Shown: piece by piece, positions 1 to 64,000 of the stretch
Layout: every line of letters begins with the position of its first letter
How positions within the stretch are numbered: the first letter of the stretch is position 1
Origin: Candidatus Thalassospirochaeta sargassi
Lineage (GTDB): Bacteria > Spirochaetota > Spirochaetia > UBA9216
Direction of reading: 5' to 3'
NCBI GenBank assembly: GCA_028532855.1
Contig: JAQQAL010000028.1
Span: forward strand, 1-64,000
DNA length: 64,000 nt
Program-made: the position numbers and the translations under genes
Notes under the pieces: model-generated
The model's input: the letters and a program-made list of their open reading frames with translations, nothing else
Databases searched by the model: none
What the model was told of the DNA's origin: nothing

Positions 1-45
1 ATCTACATCTTCATAAAATTCTTCTTTCGTTGTAAACTCACTCAT
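1..45 (-). CDS. 5' end of an unidentified gene running off the left edge
   Basis: Reading leftwards from base 45 there is ATG followed by 14 open codons (MSEFTTKEEFYEDVD) to the window edge. An AAAGGGA Shine-Dalgarno-like box lies at 54-60, eight bases before the ATG. That combination makes it a plausible gene start, but only 15 codons are visible and no function can be given. It points away from the tail gene that opens at 65, which would put two start regions back to back in only about 20 bases. Confidence 0.35.
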   Translation of the reverse strand, partial: MSEFTTKEEFYEDVD

Positions 46-64
46 AGAGCATATCCCTTTTGTA

Positions 65-3000
65 TTGGTTTTGTCACCAATTATTTTACAAAAGGATTTG
101 CTCTTTTTTTACCCCCATCCACAACTTTTGATTATATCTCCAGGTGTTACAACTTTAGATTCTTCAGAGATTGATTACACAGTTCCAATTTGTGAAATCG
201 GTTCGGATTCAGCATGGAAGGAATTAAAAAAAATTGCAGATTTGTATAAAGCAGATTTGTATTATCGCTATGATGGTGCATTAAGATTTTTCTCACCTTA
301 TGAAACTACTTATTCAACGCCTACTGCTGAATGGACATTTATTGCTGATTGCTCAAAAGAACAGTCAACTTCAGAGAGTTTAGTAAGAGGAAAAATTACA
401 AAATCAAATAATTCAATCTCAGCAAATAGATGTAAAGTCGAGTTTAAAGAATATGAAAGTTTTGATGAACAAATAATATTTTTAAGTACAGAAAATTATG
501 ATGCATCAACAGGTTATTGTAATATAGAAATTGCAGGAACTTCTTATTACCCAGGTGACGGAGCAACAGACTATGCATCTTTGCAATATAAAGACCCAAT
601 TAAAAATGTCACTATTACAATAGGTACTGATGTACAAACTCCAACAATTGGAACAACTGGTTCTGGTTGTGATATTGAATATACAGGCGGAAGTTTACAA
701 CTCGTTTCTTTTAATGGCTCAACATCTGCTACTAAACAGGAGGCGGGTGCTTCTCAAATAATTTTATATAATCCAACTGCTTCAACATGCACAATTACAA
801 AATTGACTATCAGAGGTGTTCCTCATATCGCAACAAAAACAAATACAGTTGAAGACATAGACCCATCACTTACTTATGTATATGAAGAAGTTGAAGAGTC
901 CATAGAAGGAAAATATGCATCTACTGTAGAGCAGGCACAATCAGCATGTTTTCGAACTGTTGAATATGGAAGAGTAAAAAGAAAATCAATTAAGTTTCAA
1001 TCTGACTGGTGTCCTTTATTACAAAAGGGTGTAGTAATCAATTTCAAAGAAGAAGGTGAATCCGACCAGATATATAAAATTACTCAGTTTACTCATAAGA
1101 ATAAGGGGACACAATTTTATACTGAAATAGAAGCAGATGAGTTTATAGATACTTCTACTGTAACTAGAACTATTTCAAAAGGTTTAACAATCTCGCCAGA
1201 CATAACGACTAAGCAAAATGAAGACGTTGAACAATCAATTAATGATGTTGAAGAAATTGTTTCACAGGTTCCTACCATCAATGAACTCAATTCAGATGCT
1301 ACCTTTACGTCAGTTGGCGATGATAGTACTACAATTCCGACAATCCCGATTTTAACCTTAACGCCTCTTTTTAACGGAATGAAATTAGAAATGGACATGC
1401 AGGAAAACTTATCTAATTTTAAATGTTTTGAAATGCAGGTGTCAGGTGATAATTTAGATTGGTATTCTTTACAAACAGATGGAACAGATTTCAAAGACAC
1501 TTTAGATGCTGATACTGATTATTCTTATGGTCGCTATATTCATTCTCCAATTCCACAGGCCGGAACATCAGAAGAACCAACAGGTCAATTAGTTTATTAC
1601 CGAGTTAGAAGAAAGACCAAAGAAAATATAACTTCTTCATGGTCAACAGTGCAAAGCGCAACAACGCTATTACTACAATCTTCAGATATCCCAATCAATA
1701 CGATTTCAACAAATAAATTGGAAACAAACTTTTTGGAAACTGCATTTGCAGAAGTAGATGATGAATTAGTAATAGGTTCAGATTCAACAGACCCAACTAA
1801 CCCGGATAGAGGTGACCGCTTAATTACAATAGATGAAAATAAAATATTAATACAGGAAGTAAGTGACCCAAATGATTTTTATGAAAATAATAAAATACAG
1901 ATTGGCGGCGTTGATGAAGATGATGTTTTTGTAAGCGGTGTGGCCTGTAAGCAGGTTGTAAATCCCGCAGTGGATTTTCCAAAACAGGAATTTAAGCCAT
2001 CACCTTCATATCACATTGTTTCTTTTGAAGACGGATATGAAACAGATACAGGAGAATTTGAAAGTAGTTATTCTGATTTGCGTACAACAGTTTGGTCAAA
2101 ATATGGCGATTATTCATTTACGAGTTCTGGGGCAACTGAATGGTTAGGGCGAGTTGAATATGAACATCATCATGATTTAGATGATGAGTTTATTTGTACA
2201 TGTTGGTTAAATTATGACACTTTAATCAGCTATGAAGATACATGGGATATATTCAGACTGAACAATAATTATGACGATGGTACTTTTAGAATAACTGTAT
2301 TTATAGATGTTGTTGGAGCCACCAGTACAATTAAATTAGAATTAAAAGAAATCGTCGGTACACAGGTAGAACAATTAGTATATGTAGCAGGCCCTTCATA
2401 TACTACAGCGCCGGGTGAATTGTTTATTAAAGCTTTTTATTCTCCTAATACAAATACTTTGAAATTGAGTGTGAACAATGTTGATTATACAGCATCACCT
2501 GTTCCATTAAGTATTTCAGGAACTATAGACTACGGATATCTTTCGGCTTATTCAGTTAATTCTACACATGGTGTTACTTATCTCGATGATATTGTTTGGA
2601 GCAGTGAAGCTTCAATTGACTTAGATATTTTCGAACAACATTATTATCATGATGCGCCATGGACTGGTCCTTATAGTGCAAAAGATATTGTTCTCATCCC
2701 AGAAAGCGGCGGAAGAGTTTTCATTGATGGTGGCTTAAAAATAAATGGTGATAATGAAATTGTTGAATGGATAAACGTGCCCGAAGTAGACATGTTTGGA
2801 AGTTGGGAAAAGTACGATGATTATACAACTTATGGAAGTGCGAGATATTATAAAGATGATGCAGGCATTGTCCATGTTGAGTTGATGGTAAAGAACGGCT
2901 CAACAACTGATAACATTATTAAATTACCGGAAGGCTATCGACCCGACCATAAAATATTAACACATGGCTACTCAGCTGCCGGGGCATGCAGAATTGATAT

Positions 3001-3352
3001 TGGAACAGATGGATATGTTACATGCAAAACAAATTGTTCTTCAACATGGACTGCATTTACTCATTCTTTTGCTGTTGGCGGTGGCAATTCAAATCCAACA
3101 GTTGGAGCAAAAGGGGATAAGGGTGATAAAGGTGATGCAGGCTTAGCAACGCAATGGTCAGCAGGCACTTATAATTATGGACAGATTGTTTCAAATGGCA
3201 ATTACCTATGGATTGTGATTGCAACATCAACAACTGAAGAACCTTCTGATTACTCATCAGATTGGAGGAAATGGGATAATACAAATTTAATAACTACATC
3301 AACATCTGATCCATCTGGCGGGTTAGACGGAGATATTTGGATAAAGATTTAA
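65..3352 (+). CDS. Phage tail tip / fibre protein, probably truncated at its N-terminus
   Basis: The product is about 1095 residues. It opens with a segment typical of the middle of tail-hub proteins (residues ~30-75: IDYTVPI followed by SAWKELKKIADLYKADLYY and RFFSPYE). It then has a beta-rich region, an FnIII-like part (~430-540), a laminin-G/concanavalin-like part (~650-830) and a collagen-like GAKGDKGDKGDAG stretch near residue 1020. Such proteins form the baseplate or central fibre and contact the host surface. The only upstream start is TTG at 65 with no ribosome site, and the residues before ~30 look unlike a protein N-terminus. I infer the 5' part of the gene is missing, either by deletion or rearrangement or because it lies beyond the window. 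The next gene starts 3 bases after the stop. Confidence 0.75.
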   Translation: MVLSPIILQKDLLFFYPHPQLLIISPGVTTLDSSEIDYTVPICEIGSDSAWKELKKIADLYKADLYYRYDGALRFFSPYETTYSTPTAEWTFIADCSKEQSTSESLVRGKITKSNNSISANRCKVEFKEYESFDEQIIFLSTENYDASTGYCNIEIAGTSYYPGDGATDYASLQYKDPIKNVTITIGTDVQTPTIGTTGSGCDIEYTGGSLQLVSFNGSTSATKQEAGASQIILYNPTASTCTITKLTIRGVPHIATKTNTVEDIDPSLTYVYEEVEESIEGKYASTVEQAQSACFRTVEYGRVKRKSIKFQSDWCPLLQKGVVINFKEEGESDQIYKITQFTHKNKGTQFYTEIEADEFIDTSTVTRTISKGLTISPDITTKQNEDVEQSINDVEEIVSQVPTINELNSDATFTSVGDDSTTIPTIPILTLTPLFNGMKLEMDMQENLSNFKCFEMQVSGDNLDWYSLQTDGTDFKDTLDADTDYSYGRYIHSPIPQAGTSEEPTGQLVYYRVRRKTKENITSSWSTVQSATTLLLQSSDIPINTISTNKLETNFLETAFAEVDDELVIGSDSTDPTNPDRGDRLITIDENKILIQEVSDPNDFYENNKIQIGGVDEDDVFVSGVACKQVVNPAVDFPKQEFKPSPSYHIVSFEDGYETDTGEFESSYSDLRTTVWSKYGDYSFTSSGATEWLGRVEYEHHHDLDDEFICTCWLNYDTLISYEDTWDIFRLNNNYDDGTFRITVFIDVVGATSTIKLELKEIVGTQVEQLVYVAGPSYTTAPGELFIKAFYSPNTNTLKLSVNNVDYTASPVPLSISGTIDYGYLSAYSVNSTHGVTYLDDIVWSSEASIDLDIFEQHYYHDAPWTGPYSAKDIVLIPESGGRVFIDGGLKINGDNEIVEWINVPEVDMFGSWEKYDDYTTYGSARYYKDDAGIVHVELMVKNGSTTDNIIKLPEGYRPDHKILTHGYSAAGACRIDIGTDGYVTCKTNCSSTWTAFTHSFAVGGGNSNPTVGAKGDKGDKGDAGLATQWSAGTYNYGQIVSNGNYLWIVIATSTTEEPSDYSSDWRKWDNTNLITTSTSDPSGGLDGDIWIKI

Positions 3353-3354
3353 AA

Positions 3355-4476
3355 ATGCAAATTAAAAAAGACGGAGTATGGAAACCAACAAAACAATTTC
3401 TCGGTAAATATAATGACACATGGTCTGATGGTGATTTATGGTTTAAAGTCGATGGAGTGTGGCGACAACATGTGCCGCCTAATGCTGTAATTTTATATTC
3501 TTCTACATCAAATATAAATTCCGGTTATATTGCTGATGGAAATAACTCAACGCCTAATTTATTAAATAGATATGTAAGAATAAGGTCTGATGACCCTTTA
3601 ACTTTAGGTGGAGCATCATCTCACACCGGCTCTTCTCATGGCACAGGTGGAACTCGATATACGAATTATGTATCATCAACGCAGGCATGTAATAATTTAG
3701 GTTTGACACCACGAGCTACGAGAATTACTTCGCATCGGCATAGTATAAGCTCGCATACTCATCCATCAACAGGAAATAATCTACCGAGTTATCAAAACAG
3801 TTACCCGTATATGTATAGCAGTAAATTATATTCGGGAGCTGTTATTTTAAGCAGTATTACTCAGGTTTTATCAGCACTTTCATATTTGTCAGCTTATTCA
3901 GGTTATAGATGCAGATTAGATAATAACGTTACACAGGCTTCAAAAAGTACGGCTCATACACATGGTACTGTGTCACCTGCTGTTAGTGATTTTAATGAAT
4001 CAGATGGGTATATAGATAATCAACCATCTTCATCACCATCATCATGGTACACGATTCATGACCACTCAGCTTCGCATTCTATGCCGTCAGTGACTCCAAC
4101 TTATTATTATATGAATGTAATCCCGTATAGTTTAGGAAGTGATTTATATTTTGATGAATTACCTTCAGGCTCTTTAGTTTTATTCACAACACGGCGTTAC
4201 CCAGACGGCTGGTCTGAATGGAAGAATACCGGAAGGATAATTAGATATTATTCATCAGCAGGTGGATATGGTGGTAGTTCAACTCACACTCATTCGGGGA
4301 CAAAGACAACAGGCTCATGGATAAATAGAGGCTCAACTGTTAAAGCGACATATGAGAATATTTCATTTAATGAAAAGTATTTGAAATCACATACTCATAC
4401 ATGGACAGACAGCCATTCAGCAGCGGTATCAAATGCACCGCCTTATGTAAATTTAGCAATAGGTGTTAAGGATTAA
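3355..4476 (+). CDS. His-rich phage tail fibre / collar-like protein
   Basis: The product is about 373 residues. It contains two collar-type segments, each with a proline-glycine turn such as SGSLVLFTTRRYPDGWSEW at ~285-305, and many HxH motifs (HRHSISSHTHP, AHTHG, HDHS, THTHSG, SHTHTW). In known receptor-binding fibre tips, HxH repeats coordinate iron along a trimeric needle; that role here is inference from the motif pattern. The N-terminus (KDGVWKP, DGDLWFKVDGVW) resembles the GDIW ending of the preceding protein and may be a shared docking module. Start choice is uncertain: ATG 3355 lies just after the previous stop, while TTG 3337 lies closer to a GGAG. It is co-directional with the tail gene and the next small gene. 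Confidence 0.8.
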   Translation: MQIKKDGVWKPTKQFLGKYNDTWSDGDLWFKVDGVWRQHVPPNAVILYSSTSNINSGYIADGNNSTPNLLNRYVRIRSDDPLTLGGASSHTGSSHGTGGTRYTNYVSSTQACNNLGLTPRATRITSHRHSISSHTHPSTGNNLPSYQNSYPYMYSSKLYSGAVILSSITQVLSALSYLSAYSGYRCRLDNNVTQASKSTAHTHGTVSPAVSDFNESDGYIDNQPSSSPSSWYTIHDHSASHSMPSVTPTYYYMNVIPYSLGSDLYFDELPSGSLVLFTTRRYPDGWSEWKNTGRIIRYYSSAGGYGGSSTHTHSGTKTTGSWINRGSTVKATYENISFNEKYLKSHTHTWTDSHSAAVSNAPPYVNLAIGVKD

Positions 4477-4489
4477 AGGAGATTTAAAA

Positions 4490-4696
4490 ATGGATATAGC
4501 AAATGATTTAGAAATACAAAAAGAAGAATTAAATAATTTGATGAATGAAAAAATAAAAGCTTTGGATTCTTTAGATTATGAAGGGTTTAATGAATTACGA
4601 TTTGAATTTGATGTTATCTCATTCAAATTAGAAATTATGTCAAAGCAGTTAGAATTAGAGAATATAGAAAAGCAAATATCTTCCGAGGTTGTCTAA
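4490..4696 (+). CDS. Small phage coiled-coil protein
   Basis: A 68-residue acidic, almost wholly helical product with heptad-like Leu/Ile spacing (residues 8-60) and no membrane segment. ATG 4490 is chosen because AAAGGAG sits at 4475-4481. Its stop overlaps the next start as TAATG at 4694-4698, so the two are probably translationally coupled. It lies between the tail fibre and the holin-like gene, a place where tail-fibre chaperones and small lysis accessory proteins are common, but I do not recognise the family. Confidence 0.7.
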   Translation: MDIANDLEIQKEELNNLMNEKIKALDSLDYEGFNELRFEFDVISFKLEIMSKQLELENIEKQISSEVV

Positions 4697-5097
4697 TGCC
4701 TTATAGCGGAGAAGAGAGAAGAAAAGAAGAAATTAATGTTCAACAATATATGGAGGTGCTCGTGTCTAATGTCAAAGAATTATTTTCATCAGAAGTATCT
4801 TCAGTCAAAGAGCAAATTAGTAATTTAGAAGATAAATTATCACAACAGTTAAAACATCATGAAGAACAATCGGAAAGTAAAATTAAGCAATTTGAGGAAG
4901 AGATAATTTGTCTTAAAAATAAAATTAATAACATCGATAAACGAGTTGAAGAGTTGGAATTGAAACCTGTTCAGACAAAGGCCGGGTGGATTGATAAATT
5001 TGGAGCTGTATTTCAAAAAGTTCTTTATACAGCTATAGCGAGTAGTCTTTTAGGGATTATAGTTTATTTAGTGACTCAGTATTTCCAATCGTTATAA
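4696..5097 (+). CDS. Holin-like / XhlA-type membrane protein with long coiled coil
   Basis: A 133-residue product. Residues ~10-95 form a charged coiled coil. Residues ~108-128 (VLYTAIASSLLGIIVYLVTQY) are a single hydrophobic membrane segment followed by a short tail. This layout matches hemolysin XhlA-type or other phage holin-associated proteins found after tail-fibre genes. The start overlaps the upstream stop, so it is coupled to the 4490 gene. It is the last rightward phage gene; the restriction enzyme gene converges on it with an 8-base gap. No endolysin follows, which is unusual for a lysis cassette. Confidence 0.6.
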   Translation: MPYSGEERRKEEINVQQYMEVLVSNVKELFSSEVSSVKEQISNLEDKLSQQLKHHEEQSESKIKQFEEEIICLKNKINNIDKRVEELELKPVQTKAGWIDKFGAVFQKVLYTAIASSLLGIIVYLVTQYFQSL

Positions 5098-5104
5098 TTT
5101 TGAA

Positions 5105-8100
5105 TTAGAATTCTACGACTTTATCAATTTCCTTCATGAGTCTATCAGTTTCAGTTAAGGCTACAATGATTTTCTGATAATGAAAAATATCATCAAAAGA
5201 AAGTTCTCTGCCTTTTCTGTCTTTGAGCCATTTCTGAGCAGGCTGATAGCCACCGATATAAAAGTTCCATGCTATTTCAGGAACTCCGTCAAAATATTGT
5301 TCTTTATTTATGTATACTTTAGAATCTTTAAATTGAGGCTTATCAACAATATTAGTGCCTTCCTTTGGAAAGGATGTTATAAAGTCATTTACTTTAGGTG
5401 ATTCTAATAAATGAATATTACGGAGCTGGCTACCTAATTCAGCTAACTTCCAAAAATTTTCTTCATCTTTTGGTTGAGGGATACGGGGGAAATCAATTTT
5501 TAAGAATTCTAAATATTTTTTTCGATACATAGTCGAATGTAAAATGGCATATTCATAATTAAAAAAATCGATATCACTAAATGATTTTGGATTTTCATTC
5601 GGTTGAAAATTATACTTTAAATTTGTTTTAAGTTCAAATTTCTCAATAAATTGTGGATTAAGGTTTGATGATTTTTCAAAATTATCATTCTCAATATAAA
5701 TTGGAAAAACTGAGCAGTATCCTTTATTGCTAATAAAAAGCCTATTGTCGACAATAGAGTCAGAGATGAAAGTATAACAATAATCAGGAACAGAATAAGC
5801 AAATTGTCTCATTGATATCAAAGCAATGTTGTCGTCGTTTATTAAATGTTTCATTATTGTATTTCTCGGACGTCCCATTATTCCATTTGAAACACCTGTA
5901 TATACTGTGTATTTAAAGTCAAATGGCCGGTAATTAAATTTCACTATCTTTGGAGTATTCTTTTTTGCATCATTTTGAGCCCTTTTGACTTTTGGGATTA
6001 CTTTTTCTTCTAAAGAATGTTTTGTAATAAAGTCTTCTGCGTTTAGCTCACAAAGGTCTGAGATTAATTCAGCGCATCTATCTTTAGAATCATGTACAAC
6101 AACTTTATCAAACTCTGTATTTATACCCACATTAGAATTCATATAGATATCTTTCAGACTATAAAAATTATCGAATTCGGATTTAAGACTAAAATCTTTT
6201 GGTACAAAAAAGAAATCAGGAGTTTGTGGGGATAGTTCAGTCCAACTGATATTGTGTAAAGCGCTTTTGTTTAAATATTCATATTTTTCACTTCTCTTTC
6301 CTAATATATCGATGTGATTTACTTTTGCTGTTTTCGTTTTCTGGTTTTTATGTTTGACAAATATGTTAATGCTGACTCCCTGTTGAATGTCAAAAACGTT
6401 TTCATCCTTTCCTCCACTTACAGTCATTTCATTGCGATTAGAATTGCCATGTAAATCTAAAACATAAATAGACGAAAAGCTTTCTAATAAAGATTTTCGC
6501 ATTTGCTTATGGATTAAACCATCAATAAAACTGTTATTTGAAATAAAAGCGATGATTCCTTCACTGTTTTTATCAATGAAAAACTGACTGAAACGGATAA
6601 ATTTTATGTAATCATCTGATAGTGGATTAATATTTCTCTCATTCAGGTTCCTTTTATATTCAGTCATTAGTGATTCAATCCATTCTGATTTATTTGAACT
6701 ACTAACAGAGTATGGGGGATTCCCGATTATACACATGACAGGAGTTTCTTTCTTAACGGCATTGGCTTCGTTTGCTTCATTGGAAAGCCAACTCGCAAAT
6801 AAAGTGCCTGTATCGGGGTGAGCTTCTTCTAAACTATTTGTTAGGAATACACGCAATCTCTTCTGTTTGTAAACATCTTTGGGTTTATACCCTGTTTCAC
6901 GAAGCATCATTTCAATTTTTAGATGGCACATTGTGTATGGAGCCATTAAGATTTCAAAACCATTTAATCGAGGTAATAAGTGTTCTTCGACATAAGAAGA
7001 CCAAAGTCCTTCCTGTCCTTTAAATTTTGAGTAAATCTGTTTTACAACTTCAGCTAAGAATGTTCCCGTTCCGGTAGATGGGTCGAGTATTTGAACTTTA
7101 TGTACTTCTTTGTCCATTTGCCTAATTCTATTCTTATAGCGCTTATCAGTTATTTGAGAATCAACATTAATTTTAATTTTAGATGTATCAGCCAATCCCT
7201 GAGATAATCCAAACTCATCTTTAAGAATGTCATCAACTGCCCGAACAATAAAGTTTACGACAGGTTCAGGTGTGTAATATACACCACGAGATTTGCGAAG
7301 TTTGGAATCGTACTCTGCCAGGAATGTTTCATAAAAGTGAATGAATGGGTCTGTCTGACCTGTTGTTGTACCAAAGTCTTTTAATAAAGATTGTAAGTCT
7401 GTAGCACGAAGTATGTCAGCTAAATCATCAACTATCCATACAACACGCTCATCTAAATCAGCACCAGAAACATAGTCAAATAAATTACGTAAAAATGGGT
7501 TAGAACGGGGAATGAGTTCTCGCGCTTCCTGCCGTGAGAAGTCTTCTAAAGTTTCATCGTGAAGACGGGCTGCAAAGAGTCCATAAGCAATAGTTTGAGC
7601 ATAAATATCGGCAAACTTTTTTTCATCTAAATCATGGATGAGAATTTCTCTAAAGGCTTCGAGTTGGTCATGTAAAGTGTTGTAATCATCTTCAGTATCA
7701 GAGACAGCATTGAATAATACTTCCTCCATCATGCGAGCCTTCTGAGCCATCATTTTTGCTAACTTTTCAGCCGATTTTATGGTCTGGCCTTTGAAGTCGC
7801 AAAAGTCAGTAATATGAGTTGTGAAGCTGTCAAAGTTATCAGATAAGGGGTTAACTTTTGAATCAGCAATCTCAGCGAGTTTTACAGTAGAGACTTTATT
7901 GCCATAGCGGTAGAATCTGAACTCTAAATAGTCAGTAAGGATTAAATTGTCCAAACTGCCTAAATAGCGTTTCATCTGGTCTGTTTTCTCAACTTTATCT
8001 AAATCAATGCCTATATCCTTTGCTTCTATATAACCTAAAGGAACTTCTTTTCTCTGAATGATGTAATCGGGGGCGCCACATTTTTGCCGTTTTGGTTCGT

Positions 8101-8227
8101 TCGTTACAGTTACTTTATCAGCAATTTCTCGTATAAGTACCTGTAGGTCACCACGATATGAATGTTCTGTGGATATGCCTGTGGCATAGCGGGTTTTGAT
8201 TTCTTTTATATAGGTATTGATAGGCAT
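5105..8227 (-). CDS. Single-chain type IIG / ISP-like restriction-modification enzyme
   Basis: A 1040-residue fusion of nuclease, N6-adenine methyltransferase and target-recognition parts. The N-terminal nuclease shows a PD-(D/E)xK pattern: D54 in APDY, then E68 and K70 in YIEAKD. Methyltransferase motif I is DPSTGTGTF at 382-390 and motif IV is NPPY at 503-506. The C-terminus (GGYQPAQKWLKDRKGR, then HYQKIIVAL) matches the specificity domain found in type ISP enzymes. The translocase helicase of true type ISP proteins is absent, so type IIG/IIL-like cutting near an asymmetric site is the better inference. A GGAG lies about 5 bases before ATG 8227. It is inserted convergently to the phage late genes, as a moron would be. 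All catalytic motifs are intact, so it is probably active. Confidence 0.88.
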   Translation of the reverse strand: MPINTYIKEIKTRYATGISTEHSYRGDLQVLIREIADKVTVTNEPKRQKCGAPDYIIQRKEVPLGYIEAKDIGIDLDKVEKTDQMKRYLGSLDNLILTDYLEFRFYRYGNKVSTVKLAEIADSKVNPLSDNFDSFTTHITDFCDFKGQTIKSAEKLAKMMAQKARMMEEVLFNAVSDTEDDYNTLHDQLEAFREILIHDLDEKKFADIYAQTIAYGLFAARLHDETLEDFSRQEARELIPRSNPFLRNLFDYVSGADLDERVVWIVDDLADILRATDLQSLLKDFGTTTGQTDPFIHFYETFLAEYDSKLRKSRGVYYTPEPVVNFIVRAVDDILKDEFGLSQGLADTSKIKINVDSQITDKRYKNRIRQMDKEVHKVQILDPSTGTGTFLAEVVKQIYSKFKGQEGLWSSYVEEHLLPRLNGFEILMAPYTMCHLKIEMMLRETGYKPKDVYKQKRLRVFLTNSLEEAHPDTGTLFASWLSNEANEANAVKKETPVMCIIGNPPYSVSSSNKSEWIESLMTEYKRNLNERNINPLSDDYIKFIRFSQFFIDKNSEGIIAFISNNSFIDGLIHKQMRKSLLESFSSIYVLDLHGNSNRNEMTVSGGKDENVFDIQQGVSINIFVKHKNQKTKTAKVNHIDILGKRSEKYEYLNKSALHNISWTELSPQTPDFFFVPKDFSLKSEFDNFYSLKDIYMNSNVGINTEFDKVVVHDSKDRCAELISDLCELNAEDFITKHSLEEKVIPKVKRAQNDAKKNTPKIVKFNYRPFDFKYTVYTGVSNGIMGRPRNTIMKHLINDDNIALISMRQFAYSVPDYCYTFISDSIVDNRLFISNKGYCSVFPIYIENDNFEKSSNLNPQFIEKFELKTNLKYNFQPNENPKSFSDIDFFNYEYAILHSTMYRKKYLEFLKIDFPRIPQPKDEENFWKLAELGSQLRNIHLLESPKVNDFITSFPKEGTNIVDKPQFKDSKVYINKEQYFDGVPEIAWNFYIGGYQPAQKWLKDRKGRELSFDDIFHYQKIIVALTETDRLMKEIDKVVEF

Positions 8228-8250
8228 AGGCTCTCCGAAACTATGATTTT

Positions 8251-8265
8251 TATCTATTACAGATA
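8251..8265. promoter_or_regulatory. Inverted repeat upstream of the restriction-modification gene
   Basis: A 15-base inverted repeat (TATCT-ATTAC-AGATA) lies 24 bases before the ATG of the restriction-modification gene, where an operator or start-site element would sit. No controller-protein gene is visible next to it, so the regulator, if any, is unknown. Confidence 0.3.
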
Positions 8266-8342
8266 GGATATCCCAAAATCACTAAAAATGAAATCACATT
8301 AACAAAGAATTGAAAAAAGCGCTCCCGGCTAAGAAAGGGCCG

Positions 8343-8371
8343 TGTACATTCCAAATTCCACGCAGTAGAAT
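8343..8371 (+). promoter_or_regulatory. Promoter TGTACA-N17-TAGAAT for the small-gene cassette
   Basis: TGTACA at 8343-8348 and TAGAAT at 8366-8371 are exactly 17 bases apart, 28 bases before the ATG at 8400. The same pair of hexamers with the same spacing, also preceded by CCG, recurs at 12872-12900, which supports a common element-specific promoter. Confidence 0.55.
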
Positions 8372-8399
8372 TCTTACATAATCAATTAAGGAGTTGGAA

Positions 8400-8609
8400 A
8401 TGATTAGAAAAATTGAAGTTGATGCAGCAATAGATGATATGAATGATTTCATAGTTTTTATGGAAGAGCTTAGCATCGAAGTTGTTGTAGTTGATGAATG
8501 CAACTCAATAACAAATTGGCCAACTGTAAGGCTTATCGGTGATGAAGATAAGCTCACTGAATACCTTATTGAAAATGATTGGGAAGATTTAGTAGGAGAG
8601 TGGCTTTAA
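8400..8609 (+). CDS. Small acidic hypothetical protein
   Basis: A 69-residue acidic product (MIRKIEVDAAIDDMNDFIVF...) with alternating beta and helix character and a WEDLVGEW ending. ATG 8400 is chosen over TTG 8394 because AAGGAG lies at 8388-8393. It is the first gene behind the promoter at 8343-8371 and is followed 27 bases later by another small gene. I do not recognise the family. Size, acidity and position among defence genes fit an inhibitor, antitoxin or DNA-mimic role, but nothing in the sequence proves that. Confidence 0.7.
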   Translation: MIRKIEVDAAIDDMNDFIVFMEELSIEVVVVDECNSITNWPTVRLIGDEDKLTEYLIENDWEDLVGEWL

Positions 8610-8636
8610 GCCGCTCTTTGGATAAGGAGAATATAG

Positions 8637-8828
8637 ATGAAAACTTATTGGATTAGTTTAGAAAATATGGGTGAAGGTTTTTCACACCATGTAACAGCTT
8701 CAGATATTGAATACACATCAGTAATAAATGGTTTTATTAAGTTTGAGAATCTAAGAACAGGAGGTATGAGGAAAGAGCAATTTGAAGAAGCTCTTAATGA
8801 GTTTTTGGCAACGATATCTATTGACTAA
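8637..8828 (+). CDS. Small hypothetical protein
   Basis: A 63-residue soluble product (MKTYWISLENMGEGFSHHVTASD...) with a TGGMRKEQFEEALNEF helix near its end. AAGGAG precedes ATG 8637 by 9 bases. It is co-directional with the 8400 gene and ends just before a strong terminator at 8832-8856. The family is not recognised; the WISLENMGEGFSHHV start suggests a small beta-sheet protein. Confidence 0.68.
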   Translation: MKTYWISLENMGEGFSHHVTASDIEYTSVINGFIKFENLRTGGMRKEQFEEALNEFLATISID

Positions 8829-8831
8829 TAG

Positions 8832-8856
8832 GAGGGCTGAGAAGCCCTCTTTTTTT
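8832..8856 (+). terminator. Rho-independent terminator
   Basis: The stem GAGGGCT / AGCCCTC (8832-8838 and 8843-8849) has a GAGA tetraloop and is followed by seven T. It closes the two-gene unit at 8400-8828. Confidence 0.88.
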
Positions 8857-8868
8857 GTAGGAGGATAT

Positions 8869-9201
8869 ATGAAGGATTGGGAACTTATCTATTCATATTC
8901 GAGGGATGATGCGATGAGAGACGGCGTGTTACGTGACGTTACTTATTTAGCAAAACAGTATGGTTTTCGTCTCAATACGGCGATTACAGAGACTTTGTGG
9001 CATATCGTAGGAGGTGATGAAGAAGAGATTAAAGACTTATTGGTTGATTTATGGATTCGCATAAAGCAGACCGATGGTAAGGTTTCAATGCTTATATATG
9101 ATTATAAGATAGGAAAGCGAACTGTGAAAATCCGGTCAGAAGTAGGGCCAGGTGATGATGCGTATCCGGTTTTAACTATCGGAACGCCACATGATTTTTA
9201 A
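8869..9201 (+). CDS. Hypothetical phage/defence-island protein
   Basis: A 110-residue product beginning MKDWELIYSYSRDDAMRDGV. ATG 8869 has GTAGGAGG directly upstream (8858-8864); a longer reading from 8782 would run through the terminator, so it is rejected. The sequence alternates helices and strands (LAKQYGFRLNTAITETLWHIVGG, then KVSMLIYDYKIG) and resembles small DUF6573-type phage/plasmid proteins in the RDGVLRDVT region, but that is only a memory-level match. It is followed 10 bases later by a basic-tailed small gene. Confidence 0.7.
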   Translation: MKDWELIYSYSRDDAMRDGVLRDVTYLAKQYGFRLNTAITETLWHIVGGDEEEIKDLLVDLWIRIKQTDGKVSMLIYDYKIGKRTVKIRSEVGPGDDAYPVLTIGTPHDF

Positions 9202-9211
9202 GGAGAATAAT

Positions 9212-9424
9212 ATGACAGTAATGGAAAGATTGATTGATGTAGAAGGAATGGAAGATGAGATGGTCTATTCAAAGTTTAAGACAGGTAAGAACAATGTAAA
9301 AAAGGTTCTTAAAGTTCTATTATTTGATGAGTTGAGAGATGAGATGGAAAAAGAGGATAAGCCCCCTCGGCAACGCAAACCACGAGATAAGAAAGAAAAA
9401 CCGGATGAGACGGTAACAACTTAG
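9212..9424 (+). CDS. Small hypothetical protein with charged tail
   Basis: A 70-residue product: residues 1-48 are predicted helical and residues 49-70 form a Lys/Arg/Glu/Pro-rich disordered tail (PPRQRKPRDKKEKP). AAGGAG at 9200-9205 overlaps the preceding stop region and fixes ATG 9212. It forms a two-gene unit with the 8869 gene and ends at a strong terminator. The basic tail could bind nucleic acid; the family is not recognised. Confidence 0.66.
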   Translation: MTVMERLIDVEGMEDEMVYSKFKTGKNNVKKVLKVLLFDELRDEMEKEDKPPRQRKPRDKKEKPDETVTT

Positions 9425-9427
9425 TTT

Positions 9428-9452
9428 AAGGAGCCTTTTGGCTCCTTTTTTT
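9428..9452 (+). terminator. Rho-independent terminator
   Basis: The stem AAGGAGCC / GGCTCCTT (9428-9435 and 9440-9447) has a TTTT loop and a following T run. It closes the 8869-9424 unit and separates it from the nuclease gene at 9500. Confidence 0.88.
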
Positions 9453-9499
9453 GTGAATAAATTGTTTATGAAATGATAGAAAATGGCTAAAATGTATCT

Positions 9500-10414
9500 A
9501 TGAAATATCGTATTACTCCTCAACTTATATCTTTAACTTATGAAGCTGCATTACAATCATTTTGGCGGCATAATGCATTAAAGAAATATCTCAGAGGTTG
9601 TGAGTTACCCGAAAAATACCTCAACAGTTGGGATAAAGAAGAAACTAAACGTGCTTTTTTGGATAGAGTGTTTGAAGAACTTCAAAATAATGATGAGGGT
9701 AAGGCATTTGTTTTAAAATTAGCATTGTCTCTGATTGAACAGAAGACATTCCCAGACTTAAGAAATTGGGAAGATTCAGATATTAAAATCCAAAATGCAC
9801 AAAGGGCTGTACAGGATTTAAGAACATATTTAAAAGAACAAAACCAGAAGATTAGGAGCGAGGAAGAAAAGCTATCATCTAAAAAAAGAGCAAACGAAGA
9901 GAGGCAGAAGCTTCAAAGACAGGTTACAGATAAAAATAAATTACAGGAAAGATTAAATAGTTTATTTACAGAAATTGGAACTCAGTCCGGGGGATATAAA
10001 TTTCAGGATTGGTTTTATGACTTATTAGATTATTGTGAAATCGATAATAAACGTCCATACGTAATAGATGGAAGACAGATAGATGGGTCTTTAACTCATG
10101 AAGGAACGACATATCTGGTTGAATTGAAATTTACAGCTTCACAAAGTTCTGCAACTGACGTTGATTCGATTAAAGCAAAAGTTAATAAAATGGCTGACAA
10201 CACTATGGCTATTCTATTATCCATGTCTGGATTTAGCGAAGTAGCAAAGAATGATGCATCAGGCAGTAAAACAACTTTATTGTTAATGGAGTCAGCTCAC
10301 GTTTTTCTATTCCTCACAGGGGGAATGAACTTTAAAGATATTATTAGCCGTATTAGGCGACATGCTTCTCAGACAGGCGAATCATATTTATCTGTCAATG
10401 ATTTCGGAAAATAA
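9500..10414 (+). CDS. Coiled-coil PD-(D/E)xK restriction-type nuclease
   Basis: A 304-residue product. Residues 1-85 are helical. Residues ~95-155 form a charged coiled coil (KEQNQKIRSEEEKLSSKK...). Residues ~160-290 look like a restriction-endonuclease fold: D195 in QIDGSL, then E208 and K210 in YLVELKF, the canonical D-ExK spacing. Mrr-like and other type IV enzymes use this core to cut DNA, often modified DNA. The coiled coil may drive dimerisation. It is a single-gene unit. A TAAAAT box ends 6 bases before the ATG with no ribosome site, so the message may be leaderless. I infer a stand-alone anti-phage nuclease; the substrate is unknown. Confidence 0.75.
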   Translation: MKYRITPQLISLTYEAALQSFWRHNALKKYLRGCELPEKYLNSWDKEETKRAFLDRVFEELQNNDEGKAFVLKLALSLIEQKTFPDLRNWEDSDIKIQNAQRAVQDLRTYLKEQNQKIRSEEEKLSSKKRANEERQKLQRQVTDKNKLQERLNSLFTEIGTQSGGYKFQDWFYDLLDYCEIDNKRPYVIDGRQIDGSLTHEGTTYLVELKFTASQSSATDVDSIKAKVNKMADNTMAILLSMSGFSEVAKNDASGSKTTLLLMESAHVFLFLTGGMNFKDIISRIRRHASQTGESYLSVNDFGK

Positions 10415-10419
10415 ACAGT

Positions 10420-10725
10420 TCACTTTATAGTTTTAAAGAAGGTGTTCCATGCATTCTTCACTTTTTCACTCTCGTCATCAGGTATGTTACTGTGAAAGAG
10501 TTCAATGTTCTGGTCACGAACAGAGTAAACTACTATGGACGGTTGGTCCCATTCTTTTATATTGAAAGCCGAAACTAAAGTTTTATTTTTTCTTTCTGTA
10601 ATAGCTTTAATTGTGATTTTAATAGGAAAATGTTTCTTAACAAATTTGTCGTCAGTTAAGTTAGAGTATAATTCTTTCATATTACTTTTTGGGAATTTGC
10701 CAATTACTTTGATTGCTTTTGCCAT
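10420..10725 (-). CDS. Small hypothetical protein with its own promoter
   Basis: A 101-residue product (MAKAIKVIGKFPKSNMKELY...) with mixed alpha/beta character, no membrane segment and no recognised motif. AAAGGAG precedes ATG 10725, so the longer reading from 10776 is rejected. It is convergent with the nuclease gene (stops 5 bases apart) and divergent from the PLD gene. A good promoter lies at 10748-10776 with a palindrome over its -35. A separately promoted reverse-strand small gene beside defence genes is the usual arrangement for a regulator or antitoxin, but no HTH is evident. Confidence 0.62.
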   Translation of the reverse strand: MAKAIKVIGKFPKSNMKELYSNLTDDKFVKKHFPIKITIKAITERKNKTLVSAFNIKEWDQPSIVVYSVRDQNIELFHSNIPDDESEKVKNAWNTFFKTIK

Positions 10726-10747
10726 GATGTACTCCTTTGGATGAGGA

Positions 10748-10776
10748 ATTATAGCAAAAGTGTGTGACATTGTCAT
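10748..10776 (-). promoter_or_regulatory. Promoter ATGACA-N17-TATAAT with overlapping palindrome
   Basis: On the minus strand, -35 ATGACA (10771-10776) and -10 TATAAT (10748-10753) are 17 bases apart, upstream of the gene starting at 10725. The 11-base palindrome TGACA-T-TGTCA at 10765-10775 covers the -35 and could be an operator. Confidence 0.65.
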
Positions 10777-10834
10777 TTAGAAAAATGATAGCCATAAATT
10801 TGCATAAGGTGTAAAATTACTGAAAGGTGAATGC

Positions 10835-11494
10835 ATGAAATTTCTTACAACAGATGAGATATCGGGTGAAATTGTAAAAGTAATACGGTCTGCTAAAGGC
10901 TATATTGTCTTAGCGTCTCCATATGTAAAGATAAGAGAGAACTATATTGATAGGATTCGAGAAGCTTCAAATAGAAATGTAGAAATACATTTTGTTTTTG
11001 GCAAAAGCGATTTAGATGAACGAGAGGTTAGAAAGCTCGAAACAATACCGAATCTTAATCTGCATTATTTAGAAAACCTACATGCAAAGTGTTATCTCAA
11101 CGAATCTACTGCCATTATCACCTCCATGAATTTACATGAGTATTCTGAAAAGAATAATCGTGAGATGGGAATGATGATTGAACGAGAATATAATGAAAAG
11201 CTCTATAATGAAATTAATGATGAACTCAAATCAATAGTTGATGCATCGACGCATTATACATTGAAGCAACCTAAATATCAGAATAATTATGACGATGATG
11301 TCGGTTATTGTATCCGTTGTAGTACTCAAATAGATTTTGACCCTGACCGACCGCTTTGTAATAGATGTTTTAATGAATGGCGGCAATACGGAGATGTGTA
11401 TTATTCAGAACAGTTTTGTCATGCCTGTGGTGATAGAGAAAGAACTTCGTATGCAAAGCCATTATGCTATAGTTGTTTTCGCGAGATAGGATAG
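10835..11494 (+). CDS. PLD-type nuclease with C-terminal zinc ribbons
   Basis: A 219-residue product. Residues 1-140 form a phospholipase D/nuclease half-fold with the catalytic HxK (H83, K85 in LHAKCYL) followed by S97 and N99 in ITSMN. One HKD motif per chain implies an active dimer, as in Nuc/BfiI-type nucleases. Residues 158-214 carry two CxxC...CxxC units (C159/162/175/178 and C195/198/211/214), which should bind zinc and may bind nucleic acid. AAAGGTG precedes ATG 10835. The stop lies 19 bases before the ApeA-like gene on the same strand, so the two are probably one operon. Hydrolysis of nucleic acid is inferred from the fold; no lipase signal peptide is present. Confidence 0.78.
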   Translation: MKFLTTDEISGEIVKVIRSAKGYIVLASPYVKIRENYIDRIREASNRNVEIHFVFGKSDLDEREVRKLETIPNLNLHYLENLHAKCYLNESTAIITSMNLHEYSEKNNREMGMMIEREYNEKLYNEINDELKSIVDASTHYTLKQPKYQNNYDDDVGYCIRCSTQIDFDPDRPLCNRCFNEWRQYGDVYYSEQFCHACGDRERTSYAKPLCYSCFREIG

Positions 11495-11513
11495 ATTGTG
11501 TAAATGGAAGAGT

Positions 11514-12863
11514 ATGAGTAAAAAGATAAGTTTATTAAAAAGCCACAGTTATTTTGGATTGTTTGTTGCTATATTAGAGGATACTACAATAAATTTTGGT
11601 GGTAAACTTATATTTGATTCAGAAAAAGGTTTCAACATCGAAGTTGTAGTTGAAGAATTTAATCAAAAACATGATGCTTTGCATAATAAAGATTATATTG
11701 AGAAATGTGAGGCGTACTTAATTGATGATAAAGAGAATTCACGACATTGTACTTTATATAATGTAGTTTTAAGTACAAAATATCATTCTTCTATAGAGAG
11801 TTCTAATGCGTTAAGATTTTACCCTCAAATTTGTTTATTTAATACATATCGAAATAAAATAGAAATTAACGCTGTAATTTTACATTTCCCATTTTGGAAT
11901 GATTTTTTCTATCCCAAAAGTCTTACAAAAGAACAAAGGTATTCTAATCGAGTAGAGCAATTTCAATTAAATAATGGTTGGAAAATCGAGTTTAAAGAGA
12001 ATGCAACTTATAATTTGGTTAATAGCAAAAATATCGATGGTATTTTTATTGATTTAGATGAAAGAATACAAATACCTGAAGACGTAAAGTATCTAAAACA
12101 TAAAGTCGGACATGACCACTATGTAGTGTTACTGCCAGAAAAGCATTTATGTGATAGATATAACGATTTTGGTCAAATTATAAAAGAAATTAATGTCTTT
12201 AGAAATTTCTTATCTATACTATTTCATATGAAAATCAATATTGAGAATATTGTATTACACACAACTGATGATGCTTATATTAATACTTTAATGGATATTA
12301 GAAATATAAATAAAATGCATCAAAGATATGAGCAGATGCATCATCATATGATGCCACTTACACATTCGAAAATTGATAATTTTGCTGAGATTATTCCAAA
12401 ATTTTATGACCAATATGCAATGTATGAAGCTATAATCGAAATAATTGTTCAGAGTTATGAGGAAGATTTCTCAAAATATCAGTATACGAGGATTGCGGAT
12501 AGTCTAAAAGAATTAGGTTTAAAATATGATGAAAAGCAACCATATAATTCAATTATCACTGCGATTGCAAATAATGAGATTCAAAAAGAAATAAAAAGTA
12601 TTTTCAAACAACAATTTAATGTGGATGATTGGGGTGCAATTGGGGTAAAGATTTCATCTTTAAGAGGATTAATAACACATTTCAATGGCGAAGAAGATGA
12701 TGACACTTTTTGTCTTCTCCACAATCTAACTCAAATTTTCAAAATTATTATTAATTCTTATTTTCTAAGGGAATTGGGTGTTGATGAAAAGTTAACCGAT
12801 ACGTACCAAACTCATCATTTCCACTATAGGACTACGATAGAAATGATGTATAGAGATGAATAA
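11514..12863 (+). CDS. ApeA-like HEPN-domain anti-phage protein
   Basis: A 449-residue product. The N-terminal ~200 residues are beta-rich (GKLIFDSEKG, CTLYNVV, ...NAVILHFPFWNDFF), a pattern like the ApeA N-terminal domain. The C-terminal ~170 residues are helical and contain R384-GLIT-H389, the Rx4H catalytic signature of HEPN ribonucleases. ApeA proteins are known single-gene anti-phage effectors thought to act by abortive RNA cleavage. Start ATG 11514 has GGAAGAG close upstream; TTG 11496 would add 6 residues. It follows the PLD gene by 19 bases and is the last element gene before the recQ junction. The HEPN call is firmer than the ApeA subfamily call. Confidence 0.68.
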   Translation: MSKKISLLKSHSYFGLFVAILEDTTINFGGKLIFDSEKGFNIEVVVEEFNQKHDALHNKDYIEKCEAYLIDDKENSRHCTLYNVVLSTKYHSSIESSNALRFYPQICLFNTYRNKIEINAVILHFPFWNDFFYPKSLTKEQRYSNRVEQFQLNNGWKIEFKENATYNLVNSKNIDGIFIDLDERIQIPEDVKYLKHKVGHDHYVVLLPEKHLCDRYNDFGQIIKEINVFRNFLSILFHMKINIENIVLHTTDDAYINTLMDIRNINKMHQRYEQMHHHMMPLTHSKIDNFAEIIPKFYDQYAMYEAIIEIIVQSYEEDFSKYQYTRIADSLKELGLKYDEKQPYNSIITAIANNEIQKEIKSIFKQQFNVDDWGAIGVKISSLRGLITHFNGEEDDDTFCLLHNLTQIFKIIINSYFLRELGVDEKLTDTYQTHHFHYRTTIEMMYRDE

Positions 12864-12871
12864 TTTAACCG

Positions 12872-12900
12872 TGTACATCTTCTAACCTTTATAGTAGAAT
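12872..12900 (+). promoter_or_regulatory. Outward-facing promoter TGTACA-N17-TAGAAT at the element edge
   Basis: TGTACA at 12872-12877 and TAGAAT at 12895-12900 repeat the promoter at 8343-8371, with the same CCG before the -35 and the same 17-base spacer length. It points right, out of the element and antisense to the truncated recQ frame. It may also be part of the attachment region. Confidence 0.45.
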
Positions 12901-12904
12901 AGAT

Positions 12905-12925
12905 TTAACATAAGAAGCCTGTCCC
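12905..12925. other. Element-chromosome junction in recQ (putative attachment site)
   Basis: RecQ-like coding sequence is recognisable down to about base 12,922 (the last Gly of AFGMG). Left of it the DNA becomes AT-rich and codes for nothing RecQ-like. The junction therefore lies near 12,910-12,922. The exact att core cannot be set without the other end of the element. Confidence 0.65.
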
Positions 12926-13174
12926 ATACCAAAGGCTATCGTGGCTGAAAGAATGCCGTCGGTGGAACAATGGAACCATTTTTCAATCCGTGTCTTTTCC
13001 TCCCTGCTGAGACCGGCATGATAGAAGAAAATCTCATTATCATTCAGACGCAGCCTCATTTCAAGGGCTGTGCGCTCGGCGGAACGCCGCGAGGAGCAGA
13101 AAATAAGTACCGGCCGTTTTACAAGCTTTGCCGGGGAATATTCCTCAAGATTATTAAGCCTATGCGTACTTTTA

Positions 13175-13198
13175 CCACTGCCACTGCCACTGCCACTG
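13175..13198. repeat. Hexanucleotide tandem repeat in recQ
   Basis: There are four copies of CCACTG in a row. On the minus strand they encode a GSGSGSGS linker between the helicase lobes. The unit is 6 bases, so copy-number change would alter linker length but not frame. Confidence 0.85.
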
Positions 13199-14039
13199 CC
13201 TGCAAGCAGCAGCTCAAGGCTGAGGTTCTTGCAAAGTGACGGCAGGACCGTATAGGAGATGTTGGGGCGGTCGGGGTTCGCTGAAACGATGTGCGGATGC
13301 TCGTCCGGAAAGAGTATCTCCTTAACCCGCCCCAATACCATATCGGACGCGGTTGCGGTAAAGGCTGTAACTATCGGAATCTCCGCCTCAACAAAAATAC
13401 GCCTGCTCTCAAGACAGGCTGGTCTGAAGCTGTCCCCCCATTCAGGGATTGTGTGCACCTCGTCGAATACCAGATGCAGAAAACGGCATTCCTTCAGCCT
13501 CGGAAGAATCCCGGGCGAGAGGGCGGTCTCGGGGTTAGTCAGTACTATTTTAATGCCTCCCTCAGCGATGCCGCTGAACAGTTCTCTGCGTTCGGCGGCG
13601 CTCTGTCCTCCGACAAGGCGGCAGGCTCCTATGCCCGCGTCTTCGCAGCGGCGCAGCTGGTCGGAAATAAGAGAGAGCAGGGGGAATATTACAAGTGTAG
13701 GTCCTTGAAGCATGAGGGAGGGGAGCATGAAGCATAGACTTTTTCCGGCCCCGGTAGGGAGAATAACAATCTGCTTTGAGGGTGCTTCACTCTGCAAGCC
13801 TGCCGCTGCTTCCAGAATATTTGAAATAACAAGCCGCTGATACGGGAAAAGATAACTGATTCCGAAATTATCCTTTGCGGTGTCGCTTATCGGGTCGGGC
13901 GCTGATGTGGTCCATTCATCCTGTATAGGTATTTGACTGTCCATATTATCCTATAACCGGATTTTTCAATCCTGCTTCAGAATAAAAGAATAAGATTTAT
14001 TGCTTTTGATGTTTTACGAGTTTGAGTACGTAAACGGGG

Positions 14040-15413
14040 TTATTTAAACAGTTTCTCTACATTTTCCTCGGGGGCTCTGACCTTAATATCGGTTCCCATC
14101 CGGCGCATTTTCTGATAAACATCCTGCAGGGCGGCTCTGGCCGAGGGGTCAATCTTTGTTACCTTGGACATGTCCAGAATTATCTCCTTCCGCTTTTTCA
14201 TCATTTCGTATTTTAAAAGATGAACAAGGTACTGTATGTTAGGAAGATTCAGCACACCGCTTAATGCAAACTTTCCGGGTTTTGTTGAGTCAAGGACTAT
14301 TCCTAATGGCAGGTTCCAGTTTCCGAGCGGTTCGGAAAGATTTTCTCCACGTTCAAACCTGATAAGCATTTCATTAGTATTGCGCAGTCTCTGAACAAGA
14401 CCCCGAATCAGCTCGAGGAACCAGCCCGGAACATTATAAACATTGTTATAAAAATCACGCACATCAAGCACATGGACGGTTCCCGGTTTATCTGCAATAA
14501 CGTCGGCTGAGCGGATGCCTTCCTTAATCAGCGACATTTCGCCTATTACATCACCGCTTTCAGCCTTGGCCAGCTGAATTGTTCCCGTTTCAGTCTCGCG
14601 TGAAATTGTGAAGCTGCCGTTTTTGACGACGTACATCACATGTTCAAGCGCACCCTGTTTTATAAGAAGCTCACCCTTGTCTACATGCTTTATGGGAATG
14701 TGGGTTTTGGCCATGATGTTCTGCAGGCCCTGAATTGAGAGAACCTTGTCGCGGATGAGCTGCATATTCTCAATACGAATGCGGTTCTCGGCAACATCGT
14801 TTGATTTTATCAGGCTGAAAATGTAATTAATGCCGGCCTGATCAATATCGATAACATCAGAAAAATCGAGTATCAGTATTGTATCCGGTTTCAGTTTCAG
14901 TTCTCTGATTTTGTTCTTGATAGGGTCGATTGATTTCTCAGTAAATTTACCCTTTAGAAAAAGGCGGCGGGCCTGCTCCTGTCTAACCGCGGAACGGTCG
15001 GGCAGGGGCACCGCTGCCGCAGCCTGAGCCTCGGTTATAGTCGGTGTTTCATGGCCTATCATATATTCACCGAGCTGCTCGGTTGTAGTTCTTATTCGTC
15101 TGACTAGCACTTTTGCAATCGAAACCGCCCATGAAGAGAGCCCCAGGTGCTCATCATCCAGTATGTTAGGCGGAATCTCGTTAGCCATGATATTGGTTTC
15201 TGCAATGACAGTTGCCGAGCGCTTAACCCCGGTTAGAAACGACATTTCGCCGACATACTGTCCCTTCCCGAGTTCAGTAATAGGTATCTGTCTGCCCTCT
15301 TTTTCAATCAGGACCTTAGCTGTTCCCGTTCTGATAATATACATATTCCGGCTTGTTTCGCCGGATTTGAATATCACATCGCCTTTATTAAAACGTACGA
15401 GCCTGGTGTCCAT
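14040..15413 (-). CDS. Tandem cyclic-nucleotide-binding / STAS signalling protein
   Basis: A 457-residue cytoplasmic product. Residues ~5-120 are a cNMP-binding (Crp-like) jelly roll (FKSGETSRNMYII, GEMSFLTG with R in VKRSAT). Residues ~160-235 are STAS-like (ILILDFSDVIDIDQAGINYIF). Residues ~245-345 are a second cNMP domain (GDVIGEMSLIKEGIRSADVIA). Residues ~370-457 are a second STAS-like part (EIILDMSKVTKIDPSARAAL). There is no DNA-binding or catalytic domain, so it probably relays cyclic-nucleotide or partner-switch signals by protein contact. ATG 15413 lies 6 bases after a TATCCT box, suggesting a leaderless message. It lies downstream of the chemoreceptor gene on the same strand. Confidence 0.8.
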   Translation of the reverse strand: MDTRLVRFNKGDVIFKSGETSRNMYIIRTGTAKVLIEKEGRQIPITELGKGQYVGEMSFLTGVKRSATVIAETNIMANEIPPNILDDEHLGLSSWAVSIAKVLVRRIRTTTEQLGEYMIGHETPTITEAQAAAAVPLPDRSAVRQEQARRLFLKGKFTEKSIDPIKNKIRELKLKPDTILILDFSDVIDIDQAGINYIFSLIKSNDVAENRIRIENMQLIRDKVLSIQGLQNIMAKTHIPIKHVDKGELLIKQGALEHVMYVVKNGSFTISRETETGTIQLAKAESGDVIGEMSLIKEGIRSADVIADKPGTVHVLDVRDFYNNVYNVPGWFLELIRGLVQRLRNTNEMLIRFERGENLSEPLGNWNLPLGIVLDSTKPGKFALSGVLNLPNIQYLVHLLKYEMMKKRKEIILDMSKVTKIDPSARAALQDVYQKMRRMGTDIKVRAPEENVEKLFK

Positions 15414-15419
15414 ATTCAA

Positions 15420-15448
15420 AGGATACCTGAGAATCTGTAATAATGCAA
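15420..15448 (-). promoter_or_regulatory. Promoter TTGCAT-N17-TATCCT, leaderless type
   Basis: On the minus strand, -35 TTGCAT is at 15443-15448 and -10 TATCCT at 15420-15425, 17 bases apart. Only 6 bases separate the -10 from the ATG at 15413, so transcription should begin at or next to the start codon. Confidence 0.55.
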
Positions 15449-15463
15449 ACAGCTTTTACGCGA

Positions 15464-17008
15464 TTACATCTTGAAAAAGGCTACTGCCTCATTAAGCTCT
15501 GTCGAGTTACGATTCATTATATCGGCCATAGCTGCAAGTTTTTCGCTCACCGTGGCATTAGTCTGAATTATGCTGTCCATCTGCAGCAGGGCTGCATTTA
15601 TCTGTTCGGCTCCCTTGGACTGCTCAAGGCTGCCTGCCATTATTTCTGCTGAGATTTCTGCCGATTTTCTGATTGAGGGCACCATCTCTATAATCAAATC
15701 CTTTGCCTCATCTGCCCGCAATACCGTTTCGGACGATATTCCGGTTATATCGCCTGCAGCGCTCTGGCTGTTCGCGGCAAGCTTGCTGACTTCGGAGGCT
15801 ACAACCGCAAAGCCCTTACCGGCATCTCCCGCACGCGCCGCCTCAATTGATGCATTCAGTGCAAGCAGGTTGGTGTTGCGGGCGATTTCGTCGATTATAT
15901 TAACCTTGTCAGCTATCTTTTTCATCATATCAACAGTCTCTTCAACAGCTGCTCCGCCGGTGTCTGCGTTCTCCGCCGCCAGGTTAACCATCTCATACGA
16001 CTGTTCAGCGCTTTCAGAATTCTGTTGAATGTTAGCTACAAGCTCTTCCATCGATGCTGAAATCTCTTCTGCGTTCGCCGCCTGTTCGGATGCGCCTGCG
16101 GCAACCTGCTGAGAGGTCTCTGCAATCTCTGTGGCGCCACGGCTTATTTCCATCGTTGTAATCATAATCTTGTTGATAATTTCATTGAACCTGAGAATCA
16201 TATCCGAAACAGATTCGGCAAGAATTCCTGTTTCGTCGCGGCTATCAATATTAATCTTAACCCCTAAATCTCCTTCCGCCATTCGTTGAACATCTTTTGA
16301 AAGAATTTCAAGCGGGTTTGCAATACGCCGGCCTACTATCCTTGATAACACTGCTGAAATCAATATAACAATCAGGTCAATAAGGAGAATGAAAATAACC
16401 ACCCTTCGGATTTCTTCATTCATCAGTACCCTTTCTTCTGCTATGACAGCATCTATATCGTCTGTATAGTTCCCGCTTCCAAGCACCCAATCCAGGGGCT
16501 CGTAATAATAATTGTATGCCCTCTTTGGAAGGGCCTCCGTTTCTCCGGGCTTAGGGTAGTAGTAAACGGAAAATCCCTCGCCTGATAGCCCCGCGTTAAT
16601 AATGTCCTGCACAATATAGCTGCCCCGCTTATCCTGAAGCAGCCATCTGTTTGTTCCCTCAGCCTCATTACCCAGCAGTATTTTAGTATTGCCCTCTAAA
16701 TCGTAGGCAAAAATATATCCGCTATCCCCGAAACGGATAGATCGGATAATCTCGGCAGCAGCAAGAGCTGCCTCTTCTGAGCGTGGATTCTCATGATTGT
16801 TATAAATATAGTCCATAATTGAAGCAGCAGATTCAACCTGACCCTGTATCATTCTGTCAAAGTCTGCACGAAGCGTCTTCTCCAGATTATAAATATTATT
16901 AGTTCCCAGATTTCTGACCTGGTAAATAGCCAGAATCCCTATTGCGGTTCCAGCAGTAAGAAGGCAGATGGTAACCAGCAGCAATATCTTTATATACATC
17001 TTTTTCAT
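15464..17008 (-). CDS. Methyl-accepting chemotaxis protein with periplasmic cache domain
   Basis: A 514-residue membrane chemoreceptor. Membrane segments are at ~5-27 and ~200-222. Between them lies a single-cache sensor ([26 protein letters not shown], then [11 protein letters not shown]) of the type that binds small organic ligands. A HAMP domain (~223-280) and a signalling domain with the conserved hairpin tip ([27 protein letters not shown]) at ~370-400 follow. It is short at the C-terminus, without an obvious CheR-tethering pentapeptide. A weak AGGTTG precedes ATG 17008. The ligand is unknown. Confidence 0.92.
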
Positions 17009-17070
17009 TCATTCAACCTGCGTTTTTAGTTTCAAAATTAATTATATAGATTGAAAACAGGAAATCAAAT

Positions 17071-17111
17071 CCTGAGAAGGAAATATATATAAATACGCCT
17101 CAATTCTCAGG
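17071..17111. other. Inverted repeat in the intergenic region
   Basis: CCTGAGAA (17071-17078) and TTCTCAGG (17104-17111) form an 8-base inverted repeat with a 25-base AT-rich loop, in the 214-base gap between the divergent chemoreceptor and lipoprotein genes. There is no T-run, so it is not a typical terminator; it could be an operator or the base of an RNA stem. Confidence 0.35.
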
Positions 17112-17222
17112 CTATCCGGCTTAACAGGGCTTACTCCTTGCATAGCTCTGAAATATTTCATTTCCTAATTAGCAAATTCGGTGATAAAATTATAAAATAA
17201 ATTTTTTAATAACGGAGTAAGT

Positions 17223-17987
17223 ATGAAAAAAGTAGTTTCATTTATTATTCTATTATCAGGAGCTTTGCTTTTCTACAGCTGTGGAGATACTGGTGCAGGA
17301 GATTCACTTGCAACCCTAATCACTGGATACAGTGAGGAAAATATTGTCGGTGATGTTATTATTGATAAAGAAGCAAAAACAATTACAGTTGAAGTATTAC
17401 CTCTGGATCTATCTGATTTTGATCCCGCTATCACTGTTTCTGAGGGAGCCGTTCTTGATGAGCCTCTTTCTATTCAGGATGGTGTTCCCGCGTCCTATAC
17501 AGTCACTGCTGAGGACGGTACTGTTTCAGTCTGGTCTGTAACGGTCACTGTCCAATATGGAATGAGGTTTACATATGCTGATACCGAGTATGTTTTTACA
17601 GGGGGAGTAACCGATGATACTTATAATACTGAAGTTGGAGCCGGGGTCCCCGCCATCACCATAGATGGGTCAGGCCAGGCTGGTGAGTCAATTGCTGAAA
17701 ACGGGGCGTGGACAGATGACCATTCAAGTTTTACTCTGGATTCAGCTGAAACAGGGACAATCAATTCATCTTTTACAATCTTTGATTTTTCTGGAGATGA
17801 AAGCTCCTGCAATCCTTATTTTACTGTCACGGACTACGGTTCTGTAGGTGGTATTTTCAGGGCAACCTTCAATAATGATGCTGAAATGGCTGCTCCGGAA
17901 TCAAGGTTCACAATTGTTCCTTCCCCGCTTCCTTTAACCGGCGGTTTTGCAAAGCTGCTGGTGGTTTCAGGACCTCCGGCCTCTTGA
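17223..17987 (+). CDS. Surface lipoprotein with DUF5018-like domain
   Basis: A 254-residue product with a lipoprotein signal peptide: hydrophobic core at residues 5-18 and a lipobox ending FYSC at ~20. Residues ~30-115 contain the IVGDVIIDKEAKTITVEVL and ASYTVTAEDGTVSVWSVTV pattern seen in DUF5018-type Bacteroidetes/spirochaete surface repeats. The C-terminal ~130 residues are beta-rich and unrecognised. ACGGAG precedes the ATG by 7 bases. It is a single gene ended by a terminator at 18013-18040. Function unknown; a cell-surface or periplasmic location is well supported. Confidence 0.75.
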   Translation: MKKVVSFIILLSGALLFYSCGDTGAGDSLATLITGYSEENIVGDVIIDKEAKTITVEVLPLDLSDFDPAITVSEGAVLDEPLSIQDGVPASYTVTAEDGTVSVWSVTVTVQYGMRFTYADTEYVFTGGVTDDTYNTEVGAGVPAITIDGSGQAGESIAENGAWTDDHSSFTLDSAETGTINSSFTIFDFSGDESSCNPYFTVTDYGSVGGIFRATFNNDAEMAAPESRFTIVPSPLPLTGGFAKLLVVSGPPAS

Positions 17988-18012
17988 TTGAAGCTGCAGC
18001 CGTCATATGTTT

Positions 18013-18040
18013 CAGCTCCCTGTTCCGGAGCTGTTTCATT
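18013..18040 (+). terminator. Rho-independent terminator
   Basis: The stem CAGCTCC / GGAGCTG (18013-18019 and 18027-18033) has a 7-base loop and a TTTCATTTT tail. It ends the lipoprotein gene before the convergent arsR-type gene. Confidence 0.7.
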
Positions 18041-18062
18041 TTAATATGAATAATACAGTCTT

Positions 18063-18377
18063 TTAGATTCCGAGCCTTTTTCTGCGGTTCTCAAGTACTG
18101 TGCCCTCAGCACAGCCGGCCATTTCAAGCACACAGGGGGCAGTAAGATGGTATTCTACACGGGTTCCGGTTTTTTCGTCGTCTACAAGCCCGGCTTCCTT
18201 CAGCTGGGACAGGTGTTTTGAAGCTGCAGATTTCGGGATACCTGATTCAGCTGCAAGTTCACAGACGCACCATGGTTTTTCGCGCAGTTTTTCTAAAAAG
18301 TATATTCTTACCGGGTGGGCAAGCGCCTTGAACATGTGAGCCCGCATCTCACAACGGCGTTTTTCTTCTTCATTCAT
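18063..18377 (-). CDS. ArsR-family metal/metalloid-responsive repressor
   Basis: A 104-residue winged-helix protein (FKALAHPVRIYFLEKLREKPWCVCELAAESGIPKSAASKHLSQLKEAGLV). The WCVCEL motif places a Cys pair on the alpha-3 helix, the metal/metalloid sensor site of classic ArsR proteins. Two further cysteines sit near the C-terminus (APCVLEMAGC). Binding of As(III) or a thiophilic metal would release DNA. ATG 18377 is the likely start; TTG 18392 would put the start inside the operator. It is divergent from the redox-thiol/permease operon, with two matching operators in the gap. Confidence 0.88.
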   Translation of the reverse strand: MNEEEKRRCEMRAHMFKALAHPVRIYFLEKLREKPWCVCELAAESGIPKSAASKHLSQLKEAGLVDDEKTGTRVEYHLTAPCVLEMAGCAEGTVLENRRKRLGI

Positions 18378-18385
18378 ACCTGATA

Positions 18386-18403
18386 GTTTCAAAATTATGA
18401 AAC
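18386..18403. promoter_or_regulatory. ArsR-type operator copy 1
   Basis: An 18-base inverted repeat (arms GTTTCA / TGAAAC, AT centre) lies immediately before the arsR-type start. It nearly matches copy 2 at 18437, so it is the expected autoregulatory site. Confidence 0.72.
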
Positions 18404-18419
18404 TTTGTCAAGATTTCTA

Positions 18420-18448
18420 TTGACAATTCCTATAAAGTTTCATAATTT
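18420..18448 (+). promoter_or_regulatory. Promoter TTGACA-N17-TAATTT of the redox/permease operon
   Basis: A perfect -35 (18420-18425) is followed after 17 bases by -10 TAATTT (18443-18448). Operator copy 2 covers the -10, so bound repressor would block RNA polymerase directly. Confidence 0.75.
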
Positions 18449-18454
18449 AGAAAC
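18437..18454. promoter_or_regulatory. ArsR-type operator copy 2
   Basis: An 18-base inverted repeat (GTTTCA...GAAAC arms) overlaps the -10 of the rightward promoter. Its centre is 51 bases from copy 1, close to five helical turns. Confidence 0.72.
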
Positions 18455-18477
18455 AAAGAAACAAACAGGAGAGATGT

Positions 18478-18705
18478 ATGACTATACAAATTCTAGGCGG
18501 CGGTTGCGCCAAATGCAAAAAACTTGAGGAAAGTGCGGCAGCTGCTGTTGCTGAACTGGGAATTGATGCGGAAATCGTAAAGGTTACCGACATGGATGAA
18601 ATCATGGACATGGGGGTTATGGTTACACCGGCACTGGCGGTTGACGGGGATGTAAAAACCACCGGCAAGGTTCTGACTCCTGCAGAGGTAAAAGAATACC
18701 TTTAA
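18478..18705 (+). CDS. Small thioredoxin-fold redox-active disulfide protein
   Basis: A 75-residue minimal thioredoxin fold with a GGGCAKC active site (CxxC at residues 10-13) and the cis-proline VTPAL at ~50. It belongs to the redox-active disulfide protein 2 group, usually encoded next to ArsP/SO0444-type permeases. It could reduce or hand over metal-thiol substrates to the permease. AGGAGAG lies just before the ATG. It is first in the ArsR-controlled operon; the permease starts 33 bases downstream. Confidence 0.85.
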   Translation: MTIQILGGGCAKCKKLEESAAAAVAELGIDAEIVKVTDMDEIMDMGVMVTPALAVDGDVKTTGKVLTPAEVKEYL

Positions 18706-18738
18706 ACGGATAACAGCTCGAATAAAAAGGAGGCCATA

Positions 18739-19923
18739 ATGGCCGAGAAAAAAATATCACCGAATAAAGCATTAATCATCGTTGTCGCGGTTTTCCTTGC
18801 GGCTTATTTCATACCTTTTGAGGCACCGCGTATCTCGCAGGCGATTCAGGAAGCCTTTCTTATGCTGGGCGAGTACGCCCGTGAGCATGTGCTTCTTTGC
18901 CTTGTTCCGGCAATGTTTATTGCTGGTGCTATAACCGTCTTTCTGAACCAGCAGGCTGTTATCAGATACCTGGGGCCGAAGGCTCCAAAGGTTCTAGCCT
19001 ATGGGGTTGCATCGGTATCAGGCACAATTCTGGCCGTATGCTCATGCACAGTCCTTCCGCTTTTTAAGGGTATTTATAAAAAGGGCGCGGGTCTGGGACC
19101 TGCTGTAAGTTTTCTATATTCCGGGCCTGCAGTAAACATATTAGCAATTGTTCTCTCATATAAGATATTCGGCTGGCAGCTGGGCCTTGCAAGGATGATT
19201 GGGGCAATCCTGTTCGCTGTTATTATTGGCATAGCAATGCAGACAATTTTCCGTAAAGAGGATGAAAAGCGGCTTACTGATGAGAGAATGTTCAAGTATC
19301 AGGAAGACGGCGAGTCAAAGAGCCTTGGACAGATGGCAGTTTACATGTTCTCAATGATAGGGATTCTCGTCTTCATCAACTGGGCAAACTCAAACGGCGG
19401 AAGTGCTGTCTGGGACTTTATTTACAGATGGAAATATCTGATTACAGCCTTCTTCGCCCTCGGTCTTATCTACTCACTGCTGCGGTGGTTTAAAAAGGAT
19501 GAAATTGTTGAATGGGGAACCGCGACCCGCGACTTTGCATTGCAGATTCTTCCGTTCCTGTTTTTCGGTGTATTGATTGCAGGATTTCTGCTGGGGCGCC
19601 CCGGCCATGACGCGCTCATACCTGTTGACTGGGTGGCGTCGCTTGTAGGTGGTAATTCGGTTTTCTCCAACTTTATTGCATCTATTGCCGGAGCATTCAT
19701 GTATTTTGCCACCCTTACTGAGGTTCCTATTCTTCAGGGTTTGATGGGCGCCGGTATGGGGCAGGGCCCTGCGCTCGCGCTACTGCTTGCCGGCCCGTCA
19801 CTCTCACTTCCGTCAATGATGGTAATTAACGGGGAACTGGGACTGAAGAAGACAGCGGTATACGTTCTGCTTGTTGTTTTGCTTTCAACAGTTGCCGGGC
19901 TTATCTACGGTGCGATCATCTAA
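18739..19923 (+). CDS. ArsP / SO0444-type metal(loid) permease
   Basis: A 394-residue membrane protein with about 8-10 hydrophobic segments, of the PF03773 permease family. A conserved CSCTVLP motif at ~94-100 is the cysteine site associated with metalloid or organoarsenical transport in ArsP. FLYSGPAVN (~126) and LLAGPSLSLPSM (~354) are further family hallmarks. Two long cytoplasmic loops (~175-200 and ~250) are charged. AAGGAGG precedes the ATG. Control by a Cys-containing ArsR protein supports metalloid efflux, but whether the substrate is arsenic, an organoarsenical or another thiophile cannot be read from sequence. Confidence 0.85.
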   Translation: MAEKKISPNKALIIVVAVFLAAYFIPFEAPRISQAIQEAFLMLGEYAREHVLLCLVPAMFIAGAITVFLNQQAVIRYLGPKAPKVLAYGVASVSGTILAVCSCTVLPLFKGIYKKGAGLGPAVSFLYSGPAVNILAIVLSYKIFGWQLGLARMIGAILFAVIIGIAMQTIFRKEDEKRLTDERMFKYQEDGESKSLGQMAVYMFSMIGILVFINWANSNGGSAVWDFIYRWKYLITAFFALGLIYSLLRWFKKDEIVEWGTATRDFALQILPFLFFGVLIAGFLLGRPGHDALIPVDWVASLVGGNSVFSNFIASIAGAFMYFATLTEVPILQGLMGAGMGQGPALALLLAGPSLSLPSMMVINGELGLKKTAVYVLLVVLLSTVAGLIYGAII

Positions 19924-19957
19924 GCATAATTTAATAAATTAAAAAAATTGAAAAAAC

Positions 19958-19984
19958 AACCGCCGGTGTCTTTTACCGGCGGTT
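19958..19984. terminator. Hairpin terminator after the permease gene
   Basis: The stem AACCGCCGGT / ACCGGCGGTT (19958-19967 and 19975-19984) is perfect over 10 bases. The T-run is short on the plus strand and there is an A-run upstream, so it could act in both directions. Confidence 0.65.
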
Positions 19985-20001
19985 TATGCCGCCGTTTTCA
20001 C

Positions 20002-20030
20002 TTGATTTTTGCTCTTTCTGCCGGTATGAT
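20002..20030 (+). promoter_or_regulatory. Promoter TTGATT-N17-TATGAT, leaderless type
   Basis: -35 TTGATT (20002-20007) and -10 TATGAT (20025-20030) are 17 bases apart. Only 8 bases separate the -10 from the TTG start at 20039, and there is no ribosome site. Confidence 0.55.
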
Positions 20031-20038
20031 AAAACATA

Positions 20039-21214
20039 TTGAAAAATAAATACCTTAGTCTGCTGTCAACGTATATCCGTGTTCCCCGTATCCCTGATAA
20101 TCATATGGCAGAATTCCGGCTTTACAGGTTTAAATCAAACAATCTGAAGCTATGTATACTGGCTACAGTACTATTTGTTGAACAGCTGCTGTTGGGGATT
20201 TTTATTGCTGAGCCCAGCAGTACTTTGCAGAGTATATATTTGGGGACATCTGCTTTCATGGCGCTATTTGCTGTTTTCGGACTAAAATTTCTGGGTAAAA
20301 ACTCGCTGAAAATAAATGGTTGGCATGAGCTCTTTCAGTTCAGTTTTCCTTTTTTCGGGATGGCTGTTGCACTCGGACGTTTTCTGACTGTTGACAACAT
20401 GGTCTTCACTATCCCTACAGTCTATATTGCAGTTCTTTACGGCGCTGCAGTTATATTTCTGTTCGACAGTTGGCAGTGTATTTTTTTCTATTCTGCTGTT
20501 ACTGTTTCAGCCATTGTACTTTTACCGCAATTCCATCCGGAAATCATAATGTCCAATTATAGGGCTGATATAATTACAAACGGAATTATTGCGCTTACAG
20601 TTATGCTGATGACGCGGACAAGGTATATCAGTTCATTCATAGATAAAAAGCATATTGAGATAATTAATCAGGAGCTGCGTGAACAGACTATACGTGACGG
20701 GCTTACTGGCCTGTATAATCGCAGAAAACTTGATGAAGTTTTCGGTGAGGTATGCATGAAAGCTGCCCGATATGAAAATGATTTTTCAGTAATAATGATT
20801 GACCTTGATCATTTTAAAAGTGTTAACGATAACTACGGTCACCATGTGGGCGACACTGTTCTGGTCGAGTTTTCCCGCATTCTCGAAAATAATATCCGTG
20901 ATGTTGATGTTTGCGGACGGTGGGGAGGTGAGGAATTCTTAATAATCTGCCAGGAGACCGTCCTTGAATCAGCTATAGGTTTTGCCGACAGATTGAGACA
21001 GAGCATCGAAGCCCATTCTTTCAGCAACAGCAGTCTCTCCATAACCGCAAGTTTCGGGGTTGCCTCCTGGAGCTGCTGCAGTGATGAGTTTGAACTTCTG
21101 AATGAAGTTGATTCAAGATTGTATGATGCAAAGGCCGCCGGCCGGAATATAGTGTGTGCTTCAACCGGCTGTTTCAGAAACCGGTTTACCCAGTCAACCG
21201 ATGAAGCACAGTAG
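20039..21214 (+). CDS. Membrane diguanylate cyclase (GGDEF)
   Basis: A 391-residue product. The N-terminal half has six hydrophobic segments (residues ~35-200) forming a membrane sensor of unknown ligand. The C-terminal half is a GGDEF domain (RDGLTGLYNRRKLDEVF, IDLDHFKSVNDNYGH). The active site reads GGEEF (~296-300), which is competent, and RDVD five residues earlier is the RxxD inhibitory c-di-GMP site. It should make c-di-GMP from GTP with feedback inhibition. TTG 20039 is chosen because the promoter places the 5' end there; ATG 20105 is the alternative. Confidence 0.9.
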   Translation: MKNKYLSLLSTYIRVPRIPDNHMAEFRLYRFKSNNLKLCILATVLFVEQLLLGIFIAEPSSTLQSIYLGTSAFMALFAVFGLKFLGKNSLKINGWHELFQFSFPFFGMAVALGRFLTVDNMVFTIPTVYIAVLYGAAVIFLFDSWQCIFFYSAVTVSAIVLLPQFHPEIIMSNYRADIITNGIIALTVMLMTRTRYISSFIDKKHIEIINQELREQTIRDGLTGLYNRRKLDEVFGEVCMKAARYENDFSVIMIDLDHFKSVNDNYGHHVGDTVLVEFSRILENNIRDVDVCGRWGGEEFLIICQETVLESAIGFADRLRQSIEAHSFSNSSLSITASFGVASWSCCSDEFELLNEVDSRLYDAKAAGRNIVCASTGCFRNRFTQSTDEAQ

Positions 21215-21216
21215 GC

Positions 21217-23079
21217 TCAGAGTTCCATTTCCTCGGTAACCTCTGCTTTCTGAAACTGAATACTGTATAACTTGTGATAAAAGCCTCCGGCGTCCATCAG
21301 CTGCGAGTGGGTACCGTCTTCAATAATTCTGTGATTATGAATAACAAGAATCCTGTCCGCATTTTTAATTGTAGATAGTCTGTGCGCTATTACAAAGCTT
21401 GTTCGGCCTTCCATCAGCCTCAGAAGGCCTTGCTGAATTTTGACCTCGGTAAGACTGTCTATACTCGATGTTGCCTCGTCCAGAACAAGGATCTTAGGAT
21501 CTGAGAGAACAGTCCTGGCAATGGCAAGCAGCTGACGCTCTCCCTGTGATATATTCATGCCACGTTCAGTAAGTTTTGTATTGTACCCTTCCGGAAGACA
21601 GCTGATGAAATGGTGGGCGTTTGAAAGTTTTGCAGCCTCTATCATCTCTTCTTCGGTTGCATCGGGGCGGCCGTACATCAGATTTTCACGAATTGTAGCA
21701 GCAAAGAAGAAGGGTTCCTGAAGTACTATCCCCATCAGCTTTCTGATGTCAGCCCGGCTGTAGTCGCGAAGGTCTGTGCCGTCAATCTTAATGCTGCCGG
21801 TGTTCACATCATAAAAACGCGCAAGCAGATTGATAATTGTTGTTTTACCGGCGCCGGTAGGGCCCACAATGGCTGTAACCTGCCCCGGGTCGGCCGTGAA
21901 ATCTATGCCGGTTAGGATGGGTTTTGATTCTTCATAACCGAATGATACATTGTCAAAATCAACCCGGCCCTGAATCCTGTGCATTTCAACCGGTTTATCC
22001 GGTGCCGGGAGTTCTTCCCTGCTGTCGAATACCTCGAAAATACGTTCAGCGCCGGCCATAGCCGAGTTGAACATATTGTATACCTGGGCTGCCTGCCTGA
22101 GGGGTTCAAAGAACCTTCTGGCGTAAACAATAAAAGAGGTTAAAAGGCCGATTGAGTAAACTGACGGATTTGAAACGACGAGTAAGCCGCCCACACCAAT
22201 TACAAAAACAAGGCCGAATACATTTACCAGCTGCATAATGGGCATCATCATATATGATTTTGTTTCCATATCGATTGATGAATCACGGGCTGCTTCGTTA
22301 ACAGCATTGAATTTTTCCTGTTCCGACTTTTCTCTGTGGAAGCTCTGAATGACCTTCATGCCGGTGACCGATTCTTCTATCGCGGCCGACAGATTTCCAA
22401 CCTCGTTTTGCTTCCTTTTTGCCGCGGTTCTGACCTGACGTCCGATAATTACTATAAGAATGCCCACAACGGGAAGGGTAGCAAGTACTGCAATGGTAAG
22501 CGGTACATTCAGAATGAACATGGCGATAATTATGCCTATCAGGGTAAAAAAGGCGTTTATCGTATTGATGAAACCGTTAGACATAAATTGATAAACCATG
22601 TCGATGTCGTTAGTCATCCTTGAGATAATGTCTCCGATACCCTTCTTGTCGAAATAGCTGACAGAAAGACGTTGGATGTGGTCAAATCCTTCCTTTCTCA
22701 TTCGAAAAATAACCCTGTTCGACATAAAGTTGACGGCTATCGTGCTTACAACATTCGTTGCGAATGCTCCTATATAGATAAACAGCAAAATTCCCATCTG
22801 TCCCACAAAAGCGTCCAGGTTGAGTTCGTGCTCAAGATGATTGGTGATTGCCGCTCCGAGGATTCCTGGTGCTATTGTATTGAGTATAACACTTGCAAGT
22901 ATTGCTATGAATCCTGCTATGAGAAAGGCCTTGTCCCGGCCGAAGTATTTAAAAAGACGTCTCATTGCAGTACTGAAATTATCGGCTTTGTCCAGGTTCA
23001 TGTGGCTGTGGCCCCCGGGGCCTCTTCCTCCTGGTCCCGGCCGACTTGAAGTGCTGCTGTTTTTTCTGTTGTCGCTCAT
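21217..23079 (-). CDS. ABC exporter half-transporter, catalytic-Glu subunit
   Basis: A 620-residue type IV ABC exporter: six membrane helices (~45-330) and a nucleotide-binding domain with Walker A GPTGAGKTT, signature ISQGERQ (degenerate, Q for G) and Walker B VLDEATSSID with an intact catalytic Glu. The Gly/Pro/His-rich N-terminal 25 residues (RPGPGGRGPGGHSH) are probably disordered. With the upstream 576-residue partner it makes a heterodimer in which only one ATP site is catalytic, as in TM287/288 and BmrCD. It probably exports drugs or lipids. It starts 14 bases after the partner stop, so the two are one operon. Confidence 0.92.
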   Translation of the reverse strand: MSDNRKNSSTSSRPGPGGRGPGGHSHMNLDKADNFSTAMRRLFKYFGRDKAFLIAGFIAILASVILNTIAPGILGAAITNHLEHELNLDAFVGQMGILLFIYIGAFATNVVSTIAVNFMSNRVIFRMRKEGFDHIQRLSVSYFDKKGIGDIISRMTNDIDMVYQFMSNGFINTINAFFTLIGIIIAMFILNVPLTIAVLATLPVVGILIVIIGRQVRTAAKRKQNEVGNLSAAIEESVTGMKVIQSFHREKSEQEKFNAVNEAARDSSIDMETKSYMMMPIMQLVNVFGLVFVIGVGGLLVVSNPSVYSIGLLTSFIVYARRFFEPLRQAAQVYNMFNSAMAGAERIFEVFDSREELPAPDKPVEMHRIQGRVDFDNVSFGYEESKPILTGIDFTADPGQVTAIVGPTGAGKTTIINLLARFYDVNTGSIKIDGTDLRDYSRADIRKLMGIVLQEPFFFAATIRENLMYGRPDATEEEMIEAAKLSNAHHFISCLPEGYNTKLTERGMNISQGERQLLAIARTVLSDPKILVLDEATSSIDSLTEVKIQQGLLRLMEGRTSFVIAHRLSTIKNADRILVIHNHRIIEDGTHSQLMDAGGFYHKLYSIQFQKAEVTEEMEL

Positions 23080-23093
23080 ATCAGGCCTCCTTC

Positions 23094-24824
23094 CTATACC
23101 AGTACCGACTGGGTTTTTTCAATATCGTTGTACATTTGGTTTGACGCAAGCAACTCGCTGTGCGTACCCATACCGGCTATCCGGCCCTGATCCATCACTA
23201 TAATTCTATCGGCATGCTTGACTGCGTTTATCTTCTGGCTGATGATAAGGGTTGTCATAGAGTCTTTGCGACTATATAAATTTTCTATGATAGAGGTTTC
23301 GGTCTCAAGATCAAGAGCCGATGTAACATCATCGAGTATCAGTACGGCCGGCTTAGCGATAATCGAACGCGCTATAGCAATTCGCTGCCGCTGGCCGCCG
23401 GAGAGGGCCATACCCCGCTCGCCGACTTCTTCATCAAGCCCCTTTTCTTTTCCCTCGATAAAATCCCAAGCGCAGGCGTCTTTCGCAGCCTGAATAATCT
23501 CTTCCTCTGTTGCTTCAGGCCTGCCGAATCTGATGTTCTCCCTGATGCTTCCGGAAAACAGTACTGTTTCCTGCAGGGCAGCAGTCACATTACTGCGCAG
23601 GCTGTTGAATGAGAGGTCTTTTACGTTTATTCCGTCAAGCAATACCTCACCGCTTGAGCAGTCGTAGTAACGCGGGATGAGATTAACGAGTGTTGACTTA
23701 CCGCTCCCGGTTGTTCCGATAATGCCTATCTTTTCCCCGGCTGCAATTGTCAGGTTTATATCTTCAATTGCGCATTCACCGCCCCCATAATGAAAACAGA
23801 CGTTTTTAAGTTCTATATCACCCTGGATTCTATCAGGCGACACTGAATTTTCCGATTCTGAAAGAGCCGGCTTCTCTTCAAGCAGGTTTATAATTCTTTC
23901 GGCGGAAGCTGTTGCCATTGCTATAAAGTTAAGCACCATTGCAAGCATCAGAATTGGAAATATCGCCATCATTGCGTAATTATTGAAGGCGACAAGCTGT
24001 CCAAGGGTAAGCATTTCCGGACCCTGCCCAACCAGAAGTCCACCGAACCACAGCGTAGCCAGAAGGGCGCCGTTTCCTATGAACATAAGCATCGGGAAAA
24101 GGAATCCTATCAAAACGCCAACCTTTATCGAGATATCATAAAACGCCCTGTTTTTTTGTGCAAATTTCTTTTTTTCATCATCCTGACGTGACAGAGCCCG
24201 GACGAGTTTGGCTCCTGCAAGGTTCTCCTGCAGAACATTATTTACTTTGTCCAGGGCTTCTCTAACCTTGAGGAAAATAGGTCTGATAAATCGTGTCATC
24301 ACAATGAATAGAACCAGGGTTGAAACCATAATAACCGCCATAAGGTTGGCAAGCTTAACATCAGTGGCATACATAGCGAATAGCGATCCAATCAGCATAA
24401 AGAACGATTGAATAAGCATGAAGAGACCCATTCTCACGAACATTCTGACAGTGTCGACGTCAGAATTCATTCTTACCATCAGTTCACCGGTTCGCCATTT
24501 ATCGAAATTGGAGAATGAAAATGATGAAATGTGCTCATAGAGCCTGTTCCGAAGATCGAAACTCATTCCCTGTGCGCTTCTTATCAGAAGTTTTCCGCTC
24601 TGGAAGTTGAAAACGGCTCCGATGAGGCCCGAAAAAAGCATTGCCGCCGCTATCCCTATAATCATTCCGGTATTTCCGCTTCCAATACCGTTATCTATCG
24701 CATACTGACTGAGTTTTGGTTGTACAAGGTTCAATCCGGTTGAGATAAGCAGAAGCACGAAGGCACCTGCAAATGATCGCGTATATGGTTTTATAAATTT
24801 GAGGATTTTAATCAATGGTTTCAT
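23094..24824 (-). CDS. ABC exporter half-transporter, degenerate-site subunit
   Basis: A 576-residue ABC exporter: six membrane helices (~15-300), Walker A GTTGSGKST, canonical signature LSGGQRQ and Walker B LILDDVTSALD, where the catalytic Glu is replaced by Asp. This is the TM287-like half. Its normal signature completes the active site of the partner at 21217, and its own Walker site with the partner's odd signature forms the degenerate site. It is the first gene of the two-gene operon. Substrate unknown. Confidence 0.92.
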   Translation of the reverse strand: MKPLIKILKFIKPYTRSFAGAFVLLLISTGLNLVQPKLSQYAIDNGIGSGNTGMIIGIAAAMLFSGLIGAVFNFQSGKLLIRSAQGMSFDLRNRLYEHISSFSFSNFDKWRTGELMVRMNSDVDTVRMFVRMGLFMLIQSFFMLIGSLFAMYATDVKLANLMAVIMVSTLVLFIVMTRFIRPIFLKVREALDKVNNVLQENLAGAKLVRALSRQDDEKKKFAQKNRAFYDISIKVGVLIGFLFPMLMFIGNGALLATLWFGGLLVGQGPEMLTLGQLVAFNNYAMMAIFPILMLAMVLNFIAMATASAERIINLLEEKPALSESENSVSPDRIQGDIELKNVCFHYGGGECAIEDINLTIAAGEKIGIIGTTGSGKSTLVNLIPRYYDCSSGEVLLDGINVKDLSFNSLRSNVTAALQETVLFSGSIRENIRFGRPEATEEEIIQAAKDACAWDFIEGKEKGLDEEVGERGMALSGGQRQRIAIARSIIAKPAVLILDDVTSALDLETETSIIENLYSRKDSMTTLIISQKINAVKHADRIIVMDQGRIAGMGTHSELLASNQMYNDIEKTQSVLV

Positions 24825-24877
24825 GCTTTTGAATATAATAAGATTTCAAATGAAAAGACAGGAAAAAGGCTGTTAAC

Positions 24878-24919
24878 TGCAGATAAAAATCTGAAAAAGA
24901 TCAGAAAAATGCAGATAAA
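24878..24919. repeat. Degenerate interspersed repeat
   Basis: TGCAGATAAA occurs at 24878-24887 and 24910-24919, with ATCTGA and GATCAGA half-sites between. This CTGCAGATAAA...ATCTG style sequence resembles dispersed non-coding repeats in many bacterial genomes and recalls the repeats at 57.7-58.0 kb. Confidence 0.4.
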
Positions 24920-24937
24920 GGGCGGAAACACCCGGGT

Positions 24938-25645
24938 TCAGCTTTGATGCTTTGGATTCAGTTGAAACAGCAACCGGTTTCCCTCTTTTCCACAGATTTG
25001 GACCAGTTCGAGCCTGCGCAGAAGCCATGTAATCTGGCCTGCCAGGCGTGTGCGTCCGGCCTTTCCTCCGCCCAGGGTATCGGCTATATCCTTGTTGCCG
25101 AAGGTGTCCGGCAGGTCGTCGGGCAGCAGGGACAGGTAGTCCGCAGCAGTCTGAAAACACCGGCTTTCAATGACCTCGACAAGAAGTCTGTCCTCTATTG
25201 ATACGCCCTTCCTGCGCCATGAACCCTTACCGTCGTCGCAGCGTATCTCTTCCTGCCGCACAAGCGGTATCTCCACTGTCAGATTAGGGTTGGGAATTAA
25301 GTCAGCAATATAGAGCAGCTCGGCTGCGGCTGACCGGATGGTGCCGCGTTTAGGTGATCGACGTCTTGTTTTGAGGCTGCCGTCCTTATTGTATACCGAT
25401 ATCATTGTTTCGGCGGCAACGGGATGAATCAGCCTGACGGGATGCCCTGGAAGAAGGACTTTGAGTTTTTTTTTCATCCCGGAAAAGTTCGACGTCTGAA
25501 CCTCTACCAGCCCGTCCGGGTTAACCACATCGATTACAAAGCCCTCGACCTTTTCTTCCATAAGCGATTCTTCTGTGCAGTAATATTCTTTCAGCTGACG
25601 GTGAAGGCTCTTTTCGTTCAGCCCGCCGATAATCGGTTTATTCAT
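24938..25645 (-). CDS. Conserved hypothetical protein, possible nuclease-like fold
   Basis: A 235-residue soluble product. Residues ~30-75 read EGFVIDVVNPDGLVEVQTSNFSGMKKKLKVLL then PVRLIHPV, a D...ExQ pattern reminiscent of the PD-(D/E)xK fold. The C-terminal ~80 residues are helical and basic, with a winged-helix look (DIADTLGGGKAGRTRLAGQITWLLRRLELV). I do not recognise a named family and the nuclease idea is inference only. It overlaps the end of the GNAT gene by 8 bases and is last in the amino-acid ABC operon, a context that does not explain it. Confidence 0.65.
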   Translation of the reverse strand: MNKPIIGGLNEKSLHRQLKEYYCTEESLMEEKVEGFVIDVVNPDGLVEVQTSNFSGMKKKLKVLLPGHPVRLIHPVAAETMISVYNKDGSLKTRRRSPKRGTIRSAAAELLYIADLIPNPNLTVEIPLVRQEEIRCDDGKGSWRRKGVSIEDRLLVEVIESRCFQTAADYLSLLPDDLPDTFGNKDIADTLGGGKAGRTRLAGQITWLLRRLELVQICGKEGNRLLFQLNPKHQS

Positions 25646-26504
25646 CTATTTGTTTATCGGCAGTTCGCTTCATTATACATTCGTTGAAAATAGTGTGCAC
25701 GCTGAACCCTGCTTTACGGTAGGCTGCGACGGCTGCTTCATTACCGGTTTTTACATTTAACCCGATTTTAAGACCCTCGGCGTACAGCTGCTCTGCAAGT
25801 GCAGCTGTCACTACTGTGCCGAGACCGCAGCCCCGCAGTTCGGGAAGTACAGTGATATTGCCAAGGGCAGCAGCTCTGTGTCCGGGCGAATAGACGTGTG
25901 TCCCGGCTGCCGCAATCAGCCGGCCATCCCCTGTGCGGTCAATATTTTCGGTGTCTCGAATGCCGCAGTAGCTGTTTATCCGGAGCATCCCTGGTTCAAA
26001 CCAGTTTCCCGGGTAGCTTTTTTCGTACAGTTCCAGCAGCTGCGGAATGTCGTCCTGACCAAGCCTGACTGCTGCCGAGGTGTCAATTTTATCGAGAGCT
26101 TCGGGGTTGGTAAGCGCCATTTTATAATGAGGTGTCTTTGATTTTATCAGCCAGCCCTGTTCAAAATGCGTCTCGAGTCCGGGACTCAGATGTGCCTGAA
26201 TGGTGTCAGGCTGGAGGGGGATAACCTCTTCAAGGAGTTTTCCAACTGCTTCAGTGCCCTCCTCCCCGGCGAGGGCCATCAGGGTGGGTGAGTTGCCGCC
26301 GGTGTATATGCAGATTACAGCTGAAAGTCCGGATCCGGCGCTGTCTGCTGGTGTGGTGCTGTCTATGGAGACTGTTCTGCTGCCGTACCACTGCGTGTAG
26401 GGAAAAAAACGCTTATCGAGATCACCTATAGCATACAAATGAAGGTAGGGGTTTCCATTGAGAAAAGTCTCTATGGCCTTCCTGTCGCTTTTGTTAAGCC
26501 GCAT
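25638..26504 (-). CDS. GNAT-family N-acetyltransferase
   Basis: A 288-residue product with two GNAT-like lobes. The C-terminal lobe has the acetyl-CoA loop VLPELRGCGLGTVVTAALAEQLYAEG (R/Q-x-x-G-x-G/A type) at ~215-240 and the usual NEAAVAAYRKAGF at ~255-267. The N-terminal lobe (NPYLHLYAIGDLD) resembles FR47/DUF-type acyltransferases. It should transfer an acetyl group from acetyl-CoA to an amine; the acceptor is unknown. It starts 14 bases after the ABC ATPase stop, so co-transcription is likely and the acceptor may be the imported amino acid or a derivative. Confidence 0.8.
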   Translation of the reverse strand: MRLNKSDRKAIETFLNGNPYLHLYAIGDLDKRFFPYTQWYGSRTVSIDSTTPADSAGSGLSAVICIYTGGNSPTLMALAGEEGTEAVGKLLEEVIPLQPDTIQAHLSPGLETHFEQGWLIKSKTPHYKMALTNPEALDKIDTSAAVRLGQDDIPQLLELYEKSYPGNWFEPGMLRINSYCGIRDTENIDRTGDGRLIAAAGTHVYSPGHRAAALGNITVLPELRGCGLGTVVTAALAEQLYAEGLKIGLNVKTGNEAAVAAYRKAGFSVHTIFNECIMKRTADKQIDE

Positions 26505-26518
26505 GTTTCTCTTAGGGG

Positions 26519-27262
26519 TTAAAGCCTTCCGGCTTCGATAATCCGCTGTAGAAACTGTCCGGTGCGCGGGTGCTCCGGGTTGGAAAACAGTTTTGCGGGC
26601 GGAGCTTCTTCTACGATTTTTCCGCCGTCTAGAAAACAGACACGGTCTGCTACGTCGCGGGCGAATCCCATTTCGTGTGTTACTATCAGCATTGTCATCC
26701 CCTGATCGCGCAGGCTTTTGATAACAGCAAGTACCCCTCCAATCAGTTCCGGGTCAAGGGCGGCTGTAACCTCATCCAGCAGAAGGAGTTCAGGTTTTGT
26801 CGCCATCGCTCGTACAATTGCCACGCGCTGCTGCTGTCCGCCGGAGAGCTGTTCGGGGTAGGATTTTGCAAACTCCTCAAGGCTGAAAAGCCCCAGCAGT
26901 TCTCTGGCATAGGCTTCGGCTTCATCTTTAGCTGTGCCGTGGACCTTGCGCGGTGCAAGCGTTATATTATCGAGGACGGTCATTGTCGGAAAAAGGTTGT
27001 ATGCCTGAAATACAATCCCGACGCGTTTATACAGCTCGACGGCTGACAGCGATGGATCGTGAATTGATGTTCCGTCAATTCGAATTAAGCCTTCATCAAA
27101 TTCTACAAGGTCATTGACGCAGCGGAGCAGGGTTGATTTTCCAGACCCCGATGCGCCAATGAGGCAGACTACCTCATGTTCGGCTACATTCAGGCTGACA
27201 TCGTCGAGTACAAGTTTACTGCCGTAGTATTTAGTAAGGTGTTCTATTTCTATCCGGTTCAT
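26519..27262 (-). CDS. Polar amino-acid ABC transporter ATP-binding protein
   Basis: A 247-residue cytoplasmic ATPase of the GlnQ/HisP family. Walker A is GASGSGKST at ~36-44, the Q-loop VFQAYNLFPTMTVLDNI is at ~82-98, the signature is LSGGQQQR at ~139, Walker B is LLLDEVTAALDPE at ~160, and the H-loop is VTHEMGFARDVADRV. It powers uptake of amino acids with the adjacent permease and binding protein. Its ATG is one base after the permease stop. All catalytic residues are intact. Confidence 0.95.
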   Translation of the reverse strand: MNRIEIEHLTKYYGSKLVLDDVSLNVAEHEVVCLIGASGSGKSTLLRCVNDLVEFDEGLIRIDGTSIHDPSLSAVELYKRVGIVFQAYNLFPTMTVLDNITLAPRKVHGTAKDEAEAYARELLGLFSLEEFAKSYPEQLSGGQQQRVAIVRAMATKPELLLLDEVTAALDPELIGGVLAVIKSLRDQGMTMLIVTHEMGFARDVADRVCFLDGGKIVEEAPPAKLFSNPEHPRTGQFLQRIIEAGRL

Positions 27263-28111
27263 TTATTCCGTCCTCTGCAGGCGTCGTTCGCGGTCACGTT
27301 TTGTAACGTAGTCGGTCAATCTTGCCATTGGTACAGTTGCAACAAGGAATAGCGCCGCAGCGGCTATCAGCGTTGAGTAGTTGAAGGTTCGGGCAGTATA
27401 TATCTGCGCTTCACGAACTGCATCCCTGATGCCCAGGACTGAAAGGAGCGCAACATCTTTCTGAAGCGCAACAGCTAGATTAAGAAGTGAAGGAATGACA
27501 TTTCTGACAGCCTGGGGCAGAATAGCGTAGCGCAGGGTCTGTCCCTGGTTAAGACCCAGAGCCTTTGCCGCTGCACGCTGTCCATCATGAACTGAATCCA
27601 TTCCTGAGCGGTAAACCTCGGCGGCATAGGCTGAGTAGCTTGATATCATCGCGAGCGCGCCCCAGAAAAGGCTGCTTTTGGGCAGGCCGGGGATGTTCAG
27701 TGCCGGCATTCCGAAGCCGAAGAGCAGTACAAGCAGCAAGGACGGCAGGCCGCGCAGCAGGTCTATATATACGACTGAAAAAAAACGCAGGGGTGCAAAC
27801 CAGGGACCGTGAAGTGATCTGAAAATTGCGAGGACGAGGGCCCATATTGCAATCACAACGAGGGCGACGCCCCAGACTGCCATGTTGATGCCGAATCCGT
27901 GAAGAACCTTCGGGAATACATCAATCATTACCTGAAGGTCAAAAAACTGCGACTTGATTCGGGGCCATTGTTCGGCCTGAATAATAATTGCACGCAGAAT
28001 GATTATCACTCCCAGCACGGTCGCTGTACTGATTACATGCGGCAGAACCTTGTCCCGTGTTCGGAGAGATCGCCCCGCCCGTTTTCGCGGACGGGGACGT
28101 TTTGATGTCAT
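27263..28111 (-). CDS. Polar amino-acid ABC transporter permease
   Basis: A 282-residue HisM/GlnP-type permease. A basic cytoplasmic N-terminus (residues 1-22) precedes five or six membrane segments. The coupling EAA loop is HDGQRAAAKALGLNQGQTL at ~190 with PQAVRNVIPSL following, which contacts the ATPase. It is a single permease gene, so a homodimer is likely. Its start overlaps the binding-protein stop as ATGA. Confidence 0.93.
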   Translation of the reverse strand: MTSKRPRPRKRAGRSLRTRDKVLPHVISTATVLGVIIILRAIIIQAEQWPRIKSQFFDLQVMIDVFPKVLHGFGINMAVWGVALVVIAIWALVLAIFRSLHGPWFAPLRFFSVVYIDLLRGLPSLLLVLLFGFGMPALNIPGLPKSSLFWGALAMISSYSAYAAEVYRSGMDSVHDGQRAAAKALGLNQGQTLRYAILPQAVRNVIPSLLNLAVALQKDVALLSVLGIRDAVREAQIYTARTFNYSTLIAAAALFLVATVPMARLTDYVTKRDRERRLQRTE

Positions 28112-28974
28112 TTAGAAATCTCCGGGACGTCGTCGCCGCCGTAGAGGTATTCTTTTGCAAGATCGGCTACAACACCGTCTGCAATGATTGCTTCAAGACC
28201 TTCGTTGATCCATTCTACAATTGGATTGCCTTTTTCGAATATAAGTCCGTGACCCATATCATTAGGATCAGAGGGAAGTATTGCAGCAACTGTTGCTTCG
28301 GGGACCTGAACAGCAGTGATAAAGAGTGCTGTGGGAAGCTCGATGCAGGTAGCATCAATCTGGCCGCCGAGCAGAGCCTGGATGGTACCAATCTGGTCGT
28401 TGAAAACTGCAACATCTTCAACACCAATCATGTCTTCAATATAAGTCAAATCACCGGTGCCTATTGTTGCACCCCATTTGAGTTCACGCAGGTCGGCAAA
28501 GCTTTTGGCGCTTTCCGCACCGCTTCCCGGAAGAGCTACAACAGCCTTTTCCGGTTGATAGTAAACCATCGAGAAATCAACGAATTCTTTTCTTTCTTCA
28601 AATACAGTGTACTGCTGAATATTGAAGTCGTATGGCTTTGCCCCCGGGGCAATTCCCTGGTCGAATGTCTGGCGTACCCAGACAACGTCTTCTTTTGCGA
28701 AACCGAGTTTTTCGGCAAGAGCGTATACCATACCGTTTTCAAAACCTACGCCGGCGGCCGGGTCATCATCCATGATCCAGGGTGGGTATGCGGGTTCTCC
28801 GGTTGCAACTGTGAGCTTTCCGGGAGTGTAGAGTCTCGGGTCCATCGTAGTTTTTTCCAGTGAAGCGGAATCTTCCGTTACTGTAGGTTCTGCTGCTTCC
28901 TGCTGTCCGCCTGCAAAGAGCGGAAGTGCGAACAGGCCTAGCGCAAGCAGAATTAAAAGAATGCGTCGAGTCAT
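28108..28974 (-). CDS. Periplasmic amino-acid binding protein
   Basis: A 288-residue family-3 solute-binding protein. The signal peptide (residues 1-22) ends LFAGGQQE, a spirochaete-style secretion signal without a lipobox cysteine. The mature part contains PAYPPWIMDDDPAAGVGFENGMVYALAEKLG (ligand-pocket start) and IGTIQALLGGQIDATCIELPTAL. It captures a polar amino acid for the downstream permease and ATPase. The gene is first in a five-gene leftward operon, with AGGAGG before the ATG and an 18-base inverted repeat at 28996-29013 in the promoter region. The exact amino acid cannot be read. Confidence 0.93.
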   Translation of the reverse strand: MTRRILLILLALGLFALPLFAGGQQEAAEPTVTEDSASLEKTTMDPRLYTPGKLTVATGEPAYPPWIMDDDPAAGVGFENGMVYALAEKLGFAKEDVVWVRQTFDQGIAPGAKPYDFNIQQYTVFEERKEFVDFSMVYYQPEKAVVALPGSGAESAKSFADLRELKWGATIGTGDLTYIEDMIGVEDVAVFNDQIGTIQALLGGQIDATCIELPTALFITAVQVPEATVAAILPSDPNDMGHGLIFEKGNPIVEWINEGLEAIIADGVVADLAKEYLYGGDDVPEISK

Positions 28975-28995
28975 GTGTTCCTCCTGACTTTTTCT

Positions 28996-29013
28996 ACAGT
29001 TTGAATAAACTGT
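28996..29013. promoter_or_regulatory. Inverted repeat upstream of the amino-acid ABC operon
   Basis: ACAGTTT-GAAT-AAACTGT is a perfect 7+7 inverted repeat 22 bases before the binding-protein ATG. Its size and position fit a repressor operator; no linked regulator gene is visible. Confidence 0.5.
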
Positions 29014-29159
29014 TTGTTAGCAATAGATTAGGAGTAAATGGCGTGGTCTGTCAATGATTTAGGCCTTTTTGATTAAGAAAGTTATTCAACCACTGATATC
29101 AATGCTGAGAATACTGATAAACAGGACGGTCCTATTTTCAGCAGTATCTGGAATTGCTC

Positions 29160-30341
29160 CTAGTAATCCGGCTGTTCACGGTGCATTCCCTGGTACACGT
29201 CGTTACGGCTGAGTGACCATGATGCCGACATCCTGTTACTGTAACGGCAGTTGAGTTCTATTTCCAGGTCGGTGAATCCAAGTGTTTTTTCGAATTCGAG
29301 GCTATTACCGGGTTCGCATTCAATGGTATAAACTTCACGCTGGTAATCATAGAAAAACTGTACCTGTGCGGATAAGCTGTTATCTTCTGTGGGTTCAAAG
29401 TATATTGTCAAACTGCCTTCTATCGGAACTCCATTGCGGTCGGTAAAACTGAAATCGTGCTGAGTGTTGTAGGGTGCTATTTCGGAGGTGTAGAATGTTT
29501 CGCTTTCATATACGATATTATGCAGCCTGTACAGACCTTCGTTGAAATGACGGGTCGGGTCTTCGAGTACGACTGTTTTTCCGGAAACTATCCTGAATTC
29601 TTTTTTCCATTTTTCAAACAGGATTTCAGGTTCTATAATTACTCCGAAATTACTGCCGAGATCGGTTTCTACCGTGTGCATGCCCGGTTGAAGTTCTATT
29701 TCAATAGGAACCCTGTTGTCTCCGACAGTATAGCCGTAAAACTCGTCATCAAGATATATACGGGCGTCAATCAGCGGGCTGAACAGTTTAAGTTTGCCCG
29801 GGGGCATAAGTGTTTCTTTTATTATAGGCCGGTCGGAATCTTCGGTCCGGTACATATGCCGCCTGCCTGTCAAATTCCTGGCAAGCTTCTCCGCAGACAT
29901 ATGGATGATGTCTTCCGAATTACCGCGGCTTGAAAAGGATACTACTTCACCGGTCTCAACGCTTATCAGTGTAACATCAACAAGTACCTCGGTATCCATT
30001 ACTATATAACCGCCTCCGGCGAGGTAATCGCTGCCAAGGAGTTTGCCGGCTTCAACCGCATCGCTGTCGTCGAAGAGTCCGGATATCTGCAGCTGCTGTT
30101 CTTTCAGCACCTTGTTCATCAGTCCCCTCTCAAGCAGGATTATGCCTTCGGTATTTGACAGGTCTTCTCTGATAACAGCTGTAATAAGTGCTGTGAGATA
30201 ATCGTGTTCATCGTCTTCATCCATATTCTCAAAACCGATAAGTGCAAGTTTTATTTCAGGAGTCTGGGCAAAGAGTATAAGCGGCGTGACTAAGAGAAAT
30301 AAAAATACCAGGGCTGTAAACTTTTTTAATAGCGGGTTCAT
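29160..30341 (-). CDS. Secreted CsgG/FlgO-like protein with PEGA-like region
   Basis: A 393-residue product with an N-terminal signal segment (~8-27, ending LFAQ). Residues ~30-165 match the CsgG/FlgO/curli-pore type fold (KLALIGFENMDEDDEHDYLTALITAVIREDL, LLERGLMNKVLKEQQLQISGLFDDSDAVEAGKLLGSDYLAGG). Residues ~190-270 contain a PEGA-like beta module (DARIYLDDEFYGYTVGDNRVPIEIELQPGMHTVE). It should be periplasmic or outer-membrane associated. Related spirochaete proteins assist surface organelle or flagellar assembly; that role is inference. The gene follows the UDPGP-family gene by 5 bases on the same strand. Confidence 0.75.
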   Translation of the reverse strand: MNPLLKKFTALVFLFLLVTPLILFAQTPEIKLALIGFENMDEDDEHDYLTALITAVIREDLSNTEGIILLERGLMNKVLKEQQLQISGLFDDSDAVEAGKLLGSDYLAGGGYIVMDTEVLVDVTLISVETGEVVSFSSRGNSEDIIHMSAEKLARNLTGRRHMYRTEDSDRPIIKETLMPPGKLKLFSPLIDARIYLDDEFYGYTVGDNRVPIEIELQPGMHTVETDLGSNFGVIIEPEILFEKWKKEFRIVSGKTVVLEDPTRHFNEGLYRLHNIVYESETFYTSEIAPYNTQHDFSFTDRNGVPIEGSLTIYFEPTEDNSLSAQVQFFYDYQREVYTIECEPGNSLEFEKTLGFTDLEIELNCRYSNRMSASWSLSRNDVYQGMHREQPDY

Positions 30342-30346
30342 GCTTA

Positions 30347-31942
30347 TTATCCTTTAAGTGTTTTGCGGAGCTCATCGATAGAGAGGGCTTTCCATCCCTC
30401 TTCAGTTTCTTTCATTCCATATACTGATTCAAGGTTTTTTTTCAGCCCCTCATTTAACAGGCCTGCGGTCAGTTTGAAGTCTTTGGACGGATCTTCATGG
30501 CTGGGGTAGTCTTCATGGTTCAGCATCAAACCGCTGGTCATCAAAGATTCAAGCAGAAGCTTTGCGGCAAGATACCGATCATATTTATTTACCCCCAGTA
30601 TGAGGGGTTTTTCGATCATTCCGATTATCTCCCAGGTTACCTGCTCGGCCTGAGAATACATACCCGCGTCTTTGTTCTGGTCGGTTATACGCATCGGAAG
30701 ATTTTTGATGATGAGGTCGAGATTATTCGTAAGGTATTCAAGATTAAATAGGCCGGTGGCGCAGTTATACAGGATTTTTTTACCTGAGGCCTCCTGGCGA
30801 TCAACCTCTTCCCTTGAAACAGCAGGTCCTATATCGGCGCAGTTCAGCATACCGTGCTGATCACGAACAAGTATACCTCCTTTTACATCGACGGGCGTTC
30901 GGAAGGCAAACTCAAATGAGGCATCCCGTCCAGAGAGGGCTGTAAGTGCAATGGATACCGGATCCGGCATATTCCCGATATTATCGACGTTTCCAAGGTA
31001 AACGAATCTTTTGCCGAGATCCCTGTAGAGGTATTGGTATATCTCCGACAGAATTATGAAATTCTGACCGTGACCGCCGGGGATCGGCAGCATTTCGCCG
31101 TCGCGGCCCCAGGCGTTTGTGAAAAATTGTTTTGGTTTGCCTACCTTGGAATGGGTAAATGCTGCAAGCATGGGCTGAATGCCTGTTAAAACCCTGGTTA
31201 TATCTACGCCGGTAGCTGAAATAAGTTCGGCAATTAACGGGTCTTTTCCGTATTCGCTGAGTTTTCCGGCAATCTGTTTGTCGTTATAGACGCTCGTCAT
31301 TTGAAACATGGGAAAGAGTGCGTCATTTTTTTTATCTTCTGAGTCCCCGCTGAAAAGCTCGTTTTCACCGTCTATATTAATACGGTAGCGAAGGTTTTCA
31401 ATGAGAAGTGCACGAAGTTTCAGTTCGATAAACGAAGGTCCGCCTGTTCCATCCGGATTTGTGAAGGCAGGTGTTATTCCCTTGGCTTTTCCCGCGGCCT
31501 TTTTTGAGGATTTTTCGAAAAGGCTGTTGTACAGCCGCATCAGTTGGGGGTTAAGGGCTTCATTTTTTTTGCCGTCCACATAGCTTGTTGCCGATCCGCC
31601 GTTTAATATGCCGTATGCAATATAGGGGTAAAGCTGGACTCCTATTTTTTTCAGATCCTCTACATCAAGAGTAAGTGTTTTACTGCCGCCGAGGGTTGAG
31701 ACCTTTCCATAAACCGTGCCGAAGAGGTATTCCCTTAGTTCCGGGTTCACTTTTCGCAGATTATCACAGGCTTCGTTGAGATCACAGCTCCATGATTTCA
31801 TATTCGCCCGGTCAATAATATCGTTCCCGTCTATGCCGGGAATGTCTTCAACCTCAACCGGAACCACATTATCGTACATTCCATTGTTAAAATTATGTAG
31901 AATGTCTTCAGAAAGATTGAGATCTATGTATTTATTGTCCAT
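30347..31942 (-). CDS. UDPGP-family UTP-sugar-1-phosphate uridylyltransferase-like enzyme
   Basis: A 531-residue cytoplasmic product. The nucleotide-binding loop LNGGSATSYVDGKK lies at ~113-126, a divergent form of the UDPGP LAGGxGTRLG loop, and PIPGGHGQNF follows at ~285. The family transfers UMP from UTP to a sugar-1-phosphate to give UDP-sugar for glycans or glycolipids. The glycine loop lacks the usual Arg-Leu, so the sugar or even the nucleotide could differ. TATTAT ends 6 bases before ATG 31942 with no ribosome site, so the message may be leaderless. Confidence 0.75.
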   Translation of the reverse strand: MDNKYIDLNLSEDILHNFNNGMYDNVVPVEVEDIPGIDGNDIIDRANMKSWSCDLNEACDNLRKVNPELREYLFGTVYGKVSTLGGSKTLTLDVEDLKKIGVQLYPYIAYGILNGGSATSYVDGKKNEALNPQLMRLYNSLFEKSSKKAAGKAKGITPAFTNPDGTGGPSFIELKLRALLIENLRYRINIDGENELFSGDSEDKKNDALFPMFQMTSVYNDKQIAGKLSEYGKDPLIAELISATGVDITRVLTGIQPMLAAFTHSKVGKPKQFFTNAWGRDGEMLPIPGGHGQNFIILSEIYQYLYRDLGKRFVYLGNVDNIGNMPDPVSIALTALSGRDASFEFAFRTPVDVKGGILVRDQHGMLNCADIGPAVSREEVDRQEASGKKILYNCATGLFNLEYLTNNLDLIIKNLPMRITDQNKDAGMYSQAEQVTWEIIGMIEKPLILGVNKYDRYLAAKLLLESLMTSGLMLNHEDYPSHEDPSKDFKLTAGLLNEGLKKNLESVYGMKETEEGWKALSIDELRKTLKG

Positions 31943-31948
31943 AAGGTG

Positions 31949-31954
31949 ATAATA
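31949..31954 (-). promoter_or_regulatory. -10 box TATTAT, leaderless type
   Basis: On the minus strand TATTAT is followed by 6 bases and then the ATG at 31942. The -35 region (TGTATT at 31972-31977, 17-base spacer) is weak. Confidence 0.42.
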
Positions 31955-31998
31955 TCATTATTGAGATTATTAATACACTAAAATAACAGGAGATATGT

Positions 31999-32961
31999 GT
32001 GACTAATAAATTGTTCAAAATCCTTTTAATAACTATGATGCTTTTTCCTGCGGTTTTTGCAGTCGCGCAGGATGAACCCGATTCGACAGTGGCTGAGGTA
32101 AACGGCAGTACTATAAGCTCGCTGGATGTAAAGCGCGAAATGAATATGATGTATCAGCAGGCTGTAAGTCAGGGGGTATATCCGGATAATTCCGAGATTG
32201 AAGCCTACTGGAACCAGGCACTTGAGACCCTTATAGGCCGGGAATTACTTCATCAGGCTGCGGTTGCCAAGGACTACGAGGCGGATTCCGAGGCTATTGA
32301 CCAGTATATCAGCGGCCTTACCGCAAACTACGGCGGTACTGAGAAGCTTGAAGCCGCTCTAAGTGAGCAGGGTATTACGCTTGAGCGTCTTCGTCGAGAT
32401 ACTGAGCGTTATTATATTCTAAGTGAGTTTGTTGATAAGGAGCTTCGTACGGGAATTTCAGTCAGTGATGAAGAAAGTTTAGCGTACTATAATGATAATT
32501 CCGAGTATTTTGTTCAGGAAGAGACAATAAGAGCCAGTCATATCCTTCTAAAGATCGCGGAAGATGCGGATGATGAAGTAAAGGCTGAAAAGCTGGCAGA
32601 AATTGAAGCTATTCGCGAAAGAATCACAGCCGGAGAGGATTTTGCCGAACTTGCAAAAGAATATTCCGATTGTCCCAGCAGCGAGCAGGGCGGAGATCTA
32701 GGAGATTTCGGTCATGGGATGATGGTTCCGCCTTTTGATCGCGCGGCTTTTGCGCTTGAGGTTGGAGAGTTGAGCGAGCCGGTACTTACTCAGTTCGGAT
32801 ATCATCTGATTCTTTTGACGGACAAAAAGGAAGGTGAAATTATTTCCTATGAATCAGTAAAAGATCAGATTCAATCCTACCTTGCAGATGTTAGGCTGGA
32901 TACTGAAGTGGGCATGTATGTTGCTGAATTGCGTGATTCAGCAGATATAAAGTTGTTTTAA
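31999..32961 (+). CDS. Parvulin-type periplasmic peptidyl-prolyl isomerase (SurA/PrsA-like)
   Basis: A 320-residue product with a signal peptide (residues 1-23, ending VFAVA-Q). Residues ~30-170 form a SurA_N-type chaperone segment. Residues ~178-270 form a parvulin domain with the hallmark RASHILLK, ERITAGEDFAELAKEYSDCPSS, GGDLGDFGHGMMVPPFDRAAFAL and TQFGYHLI. It should isomerise and chaperone exported proteins. GTG 31999 is the start, with CAGGAG 7 bases upstream. It is divergent from the UDPGP gene, sharing a 56-base promoter gap. Confidence 0.92.
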   Translation: MTNKLFKILLITMMLFPAVFAVAQDEPDSTVAEVNGSTISSLDVKREMNMMYQQAVSQGVYPDNSEIEAYWNQALETLIGRELLHQAAVAKDYEADSEAIDQYISGLTANYGGTEKLEAALSEQGITLERLRRDTERYYILSEFVDKELRTGISVSDEESLAYYNDNSEYFVQEETIRASHILLKIAEDADDEVKAEKLAEIEAIRERITAGEDFAELAKEYSDCPSSEQGGDLGDFGHGMMVPPFDRAAFALEVGELSEPVLTQFGYHLILLTDKKEGEIISYESVKDQIQSYLADVRLDTEVGMYVAELRDSADIKLF

Positions 32962-33066
32962 GCAATAAATGCGCAGAGCAACTGATTAAAAAGTTATCGA
33001 TTTAACTTGACTATTTGAATTTAATATATTATTTTATATATATAAGAAACATTGAGGAGGGCCGGT

Positions 33067-33417
33067 ATGGCTGAACAGATAACATCAGAAGATTTCAAAG
33101 CAAAGGTCTTTGATTATGAAAATAATAAAGAATGGAAGTATGAAGGCGACATTCCTGCAGTAATCGATTTTTACGCGGACTGGTGTCAGCCATGTAAGAT
33201 GCTTGCTCCGACAATTGATAAATTGTCGAAGGATTACGACGGTAAGGTTAACTTTTACAAGGTAAATACTGAAAATGAACCGGAACTTTCCGGTGCCTTC
33301 GGAATTCAGAGTATTCCTTCATTGCTGTTTATTCCAATGGAAGGTCAGCCACAGATGGCTGCAGGCGCACTACCTGAGACTCAGCTGAAAAAGATTATCG
33401 ACGAAAATTTACTATAA
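33067..33417 (+). CDS. Thioredoxin with WCQPC active site
   Basis: A 116-residue cytoplasmic thioredoxin. The active site is WCQPC (~40-44) rather than WCGPC, the cis-proline is IPSLL and the DFYADWC strand is conserved. The Gly-to-Gln change inside CxPC can alter redox potential. Residues 10-30 are an N-terminal extension relative to minimal thioredoxin. GAGGAGG lies 8-14 bases before ATG 33067. It is a single gene closed by a bidirectional terminator. Confidence 0.93.
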   Translation: MAEQITSEDFKAKVFDYENNKEWKYEGDIPAVIDFYADWCQPCKMLAPTIDKLSKDYDGKVNFYKVNTENEPELSGAFGIQSIPSLLFIPMEGQPQMAAGALPETQLKKIIDENLL

Positions 33418-33440
33418 CAAGGCACGCATTTATAAATGTA

Positions 33441-33476
33441 AAAACCCTGTCCGCAGCAGCGAACAGGGTTTTTTAA
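33441..33476. terminator. Bidirectional rho-independent terminator
   Basis: The stem AAAACCCTGT / ACAGGGTTTT (33441-33450 and 33463-33472) has a T-run to the right and an A-run to the left. It separates the thioredoxin gene from the convergent SpoIIE-type gene. Confidence 0.9.
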
Positions 33477-33508
33477 ATTTTATTCAGCTAATGAAGATTT
33501 AATCAAAT

Positions 33509-35383
33509 TTATTCTCTGAGATTTATAAGAATTGAGGATGTTGTTAAACCTCCCTCTGAATTGATCGTAAGTGCATCCGGACCGAAACCCATAGTCCTCA
33601 GCATCTGACTCATCATAACAATTCCCAGTCCCGCACCCTCGGAGTAGTCTTCAATCTGATCATAGATATCTCCGATTGCGGTGGATTTTCCAGCAATTTT
33701 TATCTTGTGTGCAACCCGGACTTTTTCGCTTTCAGTCATCTCAGAGTTGTTTACTACTGAAACTCTGAGTGCTTTTTGCGTGAGTTGAAACATGATTACG
33801 ATAAAGTAGCCCTGTTTTTTCTGCTGCTCAAGATAATAATCAATTTTTTCTATTGTATCTGTTTTGAAGTTCCGCATGCCTTCTTCATAATGGGTTGGAT
33901 TATTGATATTAAGTTCCTTTGATTTGAAATAAACACGCTTGGTGTTAGCCTTTTTAGCATTAGTTGCAAGCTCGTGCACACAATATGAAACCTTGTTCAT
34001 CAGGAATTTTATACCAGCTTCATTGAGGAATCTGTCGAGGACCGAGTCTATGAAATCGCGGTCTTCGGGGAGATACCTGTTTGTTTTTACCTGGATAGGT
34101 TTTCCGCTTGAAAGAGCCCATTTAATTTTATCTTCAATGTTCGCTTTCCGATCCTTTTGCCCGTCGCCAGGTTTAGACAAGTCAGGAGAATATTTAAGAA
34201 TGATGAAACTTATATCATCCTGCCGTGCTGCAGCGCCCCTGAAATCATCAAAATCAGATAGAAGCCTTGCGCGAAGCCCGTTAGCGGATATCTTTTGATG
34301 GCTTCGGAAGACCGAATTAATTCTGTCGTAGCTGTATAGCTCTCCATTCTCATTTTTCTGCTCGGTAATACCATCGGTCATAAGAAAGAAGCAGTCTTTT
34401 GTTTTCAGCAGCAGGTTGAATGTTCTTACATTTATGTCTGTTGATATTCCAAGCGGAATGTTGACGTGAGAATTTTCGATTTTACGGTTCTTACCTCCGG
34501 TGTAAAGCATGTAATGGGTGTGTCCCATGTCTGCTATCTGTAGCTGCCCGGTTTCTTCATTGAAGATCATGAAAACTCCGGTAATAAATTTTTCTCCGGC
34601 AAAACTCTGCGTAAGCTGTAAGTTCAGGTCGGTGATCATTCCTTTTAGATCCGTGCCTATGGGATAGGTATTTATAAATCCGGATAAAAGTGAACTGAGA
34701 AGTGAAGCCGCCATTCCTTTGCCTGATACATCACAGAGTACTATCAGATAATGTGATTCTGAGAATTTCTTGAATGAATAGAAATCTCCGCCAATTCCCT
34801 TTGCCATTATGGAACTTGCGCTCAGATTGAAGTTCGGTCGTTTTAATTCGTCTTCTTCCTTGACTATCCGGGTCTGTATTTTTCTTGATAGCGCAATATC
34901 CTGTCTTGTTATCCCGGCGAGAAAAACAAGCATATCTTTGCCGGAGAAGATACCGCAGAATTCATCATTATCGTTTATAAGAAGGAAGAAATGAGTTGAG
35001 TTCCCGTTTACCTTTTCTTCTATTTCTTCAGAAACAGTGAAGATATTATCATCAACATTAAAGCATTCCACATCAGAAATAAGAGATGAAACAGTTTTTT
35101 TCCGTAGAACATCACGCCCGAAGGGACGGCTCAAAATGCCGAAAAGATCCTTTCTTGTAACAATACCAAGGGCCTTTCCTTTTTTATTTACTACCCCTAC
35201 AGCCTGAATGCTATCATCTGTTTCAAGTTTGTCAGCTATTGAGACAAGCTTGGTATCCTCCAATGTATATGAAAAAGCTGAGGCAATCTTTCCGATTCCC
35301 ATTCCGTGAACCTTTCGGGGGGTAATTGATCCAAGAATAATACTTGTAAGGTGTTTATCTGTTTTTATTTGCTTCTCAGTCAT
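33509..35383 (-). CDS. CBS-SpoIIE phosphatase-HATPase signalling protein
   Basis: A 624-residue cytoplasmic product. Residues ~15-160 contain a CBS pair (VVNKKGKALGIVTRKDLFGIL). Residues ~190-400 are a PP2C/SpoIIE phosphatase (GGDFYSFKKFSESHYLIVLCDVSGKGMAASLLSSLL and LMTDGITEQKN). Residues ~440-620 contain an RsbW-like ATPase (HELATNAKKAN, GAGLGIVMMSQMLRTMG). Phosphatase and kinase-like domains in one chain suggest it both phosphorylates and dephosphorylates a STAS partner. The adjacent STAS protein (35376-35750, overlapping by 8 bases) is the obvious substrate. CBS domains suggest adenine-nucleotide sensing. Output target unknown. Confidence 0.85.
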   Translation of the reverse strand: MTEKQIKTDKHLTSIILGSITPRKVHGMGIGKIASAFSYTLEDTKLVSIADKLETDDSIQAVGVVNKKGKALGIVTRKDLFGILSRPFGRDVLRKKTVSSLISDVECFNVDDNIFTVSEEIEEKVNGNSTHFFLLINDNDEFCGIFSGKDMLVFLAGITRQDIALSRKIQTRIVKEEDELKRPNFNLSASSIMAKGIGGDFYSFKKFSESHYLIVLCDVSGKGMAASLLSSLLSGFINTYPIGTDLKGMITDLNLQLTQSFAGEKFITGVFMIFNEETGQLQIADMGHTHYMLYTGGKNRKIENSHVNIPLGISTDINVRTFNLLLKTKDCFFLMTDGITEQKNENGELYSYDRINSVFRSHQKISANGLRARLLSDFDDFRGAAARQDDISFIILKYSPDLSKPGDGQKDRKANIEDKIKWALSSGKPIQVKTNRYLPEDRDFIDSVLDRFLNEAGIKFLMNKVSYCVHELATNAKKANTKRVYFKSKELNINNPTHYEEGMRNFKTDTIEKIDYYLEQQKKQGYFIVIMFQLTQKALRVSVVNNSEMTESEKVRVAHKIKIAGKSTAIGDIYDQIEDYSEGAGLGIVMMSQMLRTMGFGPDALTINSEGGLTTSSILINLRE

Positions 35384-35750
35384 TGATGCTCACTCCGCTT
35401 TTTGGGGGGGATTCTTTCAACAACTTTTTTACTGCATTTGTATAATCCGGTTCCATTGGAAAGAATTGAATTAGATTGGTCAGTTTAAGAACGTTCAGGA
35501 CTTCGCCGTCAACAGCACTTAAAATAAAATCAAAATCTCTTCCGTTTGCTATCCCGTTGAGCTTCAGCAGGATGCCTACACCGCTGGAATCAATATAACT
35601 CACTTTTTCGAAATCAAGGATAAAGACTCTGATTCCTTGATTTACAAGAGTTTGAAATACTTTTTCGAGTTCGGGAGCATTATATAGGTCCAGCTCTCCT
35701 TCAAGTACCATTATGTAGATGTCATGATATTTCTTGAGTTTTATTTCCAT
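35376..35750 (-). CDS. STAS anti-sigma-factor antagonist
   Basis: A 124-residue STAS protein. The phospho-acceptor loop reads DFEKVSYIDSSGVGILLKL (~47-65), with the regulatory Ser-Ser at ~55-56. The N-terminal strand (HDIYIMVLEGELDLYNAPELEKVF) is typical of RsbV/SpoIIAA-like antagonists. Phosphorylation would switch its binding partner. It overlaps the downstream phosphatase/kinase by 8 bases, so they act as a partner-switch pair. No sigma factor is linked, so the target may be a cyclase or another enzyme. Confidence 0.9.
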   Translation of the reverse strand: MEIKLKKYHDIYIMVLEGELDLYNAPELEKVFQTLVNQGIRVFILDFEKVSYIDSSGVGILLKLNGIANGRDFDFILSAVDGEVLNVLKLTNLIQFFPMEPDYTNAVKKLLKESPPKSGVSIND

Positions 35751-35777
35751 AAGTGGGGTAATGCTATCATGGGATTG

Positions 35778-36914
35778 TTAGATTTTGTTTAGCATCATGG
35801 AAAAATTATTATTATTTGCTTCGGAGTTGCTCAGCAGATTAATAGAGTCTGAAATATAGTCCAGGCTGTCTTCACGCAGAACAACTCTATGGATGGGAGA
35901 GTTTTCATTCAGGGGAACAGGTTGAAGCTCGGAATCAAAAAGAAACCGGTTACTGATCCGGCTGTCGAACCAGTGAACAAGCGATATTGTTTCCGTGGTA
36001 ATTTCAATGCCGGTGATCCCTCTTTTTCCAATTGCACATCCGGTGTTGAAAAGGCAGGGGACGGGAATCCCGCTGCTGTACATCAGTGAAGCCGGCTCAT
36101 AATCTGGTTTTGACTCGGTACAGTCGTCATACTTTCTTTTGAGATCCTTGATCCTCGCAGCGATAATCATTCTTTTCCGGTTTCCGGCTTTTCTATATTT
36201 ACGCAGGAGGTTTTCAATTGAAAAGTGAAGTGAATCAGCCCTTGATAATGACTCAAAGAGGGGGCGATGAGTGTGGCCGATGATTGAAATGAGTTTTTTA
36301 TTCCTTGAAAAATTGTAGGAACGGTTTTCAATTCTCATTTTCTTATGATGTTTGAACTTTTTTGAGAAATTCCGTATTCCGATAGGGTTAACGATATATC
36401 TCAACAGAATTGTATTCAGCCGGTTGAGATATTTGTAATATACAGATGCCTGATGTCCGTGAAATATGAAGATAGGCACGTCAGAATCAGGAATCGTAAA
36501 TCTTGCGGCCTGTTTTTCATCATATCTGCAGTCTGTAAGGCCGGTAAGCAGCTTGTCGTCATGGTTGCCAATGATTTTTATCAGCCTGTTTTCTTTTGAG
36601 AATCCATCAAAAATTTCGAATGTCTGTTTCCAATACTGTCGAATTTTGTTCATTTCAAATTTCTGAAGCTCTTCTATGTCTCCATTCAGGATAAGGGTAA
36701 AGTTCTTCGCCAGATAATGGTCTTTCAACGCTTTAGTGAAGAGTTCTCCGTTATTTTTGAAGTCATCGTTTTTTTTTCCGTTTCCCATATGAAGATCACT
36801 GAAAATTATAAGTGGCCGATCTTTTTCTACCGAGAATACCGGTGCGGATTTGTACAGGTTGGAAAGGTAGGAATTAATAATATTTTCATAGCTTGTAAGT
36901 ATCTTCTCAAACAT
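35778..36914 (-). CDS. Calcineurin-like metallophosphoesterase
   Basis: A 378-residue product with the full metallophosphoesterase metal-site series: SDLHMG (~35), LNGDIEEL (~79), IIGNHDD (~113), FHGHQ (~147) and IGHTHRP (~213). It should bind two metal ions and hydrolyse a phosphoester; the substrate could be a nucleotide, lipid or nucleic acid. The 200-residue C-terminal extension is unrecognised. The start has AAGGAG at about 13 bases, longer than usual. It is upstream of the STAS/SpoIIE pair on the same strand, with a 27-base gap. Confidence 0.85.
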   Translation of the reverse strand: MFEKILTSYENIINSYLSNLYKSAPVFSVEKDRPLIIFSDLHMGNGKKNDDFKNNGELFTKALKDHYLAKNFTLILNGDIEELQKFEMNKIRQYWKQTFEIFDGFSKENRLIKIIGNHDDKLLTGLTDCRYDEKQAARFTIPDSDVPIFIFHGHQASVYYKYLNRLNTILLRYIVNPIGIRNFSKKFKHHKKMRIENRSYNFSRNKKLISIIGHTHRPLFESLSRADSLHFSIENLLRKYRKAGNRKRMIIAARIKDLKRKYDDCTESKPDYEPASLMYSSGIPVPCLFNTGCAIGKRGITGIEITTETISLVHWFDSRISNRFLFDSELQPVPLNENSPIHRVVLREDSLDYISDSINLLSNSEANNNNFSMMLNKI

Positions 36915-37081
36915 CTGCAGTATTCTTCTCCTTATAAAATGAGAAAAGCGTTAGATACTCATTAGTTTTAGATGAAATTCTATTTCGCCCAATTTCCAAT
37001 CTCCACTTGCCGAATTAACGATTTAAATATATATTATTTGTATTAAAAAACATACCGACAACTCTTTAAGCAGGGGATAAC

Positions 37082-37396
37082 ATGAAGCGTACTGATCTTG
37101 AAAGAAAAGAAAGAGATATCAAAAGGGCAATGAAAAAAGAAGAGCGGCTTGCTAAAGGCGGCAGTTCGAATAAGTCTGTTGGAGATTTTATAAATGAACT
37201 CAGCTCATACTTTTTTCATGATGAGAATAAAATCTATAATATTTCGGTAGACGAGAGAATTCCTGATTTACTTGAAGAAATGATGATGGATATGGAAGAG
37301 AAACAGTGGGAGAACATTATCCGAAAGGCTGTTCGAAAAACCGGAATAAAAGAAAAGGAGTCCGCAATAAAGGAACTCCTTGATTTTATTCAGTAA
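37082..37396 (+). CDS. Small conserved-looking hypothetical protein
   Basis: A 104-residue, strongly charged, mainly helical product (residues 1-30 very Lys/Glu-rich). No membrane segment or known motif is seen. CAGGGGAT lies before the ATG, and a strong terminator follows 13 bases after the stop. It stands alone between the leftward metallophosphoesterase and leuD genes. Codon use matches the chromosomal half rather than the island. Confidence 0.7.
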   Translation: MKRTDLERKERDIKRAMKKEERLAKGGSSNKSVGDFINELSSYFFHDENKIYNISVDERIPDLLEEMMMDMEEKQWENIIRKAVRKTGIKEKESAIKELLDFIQ

Positions 37397-37408
37397 GCTA
37401 AACGATGA

Positions 37409-37441
37409 AGAGATTCAGTTTTATCTGAATCTCTTTTTTTT
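37409..37441 (+). terminator. Rho-independent terminator
   Basis: The stem AGAGATTCAG / CTGAATCTCT (37409-37418 and 37425-37434) has a TTTTAT loop and an eight-T tail. It separates the convergent hypothetical gene and leuD. Confidence 0.9.
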
Positions 37442-37442
37442 A

Positions 37443-37967
37443 TTAATAATTAGAATCGGCGTATTCAACCCAGCCGCCGGCTTTTACAAGAGATTCGTCA
37501 AAGCCGGATATGCTGAAATCAAGTTCGATGCTCTCGCTGCCGGCTGATATTGTGAATTTCTTTGCATCAAAATCGGTTTCGACAGTTGTTTCCTTTCCTG
37601 CGAATTTACTGAACATATCGTTCACCTTTTCTTCAGCAATTTCAACAGCCATCATTCCGCAGTTAAACATGTTCTGTCTGAAAATCCGGGCGAAACTCGG
37701 CGCGATAACAAGATTTATATCATTAACCTCAAGTGCCCAGGGGGCGTGCTCACGGGATGACCCGCAGCCGAAGTTCTCTTTTGTTATGATAACGCTGATT
37801 CCCTCAAGATCTGTCGCAGGATCAAAATCATCCATCTTCAGATCTTCAAGCAGGTGTGGCCCCATGGCCTTTTTAGTTATTTCGGTAAGGTACTTTGCCG
37901 GAATTATCTCATCAGTGTTAATATCGCTTCTGTCAAGGAACAATGCCTTTCCTGAAAAATTCTTCAT
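37443..37967 (-). CDS. leuD: 3-isopropylmalate dehydratase small subunit
   Basis: A 174-residue aconitase-swivel domain. The conserved FGCGSSREHAPWAL at ~63-76 binds substrate carboxylate. FARIFRQNMFNCGMMAVEI follows. Length and form are those of the short, thermophile/archaeal-type LeuD. With LeuC it isomerises 2-isopropylmalate to 3-isopropylmalate in leucine synthesis; closely related pairs act on homocitrate or citramalate, so the exact substrate is not certain. It is 11 bases behind leuC. No leuA or leuB is in the window. Confidence 0.88.
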   Translation of the reverse strand: MKNFSGKALFLDRSDINTDEIIPAKYLTEITKKAMGPHLLEDLKMDDFDPATDLEGISVIITKENFGCGSSREHAPWALEVNDINLVIAPSFARIFRQNMFNCGMMAVEIAEEKVNDMFSKFAGKETTVETDFDAKKFTISAGSESIELDFSISGFDESLVKAGGWVEYADSNY

Positions 37968-37978
37968 TGTCGTTCTCC

Positions 37979-39259
37979 TTAAAGTTGATCAGCAGTTGTA
38001 ATGGTTCCGGTTACGGCAGTTGCAGCTGCGGTTGCGGGGCTTGCCAGGTGAACCATTCCGCCTTTGCCCATTCTGCCGTTGAAGTTCCTGTTTGTGGTAG
38101 AAACACATATTTCCCCATCGGCAAGAACCCCATTGCTCATTCCCAGACATGCACCGCAGGTCGGGTTGGTCAGGCAGCACCCTGCTTCCATGAAAATCTC
38201 GACAAGACCCTCTCTAAGTGCCTGTTTGTAGATGTCAGGGGTGGCCGGCGATACGATAACACGCAGCGAATCAGCTACTTTCCTACCCTTGAGCACTGCC
38301 GCAGCTTCGCGCAGGTCCTCGATTCTGCCGTTTGTACATGAACCGATGTAAACCTGATTAACCTTTTCGCCGCTCATCTTTTCAGCAGATTTTACAAGAT
38401 CGGGCTTGTAGCCGTATGTTACCTGGGGCTTCAATGAGCTGATGTCAAGTTCGATGTCTTTGGCGTAAACAGCATCTTCATCCGCAACAAAGGCTTTGTA
38501 GGCGGCGAGGGCGTCTTCTTTTGAGTTGAACTCATTTTTAATAAACGGCCAGAGGTATTCTACAGTAGTCATGTCGGGGTAGCAGATTCCACAGGTGGCT
38601 CCTGCTTCTATAGCCATATTGCAGACAGTCATCCTGCCTTCCATCGACATCTCATCAATTACCGGGCCTGTAAATTCTATCACATGGTTTGTAGCACCAT
38701 TCACTCCGATATTACCTATTACGTGCAGGATAATATCTTTCGGGAATGTGCCCTTCGGCATTTTACCGGTAAGGTTAATGCGGATTGTTTCGGGTGAGTG
38801 GAATGCGCATATACCTTTGAGGATTCCAACCTCGAGGTCTGTTGTTCCTACACCGGCCGCAAATGCTCCGAAGGCACCGTGGGTACATGTGTGAGAGTCG
38901 CCCATGATGATAGTGTATCCCGGTCGTGCAAAACCCTTTTCGGGGAAGATTGCATGACATACGCCGTTTCGGCCTACATCGAAGAAATCCTCTATTCCCT
39001 GACGATCAGCCCATTCCCGCAGGACCTTACCCTGTTCTGCAGTAAGGGAGTCTTTCGCAGGGGTTACGTGGTCAATAACTGCCTTGATTTTAGAGGGATC
39101 AAATACCCTGTCCTTTTTACGTTCCATTAGATCTACAATTGCAGTCGGTGTAGTAATCTCATGACAGAAAACCGCATCAAGATTGATTACATCAATTCCG
39201 TCTGACGGACTGTCTATTCTATGGGTATCGAATATTTTCTGTGCTGTAGTTTTTCCCAT
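37979..39259 (-). CDS. leuC: 3-isopropylmalate dehydratase large subunit
   Basis: A 426-residue aconitase-family large subunit. The 4Fe-4S ligands are in GSCTNGR (~302) and NPTCGACLG (CxxC, ~362). HVTPAKDS and MGDSHTCTHGAFGAFA bind substrate. Its 420-residue size is the LeuC type 2 class that pairs with a separate LeuD. AAGGAG precedes the ATG. It is followed by leuD and preceded, 10 bases away, by an XRE-cupin regulator, implying one regulated transcript. Confidence 0.92.
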   Translation of the reverse strand: MGKTTAQKIFDTHRIDSPSDGIDVINLDAVFCHEITTPTAIVDLMERKKDRVFDPSKIKAVIDHVTPAKDSLTAEQGKVLREWADRQGIEDFFDVGRNGVCHAIFPEKGFARPGYTIIMGDSHTCTHGAFGAFAAGVGTTDLEVGILKGICAFHSPETIRINLTGKMPKGTFPKDIILHVIGNIGVNGATNHVIEFTGPVIDEMSMEGRMTVCNMAIEAGATCGICYPDMTTVEYLWPFIKNEFNSKEDALAAYKAFVADEDAVYAKDIELDISSLKPQVTYGYKPDLVKSAEKMSGEKVNQVYIGSCTNGRIEDLREAAAVLKGRKVADSLRVIVSPATPDIYKQALREGLVEIFMEAGCCLTNPTCGACLGMSNGVLADGEICVSTTNRNFNGRMGKGGMVHLASPATAAATAVTGTITTADQL

Positions 39260-39269
39260 ACTATACTCC

Positions 39270-39848
39270 TTAATCTTTTACAAAAATACGGCCGGGAGTA
39301 ATAATCCACATAGCCTTCATCATTGTTTTTCCGGTATTTTTAATGCTGTGAGGGATGTCTGAAGAAAAAGACAGAGTGTCTCCCGCTTCAAGCCTGTAGG
39401 TTGAGGTCCCGTAAAGTAGTTCTCCCTCACCTTCAATAATTGTTCCCAGCTCGCGTCCTGGATGACCGAATTCAAGATCACCCTTTTCTTTTCCGGGAGG
39501 TATGTCGATGTAAAACGCTTCAACAGACGGGTTTATCCCTGTTTCGGGGATGAACGAAAGCTGCTGGTAATCAACGCCGTTCTGTATCAGCCTGTTCCGG
39601 TCCGCGGGTTTTACAATTGATACGGTATTATCATGCTTCAGATCCTTGAATAGGTATTCAAGATCAATGTTAAGGGTATTAGCAATAGCAATCAGCGTGT
39701 CGATTGAAGGGGATACCCTGTTGCGTTCAATTTGACTTATCAAACTCTCGCTTACGCCGGCTTCAGCCGCAACATCTTTAAGTGTCATATTTTTGCGTTC
39801 TCTTACCAGCCGCAGTTTATTTCCAAATTCAGCATTTTTTTTTATCAA
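39270..39848 (-). CDS. XRE-cupin transcriptional regulator
   Basis: A 192-residue product. Residues ~10-65 are an XRE helix-turn-helix (KLRLVRERKNMTLKDVAAEAGVSESLISQIERNRVSPSIDTLIAIANTL). Residues ~115-185 are a cupin sensor (FGHPGRELGTIIEGEGELLYG, ...LEAGDTLSFSSDIPHSIKN). Regulators of this kind control amino-acid or polyamine genes. TTG 39848 is the start, with AGAGG 9 bases before it. It heads the leuCD transcript, so it may autoregulate and control leuCD through the direct repeats at 39850-39878. Confidence 0.87.
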   Translation of the reverse strand: MIKKNAEFGNKLRLVRERKNMTLKDVAAEAGVSESLISQIERNRVSPSIDTLIAIANTLNIDLEYLFKDLKHDNTVSIVKPADRNRLIQNGVDYQQLSFIPETGINPSVEAFYIDIPPGKEKGDLEFGHPGRELGTIIEGEGELLYGTSTYRLEAGDTLSFSSDIPHSIKNTGKTMMKAMWIITPGRIFVKD

Positions 39849-39849
39849 T

Positions 39850-39897
39850 ACTTAAACCTCTTAAGTATAACTTAAACCGCATTCTTGTATTTGTCAA
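39850..39897 (-). promoter_or_regulatory. Promoter and direct-repeat operator of the XRE-leuCD operon
   Basis: On the minus strand, -35 TTGACA (39892-39897) and -10 TAAGTT (39869-39874) are 17 bases apart. ACTTAAACC (plus-strand reading) occurs at 39850-39858 and 39870-39878, 20 bases apart (two helical turns), overlapping the -10 and the start region, as expected for an autorepressor. Confidence 0.6.
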
Positions 39898-39924
39898 GGA
39901 GGTGTATAGCATGTCCAGACATAG

Positions 39925-39950
39925 AAAAAACGGCCGGCAGATGCCGGCCG
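39925..39950 (-). terminator. Terminator of the RND efflux operon
   Basis: The stem CGGCCGGC / GCCGGCCG (39931-39938 and 39943-39950) has a 4-base loop and, on the minus strand, is followed by six T. It ends the leftward transcript that finishes with the PII-like gene. Confidence 0.85.
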
Positions 39951-39973
39951 CTTATATACTATTATTAGAGTGA

Positions 39974-40270
39974 TTATAATTCAAGCGGATTCTCAAACGG
40001 TAGAGCATAAATTTTTATGCCTTCCTGTTTGAATTTTTCCTTAATTTTTCTGATTGTATCTACGAATTTCTGTGCTTTCTCATCATCGGTATAGATGATG
40101 TAGATGAAGTTCTCCTCGGGCCAAACAGCATCACCCATGCGTGGGGTGGTGCGGCCTCGTCCGTGAACGGCGTTAAGTCTTGAATAGGAAAAATCCTCCT
40201 CAACCTGATTCAGAGCCTCCTGAATATCCTCTTCAACTGTATTATTTGCTATTATTTCAAGTCTTGTCAT
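39974..40270 (-). CDS. PII-like protein linked to the RND pump
   Basis: A 98-residue product of PII/ferredoxin-like fold (MTRLEIIANNTVEEDIQEALNQVEE, then ENFIYIIYTDDEKAQKFVDTIRKIKEKF). It lacks the full T-loop of GlnB. A PII-like group lying next to CusABC/RND efflux genes has been described, and this fits by location and size. It may sense a ligand or metal and tune the pump; that is inference. Its ATG overlaps the RND stop by 4 bases, so translation is coupled. Confidence 0.72.
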   Translation of the reverse strand: MTRLEIIANNTVEEDIQEALNQVEEDFSYSRLNAVHGRGRTTPRMGDAVWPEENFIYIIYTDDEKAQKFVDTIRKIKEKFKQEGIKIYALPFENPLEL

Positions 40271-43200
40271 GCGTATTTCCTCCTGTTGAGTGCTGCAAAC
40301 AGCAGCGGGGTCACAAAGAGTGTCATTAGCGTGCTCACAAGCAAGCCGCCGATTATTGTTTGCGCTATAGGCTGGACCTGCTCGGTTCCGGCCCCTCCGA
40401 GGAAGGCTAGAGGAAACATGCCGAGAATTGTTGTGGCAGCAGACATCAGAATTGGTCTGAGCCTGTTGCCTGCAGCTTCAACGCAGGCATCACGCAGTGT
40501 GTAGCCCCGCTTTAAAAGCAGGTTGGTGTAGTCGACAAGGACAATGCCGCTGTTTACGACAAGTCCTACAAGGACAACTAATCCAACCGCCGACATCATA
40601 CTAAAGGTGTATGGTGACAGTACGTAAAACCATATAACACCTATGAGCATTAGCGGAATTGTAAAGAAGATTATGAAAGGATCCTTCAGCGATTCGAACT
40701 GTGCGGCCATTATTCCGAAGACAAGCAGCAATGCGATGATTCCTATCATAATAAACTGGGAGCCCATATTTGCAATGTCCTCAAAATCTCCGCTCAGGCT
40801 GTAGCTGATTCCGTCTGGGACAACAATCTGGGTATCAAGCAGGTTTTGAATATCTGCCTGAGCTTCAGTAGAGGAGTATCCATCGACGAGACCTGCGGTT
40901 ACATGGACTACGATAGTTTCATCTTCGCGATTGATAGAGACCGGGCTTGATGATTTTTTAAGCTCAGCTATATTCGAGACCGCAATTCTGGTTCCGGAGC
41001 TGTTGACGACGAAAATTTTATTCAGATCTGGGACAGAACTTTTGTCTTTGTCTTTTAGGATAAGCTCGACATCAAGTTCTTCGCCGTCCACTCTGTATGT
41101 TGTAGCCGTTGTTCCGTTGATACCTGCCGCAATCTCGGAGGCAACTGTATACATATCGAGCCCAAGGTCATAGGCCCGCTCGCGGTCAATTACGACTTCA
41201 AGTTGGGGCAACCCTTCATCCATGTCTGTAACCGGTTCGGTTATGCCGGGCAGATTGTCTTCAAGAGCTTCTTTGAGCTCATCGGCAAAGGCAACGGCAG
41301 CATCCAGGTCGTCTGATTTGACCATAATATCGACTGGATTGTCGTTTCCCATTCCTGGTCCGCGTGAGGTGAACTCGAGAGTTGCGCCCGGAAAGTCGTT
41401 GAAATGCTGTCGTAAAAGAACTTTCATTTCGGCAACAGTCACAGTTTGATCCACGGCATCAGGAAAAATCATTTCTACAGTCGATTTATTCGAATAGGTA
41501 CTGCTTGAAAAATGACTGGATTCACCTATAGTAACGATCATATCGTTATATCCTCCTATCTCTTCAATAATAGAAACAAGCTGGAATGTATTTTGTTCGG
41601 TTTCATCCAGAGGAGTTCCGTTGGGCAGCTCAAGAGAGACTGTCAGAGAATCGTCACTCATATTCGGTGCGAAGTTCATGCCCATCTGTGCGAACTGCAT
41701 TGCCGACAGGATGAATATAAGTGTTACGAATAGCACAACCTTCCATTTGTGGTTTAACAGACGGTAGAGCACCTTTTTATAGTTACTGTCGAGCTTAACG
41801 AAACCCTGTTCAAATGAACTGTCAATAAGTGCAAGCCTTTTGTTTCGAATCGGCTTCTGTTTTCTGGTAAACACCTTCAGATAGTTGGCGCTCATTGTCG
41901 GAACGAAGGTCAGTGCCACAATCAGTGATACAATCAGGGCTATCGCAATTGTGTAGGATAGAGATTTCAACATTGTGCCGAGACCCTCGAGTCCGTCGGA
42001 AAAAAGGATGATTGGGACGAATACACAGATGGTCGTTAATGTAGATGCGGTGATTGAACCCATCATTTCACGGCTACCGAGGATTGCCGATGCCTTCAGC
42101 TTCGTTCCCCTCTCGCGATAGCGGAAAATATTTTCCTGTACAACAATCGAACAGTCTACGACCATCCCCAGTCCCAGGATCAGGCCCGTCAGCGTCATCA
42201 GGTTCATTGAAAGTCCTGCGAAATACATAAAAAGAACGGTGATAAATATCGATATCGGAATCGACAATGCAATAATCAGTGTACTCGACCAGGTTCTCAG
42301 AAAGAAGAACAACACAACCATTGCAAGCAATATCCCCTCAATGAGGGATATGTAGGTCTGGTTCATTATCGATGATATCTGGTCAGAATCGTCGGAGAGG
42401 ATGATTAATTTTACACCGTCCGGCAGTTCGCTGTTTATCGAGTCGAGAGCTGCGTTGATCTCATTTGAGACCTCAATACTGTTGGCGTCGGATTCCTTCG
42501 TCACAGAAAGGGTGACGCCGAACTGTCCGTTGACATAGAGTCTGTCCTCTTCCTCCTCGTTCCCCAGGCTGATCCCGGCCAGATCTTTTAAGAGTACATT
42601 GTCAGATATGACAACTTCTGCTATCTCATCGAGACTTGCGAATTCGGCATCGGTTCGGATAAGGTAGTCTGTCTGACCTTCCTGAATATTTCCTGAACCT
42701 ATTTGGTGATTTTGGTTGTCCAGAGCTGAGGCTACCTCTGTCAGGGGCATGTTGTATGCCTCAAGGCGGTTTTGTGATACCTCTACATGAACAATCTCAT
42801 CCTGGCCGCCGTTAATACTTACTGATGAGATCCCGCCTATTCGTTCGATAAGCGCCTGAACTTTATCATCAGCTATTGCGCGAAGCTCGTTCTGCGACAG
42901 ATCTCCCTCAAGTCCGAGTGTCATTATAGGCATGTCGTCTGAGCTCATCTTGTAGATAACCGGTGAGCTTGCATCATCCGGAAGATAATCCTCAACTACA
43001 TCAAGCTTGTCGCGGATATCGTTTGTGGCGTCGTCGAGATCCTTTGAGTAGTCGAAGCTGAGGTTGATAAGGCTGGACCCCTCGGATGAAGTAGAAGTTA
43101 TTGAGTCCAGGTCGCTGACGTTGGACAGCTGTTTCTCAAGCACCTCAGTGACATTCTGTTTGACATCCTCAGGGCCCGCTCCGTCATAGGTGGTGCTTAC

Positions 43201-43338
43201 CATTACAACCGGCATTTCCATATCAGGAAAGAGCTCGACGGGAATAGACGGCACAAGAAAAGCTGCCAGACCTATAAACAGGGCGAATATTATTACGACC
43301 GCAATAGGGCGGTTTACTACGGTTTGAGTCAGGTTCAT
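40267..43338 (-). CDS. RND-family efflux pump (HAE-type)
   Basis: A 1023-residue inner-membrane pump with 12 membrane helices and two large periplasmic loops. The N-terminus (NRPIAVVIIFALFIGLAAFLVPSIPVELFPDMEMP) and the TM4 motif LGLGMVVDCSIVVQENI are family signatures. In AcrB the TM4 relay is Asp-Asp; here the second position is Cys, as in several non-proteobacterial HAE pumps, so proton coupling uses one Asp. It should export hydrophobic compounds with the adaptor and TolC-like proteins upstream. Four-gene leftward operon with 3- to 4-base gaps. Confidence 0.93.
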   Translation of the reverse strand: MNLTQTVVNRPIAVVIIFALFIGLAAFLVPSIPVELFPDMEMPVVMVSTTYDGAGPEDVKQNVTEVLEKQLSNVSDLDSITSTSSEGSSLINLSFDYSKDLDDATNDIRDKLDVVEDYLPDDASSPVIYKMSSDDMPIMTLGLEGDLSQNELRAIADDKVQALIERIGGISSVSINGGQDEIVHVEVSQNRLEAYNMPLTEVASALDNQNHQIGSGNIQEGQTDYLIRTDAEFASLDEIAEVVISDNVLLKDLAGISLGNEEEEDRLYVNGQFGVTLSVTKESDANSIEVSNEINAALDSINSELPDGVKLIILSDDSDQISSIMNQTYISLIEGILLAMVVLFFFLRTWSSTLIIALSIPISIFITVLFMYFAGLSMNLMTLTGLILGLGMVVDCSIVVQENIFRYRERGTKLKASAILGSREMMGSITASTLTTICVFVPIILFSDGLEGLGTMLKSLSYTIAIALIVSLIVALTFVPTMSANYLKVFTRKQKPIRNKRLALIDSSFEQGFVKLDSNYKKVLYRLLNHKWKVVLFVTLIFILSAMQFAQMGMNFAPNMSDDSLTVSLELPNGTPLDETEQNTFQLVSIIEEIGGYNDMIVTIGESSHFSSSTYSNKSTVEMIFPDAVDQTVTVAEMKVLLRQHFNDFPGATLEFTSRGPGMGNDNPVDIMVKSDDLDAAVAFADELKEALEDNLPGITEPVTDMDEGLPQLEVVIDRERAYDLGLDMYTVASEIAAGINGTTATTYRVDGEELDVELILKDKDKSSVPDLNKIFVVNSSGTRIAVSNIAELKKSSSPVSINREDETIVVHVTAGLVDGYSSTEAQADIQNLLDTQIVVPDGISYSLSGDFEDIANMGSQFIMIGIIALLLVFGIMAAQFESLKDPFIIFFTIPLMLIGVIWFYVLSPYTFSMMSAVGLVVLVGLVVNSGIVLVDYTNLLLKRGYTLRDACVEAAGNRLRPILMSAATTILGMFPLAFLGGAGTEQVQPIAQTIIGGLLVSTLMTLFVTPLLFAALNRRKYA

Positions 43339-43341
43339 AGA

Positions 43342-44313
43342 TTACTCCTGGTTGGCAATTTTTACGGTCGAGCCGTTCTGGAGCATGCTTTGTCCGCGGG
43401 TAATTACCTTGTCACCGGGGCTTAACCCGCTGGTAACTTCAACCCTGCCGTCAAGCTCAAGCCCTGTCTCAACATTGGTTAAAATGGCTGTATTATCGCT
43501 GCCGACGATGTAGACGAATGGTCCTATATCTCCTTCCAGCAGACTCTCGGCTGGTACTGTAAGAACATCTTCTTTCGTCTCGGTTATCAGTTTTATTGAG
43601 CCGAACATGCCCGATTTAATCAGGTTGTCCCTGTTTCCCAGTGAGATTTTAATCTCGAGAGTTCTCGAGCTGCTGTCGAGTACCGGGCTTATTTCGACAA
43701 CCAAGCCTGAAAAAATTTGGTCCTCATAGGGCTCAAAACTTATCTCGGCCCGCTGGCCGAGCTTAATGTTAGCCATATATTTTTCAGATATATAACAGTC
43801 TAACTGCAGATCAGTTAGTTCGCCTACTGTTGCAACAGGTACTTCAGTTGAAGATATGGTCTCGCCGACCTTGTGGGGGATGTTCGTTATTGTGCCATCG
43901 ATGGTTGATTTAACCGGATTAGCCGAATAAACCTGCCCCGGCAGAGAAGGGTCAACCTCGGCAATTACCTGCCCTTTGCTGACCCAGTCTCCGAGCTCTA
44001 CTGACAGCTTCGTAAGTTTTCCTGATGTGTCAGGATAAATATCGACACTAGTTTTCGCAATTACATCACCGTTGAATTTAAGATAGTTTTCCATAATTGA
44101 AGGTGTCATTGTTTCAACAAGAACCGAATAGGTTGCAGGCTCATCACTGCCTTCCGCTCCGCCTGGACGTCTGCCCGGGCCGGGGGGGGCTCCGACTTGG
44201 GTCTCATCTTTTACTATAACATTGAATGCAATTGCAGCCGCCGCCAGTACAATCAGCACTATCAATATTATTCCTGTTAATTTTGATCTTTTGTCTTTTT
44301 CTTTTTCAGTCAT
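43342..44313 (-). CDS. RND membrane-fusion adaptor protein
   Basis: A 323-residue periplasmic adaptor. The N-terminal membrane anchor (~10-32) is followed by a Gly/Pro-rich stretch (GAPPGPGRRPGG) and a lipoyl/beta-barrel series (SVELGDWVSKGQVIAEVDPSLPG; GTITNIPHKVGETISSTEVPVATVGEL; VSPVLDSSSRTLEIKI-like ISPVLDSSSRTLEI). The alpha-hairpin is nearly absent, as in short spirochaete adaptors. ATG 44313 has AAGGA 7 bases upstream and is preferred over TTG 44334. It links the pump to the TolC-like channel. Confidence 0.9.
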   Translation of the reverse strand: MTEKEKDKRSKLTGIILIVLIVLAAAAIAFNVIVKDETQVGAPPGPGRRPGGAEGSDEPATYSVLVETMTPSIMENYLKFNGDVIAKTSVDIYPDTSGKLTKLSVELGDWVSKGQVIAEVDPSLPGQVYSANPVKSTIDGTITNIPHKVGETISSTEVPVATVGELTDLQLDCYISEKYMANIKLGQRAEISFEPYEDQIFSGLVVEISPVLDSSSRTLEIKISLGNRDNLIKSGMFGSIKLITETKEDVLTVPAESLLEGDIGPFVYIVGSDNTAILTNVETGLELDGRVEVTSGLSPGDKVITRGQSMLQNGSTVKIANQE

Positions 44314-44337
44314 ATTATAATCCTTCTTCTTCAAGAT

Positions 44338-45636
44338 TTATTTTTCACTAAATGTTTTCAGCTCATCAGCTGACGTATTAAGGGCATATTGCAGGTCGAG
44401 TAATCCGGAAAGATAGTTGTAGCGCGATTCAAGCAGATCAAGTTCTGCTGAAAAAAGTGTGTTCTGAGCCTCTTCAACGTAGAGAAGTTCTTTCGTTCCC
44501 TGGTTATATGCGGCTTCTGTCATCTCATATGTTTTTCGGGCAAGTTGCACGCTCTGTTTTGTTATATCGATGTTCTCCCTGTAGCTGCTAAGCTCCATTA
44601 CAAGGGTTCGAATTTCCTGTTCAGCGCTGTCAACAACATTTTGATAGTTAAGGCGGGCTTGTTTCACGGCCTTTTGCGCGTCAGAAATTTCTATACTCTC
44701 TTTGGAGCCGGGAATAAATCCGTTTAGCGGCATTGTCAGATAAGTTGATACGGAAAAGGAGTCGCTCCAATCGATGCTGGTAAGGTCGGAGGCTGAATTA
44801 TCCCAATCCAGACTTAGTGTCAGAGACGGCGATCTGTCCGACAGGTTTGTGATTGAGAGCAGGTTTTCCTTTACTTCGAGTGCTTTTAGACTGCTCTGAA
44901 CATCTTGCCGTTCCGGAAGAAAGGTGTTCACAAGCTTTTCCGCGTCAAGCTCTAGAATATCAGGAGTAAGTTCTCCCTCAAGCTCTATCGGTTGTTTAAG
45001 AGCCAGGCCAATCAGTGATTTAAAAGACATAAGCTGGGTTTCGTAGGAGGTTTTTGTCGTTGTATATGACGGCCGCAGGCTTTCATATGCATTCTGCGCT
45101 TCAAGAACATCAAGCTCGGACGCCAGCCCATTTTTGAAGTTTGTTTCAGTCTGAAGTTGCCGCTTCTCCGCGAGCTCCAGATTTTTACGTTCAAGTTCAA
45201 GACTCTGCTGATAGGCGAGAAGATAATAAAAATCTTTCTTTACTTCTACTATCAGTTCGTCCTCATCCATCTGATATGATAGTAACTGAGACTCGTGAGA
45301 GAGCCGGTCATAATCCATATAAAGGAATGATGAGGTGTTTAAGGTTACACTCGCGTCAACTGAACCTGAAAGTGTCCAGGAGCCGTCGATTAAAGAGTCA
45401 GACAAAGAATCTGAACGAACAAGTCCTCCAGTTACCGATAAATCCGGCAACAGGATATTCCAACTATTGTTGTTCTGATCCTCAGTCATCTCAAGGTCCA
45501 GCTTAGATGACTTCAGTTCAAGGTTTTGTGCAAGCGCCATCTCAACTGCTGACTCTTCAGTCAAGACCAGCGAGTTAGCAAACACTGGAAGTGCCGTGCA
45601 GGCCAATATTAAAACCAGGTATGTAGTTTTTTTCAT
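44338..45636 (-). CDS. TolC-type outer-membrane efflux channel
   Basis: A 432-residue OEP/TolC-family protein with a signal peptide (1-20, LPVFANS) and two halves of long coiled-coil helices with ETNFKNGLASELDVLEAQNAYESL and EMTEAAYNQGTKELLYVEEAQNTL repeats, the hallmark hairpins. It forms a trimer through the outer membrane for the pump encoded downstream. GAAGGAAGG precedes the ATG. It is first in the operon and divergent from the sensor/regulator pair. Confidence 0.93.
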   Translation of the reverse strand: MKKTTYLVLILACTALPVFANSLVLTEESAVEMALAQNLELKSSKLDLEMTEDQNNNSWNILLPDLSVTGGLVRSDSLSDSLIDGSWTLSGSVDASVTLNTSSFLYMDYDRLSHESQLLSYQMDEDELIVEVKKDFYYLLAYQQSLELERKNLELAEKRQLQTETNFKNGLASELDVLEAQNAYESLRPSYTTTKTSYETQLMSFKSLIGLALKQPIELEGELTPDILELDAEKLVNTFLPERQDVQSSLKALEVKENLLSITNLSDRSPSLTLSLDWDNSASDLTSIDWSDSFSVSTYLTMPLNGFIPGSKESIEISDAQKAVKQARLNYQNVVDSAEQEIRTLVMELSSYRENIDITKQSVQLARKTYEMTEAAYNQGTKELLYVEEAQNTLFSAELDLLESRYNYLSGLLDLQYALNTSADELKTFSEK

Positions 45637-45717
45637 TCTACCTTCCTTCTTGTGGGATTATTCTGCGATGATAGTGAATACAAGAAGGTTCGATAATGAA
45701 AATGGTAATGAGTTTTA

Positions 45718-45731
45718 ATGACTTTAGTCAT
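45718..45731. promoter_or_regulatory. Palindrome between efflux operon and two-component genes
   Basis: ATGACT-TT-AGTCAT is a perfect 6+6 inverted repeat, 37 bases before the sensor-kinase ATG and 82 bases before the TolC-like ATG. It is a good candidate site for the adjacent NarL-type regulator. Confidence 0.5.
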
Positions 45732-45767
45732 AGATATATTCTAAGGAATATGTAAAAATCACAGATC

Positions 45768-47039
45768 ATGAATACTGGGATGAGCGCTGTAAAAAAAAAT
45801 ATAAGATTGCTTGTTATTTTAGTGTATCTGATAGTATCAGTACCTTTTGAATTTCAGTTTCCACCAAATCCACACATCCAGACGTTTCAAGAGTTGGTTG
45901 TGAAATACATTATTTTTACTATTTTCATTGCTATTGAACTGGTAGAGTATTTTCTTGATTATCCCTGTAACAGTAGAAAACTGCTTCAGCGAATTTTATT
46001 TCTGATAAGGATTATTGCTGTAATAACCGCTTTCCTTTGCAGCTATCATTTTGGTGGAGATGTTAAGCCTTTCTTCTTTTTCTTTATTCCACTGCTTGCA
46101 TTCTACTCTGCTTTTGTGATGTCAGGAATTATCAATATTATTTTTATCGTTGTGATAATAGCGTGTGATATTCTGCTTGATGTTCACCATTTTGAGAAAA
46201 CAGATATTGAAGTTTACTACAGTACTCTTATTATTTTCCAGCGAATAGTCACGATCGCTATTTTTTATCTATTTGCTTACTTCTGGCAGACAGATATAAA
46301 AAAGAGCAGTGAGAATGAGCAGCTCCTTAAGAAGCTGAACAAGTCTGAAGAAGATCTTCGAAAATATGCACGTGAAGTAGCCAGAACATCTGTTTTAGAG
46401 GAGCGAACCAGAATTGCCCGTGATATGCATGACAGTGTCGGGCACGCGTTGACTGCTGTTCAGATGCAGCTCCGAAAAGCCCTCGCGTTACATTCTGTTG
46501 ATGAAGATAAAGCTGTCCATGCCATTGAGGCGGCACTTGAGGTTGCTGGATCGAGTCTTCAGGATACAAGGGCTGTTTTGAGTGACCTGCGCGATAATGA
46601 AATGCATTTCTCATTTGAAGAGAAGATTGAGCAGATTGTCTCAACGCTTCGACATTCCGGGATAAACGTGGAGCTGCAGATTGCCGATGATGATGAAACC
46701 TTTAATTACTCTTCTCTTGTAGCGTTGTTTCGCTTTGTTCAGGAAGGTGTGACGAATATAATAAAACATTCCGGTGCAACGCACACGGAAATATTGCTGA
46801 CGTATTCAGAGAAGGGTGCCGAACTGATAATTAGGGATGACGGATGCGGATTTGATGTAGATCAGCGGCTTCACACTGGAGATGAAACAGGTATGGGACT
46901 TCACGGTTTAAGTGAACGTTTTGAGCTAATCCGCGGGAGCCTGCTTGTCGAGAGTTCTTCTGGGCAAGGTACAACTCTAACAGCGTGGGCACCGAGAGAT
47001 CCGGTACGGCTGATAGGGGAAGAAGATGGCTGCAATTAA
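45768..47039 (+). CDS. Membrane sensor histidine kinase (NarL-family, HisKA_3)
   Basis: A 423-residue kinase. Five or six membrane helices (~10-185) without a large extracellular domain suggest sensing within the membrane, as in kinases that watch membrane-active drugs. A coiled coil (~190-220) leads to the phospho-acceptor region TRIARDMHDSVGHALTAVQMQL (His ~225). The HATPase domain has EGVTNIIKHS (N box) and DDGCGFD / GMGLHGLSERF (G boxes). It overlaps the regulator gene by 14 bases. It is divergent from the RND operon, which it probably controls. Confidence 0.9.
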   Translation: MNTGMSAVKKNIRLLVILVYLIVSVPFEFQFPPNPHIQTFQELVVKYIIFTIFIAIELVEYFLDYPCNSRKLLQRILFLIRIIAVITAFLCSYHFGGDVKPFFFFFIPLLAFYSAFVMSGIINIIFIVVIIACDILLDVHHFEKTDIEVYYSTLIIFQRIVTIAIFYLFAYFWQTDIKKSSENEQLLKKLNKSEEDLRKYAREVARTSVLEERTRIARDMHDSVGHALTAVQMQLRKALALHSVDEDKAVHAIEAALEVAGSSLQDTRAVLSDLRDNEMHFSFEEKIEQIVSTLRHSGINVELQIADDDETFNYSSLVALFRFVQEGVTNIIKHSGATHTEILLTYSEKGAELIIRDDGCGFDVDQRLHTGDETGMGLHGLSERFELIRGSLLVESSSGQGTTLTAWAPRDPVRLIGEEDGCN

Positions 47040-47700
47040 GGTATTAATTGTTGATGACCAGACTCTTATCCGGGACGGTCTGTCCTCGCTGCTTAGCATC
47101 CGCCCCGAGATTGATGTTGTGGGAACCGCAGGAAACGGACGAGATGCTGTTATTGAATCTGCGGAGCTGGAGCCGGATGTCATTCTGATGGATATTAGAA
47201 TGCCGGTGATGGATGGGATAACGGCTCTAAAGAAAATTAAAGACAGGAATCCGGGAGTCCGTGTTATTATGCTTACGACTTTCGATGATGAAGAGTATGT
47301 TGTTAAATCACTGAAGGCGGGAGCCGAAGGTTATCTGCTGAAGGACATCCCGACCGATGATCTTGTGAGGGCTTTGCAGCAGGTTTACCGCGGCACTTTT
47401 CAGGCTGCCGGAGCGGTGATCAGCCGGCTTGCAGCGATTATTAACGAGGGAGCCCCGGGGGGCGAGGCCGGAGTTCCCGAGCTTGAAGAGCTTCGCGGAT
47501 GTTACAATGAATTATCAGATCGTGAAAAGGCAATATTTCAGGATCTGGGCAGCGGAATGACTAACCGTGAAATTGCCTATCACCTCAATCTGACAGAGGG
47601 AACAGTAAAGAATTATATGACGAATATCCTCGCAGGCTTTGACATGAGGGATCGTACTCAGCTTGCGCTTCTCGCGTACAAACTCGGTTATGGCTCCTGA
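47026..47700 (+). CDS. NarL/LuxR-family response regulator
   Basis: A 224-residue product. The receiver has the acid pair VDDQ, phospho-Asp in LMDIRMP (~54), the Thr in MLTTFDD and the Lys in LLKDIP. The C-terminal LuxR-type helix-turn-helix is ELSDREKAIFQDLGSGMTNREIAYHLNLTEGTVKNYMTNIL. Its partner kinase overlaps by 14 bases. The palindrome at 45718-45731 is its likely site, and the divergent efflux operon its likely target. Confidence 0.93.
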   Translation: MAAIKVLIVDDQTLIRDGLSSLLSIRPEIDVVGTAGNGRDAVIESAELEPDVILMDIRMPVMDGITALKKIKDRNPGVRVIMLTTFDDEEYVVKSLKAGAEGYLLKDIPTDDLVRALQQVYRGTFQAAGAVISRLAAIINEGAPGGEAGVPELEELRGCYNELSDREKAIFQDLGSGMTNREIAYHLNLTEGTVKNYMTNILAGFDMRDRTQLALLAYKLGYGS

Positions 47701-47787
47701 CTTCACAGTATAGCATTGCAATCAGGGTATTTTTGCTGTATTTTTACTGATACAACAAATTATATACAGTATTAGATGGAGATTTTA

Positions 47788-48969
47788 ATGGCGATATCAA
47801 GGCATATAAACGATTTAATGGCAGGTTCATCTTTTATAAGGAAGATGTTTGAAACCGGAGCAAAACTCAAGGCTGAGTACGGAGCTGATAATGTCTACGA
47901 TTTCAGTCTCGGTAATCCTGATATCCCCCCCGTCGAAGATTTCGGCAGGCAGCTTAAATCAATTCTTTCGGAAGATGCAGTTGGAAAGCATGGTTATATG
48001 CCAAATGCCGGTTATCCCTTTGCCCGTGAAGCAGTGGCAGGGTGGGTTTCAGAGGTTCAGAGTACTTCAGTTGATATGAATAGTATCGTTATGACATGCG
48101 GCGCCGGAGGCGGGATGAATGCTGTGCTTAAATCTATCCTGAATCCCGGCGACAGGGTTCTTGTCAGCGCTCCATGTTTTATGGAATACAAATTTTACTG
48201 CGACAATCACGGCGGTAAGCTTGATATCGTCAGACCGAAGGAAGATCTTTCGCTTGATGCCGCTGCTTTTGAAGCTGCACTTGATGATGATGTGGCGGCT
48301 GTAATTATCAATTCTCCCAATAATCCCTCAGGAAAGATATATTCCGAAGATAACATTAAAGAGCTTGCCGCGGTTCTTCGTGCCTCTGAGAAAAAGACCG
48401 GGCGGGCTGTATACCTGATTTGTGATGAACCCTATAGAAAGATAGTTTTTGACGGAGCGGTTGTTCCGGCTGTATTTCCGATTTATGATAATGCAATAGT
48501 TGTTACCTCATATTCAAAGGACCTTTCAATTCCCGGAGAACGAATAGGATATGCTGCAGTTAATCCGGCTGCCGATGATTTTACAAACCTGATGGATGCA
48601 ATTATTCTGTGTAACAGAATAATCGGTTTTGTAAATGCTCCGGCTCTTATGCAGCGGGCTGTTGCCGGACTTCAGGGAGTTAGCGTTGATATCAGTGAAT
48701 ATCAGCGAAAGCGTGATAAACTATGTACAGGCTTGTGGGATATCGGTTATGAATTTGAGAAGCCGCTGGGAACTTTTTACCTGTTTCCAAAAACTCCCGG
48801 CGGAGATGATGCGAAGATTGTTGACCTGCTTCTTCAGGAGAGGGTCCTCGTAGTGCCCGGCGGTGGATTTGCGATGCCGGGTTATTTCCGGATATCCTAC
48901 TGTGTTGACGACAGCGTCATTGAAGGTTCAATGGAAGGATTCAGAAAAGCATTTGAAAAAATAAATTAA
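47788..48969 (+). CDS. PLP-dependent class I/II aminotransferase
   Basis: A 393-residue fold-type I enzyme. PLP-site features are GAGGGMNAVLKSI (phosphate), NSPNNPSGKIYS, CDEPYRKIVFDG (Asp) and TSYSKDLSIPGERIGY, with the Schiff-base Lys in SKD (~250). It should interconvert an amino acid and a 2-oxo acid. ATG 47788 is preferred over 47776 because the GGAG lies between them. The downstream iorAB genes use aromatic 2-oxo acids, so an aromatic-amino-acid role is plausible but not proven. Confidence 0.88.
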   Translation: MAISRHINDLMAGSSFIRKMFETGAKLKAEYGADNVYDFSLGNPDIPPVEDFGRQLKSILSEDAVGKHGYMPNAGYPFAREAVAGWVSEVQSTSVDMNSIVMTCGAGGGMNAVLKSILNPGDRVLVSAPCFMEYKFYCDNHGGKLDIVRPKEDLSLDAAAFEAALDDDVAAVIINSPNNPSGKIYSEDNIKELAAVLRASEKKTGRAVYLICDEPYRKIVFDGAVVPAVFPIYDNAIVVTSYSKDLSIPGERIGYAAVNPAADDFTNLMDAIILCNRIIGFVNAPALMQRAVAGLQGVSVDISEYQRKRDKLCTGLWDIGYEFEKPLGTFYLFPKTPGGDDAKIVDLLLQERVLVVPGGGFAMPGYFRISYCVDDSVIEGSMEGFRKAFEKIN

Positions 48970-48991
48970 ATCGGGGTCTGTCTTGGGTTTA

Positions 48992-49237
48992 ATGGATAAA
49001 TCGCTTGAAGCGAGAAGGGTATTCACAGCAGCAAACAAAAGGATGCTGGAGGCTTTGCAGTCGGCAGCGGAAGAGGGTAATACCGCTCTGCTGGAACAGA
49101 TTAATATTGTCATGCCTGTAAGTGCATACGAAAGGCTGATTGACAGCGGTCTCTATGAATCGGTGCGACGAAAGGGTAATGACCGGCGTTCGGTTGAGCG
49201 CAGGTCTAATGACAGGCGAAAATCCGGCAAACGTTAA
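48992..49237 (+). CDS. Small hypothetical protein with basic tail
   Basis: An ~81-residue product. The first ~55 residues are helical (EARRVFTAANKRMLEALQSAAEEGNTALLEQI). The last ~25 are a repeated RRKGNDRRSVERRSNDRRKSG basic tail, likely to bind nucleic acid or ribosomal surfaces. It starts 22 bases after the aminotransferase gene; start ATG 48992 versus TTG 48983 is uncertain. Family not recognised. Confidence 0.55.
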   Translation: MDKSLEARRVFTAANKRMLEALQSAAEEGNTALLEQINIVMPVSAYERLIDSGLYESVRRKGNDRRSVERRSNDRRKSGKR

Positions 49238-49345
49238 TAACCTGTGTAAAACCTGTGGGTATTTACTTAATTCTAACTTGGAAAATTTATATAATTGCGA
49301 TATACTGTCGATATATTATAATATATTTAATTCGGGAGAAATGAG

Positions 49346-49483
49346 ATGGGTGTAGCCGCATATGCAGTCCTGTTCTTTTCAATAATTGGATGTATTGCTT
49401 ACGGTTTTATTAACTGGAGCAAAGAAAGTACTGTTCCTCCTGTCCATAAGGAAGAGGAAGAGGATAAGCAAGCCGCTGTTTAA
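49346..49483 (+). CDS. Single-membrane-segment small protein
   Basis: A 45-residue product starting MGVAAYAVLFFSIIGCIAYGFINW, one clear membrane helix (~4-23), then a short polar tail ending EEEEDKQAAV. GGGAGAA lies 8 bases before ATG 49346, and a strong terminator follows its stop by 10 bases, so the gene is complete and isolated. It resembles the small accessory subunits of sodium-symporter systems, but no symporter gene is near. Confidence 0.7.
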   Translation: MGVAAYAVLFFSIIGCIAYGFINWSKESTVPPVHKEEEEDKQAAV

Positions 49484-49493
49484 TCAGCAATCG

Positions 49494-49522
49494 AACCGCA
49501 GATTTAACTGCGGTTTTTTTTT
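49494..49522 (+). terminator. Rho-independent terminator
   Basis: The stem AACCGCA / TGCGGTT (49494-49500 and 49509-49515) has an 8-base loop and a run of about nine T. It ends the 45-residue membrane-protein gene. Confidence 0.88.
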
Positions 49523-49650
49523 CCACTATTGTTAAAATTTAATCAGAATAAAGCCTCTTAAATCATTGTAAAAAGCAAAATACCTGAGTATTATGAAGGC
49601 ACCGATTTATCGGCTCCAAATACACATTAATCTTATCAGAGGAGAATCTA

Positions 49651-51252
49651 ATGGGCGAATTAGTCCTTTTGGGAGATGAGGCTCTCGCGCTGGGCGCAAT
49701 TGATGCCGGCATTTCATCGGCATACGGGTATCCCGGAACTCCCTCAAGCGAAATAATGGAATACGTGTTGAAGTATTCCGAGACTAATGACGGTATATTT
49801 GCGTCATGGTCTTCAAATGAAAAAACTGCATACGAGGAGGCGCTTGGAGCTTCATTCGTAGGGCGCCGGGTCCTCGTTACAATGAAACATGTCGGGCTGA
49901 ATGTCGCGGCTGATCCTTTCATGAATTCGGCTCTTCTAGATATCAAAGGCGGATTTGTAATAGCTGTTGCTGATGATCCGGGGATGCATTCATCCCAGGG
50001 TGAACAGGATTCCAGATATTTTGCAGCCTTTGCACGCACAATGTGTTTTGAGCCGAGAAATCAGCAGGAATGCTATGAGATGACCCGGGAGGCTTTCGAG
50101 GTTTCTGAGCGTTTTCATATCCCTGTTATGATAAGACTTGTTACAAGACTTGCTCATTCGAGGGCGGTTGTAAATACCGCACCTGTAAAGCCGCAGAATC
50201 CGATGGAAAAAACCGACAATACAAAGGGCTGGATGCTTCTTCCCGCTCTTGCCCGTAAGAACTGGGCGTCACTTCTTGAGCGTCAGTCTTCATTCCTTGA
50301 GTATACAACCGCTTCAGAATATAACCCGCTTACCATAAACAGTGATTTCACTGAATTCGGTGTTATTACAAGCGGTCTTGGGAAGAATTATTACGATGAG
50401 GCAAAGCAGGAGCTTCCTGAGCTTCCTTCACACCTTCACATCAGTGCATACCCTGTACCTGTTGACAAAGTGCGGGAACTAGCTGAAAACGTAAAAAAGA
50501 TCATCGTAATAGAGGAAGGCTGTACATTCATTGAAGATTATCTGAGAGGCTATCTGCCCCAGGCAATTGAGATTTCCGGTAAGCAGGATGGTGAGGTTCC
50601 GTTGACAGGTGAACTCAACCCCGACAATATCAGAAAGTCGCTCGGGCTTGCTGCAAAAGACGGTCATGCAACGGATATGGATATTCCGGGCAGACCTCCT
50701 CAGCTTTGCAAGGGCTGTCCCCATGCAGATACCTATGCCGCCTTGAATGAGGCTAGAGAAGCCTTTGACAACTCAATTGTAACCTCGGATATCGGTTGTT
50801 ATTCACTCGGTGCGCTTCCGCCGCACAACGCTATAGAGACTATTATATGTATGGGAGCATCAATCGGTACGGCTAAGGGCGCCGCAGAAGCAGGTTTTAA
50901 ACCGGTTGTTTCGGTTATAGGCGACAGCACCTTCCTTCATTCGGGAATTTCCCCGCTTATTGATGCGGTATCCTGCAATACTCCGATGACAGTCGTTATC
51001 CTTGATAACGGTACCGTTGCAATGACTGGCGGACAGACAACTATTATGCCTTCATCCCGCCTGAAAACGCTGATTGAGGGAATTGGCATTGAAGCCGGCC
51101 ATATAAAGACTATTATTCCGCTTAAAAAGCACCACGCTGAAAATGTAGAGATTTTCAAGACTGAAATGAACTACCAGGGCATTTCAGTAATTATTGCGTT
51201 GCGTGAATGTCTTGAAACAGCCAAGAAGAAAAAATCCGGAGGCAGCAAATGA
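49651..51252 (+). CDS. iorA: Indolepyruvate ferredoxin oxidoreductase alpha subunit, no ferredoxin domain
   Basis: A 533-residue TPP enzyme. Residues ~1-170 are the pyrimidine-binding part (GDEALALGAIDAGISSAYGYPGTPSSE). Residues ~350-510 are the TPP pyrophosphate part (LCKGCPHADTY, SDIGCYSLGALPPHNAIETIICMGASIG, GDSTFLHSG with NGTVAMTGGQ). It oxidises aryl 2-oxo acids with CoA to aryl-acyl-CoA. Typical IorA is about 600 residues with a C-terminal two-cluster ferredoxin; here the chain ends ALRECLETAKKKKSGG, so that domain is missing. GAGGAG precedes the ATG. It overlaps iorB by 4 bases. Confidence 0.9.
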   Translation: MGELVLLGDEALALGAIDAGISSAYGYPGTPSSEIMEYVLKYSETNDGIFASWSSNEKTAYEEALGASFVGRRVLVTMKHVGLNVAADPFMNSALLDIKGGFVIAVADDPGMHSSQGEQDSRYFAAFARTMCFEPRNQQECYEMTREAFEVSERFHIPVMIRLVTRLAHSRAVVNTAPVKPQNPMEKTDNTKGWMLLPALARKNWASLLERQSSFLEYTTASEYNPLTINSDFTEFGVITSGLGKNYYDEAKQELPELPSHLHISAYPVPVDKVRELAENVKKIIVIEEGCTFIEDYLRGYLPQAIEISGKQDGEVPLTGELNPDNIRKSLGLAAKDGHATDMDIPGRPPQLCKGCPHADTYAALNEAREAFDNSIVTSDIGCYSLGALPPHNAIETIICMGASIGTAKGAAEAGFKPVVSVIGDSTFLHSGISPLIDAVSCNTPMTVVILDNGTVAMTGGQTTIMPSSRLKTLIEGIGIEAGHIKTIIPLKKHHAENVEIFKTEMNYQGISVIIALRECLETAKKKKSGGSK

Positions 51253-51812
51253 AATACGACATTATCTTAGCCGGAGTTGGCGGACAGGGTGTTCTGTCGG
51301 TTGCCGCGGGCATTGCCACAGGGGCAATGCTGCAGGGGCTTCAGGTGAGACAGTCGGAGGTACACGGAATGGCTCAGAGAGGCGGCGCTGTAATGTCGCA
51401 CCTGAGAATTTCCGATACCGAAATTCCCGGCGACCTCGTAGGCGAGGGCAGTGCCGATATGATTCTCAGCATGGAGCCTCTTGAGGCGCTGAGATATCTT
51501 GCCTATCTGAAACCGGACGGCAAGCTTGTTACCGCATCGGATCCCTTTATAAATATTCCGAACTATCCTGATGAAGAGCTGATAAAGTCCAAGGTTGATG
51601 CAACAGGCGCAGGCGTAGTTGTAGATGCAAAGGCTATCGCTAAGGAATCCGGGAATTTGCGGGCCGCAAACATGGCAATGGTCGGTGCAGCTTCAACTTT
51701 TCTGCCTGTTGAGCAGAAGAATATTGAAAAGGCAATTGAGAATATGTTCGCCTCAAAGGGCGATACAATTATAGAACAGAATATCAAGGCATTCAGGGCC
51801 GGCCGAGGCTAG
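51249..51812 (+). CDS. iorB: Indolepyruvate ferredoxin oxidoreductase beta subunit
   Basis: A 187-residue gamma-type subunit of 2-oxoacid oxidoreductases (ILAGVGGQGVLSVAAGIA, RQSEVHGMAQRGGAVMSHLRIS). It pairs with IorA to bind CoA. GGAGG lies 6-7 bases before the ATG, and the ATGA overlap with iorA indicates translational coupling. Length is normal for the family. It is followed 18 bases later by the paaK-like gene. Confidence 0.93.
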   Translation: MKYDIILAGVGGQGVLSVAAGIATGAMLQGLQVRQSEVHGMAQRGGAVMSHLRISDTEIPGDLVGEGSADMILSMEPLEALRYLAYLKPDGKLVTASDPFINIPNYPDEELIKSKVDATGAGVVVDAKAIAKESGNLRAANMAMVGAASTFLPVEQKNIEKAIENMFASKGDTIIEQNIKAFRAGRG

Positions 51813-51830
51813 GCCCTTTTCGGAGACATC

Positions 51831-53141
51831 ATGGAGATCAAATACTGGGACCAGGACATCGAGACGATAAGCAGAGACAGACTTGAGGCGCTGCAGTTGG
51901 AACGCTTGAAAAAGACGGTTTCGCAGGCATTGAAAACCGATTTTTACGGTGGAAAACTGCCTGAGCGCGGCATTAAAAGTGCTGATGATTTAAAGAGTCT
52001 TGACGACCTGCGAAATCTTCCTTTTACCACAAAAAATGACCTTCGTGAGTCCTATCCTTACGGGATGCTGGCGGTTGACCGCAGCGAGGTTGTGCGAATG
52101 CATGCCTCAAGCGGAACCACCGGTACTCCCACAACCATCTACCTGACAGCTGATGATCTCGCAGCATGCACTGATATTACCACACGTTCGGTTGTTGCAA
52201 CCGGCGCTGAATCCGGGGATGTTTTTCAGAATATGATGACCTATGGTTTGTTTACAGGTGGTATTGTGCTTCATTATGGCGCTGAAAACCTCGGTATGAT
52301 GGTAATTCCTGCAAGCTCTGGTAATACTGAACGGCAGTTCCGGATGATGAAAGATTTCCAGACCTCCATCATCCATGCAACCCCCAGTTACATGCTTTAT
52401 CTGCATTCAAGGATGGCAGACTTCGGTATAGACCCGGCTCAGCTTAATTTAAAGAAGGCCTACGTTGGAGCTGAACCTCATTCGGAAGATGTCCGCAGGA
52501 AGATTGAGAGGCTCTGGGGAATAGATGTATATAATTCCTACGGGCTTTCAGAGATGAACGGTCCCGGGCTTGCGTTTGAATGTGTGCACAAGGATGCCAT
52601 GCACGTATGGGAAGACGCCTACATCATGGAGATAATTAATCCCGATACCCTTGAACCGCTTCCGGACGGTGAAGAAGGTGAGCTTGTTCTTACCATCCTG
52701 CACCGCGATGCAATGCCGCTGATACGTTATCGCACCCGTGACCTCACCCGAATAATCCCGGGGCAGTGTGCCTGCGGCCGTACCCACCGCCGTCTTGCGC
52801 GAATGAAGGGGCGTACCGATGATATGCTCATAATTAACGGTGTCAATGTCTTTCCCTCGCAGATTGAAGAAGTAATTATGCGGATGCCTGAGGTCGGTAC
52901 AAATTACCTGATTGTTGTGCAGAAAGCCGGGCCGCTTGATAAGCTGATTGTAAAAACGGAAATTACCAGAGAGTCCATGACTGATGATACCCGCGATCTT
53001 TATAATCTGAAACAGCGTATTGTAGAACACCTGCGCGCCTCCATTACGATTAAACCCGTCGTTGAGCTGCATGAACAGGGTGCGCTGCCTGTATCCGAAG
53101 GTAAGGCTAAGCGTGTGCTGGACGAACGCGAGGAAAATTAG
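51831..53141 (+). CDS. Phenylacetate-CoA ligase-type AMP-forming enzyme
   Basis: A 436-residue ANL-family enzyme of PaaK size. The P-loop HASSGTTGTPT is at ~87-97, YNSYGLSEMNGPG at ~227, YRTRDLTRIIPGQC at ~290 and the hinge region GRTDDMLIINGVNVFPSQIE at ~318. It activates an aryl acid to its CoA thioester with ATP to AMP and PPi. Behind iorAB it would reclaim free aryl acids. A GGAGA lies before the ATG. Phenylacetate, 4-hydroxyphenylacetate and indoleacetate are all possible. Confidence 0.9.
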   Translation: MEIKYWDQDIETISRDRLEALQLERLKKTVSQALKTDFYGGKLPERGIKSADDLKSLDDLRNLPFTTKNDLRESYPYGMLAVDRSEVVRMHASSGTTGTPTTIYLTADDLAACTDITTRSVVATGAESGDVFQNMMTYGLFTGGIVLHYGAENLGMMVIPASSGNTERQFRMMKDFQTSIIHATPSYMLYLHSRMADFGIDPAQLNLKKAYVGAEPHSEDVRRKIERLWGIDVYNSYGLSEMNGPGLAFECVHKDAMHVWEDAYIMEIINPDTLEPLPDGEEGELVLTILHRDAMPLIRYRTRDLTRIIPGQCACGRTHRRLARMKGRTDDMLIINGVNVFPSQIEEVIMRMPEVGTNYLIVVQKAGPLDKLIVKTEITRESMTDDTRDLYNLKQRIVEHLRASITIKPVVELHEQGALPVSEGKAKRVLDEREEN

Positions 53142-53167
53142 TTTGTCCTAGAAATTCAAAATGTTTA

Positions 53168-53180
53168 TTTGTCAGACAAA
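53168..53180. promoter_or_regulatory. GntR-type palindromic operator
   Basis: TTTGTC-A-GACAAA is a perfect palindrome with one central base, just upstream of the promoter of the GntR/FadR-type gene. A further GATTGTCTAATC half-site follows. The size and TGTC/GACA arms fit a FadR-family site. Confidence 0.62.
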
Positions 53181-53184
53181 ACGA

Positions 53185-53213
53185 TTGTCTAATCAAAATA
53201 AATATTGCATACT
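53185..53213 (+). promoter_or_regulatory. Promoter TTGTCT-N17-CATACT, leaderless type
   Basis: -35 TTGTCT (53185-53190) and -10 CATACT (53208-53213) are 17 bases apart. Six bases follow to ATG 53220, with no ribosome site. Confidence 0.5.
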
Positions 53214-53219
53214 GAACGT

Positions 53220-53987
53220 ATGAATGAATCAAGCGGTAAACGCGTAATTAAACAGAAAACAGTTGTAGCTCAGGTAATGGAGCAGATCAGGGAACTGATA
53301 GCTTCAGGTGAGTACAATGTCGGGGATAAGATTCCAACTGAGAGTGAGCTGGCCGAAATGTTTGGTCTTGGGCGGTCTTCTATCCGTGAAGCCTTGAAGG
53401 TTTTTAACTACCTGGGAATACTTGAATCCAAGGCTGCTCTCGGAACCTTTGTTTCTGATCGTACTAACATATCATCTGAAGCTCTTTCATGGGCGATACT
53501 GCTTGGAAAAAATGAACTTTACGAAATGGTTGAGATACGAGGAGCGCTTGAAACCTGGACCCTGCTGAAGATATCCCGGGAAGCTGCTGCTGATCCGGCA
53601 ATTGTACAGCAGCTGGCTGATGATCTGGAAAAGGTCTTGGATGATTTTCGTGAGGCGATTCGGCGTAATTCAATTGAAGAGCTGATAATGGCTGATTATG
53701 AGTTTCACCGGGTGCTTATCAAATATTGCGGGAACAGCCTCTTTACTACTATTTATGATCTTCTTCGGGATTTTATGTTTGAGGAGATAAAAGCCACCTA
53801 CGTTATTTTCGACAGCTATGAGTTTGCAATAGAAGAACATATGACAATAATTAAAAGCATCAGGAGCGGGGATGCTGCGAGAATGCAGAACAGTCTTAAA
53901 AAGCATATTGGTGATATTACTGACAGGGTGAAAACCTATCGTGCAGGGCAGGAAGCCGGAGATCTGTCGGATAAAGAGTCTGTCTAG
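53220..53987 (+). CDS. GntR-family (FadR/FCD) transcriptional regulator
   Basis: A 255-residue product. Residues ~10-80 are a winged helix (VMEQIRELIASGEYNVGDKIPTESELAEMFGLGRSSIREALKVFNYLGILESKAALGTFV). Residues ~95-235 are an FCD effector domain with the metal-site pattern D...H...H (DYEFHRVLIKYCG, EEHMTIIKSIRSGD). FCD proteins sense organic acids or acyl-CoAs. Its position between the iorAB-paaK and acyl-CoA synthetase genes, and the palindrome at 53168-53180, suggest control of this aromatic-acid locus. Confidence 0.9.
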   Translation: MNESSGKRVIKQKTVVAQVMEQIRELIASGEYNVGDKIPTESELAEMFGLGRSSIREALKVFNYLGILESKAALGTFVSDRTNISSEALSWAILLGKNELYEMVEIRGALETWTLLKISREAAADPAIVQQLADDLEKVLDDFREAIRRNSIEELIMADYEFHRVLIKYCGNSLFTTIYDLLRDFMFEEIKATYVIFDSYEFAIEEHMTIIKSIRSGDAARMQNSLKKHIGDITDRVKTYRAGQEAGDLSDKESV

Positions 53988-54006
53988 GCGAAAGCTCCTT
54001 CCGGCT

Positions 54007-55395
54007 CTATCTGCACCAAATTTTCCGGTCGCTTTTATTAAACTGATAATTAACCCATTTCCCAGTCTGGCCGGGATAGCTTTTATTGCGTAATGAGGCT
54101 TTACCAGTCGATTGCCCGGCTGTCTTCCAGCCATCGGGGGCAAGTTCTTCAAACAGCCATTTCTGTCCGGGAATAAAATGAACATTTTTTGAATGTTTTT
54201 TGCTCCCTTCATCAGAAATATAAGGGGTCTGACCGTTCAGTTCAATCCATCCCGCTGCCCTCCGGGACCATGCCCCCGCGGCTTTAAGCTCCTCTATATC
54301 GTTTAATTTCTCACGCCGTCTTATCCTGACTATTCTTTCTGCTGAAACAGGTCCTATTCCAGGAACTCTTATTAACTCTGCAAAGGGTGCAGTATTGACC
54401 TCAACAGGGAAAATCCCCGGGTTCATCAGCGCCCAGGCTGTTTTAGGATCAGTCTCCATAGGAATGTTCCCCATACTGTCGAATACCAGTTCCGGAAAAC
54501 TGAAACCGTATGCGCGCAGCAGAAAATCGCTCTGGTACAGCCGGTGTTCACGAAGCAGCGGGGAGCCCTCAAAGCCTGGACTGTCTTTTTTGGGGTTATT
54601 GCTCTTTGCCGCAGGATTATACCTCTGCTGGTAGGCCGAGAAGTACGCACGGAACATGAAATAATCACTGTAGAGCATGTCAACCGAGGTCATAATATCG
54701 AGATCACTTTCTCCAGCGGCACCGACAACGTATTGGGTAGTCTGACTCGATGCACGTATTGCTTTATCCGTGTAACCGTTTTTCTTTGCCCGCAGGAGAG
54801 CCGCAGTCCGTTTTGCAGCCGGAAGAATATCCGTACTGAGCTTTTTTTCCGGAGCTATGAAGCTCAGATGCCGCGCTGACGGGGCTTCGATATTGACAGA
54901 AAGCCTGTCTGCAAATGACGCGGCTGCGTCAATGAGATGTTCGGCACATCCGGGAATTATCTTCAGATGAATGTATCCCCCGAAACGGAAGTGATTCCGC
55001 AGGATATCGGCTGTTTTTATCATTTCTTCCATCGCGAAGGATGGTGATCTGCATACCCCGGATGATAGAAACAGCCCCTCTACAAGCCCCTGCCGGACCA
55101 TCTTTATAAAAGAACCTGCAAGCTCTCCGGGGCTCAGGCTTACCCTGTTTTCGTCATCTCTCGAGGCTGAAAACTTACAGTAGCTGCAGTTATTGCGGCA
55201 GCTGTTGCTCTGGAGAATTTTGAGGATATGGACCGTACCCTGCCCCGGAACTGAAGCAGGATAGATCCATTCGCTGAGGGGGTTCTCAGGCTTGCGGATT
55301 CTGCCCGGTCTGCCTGCAGAACCTGTTGAGCAGGATGACATACATACATCATATCGGGCTGATTCAGCAAGTTTTTCAACTTTATTACTTAACAT
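54007..55395 (-). CDS. Radical-SAM DNA-modification/repair-type protein with HhH
   Basis: A 462-residue product. The radical-SAM cluster motif is CRNNCSYC (CxxxCxxC, ~90) after ILKILQSNSC, preceded by the N-terminal ARYDVCMSSC region. A helix-hairpin-helix (RVPGIGPVSAERIVRIRRR, ~345-365) would bind DNA. This matches the putative DNA-modification/repair radical-SAM family that usually sits beside a uracil-DNA-glycosylase-like gene; no such partner is here. The C-terminal ~80 residues extend past the usual end. ATG 55395 is chosen because TATGCT ends 6 bases before it; the longer frame to 55539 adds residues unlike the family. Confidence 0.85.
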   Translation of the reverse strand: MLSNKVEKLAESARYDVCMSSCSTGSAGRPGRIRKPENPLSEWIYPASVPGQGTVHILKILQSNSCRNNCSYCKFSASRDDENRVSLSPGELAGSFIKMVRQGLVEGLFLSSGVCRSPSFAMEEMIKTADILRNHFRFGGYIHLKIIPGCAEHLIDAAASFADRLSVNIEAPSARHLSFIAPEKKLSTDILPAAKRTAALLRAKKNGYTDKAIRASSQTTQYVVGAAGESDLDIMTSVDMLYSDYFMFRAYFSAYQQRYNPAAKSNNPKKDSPGFEGSPLLREHRLYQSDFLLRAYGFSFPELVFDSMGNIPMETDPKTAWALMNPGIFPVEVNTAPFAELIRVPGIGPVSAERIVRIRRREKLNDIEELKAAGAWSRRAAGWIELNGQTPYISDEGSKKHSKNVHFIPGQKWLFEELAPDGWKTAGQSTGKASLRNKSYPGQTGKWVNYQFNKSDRKIWCR

Positions 55396-55401
55396 GTGTA
55401 T

Positions 55402-55430
55402 AGCATAACATCTGTTAAGCTGTTTTGCAA
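55402..55430 (-). promoter_or_regulatory. Promoter TTGCAA-N17-TATGCT, leaderless type
   Basis: On the minus strand, -35 TTGCAA (55425-55430) and -10 TATGCT (55402-55407) are 17 bases apart, and 6 bases lead to the ATG at 55395. It is divergent from the next promoter. Confidence 0.58.
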
Positions 55431-55441
55431 GTATTTTTGCT

Positions 55442-55469
55442 TTGTAAACCCGCCGGCAGTTGTTATAAT
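55442..55469 (+). promoter_or_regulatory. Promoter TTGTAA-N16-TATAAT, leaderless type
   Basis: -35 TTGTAA (55442-55447) and a perfect -10 TATAAT (55464-55469) lie 6 bases before ATG 55476, with no ribosome site. Back to back with the radical-SAM gene promoter. Confidence 0.55.
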
Positions 55470-55475
55470 TCAGCC

Positions 55476-57731
55476 ATGATTGAATGGCAGATTGAAACAG
55501 AAAAAATTCTTGATTCCGCATGGAAAAAAGATCGAACACAGCTTTATGAACATGAGGTATATAAGATCCTGTCTTTACTGGGGATAAGAACTCCCGTCCA
55601 TCACAGGGTGAAAAGTGAAGATGATATAAACCGCGACCTGCTTTCGCAGTTCGGCAGCAGTAAGGTGGTATTGAAGATTATCAGTCCCAAGGTCGCGCAT
55701 AAACAGAAACTTGGAGGGGTCAAGGTTATTTATAAGGATCTTGATTTTGTACGCTTCAGCGTCAGGCAGATGCTTGATACTTTTATATCACAGGAAGTTC
55801 CGGTTGAAGGGGTTCTGCTTGTCGATTTTGTGGAATATTCACCTGAGCTCGGCAATGAGATTCTCATGGGGTTTCAGGAGAGCGGAGTATTCGGTCCAGT
55901 CCTTTCGTTCAGCAAGGGCGGGTCGGATGCTGAACTCTTCGCAAAACACTTTTCAGCGCCTAACCTTCTTCTCCCACCTGTCACCCGTGAATGGGCCGGG
56001 GCCCTTCTGGGATCGACCGAGATTCATAATAAGTATGAGCAGGAGGGGAAGGCTGATTACATCGACAGGATACTTGAGGTTAAAATAAAATTCAGCGAGT
56101 TATCCATGGCTTTTTCACAGTTCTTCGACAGCGAATCTGCATACTTTATAAAAGAGTTTGAGATTAACCCCTTCGTGTTCAACCCTGATGGTAATTTTGT
56201 AGCACTTGATGGTTATGCGGTCTTCGATAAAAAAATGGAAGGCTGTTATAAATGTGATCGTCCGGATAAAAAAAGCCTTACACCCTTCTTTCATCCCGAA
56301 GGGGTTGCCGTTGTCGGCGTAAGCAGCGGCGACCCAAAAAGTCCCGGAAGCGTTATTGCGGCAAATATGATTAAAATAGGGAGGGAAGATCTTTTCTGTG
56401 TAAACCCGAGGGGCGGCAGAGCTGAGATTGCAGGGCAGTCTGTTAAGCTTCATAAAAACCTGACTGCACTTCCTTCTGTTCCCGACCTTGTAATTATCAC
56501 GGTACCGGCAGAAGCAAGCCTCGAGGTTGTCAGGGAGGCAGCGGGACTTCGCTGCGGCGCTCTGTTGCTTATACCCGGGGGCTTTACTGAAACGGGGCGC
56601 TCAGATCTTGAAGAAGAAATAAAACGAATAGCGGAGGACGCGGGAATCAGGGTGATGGGCCCCAACTGTCTGGGCATTCTCTATGCCGACGATAAACCCG
56701 GAAGAGGCTTAAACACATTTTTCATACCGGAGTCAAAGTTCAAGCTTGATCTGAATCGTGAAAAAAACATTGCTCTCTTCAGTCAGAGCGGTGCCCTGGG
56801 TCTTGTGGAGCTGACTAATCTGAAAGACTCCGCCAGCCCGAAGGTAGCCGTTAGCTATGGCAATCAGCTTGATGTTGATCCTGGCGACCTTGTCGAATAC
56901 TTTCAGGATGAGGATGGAATAAAGGCCATAGGTATATATATTGAAGGGTTCAAACCGGCTGCCGGCCGGCGATTTTTTGAGATAACCAGACGAAGCCGCA
57001 TTCCGATTGTCGTATATAAAGCCGGACGGACTGCGGCAGGGCAGTTGGCTACCCAGTCACATACGGCGAGCATGGCCGGCGAGTATGCGGTGGCCCGTGC
57101 TGCAATGAAACAGGCTGGCCTCGTTGTAGCCGATACAATGGCTGACCACCAGGGCTGTCTGAAGATTTTTGCGTTGCTTCACGGAAAGAAAGTGGGCGGC
57201 AGGCGTATAGTTGTTGTGACAAATGCCGGTTATGAAAAGGCGAACGCCGCTGATAATATGAAGGAACTTGAGCTCGCCGAATTATCAGCCCGGACCTCAG
57301 AGGCCCTGGCCGAGGCTTTACCGTCTTTTGTCACTGTCGAACCCCTGCTTGATCTGACTCCGATGGTAAATGATGAAGTCTTTGCGCGGTCGGTTGAGCT
57401 GATGCTTGAAGCCCCTGAGGTTGATGCTGTATGCGTTTCAATTGTACCGCATGCCGGTATTATTCATACAACCGACGAAGAAGTCGACAGCTATGAGGGC
57501 AACCTCGGCGCCCGCCTGGCTAAAATTGCCGCTGCTTCTGATAAACCGATGGTTGTATCGCTTACAGCCACCGGCGGAGGCGACGATATATTCGGCAGGA
57601 TGATAGAGGTTATGGATTCCGGCGGTCTTCCGACGTACCTGAGCGCAGAGCAGGCAATGTCCTACTTGAATGAGTTTATCCGGTATCATTACATCAGAGA
57701 GCAGAATCTGCTTGATGAGTGGATAAAGTAA
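55476..57731 (+). CDS. ADP-forming acyl-CoA synthetase (ATP-grasp/CoA-binding fusion)
   Basis: A 751-residue product. Residues ~20-230 are an ATP-grasp part (ALSLLGIRTP, VVLKIISPKVAHKQKLGGV, EFEINPFVFNPDG). Residues ~250-380 are the CoA-binding part (FFHPEGVAVVGVSSGDPKSPGS). Residues ~390-600 are succinyl-CoA-synthetase-like (MGPNCLGI, LFSQSGALG), with the phospho-His in TQSHTASMAG (~538). It makes ATP from ADP and Pi while releasing an acid from its CoA thioester. The order is ATP-grasp first, the reverse of the E. coli YfiQ/Pka layout. The ATG is leaderless by promoter position. Confidence 0.9.
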   Translation: MIEWQIETEKILDSAWKKDRTQLYEHEVYKILSLLGIRTPVHHRVKSEDDINRDLLSQFGSSKVVLKIISPKVAHKQKLGGVKVIYKDLDFVRFSVRQMLDTFISQEVPVEGVLLVDFVEYSPELGNEILMGFQESGVFGPVLSFSKGGSDAELFAKHFSAPNLLLPPVTREWAGALLGSTEIHNKYEQEGKADYIDRILEVKIKFSELSMAFSQFFDSESAYFIKEFEINPFVFNPDGNFVALDGYAVFDKKMEGCYKCDRPDKKSLTPFFHPEGVAVVGVSSGDPKSPGSVIAANMIKIGREDLFCVNPRGGRAEIAGQSVKLHKNLTALPSVPDLVIITVPAEASLEVVREAAGLRCGALLLIPGGFTETGRSDLEEEIKRIAEDAGIRVMGPNCLGILYADDKPGRGLNTFFIPESKFKLDLNREKNIALFSQSGALGLVELTNLKDSASPKVAVSYGNQLDVDPGDLVEYFQDEDGIKAIGIYIEGFKPAAGRRFFEITRRSRIPIVVYKAGRTAAGQLATQSHTASMAGEYAVARAAMKQAGLVVADTMADHQGCLKIFALLHGKKVGGRRIVVVTNAGYEKANAADNMKELELAELSARTSEALAEALPSFVTVEPLLDLTPMVNDEVFARSVELMLEAPEVDAVCVSIVPHAGIIHTTDEEVDSYEGNLGARLAKIAAASDKPMVVSLTATGGGDDIFGRMIEVMDSGGLPTYLSAEQAMSYLNEFIRYHYIREQNLLDEWIK

Positions 57732-58073
57732 TTTAAAAGAAGTTTGGCCACGGATTGATATAGAGTAAAAATATACAGCGATTTACACGGATTAAAAGAG
57801 AAGCAGAGAGTGTGGTGCTGTTTTTTTGAAGGGTTCAGCTTAACTTCAAGCTTGGCTTTTCAATCCTATTCTTTCTTTCCGTGATCATCGCTGCCGTGCG
57901 TCTTCCCTGTATTTATCCGTGGCTTAAATCTCTTAGATAAGAAAAAAAGAGTAATCAGCCACGGATTGATATAGAGTAAAAATATACAGCGATTTTTTAT
58001 TCGTAGCTCAATTACTCGTGGTTCTGAATCGGGCGACAGCTGAAAAATTGTGGCTTTATCAGCGGCTGTGGTG
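57732..58073. repeat. Non-coding repeat cluster with two 38-bp direct repeats
   Basis: This 342-base gap holds two identical 38-base copies at 57747-57784 and 57958-57995 (GCCACGGATTGATATAGAG... to ...CAGCGATTT), 211 bases apart. Between them are shorter relatives (ACACGGATTAAA near 57786 and inverted ATCCGTGGC near 57917). No real gene is seen; a 235-codon minus-strand frame from 58573 runs through it but is a shadow of the SDR gene. The style resembles dispersed CACGGATT-type repeats. Confidence 0.85.
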
Positions 58074-58079
58074 TATAAT
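58074..58079 (+). promoter_or_regulatory. -10 box TATAAT, leaderless type
   Basis: A perfect TATAAT is followed by 8 bases and then ATG 58088. There is no clear -35 at 17 bases and no ribosome site. Confidence 0.42.
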
Positions 58080-58087
58080 TCCCAGCA

Positions 58088-58888
58088 ATGAACTACTACA
58101 ACGATAAACGCATCTGGATAACAGGGGCATCTTCCGGTATCGGAAAGGCCCTTGCAGAAATTCTTGTGACACAAGGCGCCCGCCTTGTCCTGACCGCCAG
58201 GAGAAAAAACCTTCTTGAAGAAATCAGAACTGCAGCGCCCGAAACTGCCGAGGTCAGCATTCTTGATGCCGATCTTGCTGATATCGATGCCCTGCCTGAG
58301 GTATGCCGAAAGGCCTGGGATGAGTACAGCGGACTGGATATTATCATCATGAATGCCGGCGTGAGTCAGCGGAGCCTTTTTCGTGATATGGATTTTGAGA
58401 CCGGCAGAAATCTGTTTGACATCAACTTTTTTACCCATACGAAGATAATGCATGAACTGCTTCCCCGGCTTGAAGCGCAGGGCCACGGTCGTATTGCTGC
58501 GGTTACCAGTCTGAGCGGCCATATTCCGTCTCCACTTAGAATTTATTATTCTTCGGCCAAACATGCACTTCACGGTTTTTACGAAACCCTGGCAGCTGAA
58601 ACATGGACCTCAGGAATCAGGGTCAGCATGATTATTCCGGGCTTTGTGCGTACAAACATCTCCTATAATGCAGTAGACGGTGAGGGAAGGGCTTTCGGAA
58701 AGCTTGATCCGCTGCAGAAATCAGGAGCGGATCCGTCCTCGGCTGCAAAAAAGATCCTTAATAAACTTGAAAGAGGTAAGAGAGAGATCTATGTCGGATA
58801 TACGACCAATGCCGCTGTAGCCAGATTTCTGGGAAGGGTTGCACCCGGTCTTTTATTGAGAATTCTAAGAAACATGAAGGAAGTTTAA
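58088..58888 (+). CDS. Short-chain dehydrogenase/reductase
   Basis: A 266-residue classical SDR. The NAD(P) loop is TGASSGIGKA (~11-20), NAG is at ~92, and the catalytic Ser-Tyr-Lys appears as TSLSG then YYSSAKHA (~143-160). ARRK after the second strand favours NADP. It oxidises or reduces an alcohol/ketone of unknown identity. The last residues (FLGRVAPGLLLRILRNMKEV) form a C-terminal helix as in DHRS7-type lipid enzymes. It is followed by the DUF819 gene after 15 bases. Confidence 0.9.
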   Translation: MNYYNDKRIWITGASSGIGKALAEILVTQGARLVLTARRKNLLEEIRTAAPETAEVSILDADLADIDALPEVCRKAWDEYSGLDIIIMNAGVSQRSLFRDMDFETGRNLFDINFFTHTKIMHELLPRLEAQGHGRIAAVTSLSGHIPSPLRIYYSSAKHALHGFYETLAAETWTSGIRVSMIIPGFVRTNISYNAVDGEGRAFGKLDPLQKSGADPSSAAKKILNKLERGKREIYVGYTTNAAVARFLGRVAPGLLLRILRNMKEV

Positions 58889-58903
58889 CACTAAGGAGAT
58901 ATT

Positions 58904-60043
58904 TTGGAGATTGCACTGACATTAACTGCATTCCTGGCCCCGGCTATTCTGATCGGTCTGAAAACATCCGTCTCGTATCTGGAGAAAATGAGTCCGCTGA
59001 TAGTATGCTACGCACTGGGACTTATCATCGGGAATATCGGCATAGTGCAGGAGCAGCATCTTGCTGTTCTTGATCTGATTTCTACAATTGCCGTAGCTCT
59101 TTCTATCCCGCTGATGCTGTTTTCGGTGAATATCCGCGACTGGTTCAAACTTGCCGGAAAGACCGGCCTGTCAATGGTTCTTGCCATGGTTTCGGTTATC
59201 ATTACATCTGCTGTGTTTTATCTGCTTATTGGACGCGGTATTGAGGAAGGATGGAAGATCCCCGGGCTGCTTGTAGGCCTTTACACCGGGGGAACCCCCA
59301 ATCTTGCAGCTATTAAAACGGCTCTGCAGGTTGAACAGAACCTTTATCTTGCTGTACATACCTCGGATATCCTTCTTGGTGCTGTTTATATTCTATTTGT
59401 GATTACAGTTGCCAGGCGTGTTTTTTCATTAATACTTAAAAAGGCTGATGTCGAACATCTTAAATCAGGCGGGAATGACGGTCATGAAACATCCTATCGT
59501 GGTTTTTTCAACAGAGAATTCCGTTTCCCGCTTATAGCAGCCCTATTTCTGGCTATAGCAATATTTGCCGTTGGCGGTGGATTAAGCTTTATAGTTCCTC
59601 AGAGTATTTCTACGATGATAGTTATTCTGGTGATAACCACTCTGAGTCTAGGAGCCAGCCTTGTCCCTCGAGTGCGGGCCATTCCCAGAACCTTTCAGCT
59701 TGGAGAGTATTTCATCCTCGTATTCTGTTTTGCCGTCGGCGCCATGGGGAATATTTCCAGGCTTATGCAGTCTACTCCGAGAGTTTTTATAATCGTAATG
59801 GCGGTTCTTTTATCAACACTTGTTGTACACGTGCTGCTGTGCAGGGTATTCAGGATTGATCTGGATACAATGCTGATAACCTCAACGGCTGCGATCTGTT
59901 CGCCGCCCTTTGTTGGTGTTGTAGCAGTTGCACTTAAAAACCGCTCGCTGATAGTTCCGGGAATTACTACAGGAATAATCGGCTATGCGCTCGGGAATTA
60001 TCTGGGAATAGCGATTGCCCACCTGATGAAGCTCTTTGCCTGA
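58904..60043 (+). CDS. DUF819-family membrane protein
   Basis: A 379-residue integral membrane protein with about 10-11 hydrophobic segments. GLLVGLYTGGTPNLAAIKTAL (~120-140) and TSTAAICSPPFVGVVAVALKN (~325-345) are the paired family signatures, each half of an inverted repeat. DUF819 proteins resemble sodium-coupled carboxylate/amino-acid transporters; substrate unknown. TTG 58904 is the start, with AAGGAG 5 bases upstream. It is co-transcribed with the SDR gene. Confidence 0.87.
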   Translation: MEIALTLTAFLAPAILIGLKTSVSYLEKMSPLIVCYALGLIIGNIGIVQEQHLAVLDLISTIAVALSIPLMLFSVNIRDWFKLAGKTGLSMVLAMVSVIITSAVFYLLIGRGIEEGWKIPGLLVGLYTGGTPNLAAIKTALQVEQNLYLAVHTSDILLGAVYILFVITVARRVFSLILKKADVEHLKSGGNDGHETSYRGFFNREFRFPLIAALFLAIAIFAVGGGLSFIVPQSISTMIVILVITTLSLGASLVPRVRAIPRTFQLGEYFILVFCFAVGAMGNISRLMQSTPRVFIIVMAVLLSTLVVHVLLCRVFRIDLDTMLITSTAAICSPPFVGVVAVALKNRSLIVPGITTGIIGYALGNYLGIAIAHLMKLFA

Positions 60044-60065
60044 AAAACTGCGGATCCTGCCCGGA

Positions 60066-61301
60066 TTAACCGAGTTTTGCTGCCGTCAGTTTAAAGGCTT
60101 CACGTGCCGTTTCAAGGGTTTTTTCAATATCTTCATCCTTATGTGCGTATGAAATAAACCAGTTGTGGTGCGGGTGCAGATAGATTCCCCTCTTGGTCAT
60201 CTCAGAGCAGAAAACCTGATTGATGTAGAGATCAGGATCATTTTCAAATGTCAAGAATGGAATGGCCGCGGCACCTGTAATTTCGGCTTTGAAGCCTGCA
60301 TCTGCAGCAGCAGATCTTATCCCGTTCTTTAGCATTCCGCCAATCCTGTTTAAATGCTCTATAAGATTTACTTCCTGCATTATTTTCAACGTTATCAGTG
60401 AGGCTGTAAACGGAACGCCGGACATCCAGAATGTTCCTGTAATAAAGAATGAACCGGCCGTACTCTTCAAATTGTCTGTACCCATCAGTACTGAAATAGG
60501 CTGACCGTTTGCAATGGATTTTCCCATTGTTATAAGATCAGGCTCAACACCGAAATATGAATGAGAACCTGCAAGCGATAACCTGAAGTTGCATCTGATA
60601 TCGTCCATAATAAACAGCGCGCCTTCGGCCTTTGTCAGATTCTTTACCCGTTCATAGAAGCCTTCAGCAGGCATAATCTGAGGTCCGAAGGCGGGATGAT
60701 GGTAGGGGGTAAGTATTATTGCCGCAATCTCGCCGCGGTGTTTAGCAAAAAGGCTGCAGAGTTCTTCAAGGTTATTATAGGTAAAACTCAGCACGTCCTT
60801 CCTGTCGTCAAGTTCAGGGAATACGTTAGTAGAACACCAGTTTGCCGCGCCGTGATACGCGCCCCTGGCCATGATAATCTTCTTTTTGCCAGTGTGAACC
60901 CTTGCCATCGAAACTGCAAGGCTGGTGGTATCGGTGCCGTTCTTTGCAAAAACCGCCCAGTCCATTCCGTCTATCTGTTTTGTAAGGGTTTCTGCAAGTT
61001 CGACCATTTCAGGCTGCGGGCCGTTAAGCAGATCTCCCGCCCTCATCGCTTCCGCTGCAGCATTATCTACCTCATCATATCCATAGCCTAAAATCTGTGA
61101 GCCGTATCCACAGAGATAGTCGATGTACTCGTTTCCGTCGGCGTCCCAGAGTCGGCAGCCCTTTCCTTTCTTGAAATAATACGGGTATGAGCCGGGAATC
61201 ACAAACCCCGGTGCCTTTGAACCATAGATGCCGCCGGGGATAACCTCAACAGCTCGTTTAAACAGCTCAACACTGTTGTCAAATTTATATTCTTCAGTCA
61301 T
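60066..61301 (-). CDS. Class III PLP aminotransferase / aminomutase-like enzyme
   Basis: A 411-residue fold-type I enzyme resembling glutamate-1-semialdehyde aminomutase (KAPGFVIPGSYPYYFKKGKGCRLWDADGNEYIDYLCGYGSQILGY). KNGTDTTSLAVSMAR binds PLP phosphate, Asp in FIMDDIRCNFRLS binds PLP nitrogen and Lys in TMGKSIANG is the Schiff-base residue. HemL reads FDEVMTGFR where this has MDDIRCNFR, so it is probably not HemL but a related aminotransferase or aminomutase. It follows the SCP2-like gene by 10 bases on the same strand. Confidence 0.85.
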   Translation of the reverse strand: MTEEYKFDNSVELFKRAVEVIPGGIYGSKAPGFVIPGSYPYYFKKGKGCRLWDADGNEYIDYLCGYGSQILGYGYDEVDNAAAEAMRAGDLLNGPQPEMVELAETLTKQIDGMDWAVFAKNGTDTTSLAVSMARVHTGKKKIIMARGAYHGAANWCSTNVFPELDDRKDVLSFTYNNLEELCSLFAKHRGEIAAIILTPYHHPAFGPQIMPAEGFYERVKNLTKAEGALFIMDDIRCNFRLSLAGSHSYFGVEPDLITMGKSIANGQPISVLMGTDNLKSTAGSFFITGTFWMSGVPFTASLITLKIMQEVNLIEHLNRIGGMLKNGIRSAAADAGFKAEITGAAAIPFLTFENDPDLYINQVFCSEMTKRGIYLHPHHNWFISYAHKDEDIEKTLETAREAFKLTAAKLG

Positions 61302-61311
61302 ATCGTTTGTC

Positions 61312-62103
61312 CTATTTAATTGCCATGTAGAAAGAGAGTCTGTCGAGGATGGGGAACAACCCCTGTATCATGGGTATCCTGCCTCTAATTTTTACATCTG
61401 ATGTACCCAAAGCAACTACAGCATTGATTTTTCCGGTAAAAAGATTATATGCAGTTTCAGGGCTGTTAAATGTCAGGGCTGCGTTAGGTATCGTTTCATC
61501 ACGGCCGGTAAGTACAGTGAAGCTGCCGCCATGCTTTTTTATCCGGGCTTCAAGCTCAGAGCACCCCTCTACATGAAGCGCTATAATCCCATCGGGAATA
61601 CCGGCTACACGGTCTGAAACGTAGGGGTCGTTTTCCGCAACCTCTTTTATTCCCCTGAGCGCTGCGCAGATCAGGAGGCGGGTGATGAATGTGAAATTAT
61701 CTTCCAGGAAGGTCCCTTCAGCGTTCATATAAACCGGAATCCGTGAGGTCAGACTTTTGAAACTGCTTATGATGCCGCCGGCTTTAAAAGTTTTTATAAT
61801 GGGTATCATCCTGCTTTTTCTGCCGCTAAGCAGATTGTTCAGCTGACTGTATGTCGGGAACCGGAATATTACACCGGAGCCGCTGACTGAATTATCAACA
61901 GGACTGATTCTACCGTTCACAACCTTTATCGAACGCTGCATTCCTCCTGCCACACGAAGACCGAGGCTGAATGATTTGTCTGCTATTTCTTCCTGTACTG
62001 CCGAATCTTCTTCTGCCAGAAGCTGAAGAAGCTGGAATGCCGAACCGCTTTTTACATGGGCAAGAACCATCTGTTCTGTCGGTGTTAATTCATCTGATGT
62101 CAC
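61312..62103 (-). CDS. SCP2-like sterol/lipid-carrier-domain protein
   Basis: A 263-residue soluble product. Two SCP2-like parts are visible: ~55-100 (GGMQRSIKVVNGRISP, SGVIFRFPTYSQLNNLLSGRKSRMIPI) and ~180-260 (AALTFNSPETAYNLFTGKINAVVALGTSDVKIRGRIPMIQGLFPILDRLSFYM). SCP2 folds bind lipids or acyl chains in a hydrophobic tunnel. GTG 62103 has GAGGAGG upstream. It heads an operon with the class III PLP enzyme, hinting at a lipid-linked or hydrophobic substrate for that enzyme. Confidence 0.72.
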   Translation of the reverse strand: MTSDELTPTEQMVLAHVKSGSAFQLLQLLAEEDSAVQEEIADKSFSLGLRVAGGMQRSIKVVNGRISPVDNSVSGSGVIFRFPTYSQLNNLLSGRKSRMIPIIKTFKAGGIISSFKSLTSRIPVYMNAEGTFLEDNFTFITRLLICAALRGIKEVAENDPYVSDRVAGIPDGIIALHVEGCSELEARIKKHGGSFTVLTGRDETIPNAALTFNSPETAYNLFTGKINAVVALGTSDVKIRGRIPMIQGLFPILDRLSFYMAIK

Positions 62104-62266
62104 GTCTTCCTCCTCACAGAGGATAGCATATCAGGACTCCGGCTGCAAACGGAAAAAGTAAGTCGGGATGGTTTGCATTCATGATATCTGCAGCAAATTT
62201 TTTTAAGCTTTATTTTTGATATGAAGCTGTGATACTATTTTATATAAAGTTTTGAAGGGGTTAACT

Positions 62267-62710
62267 ATGAAAAAATTTATTACAGCAGGTTTGATTATTG
62301 CGGCAGTGATGCTGATGTTTACAGGATGCAGTCTCGAGTATGGCGATAGCTACCTTGTGATCGATTCTGTAAGCGTTGAGCCGGATCATTCAACACTCAT
62401 AGACGGATATGAATATGACTTTACGGTAAAAGTATCATACAAAAATACGACAATGCAGACAGCTACAGTCGGTGTTTACATAAATAATGGAGTATCGGTT
62501 AATACCTATAAAAACTATGATGAAGAAATCTCAGTAGGCTGGTTTGAAGAAGGAACCGCAACATTTACTTTCACCACTGAAGCTAAAGACTGGGGTTATG
62601 ATGGAGATCTTCAATTGTATGCTGATCTATATGGCCCGCAACCGCTTTTCGGAGATTGGGTTTCTATAGCCTATGACTGGTACACTTTTACTACAGGTTA
62701 TGCCAGATAA
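62267..62710 (+). CDS. Small lipoprotein
   Basis: A 147-residue product. The lipoprotein signal peptide (residues 1-20) ends MFTGC with an excellent lipobox, then a beta-rich domain (ISVGWFEEGTATFTFTTEAKDWGYDGDLQLYADLYG). ATG 62267 has AGGGG 8 bases upstream; TTG 62252 is rejected. It starts a two-gene unit with the PLC-like gene 12 bases downstream, so the two may act together at the cell envelope. Family not recognised. Confidence 0.75.
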   Translation: MKKFITAGLIIAAVMLMFTGCSLEYGDSYLVIDSVSVEPDHSTLIDGYEYDFTVKVSYKNTTMQTATVGVYINNGVSVNTYKNYDEEISVGWFEEGTATFTFTTEAKDWGYDGDLQLYADLYGPQPLFGDWVSIAYDWYTFTTGYAR

Positions 62711-62722
62711 TATCAACGAACT

Positions 62723-63742
62723 ATGAAAAAATTCTTTAGAGCGCTGCTGCTTACCCTGCTGGTTATTGTTCTTATACTTCTTGCGCTTGTGCTTAGTTTG
62801 CGATTCAGCAGAAACGCTGATAAGACTGAACAGGCTGAAAGACTCATCCGGTTCTTAGAGCAGGGGACCGCGGCGGTATCAATCCCTGATGCTCAGCTTG
62901 ATGATGCCCTGCCTGTAAACCACCTGCGATACCTTGCAACCCATAACAGTTATCATCATCAGGCAGGGCCGCTGCAGCTTGCCTTGATAGAACTCTTTAA
63001 ACCGGGCGAGGCTGAAAAGTTCCGGTATTCGCATCTGGATTTTTACAGGCAGCTTGATATTGGGGTGCGCAGTTTTGAGCTGGACTTGAGGTATTACCGA
63101 AACGGTAATTTTGAGAATATCCACATTCCGCTTGTAGACAATCGCGGGCACTCCCCGTCATTCACCGGTGCGCTTGAGGAGCTGAAGCTGTGGTCGGACA
63201 GGCATCCGCAGCATGTGCCTGTAATCATTATGATGCAGACTAAGGATGACTGGATGTTCCTTGACCCGACGCTGAAAAAGTGGGAAGCCGGGGCACTGGT
63301 CTCAATTGATACCCTGATTTCCGGGGCTCTGCAGGACAGGCTTATAACCCCTGATGATATAACAGACGGCTGGCCTATGCTGGGAGATTCCCGGGGTAAG
63401 TTTATTTTTGTCTTTCATGAAAGTGAGCAGGAATGCTTCAATGATGCTTACTCAGGTCACGAGGGCCGTGTTAGTTTTTTCATGGATGAGTCTGATTCAG
63501 ATGAAACGGGTTTTGTTCTTAGAAATGACCCTAACGCTGAAGATATTGCTGAGCTCATACAGAATGGTTTCATTGTGCGGACAAGGGCTGATGCTGGGCT
63601 TGATTATTCAGCGGAACAGCGCCGCAAAGCTATTTCATCCGGGGCACAGATTGTCTCAACCGACTACCCCCTGGGCTATTCTTCTAATCCGGGCGAATAC
63701 AGCCTGGGTTGGAGCGAGCTTATCAGCAGGTATATTTACTAG
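62723..63742 (+). CDS. Secreted calcium-dependent PI-PLC-type phospholipase
   Basis: A 339-residue product with an N-terminal membrane/signal segment (~5-27). The TIM-barrel phosphodiesterase core shows catalytic His in LATHNSYHH (~75), metal residues in GVRSFELDLRYY (~114) and the second His in NIHIPLVDNRGHSP (~130), followed by VIIMMQTKDDW. It matches the Ca2+-dependent phosphoinositide-phospholipase-C1 family, which cleaves glycerophospholipid head groups. It is outside the cytoplasm. Its stop shares a CTAG with the convergent DUF4404 gene. Confidence 0.88.
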   Translation: MKKFFRALLLTLLVIVLILLALVLSLRFSRNADKTEQAERLIRFLEQGTAAVSIPDAQLDDALPVNHLRYLATHNSYHHQAGPLQLALIELFKPGEAEKFRYSHLDFYRQLDIGVRSFELDLRYYRNGNFENIHIPLVDNRGHSPSFTGALEELKLWSDRHPQHVPVIIMMQTKDDWMFLDPTLKKWEAGALVSIDTLISGALQDRLITPDDITDGWPMLGDSRGKFIFVFHESEQECFNDAYSGHEGRVSFFMDESDSDETGFVLRNDPNAEDIAELIQNGFIVRTRADAGLDYSAEQRRKAISSGAQIVSTDYPLGYSSNPGEYSLGWSELISRYIY

Positions 63743-63999
63743 ATCCCCATATCGCTGAGAAGTGTGGCTATGCGGTTGAGCAGGGCTGTTATACTCGGGT
63801 GCTCTACTTCAAAGTGATCAACATTGCTTTGTATGCCTTCAAGCAGGTCACTGTCTATTTCGTTGTCGTCGGCAGTGCTGACTTCAATCTCGTCTGCGAG
63901 AGCCATCAGCCTCTCGACTGATTCGGGGGCTTCAAACTCAAGATCTTCAATCTCGGTTCTGAGTTCTTTAAGATGTTTTTCAAGTTTTTCCCTGTCCAT
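63739..63999 (-). CDS. DUF4404-family protein
   Basis: An 86-residue product with an N-terminal coiled coil (MDREKLEKHLKELRTEIEDLEFE) and the family-type C-terminus HFEVEHPSITALLNRIATLLSDMGI. DUF4404 proteins are small cytoplasmic proteins of unknown role. The ATG is at 63999, one base from the window edge, so its upstream signals cannot be judged. It is convergent with the phospholipase gene, sharing the CTAG at the two stops. Confidence 0.83.
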   Translation of the reverse strand: MDREKLEKHLKELRTEIEDLEFEAPESVERLMALADEIEVSTADDNEIDSDLLEGIQSNVDHFEVEHPSITALLNRIATLLSDMGI

Positions 64000-64000
64000 A

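Follow-up and report, generated by a model that had tools for sequence, protein, structure and literature searches.

The window, the whole stretch of 64,000 nucleotides analyzed here, comprises bases 1–64000 of contig C28 (76,615 bp) from a genome, G000, of 3.84 Mb in 53 contigs. The genome has three matches to FlaA, a family of periplasmic flagellar proteins that gave no match in any of 14 control genomes, and the host is therefore very probably a spirochaete. A 351-codon open reading frame (ORF) on its minus strand (12889–13944) is RecQ-like as far as helicase motif V and has the C terminus ...ATIAFGMG followed by QASYVKSILL and a stop codon. The RecQ-like 5′ part of the gene (12926–13944, minus strand) encodes motifs I–V, matches the Pfam domains DEAD and Helicase_C, and is 72% identical, up to residue 342, to an intact ortholog in genome G003. 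End-reaching alignments with relatives from the same genus and class break off at residues 341–342, and the frames of most relatives extend past this breakpoint, as RecQ, to about 490–580 codons; the alignment with genome G032 breaks off at residue 346, and the G032 gene is split at the same place. The last ten residues of the window ORF are encoded in AT-rich DNA (12889–12922, minus strand) without RecQ similarity; this element-derived tail forms the right arm of an attachment site and is inverted-repeat-like to the arm at a second junction on contig C37. RecQ-derived DNA stops at 12923, and GC content falls across the junction from 52% (13–14 kb) to 30% (12–13 kb). A preliminary description of this DNA had read the frame as RecQ-like to motif V followed by ten foreign residues and a stop, as the alignments ending at 341–342 confirm, and had placed the junction near 12,910–12,922 at the start of the low-GC block, which is right to within a base.

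The same description took the interrupted gene for canonical recQ, an assignment that did not survive comparison with the intact gene. The G003 ortholog is 490 aa long, matches DEAD, Helicase_C, ResIII, and RecQ_Zn_bind only, contains neither RQC nor HRDC according to the domain search, and at 261 bits lies below the NCBIfam recQ equivalog cut-off of 640 bits. A canonical RecQ with RQC, HRDC, and zinc domain is encoded on contig C4 of the window's genome. Together, these comparisons identify the interrupted gene as a short RecQ paralog rather than canonical recQ, and the canonical RecQ of the genome is unaffected by the insertion. At 13178–13202 of the recQ-like gene, a 6-bp repeat of the CCACTG type encodes a GSGSGSGSG stretch between the two helicase lobes, which keeps the frame and is missing from the G003 ortholog.

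Since the contig starts where the window does, the rest of the gene was sought on the other contigs, with the C-terminal region of the G003 protein as the query. The 3′ half was found in the same genome at C37:4918–5454 (plus strand), with 54% identity to the query; its first residues are exactly motif V, and it includes motif VI. Comparison of the two junctions identified a shared core, TATGGG (12923–12928 in the window, minus strand), the 5′ side reading ...GCCTTTGGTATGGGACAGGCTTCTTATG... and the 3′ side ...AGAGCAGTCAATGCTATGGGGGTCGACAAG.... When joined in silico at TATGGG, the two halves fuse in frame into an uninterrupted gene of 515 codons, which marks the insertion as both precise and site-specific. 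The 3′ half is 56% and 54% identical to its counterparts in relatives, and since the relatives' unsplit halves are 56% identical among themselves, it bears no sign of decay. In the lysogen, the ATG of the core might serve as the start codon of an independent ORF of 176 aa that covers the C-terminal part of the helicase, with motif VI and the zinc site (C37:4924–5454).

Contig C188 of genome G001, from the same genus, encodes, in order, a cNMP/STAS protein, the recQ-like gene, an MBL hydrolase, nth, an MntR-like protein, and a GGDEF protein; the counterparts of the last four are on C37 in the window's genome. The G001 recQ-like gene has no insertion at motif V and has both flanks on one contig; it contains a frameshift near codon 290 that is unrelated to the split. 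The chromosomal flank in the window is a gene for a cNMP-binding/STAS protein (14040–15419, minus strand), the ortholog of which adjoins the gene unsplit at motif V on C188. As G001 has orthologs of both flanks in order on one contig, C28 and C37 represent one chromosomal locus, and from the junctions together with synteny we infer that their ends are physically linked as one insertion. The two ends of the element sit on different contigs, and its middle was not recovered.

Adjoining the helicase 3′ half on C37 is an intact gene for a 561-aa large serine recombinase (LSR; 3188–4873, minus strand). Its start codon and the junction are 50 bp apart, and the gene reads into the element. The protein matches the Resolvase (2e-28) and Recombinase (9e-19) domains, conserves R9 and S11, and has 'integrase' as its best PHROG family (2.7e-63). 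Like LSRs of the integrase type, it has the serine recombinase catalytic domain ahead of a Recombinase domain and ends in a long C-terminal region, and, as is also expected of that type, its gene lies beside a junction with a short core and inverted arms. Site-specific integration by the LSR is strongly supported, and the enzyme would catalyze recombination of attP with attB. Scans with the G000 LSR alone and with an alignment of three LSRs from gene-splitting elements found no relatives in viral contigs, no phage record covered 80% of the LSR query in one place, and a pattern scan of genome contigs, with patterns that proved too general, returned only distant LSRs of ≤34% identity. These LSRs are distant from solved and phage-database relatives. 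With the 3′ fragment and an integrase on the other flank, relatives uninterrupted, and the flanks contiguous in G001, the preliminary proposal of a prophage or island inside the gene is borne out.

The same split was found in two further families of the class, represented by genomes G032 and G144. In G032, a single-contig genome, the 5′ part (C1:1576438–1577412, minus strand) and the 3′ part (1549221–1549526, minus strand) are about 27 kb apart, and the 3′ part is adjoined by an LSR with 35% identity to that of G000. In G144, the 5′ part is at the end of contig C30 with an LSR 55 bp downstream (43% identity to the G000 LSR over 220 aa) that is truncated by the end of a contig, and the 3′ part is on C21. 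Both LSR genes lie 45–55 bp inside a junction. The cut point in all three genomes is at the GG-ATG-GG codons of motif V, and joining in silico gives intact frames of 515 (the window's genome), 523, and 572 codons, the frame in G144 being intact when the junction is registered on the second ATGGG. LSRs at E ≤ 1e-30 were detected in 5 of 395 genomes of the class (G000, G032, G144, G188, and G105), three of which have the split recQ-like gene. The G188 LSR is at a contig end in a genome that has no match to the helicase C-terminal query, and that of G105 is more distant than the other four. In a phylogenetic tree, the LSRs of G000, G032, G144, and G188 form a well-supported group (100/97) without internal resolution, which leaves undecided whether the recQ-targeting LSRs exclude that of G188. 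Motif V of the RecQ paralog is thus a recurrent docking site in three families.

The two arms of each element are inverted-repeat-like about the core, with shuffle P values of 0.0004 (the window's element), 0.0026, and 0.019. The right arms of the three elements share six identical columns (P 0.0001), and the motif TCTTAT (12910–12915 in the window, minus strand) occupies right-arm offsets 10–15 from the core in all three; CTT is found at left-arm offset 13 in 3/3. The AT of the Met codon (12926–12927) is the sole dinucleotide common to both junctions of all three elements and is probably the crossover dinucleotide. As the LSR is oppositely placed in G144, inverted insertion via a palindromic AT core was considered; the polarity of the arm offsets with respect to recQ is unchanged, however, and inversion is not claimed.

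The right end of the integrated element occupies positions 1–12922 of the window, the contig beginning inside it; its GC content is about 33% versus 40–52% beyond 13 kb, it ends sharply at the recQ junction, and the integrase is at the other end. The sequence at positions 1–140 recurs unchanged at the beginning of contigs C38, C39, and C41, beyond which the contigs run into unrelated sequence; this multicopy, IS-end-like repeat breaks the assembly within the prophage and probably interrupts the first tail-like gene. Cargo genes encode a type IIG/type ISP restriction-modification protein of 1040 aa (5105–8227, minus strand; Type_ISP_C, 5e-70; PADLOC REase_MTase_IIG), a PLD-like protein (10835–11494, plus strand; PLDc_2, 1.7e-12), and an ApeA/HEPN-like defense protein (11496–12863, plus strand; ApeA_NTD1, 4.8e-9, and HEPN_Apea, 2e-5; PADLOC PDC-S58). 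Within this block of defense genes by the right junction, a 304-aa protein (9500–10414) without Pfam, PHROG, or PADLOC matches has a C-terminal nuclease-like domain suggested by eye. The element also contains ORFs that are tail-like, as judged by eye and by position, with PHROG matches that are at most weak and of unknown function. No terminase, portal, or capsid gene could be assigned to the window's element, the middle of which is missing and the PHROG matches of which are weak. Contig C50 has a portal and a terminase, but it was rejected as a candidate for the missing middle, being a separate prophage with its own tyrosine integrase. This second prophage (C50:1–16278) also has methyltransferase-like and helicase-like genes and a HerA-like ATPase ORF; the assignments, the portal excepted, were made by eye. 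The G144 element encodes large and small terminase subunits beside its junction, further into the element. Among the scanned ORFs of the G032 element there is no structural phage gene, and its cargo comprises a 1620-aa ISP-type restriction-modification protein and GmrSD-like, ParA-like, UvrD-like, and IS256-like transposase proteins. An ISP/IIG restriction-modification protein is thus found in two otherwise different recQ-inserted elements, with 1040 aa in G000 and 1620 aa in G032 (L180, 2162–7024). On the weak PHROG matches and the evidence from G144, the window's element is best described as temperate-phage-like.

We consider it highly probable that a temperate-phage-like element with its own LSR has split the helicase by inserting site-specifically at motif V of this short RecQ paralog. 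The LSR would recombine attP with an attB that consists of the conserved DNA of motif V, the codons GGT-ATG-GGG within A-F-G-M-G; motif V DNA of the canonical recQ is identical at 27/39 positions. In the lysogen, the 5′ part would give a protein lacking motif VI and the zinc site, the 3′ part would be left without the ATPase half, and precise excision would make the gene in-frame again. Motif VI is needed for ATP hydrolysis in superfamily 2 helicases, and because the 3′ half alone encodes this motif (QESGRAGR), the split helicase is very likely inactive while the element is integrated. The preliminary description had also predicted inactivation, and the loss of motif VI sustains it; its further premise, loss of the RQC and HRDC domains, falls away, since the intact ortholog does not have them.

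The halves do lie on separate contigs of a draft assembly of 53, and an assembly artifact, simple frameshift, or deletion could produce a short ORF; the junctions, however, are deep inside their contigs (12.9 kb and 4.9 kb inward of the ends), the other junction has both an integrase and the half that the ORF lacks, and the single-contig genome G032 has the same arrangement, so we give this explanation almost no credence. The preliminary description also raised a switch by excision and a benefit to the phage. Active lysogeny, in which some condition would prompt the element to excise from the recQ-like gene and so restore the helicase, by analogy with SPbeta in spsM or the prophage in comK, would be consistent with the frame that precise excision would restore in all three genomes, with the intact LSR, and with a 3′ half that decays no faster than in unsplit relatives (56% and 54% versus 56%). 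We nevertheless think it improbable: an intact frame is equally expected if the insertion is recent, the short RecQ paralog is not known to be regulated or to have a phenotype, and the first tail-like gene begins in the multicopy repeat, so the element may be damaged.

Alternatively, selection might have favored the insertion because the element gains from loss of the helicase, which could, for instance, act in recombination or against phages. Three related LSRs retain this target across three families, and DNA competence genes are overrepresented among LSR targets (PMC10083194), but a conserved motif makes a good attB on mechanical grounds alone, the canonical RecQ is still present, and the LSR family is rare (5/395 genomes), so that a single specificity passed on by descent may account for the recurrence; we regard selected loss as unlikely. 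A broader reading, that a spirochaete-wide integrase lineage is specialized for motif V of the RecQ paralog and that the elements either exploit the split gene as a switch that can be reversed or thereby remove an antagonistic helicase, we hold to be equally doubtful. Site-specific insertion of a temperate-phage-like element, the reading we prefer, would add a conserved helicase motif to the natural docking sites of mobile elements, with three predicted attP/attB pairs, and the LSRs could serve as integration tools. The apparent repeated loss by insertion of a spirochaete RecQ-family paralog raises the question of what this helicase does and whether its loss is reversible.

The Listeria A118 prophage reportedly carries a serine integrase and is inserted in comK. 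Like A118, the element described here encodes an LSR and has a short core at which it interrupts a protein-coding gene, and its precise excision would restore the frame; it differs in its target, a spirochaete RecQ paralog, and in that regulated excision is not in evidence. Restoration of an intact frame on excision, as expected of comK- and SPbeta-spsM-type insertions, was obtained in silico for all three elements (515, 523, and 572 codons). Groups of distantly related LSRs that share one target gene are described by Durrant et al. 2022 (PMC10083194), and the LSRs found here resemble them in that diverged enzymes (35–43% identity) target one and the same site in a conserved gene; neither recQ nor a helicase is mentioned in the main text of Durrant et al., and its supplementary tables could still list a recQ target. 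PMC4482086 describes dusA as a conserved coding gene that is a recurrent attachment site for many elements; the recQ-like gene shares this recurrence, but its site is mid-gene, in motif V, whereas that of dusA falls within the 5′ end. In the main texts of openly available papers, we found no relevant report of recQ as an attachment site. Gene-splitting LSR elements of the comK type are a known kind, to which the recQ-like target and its recurrence appear to be new additions.
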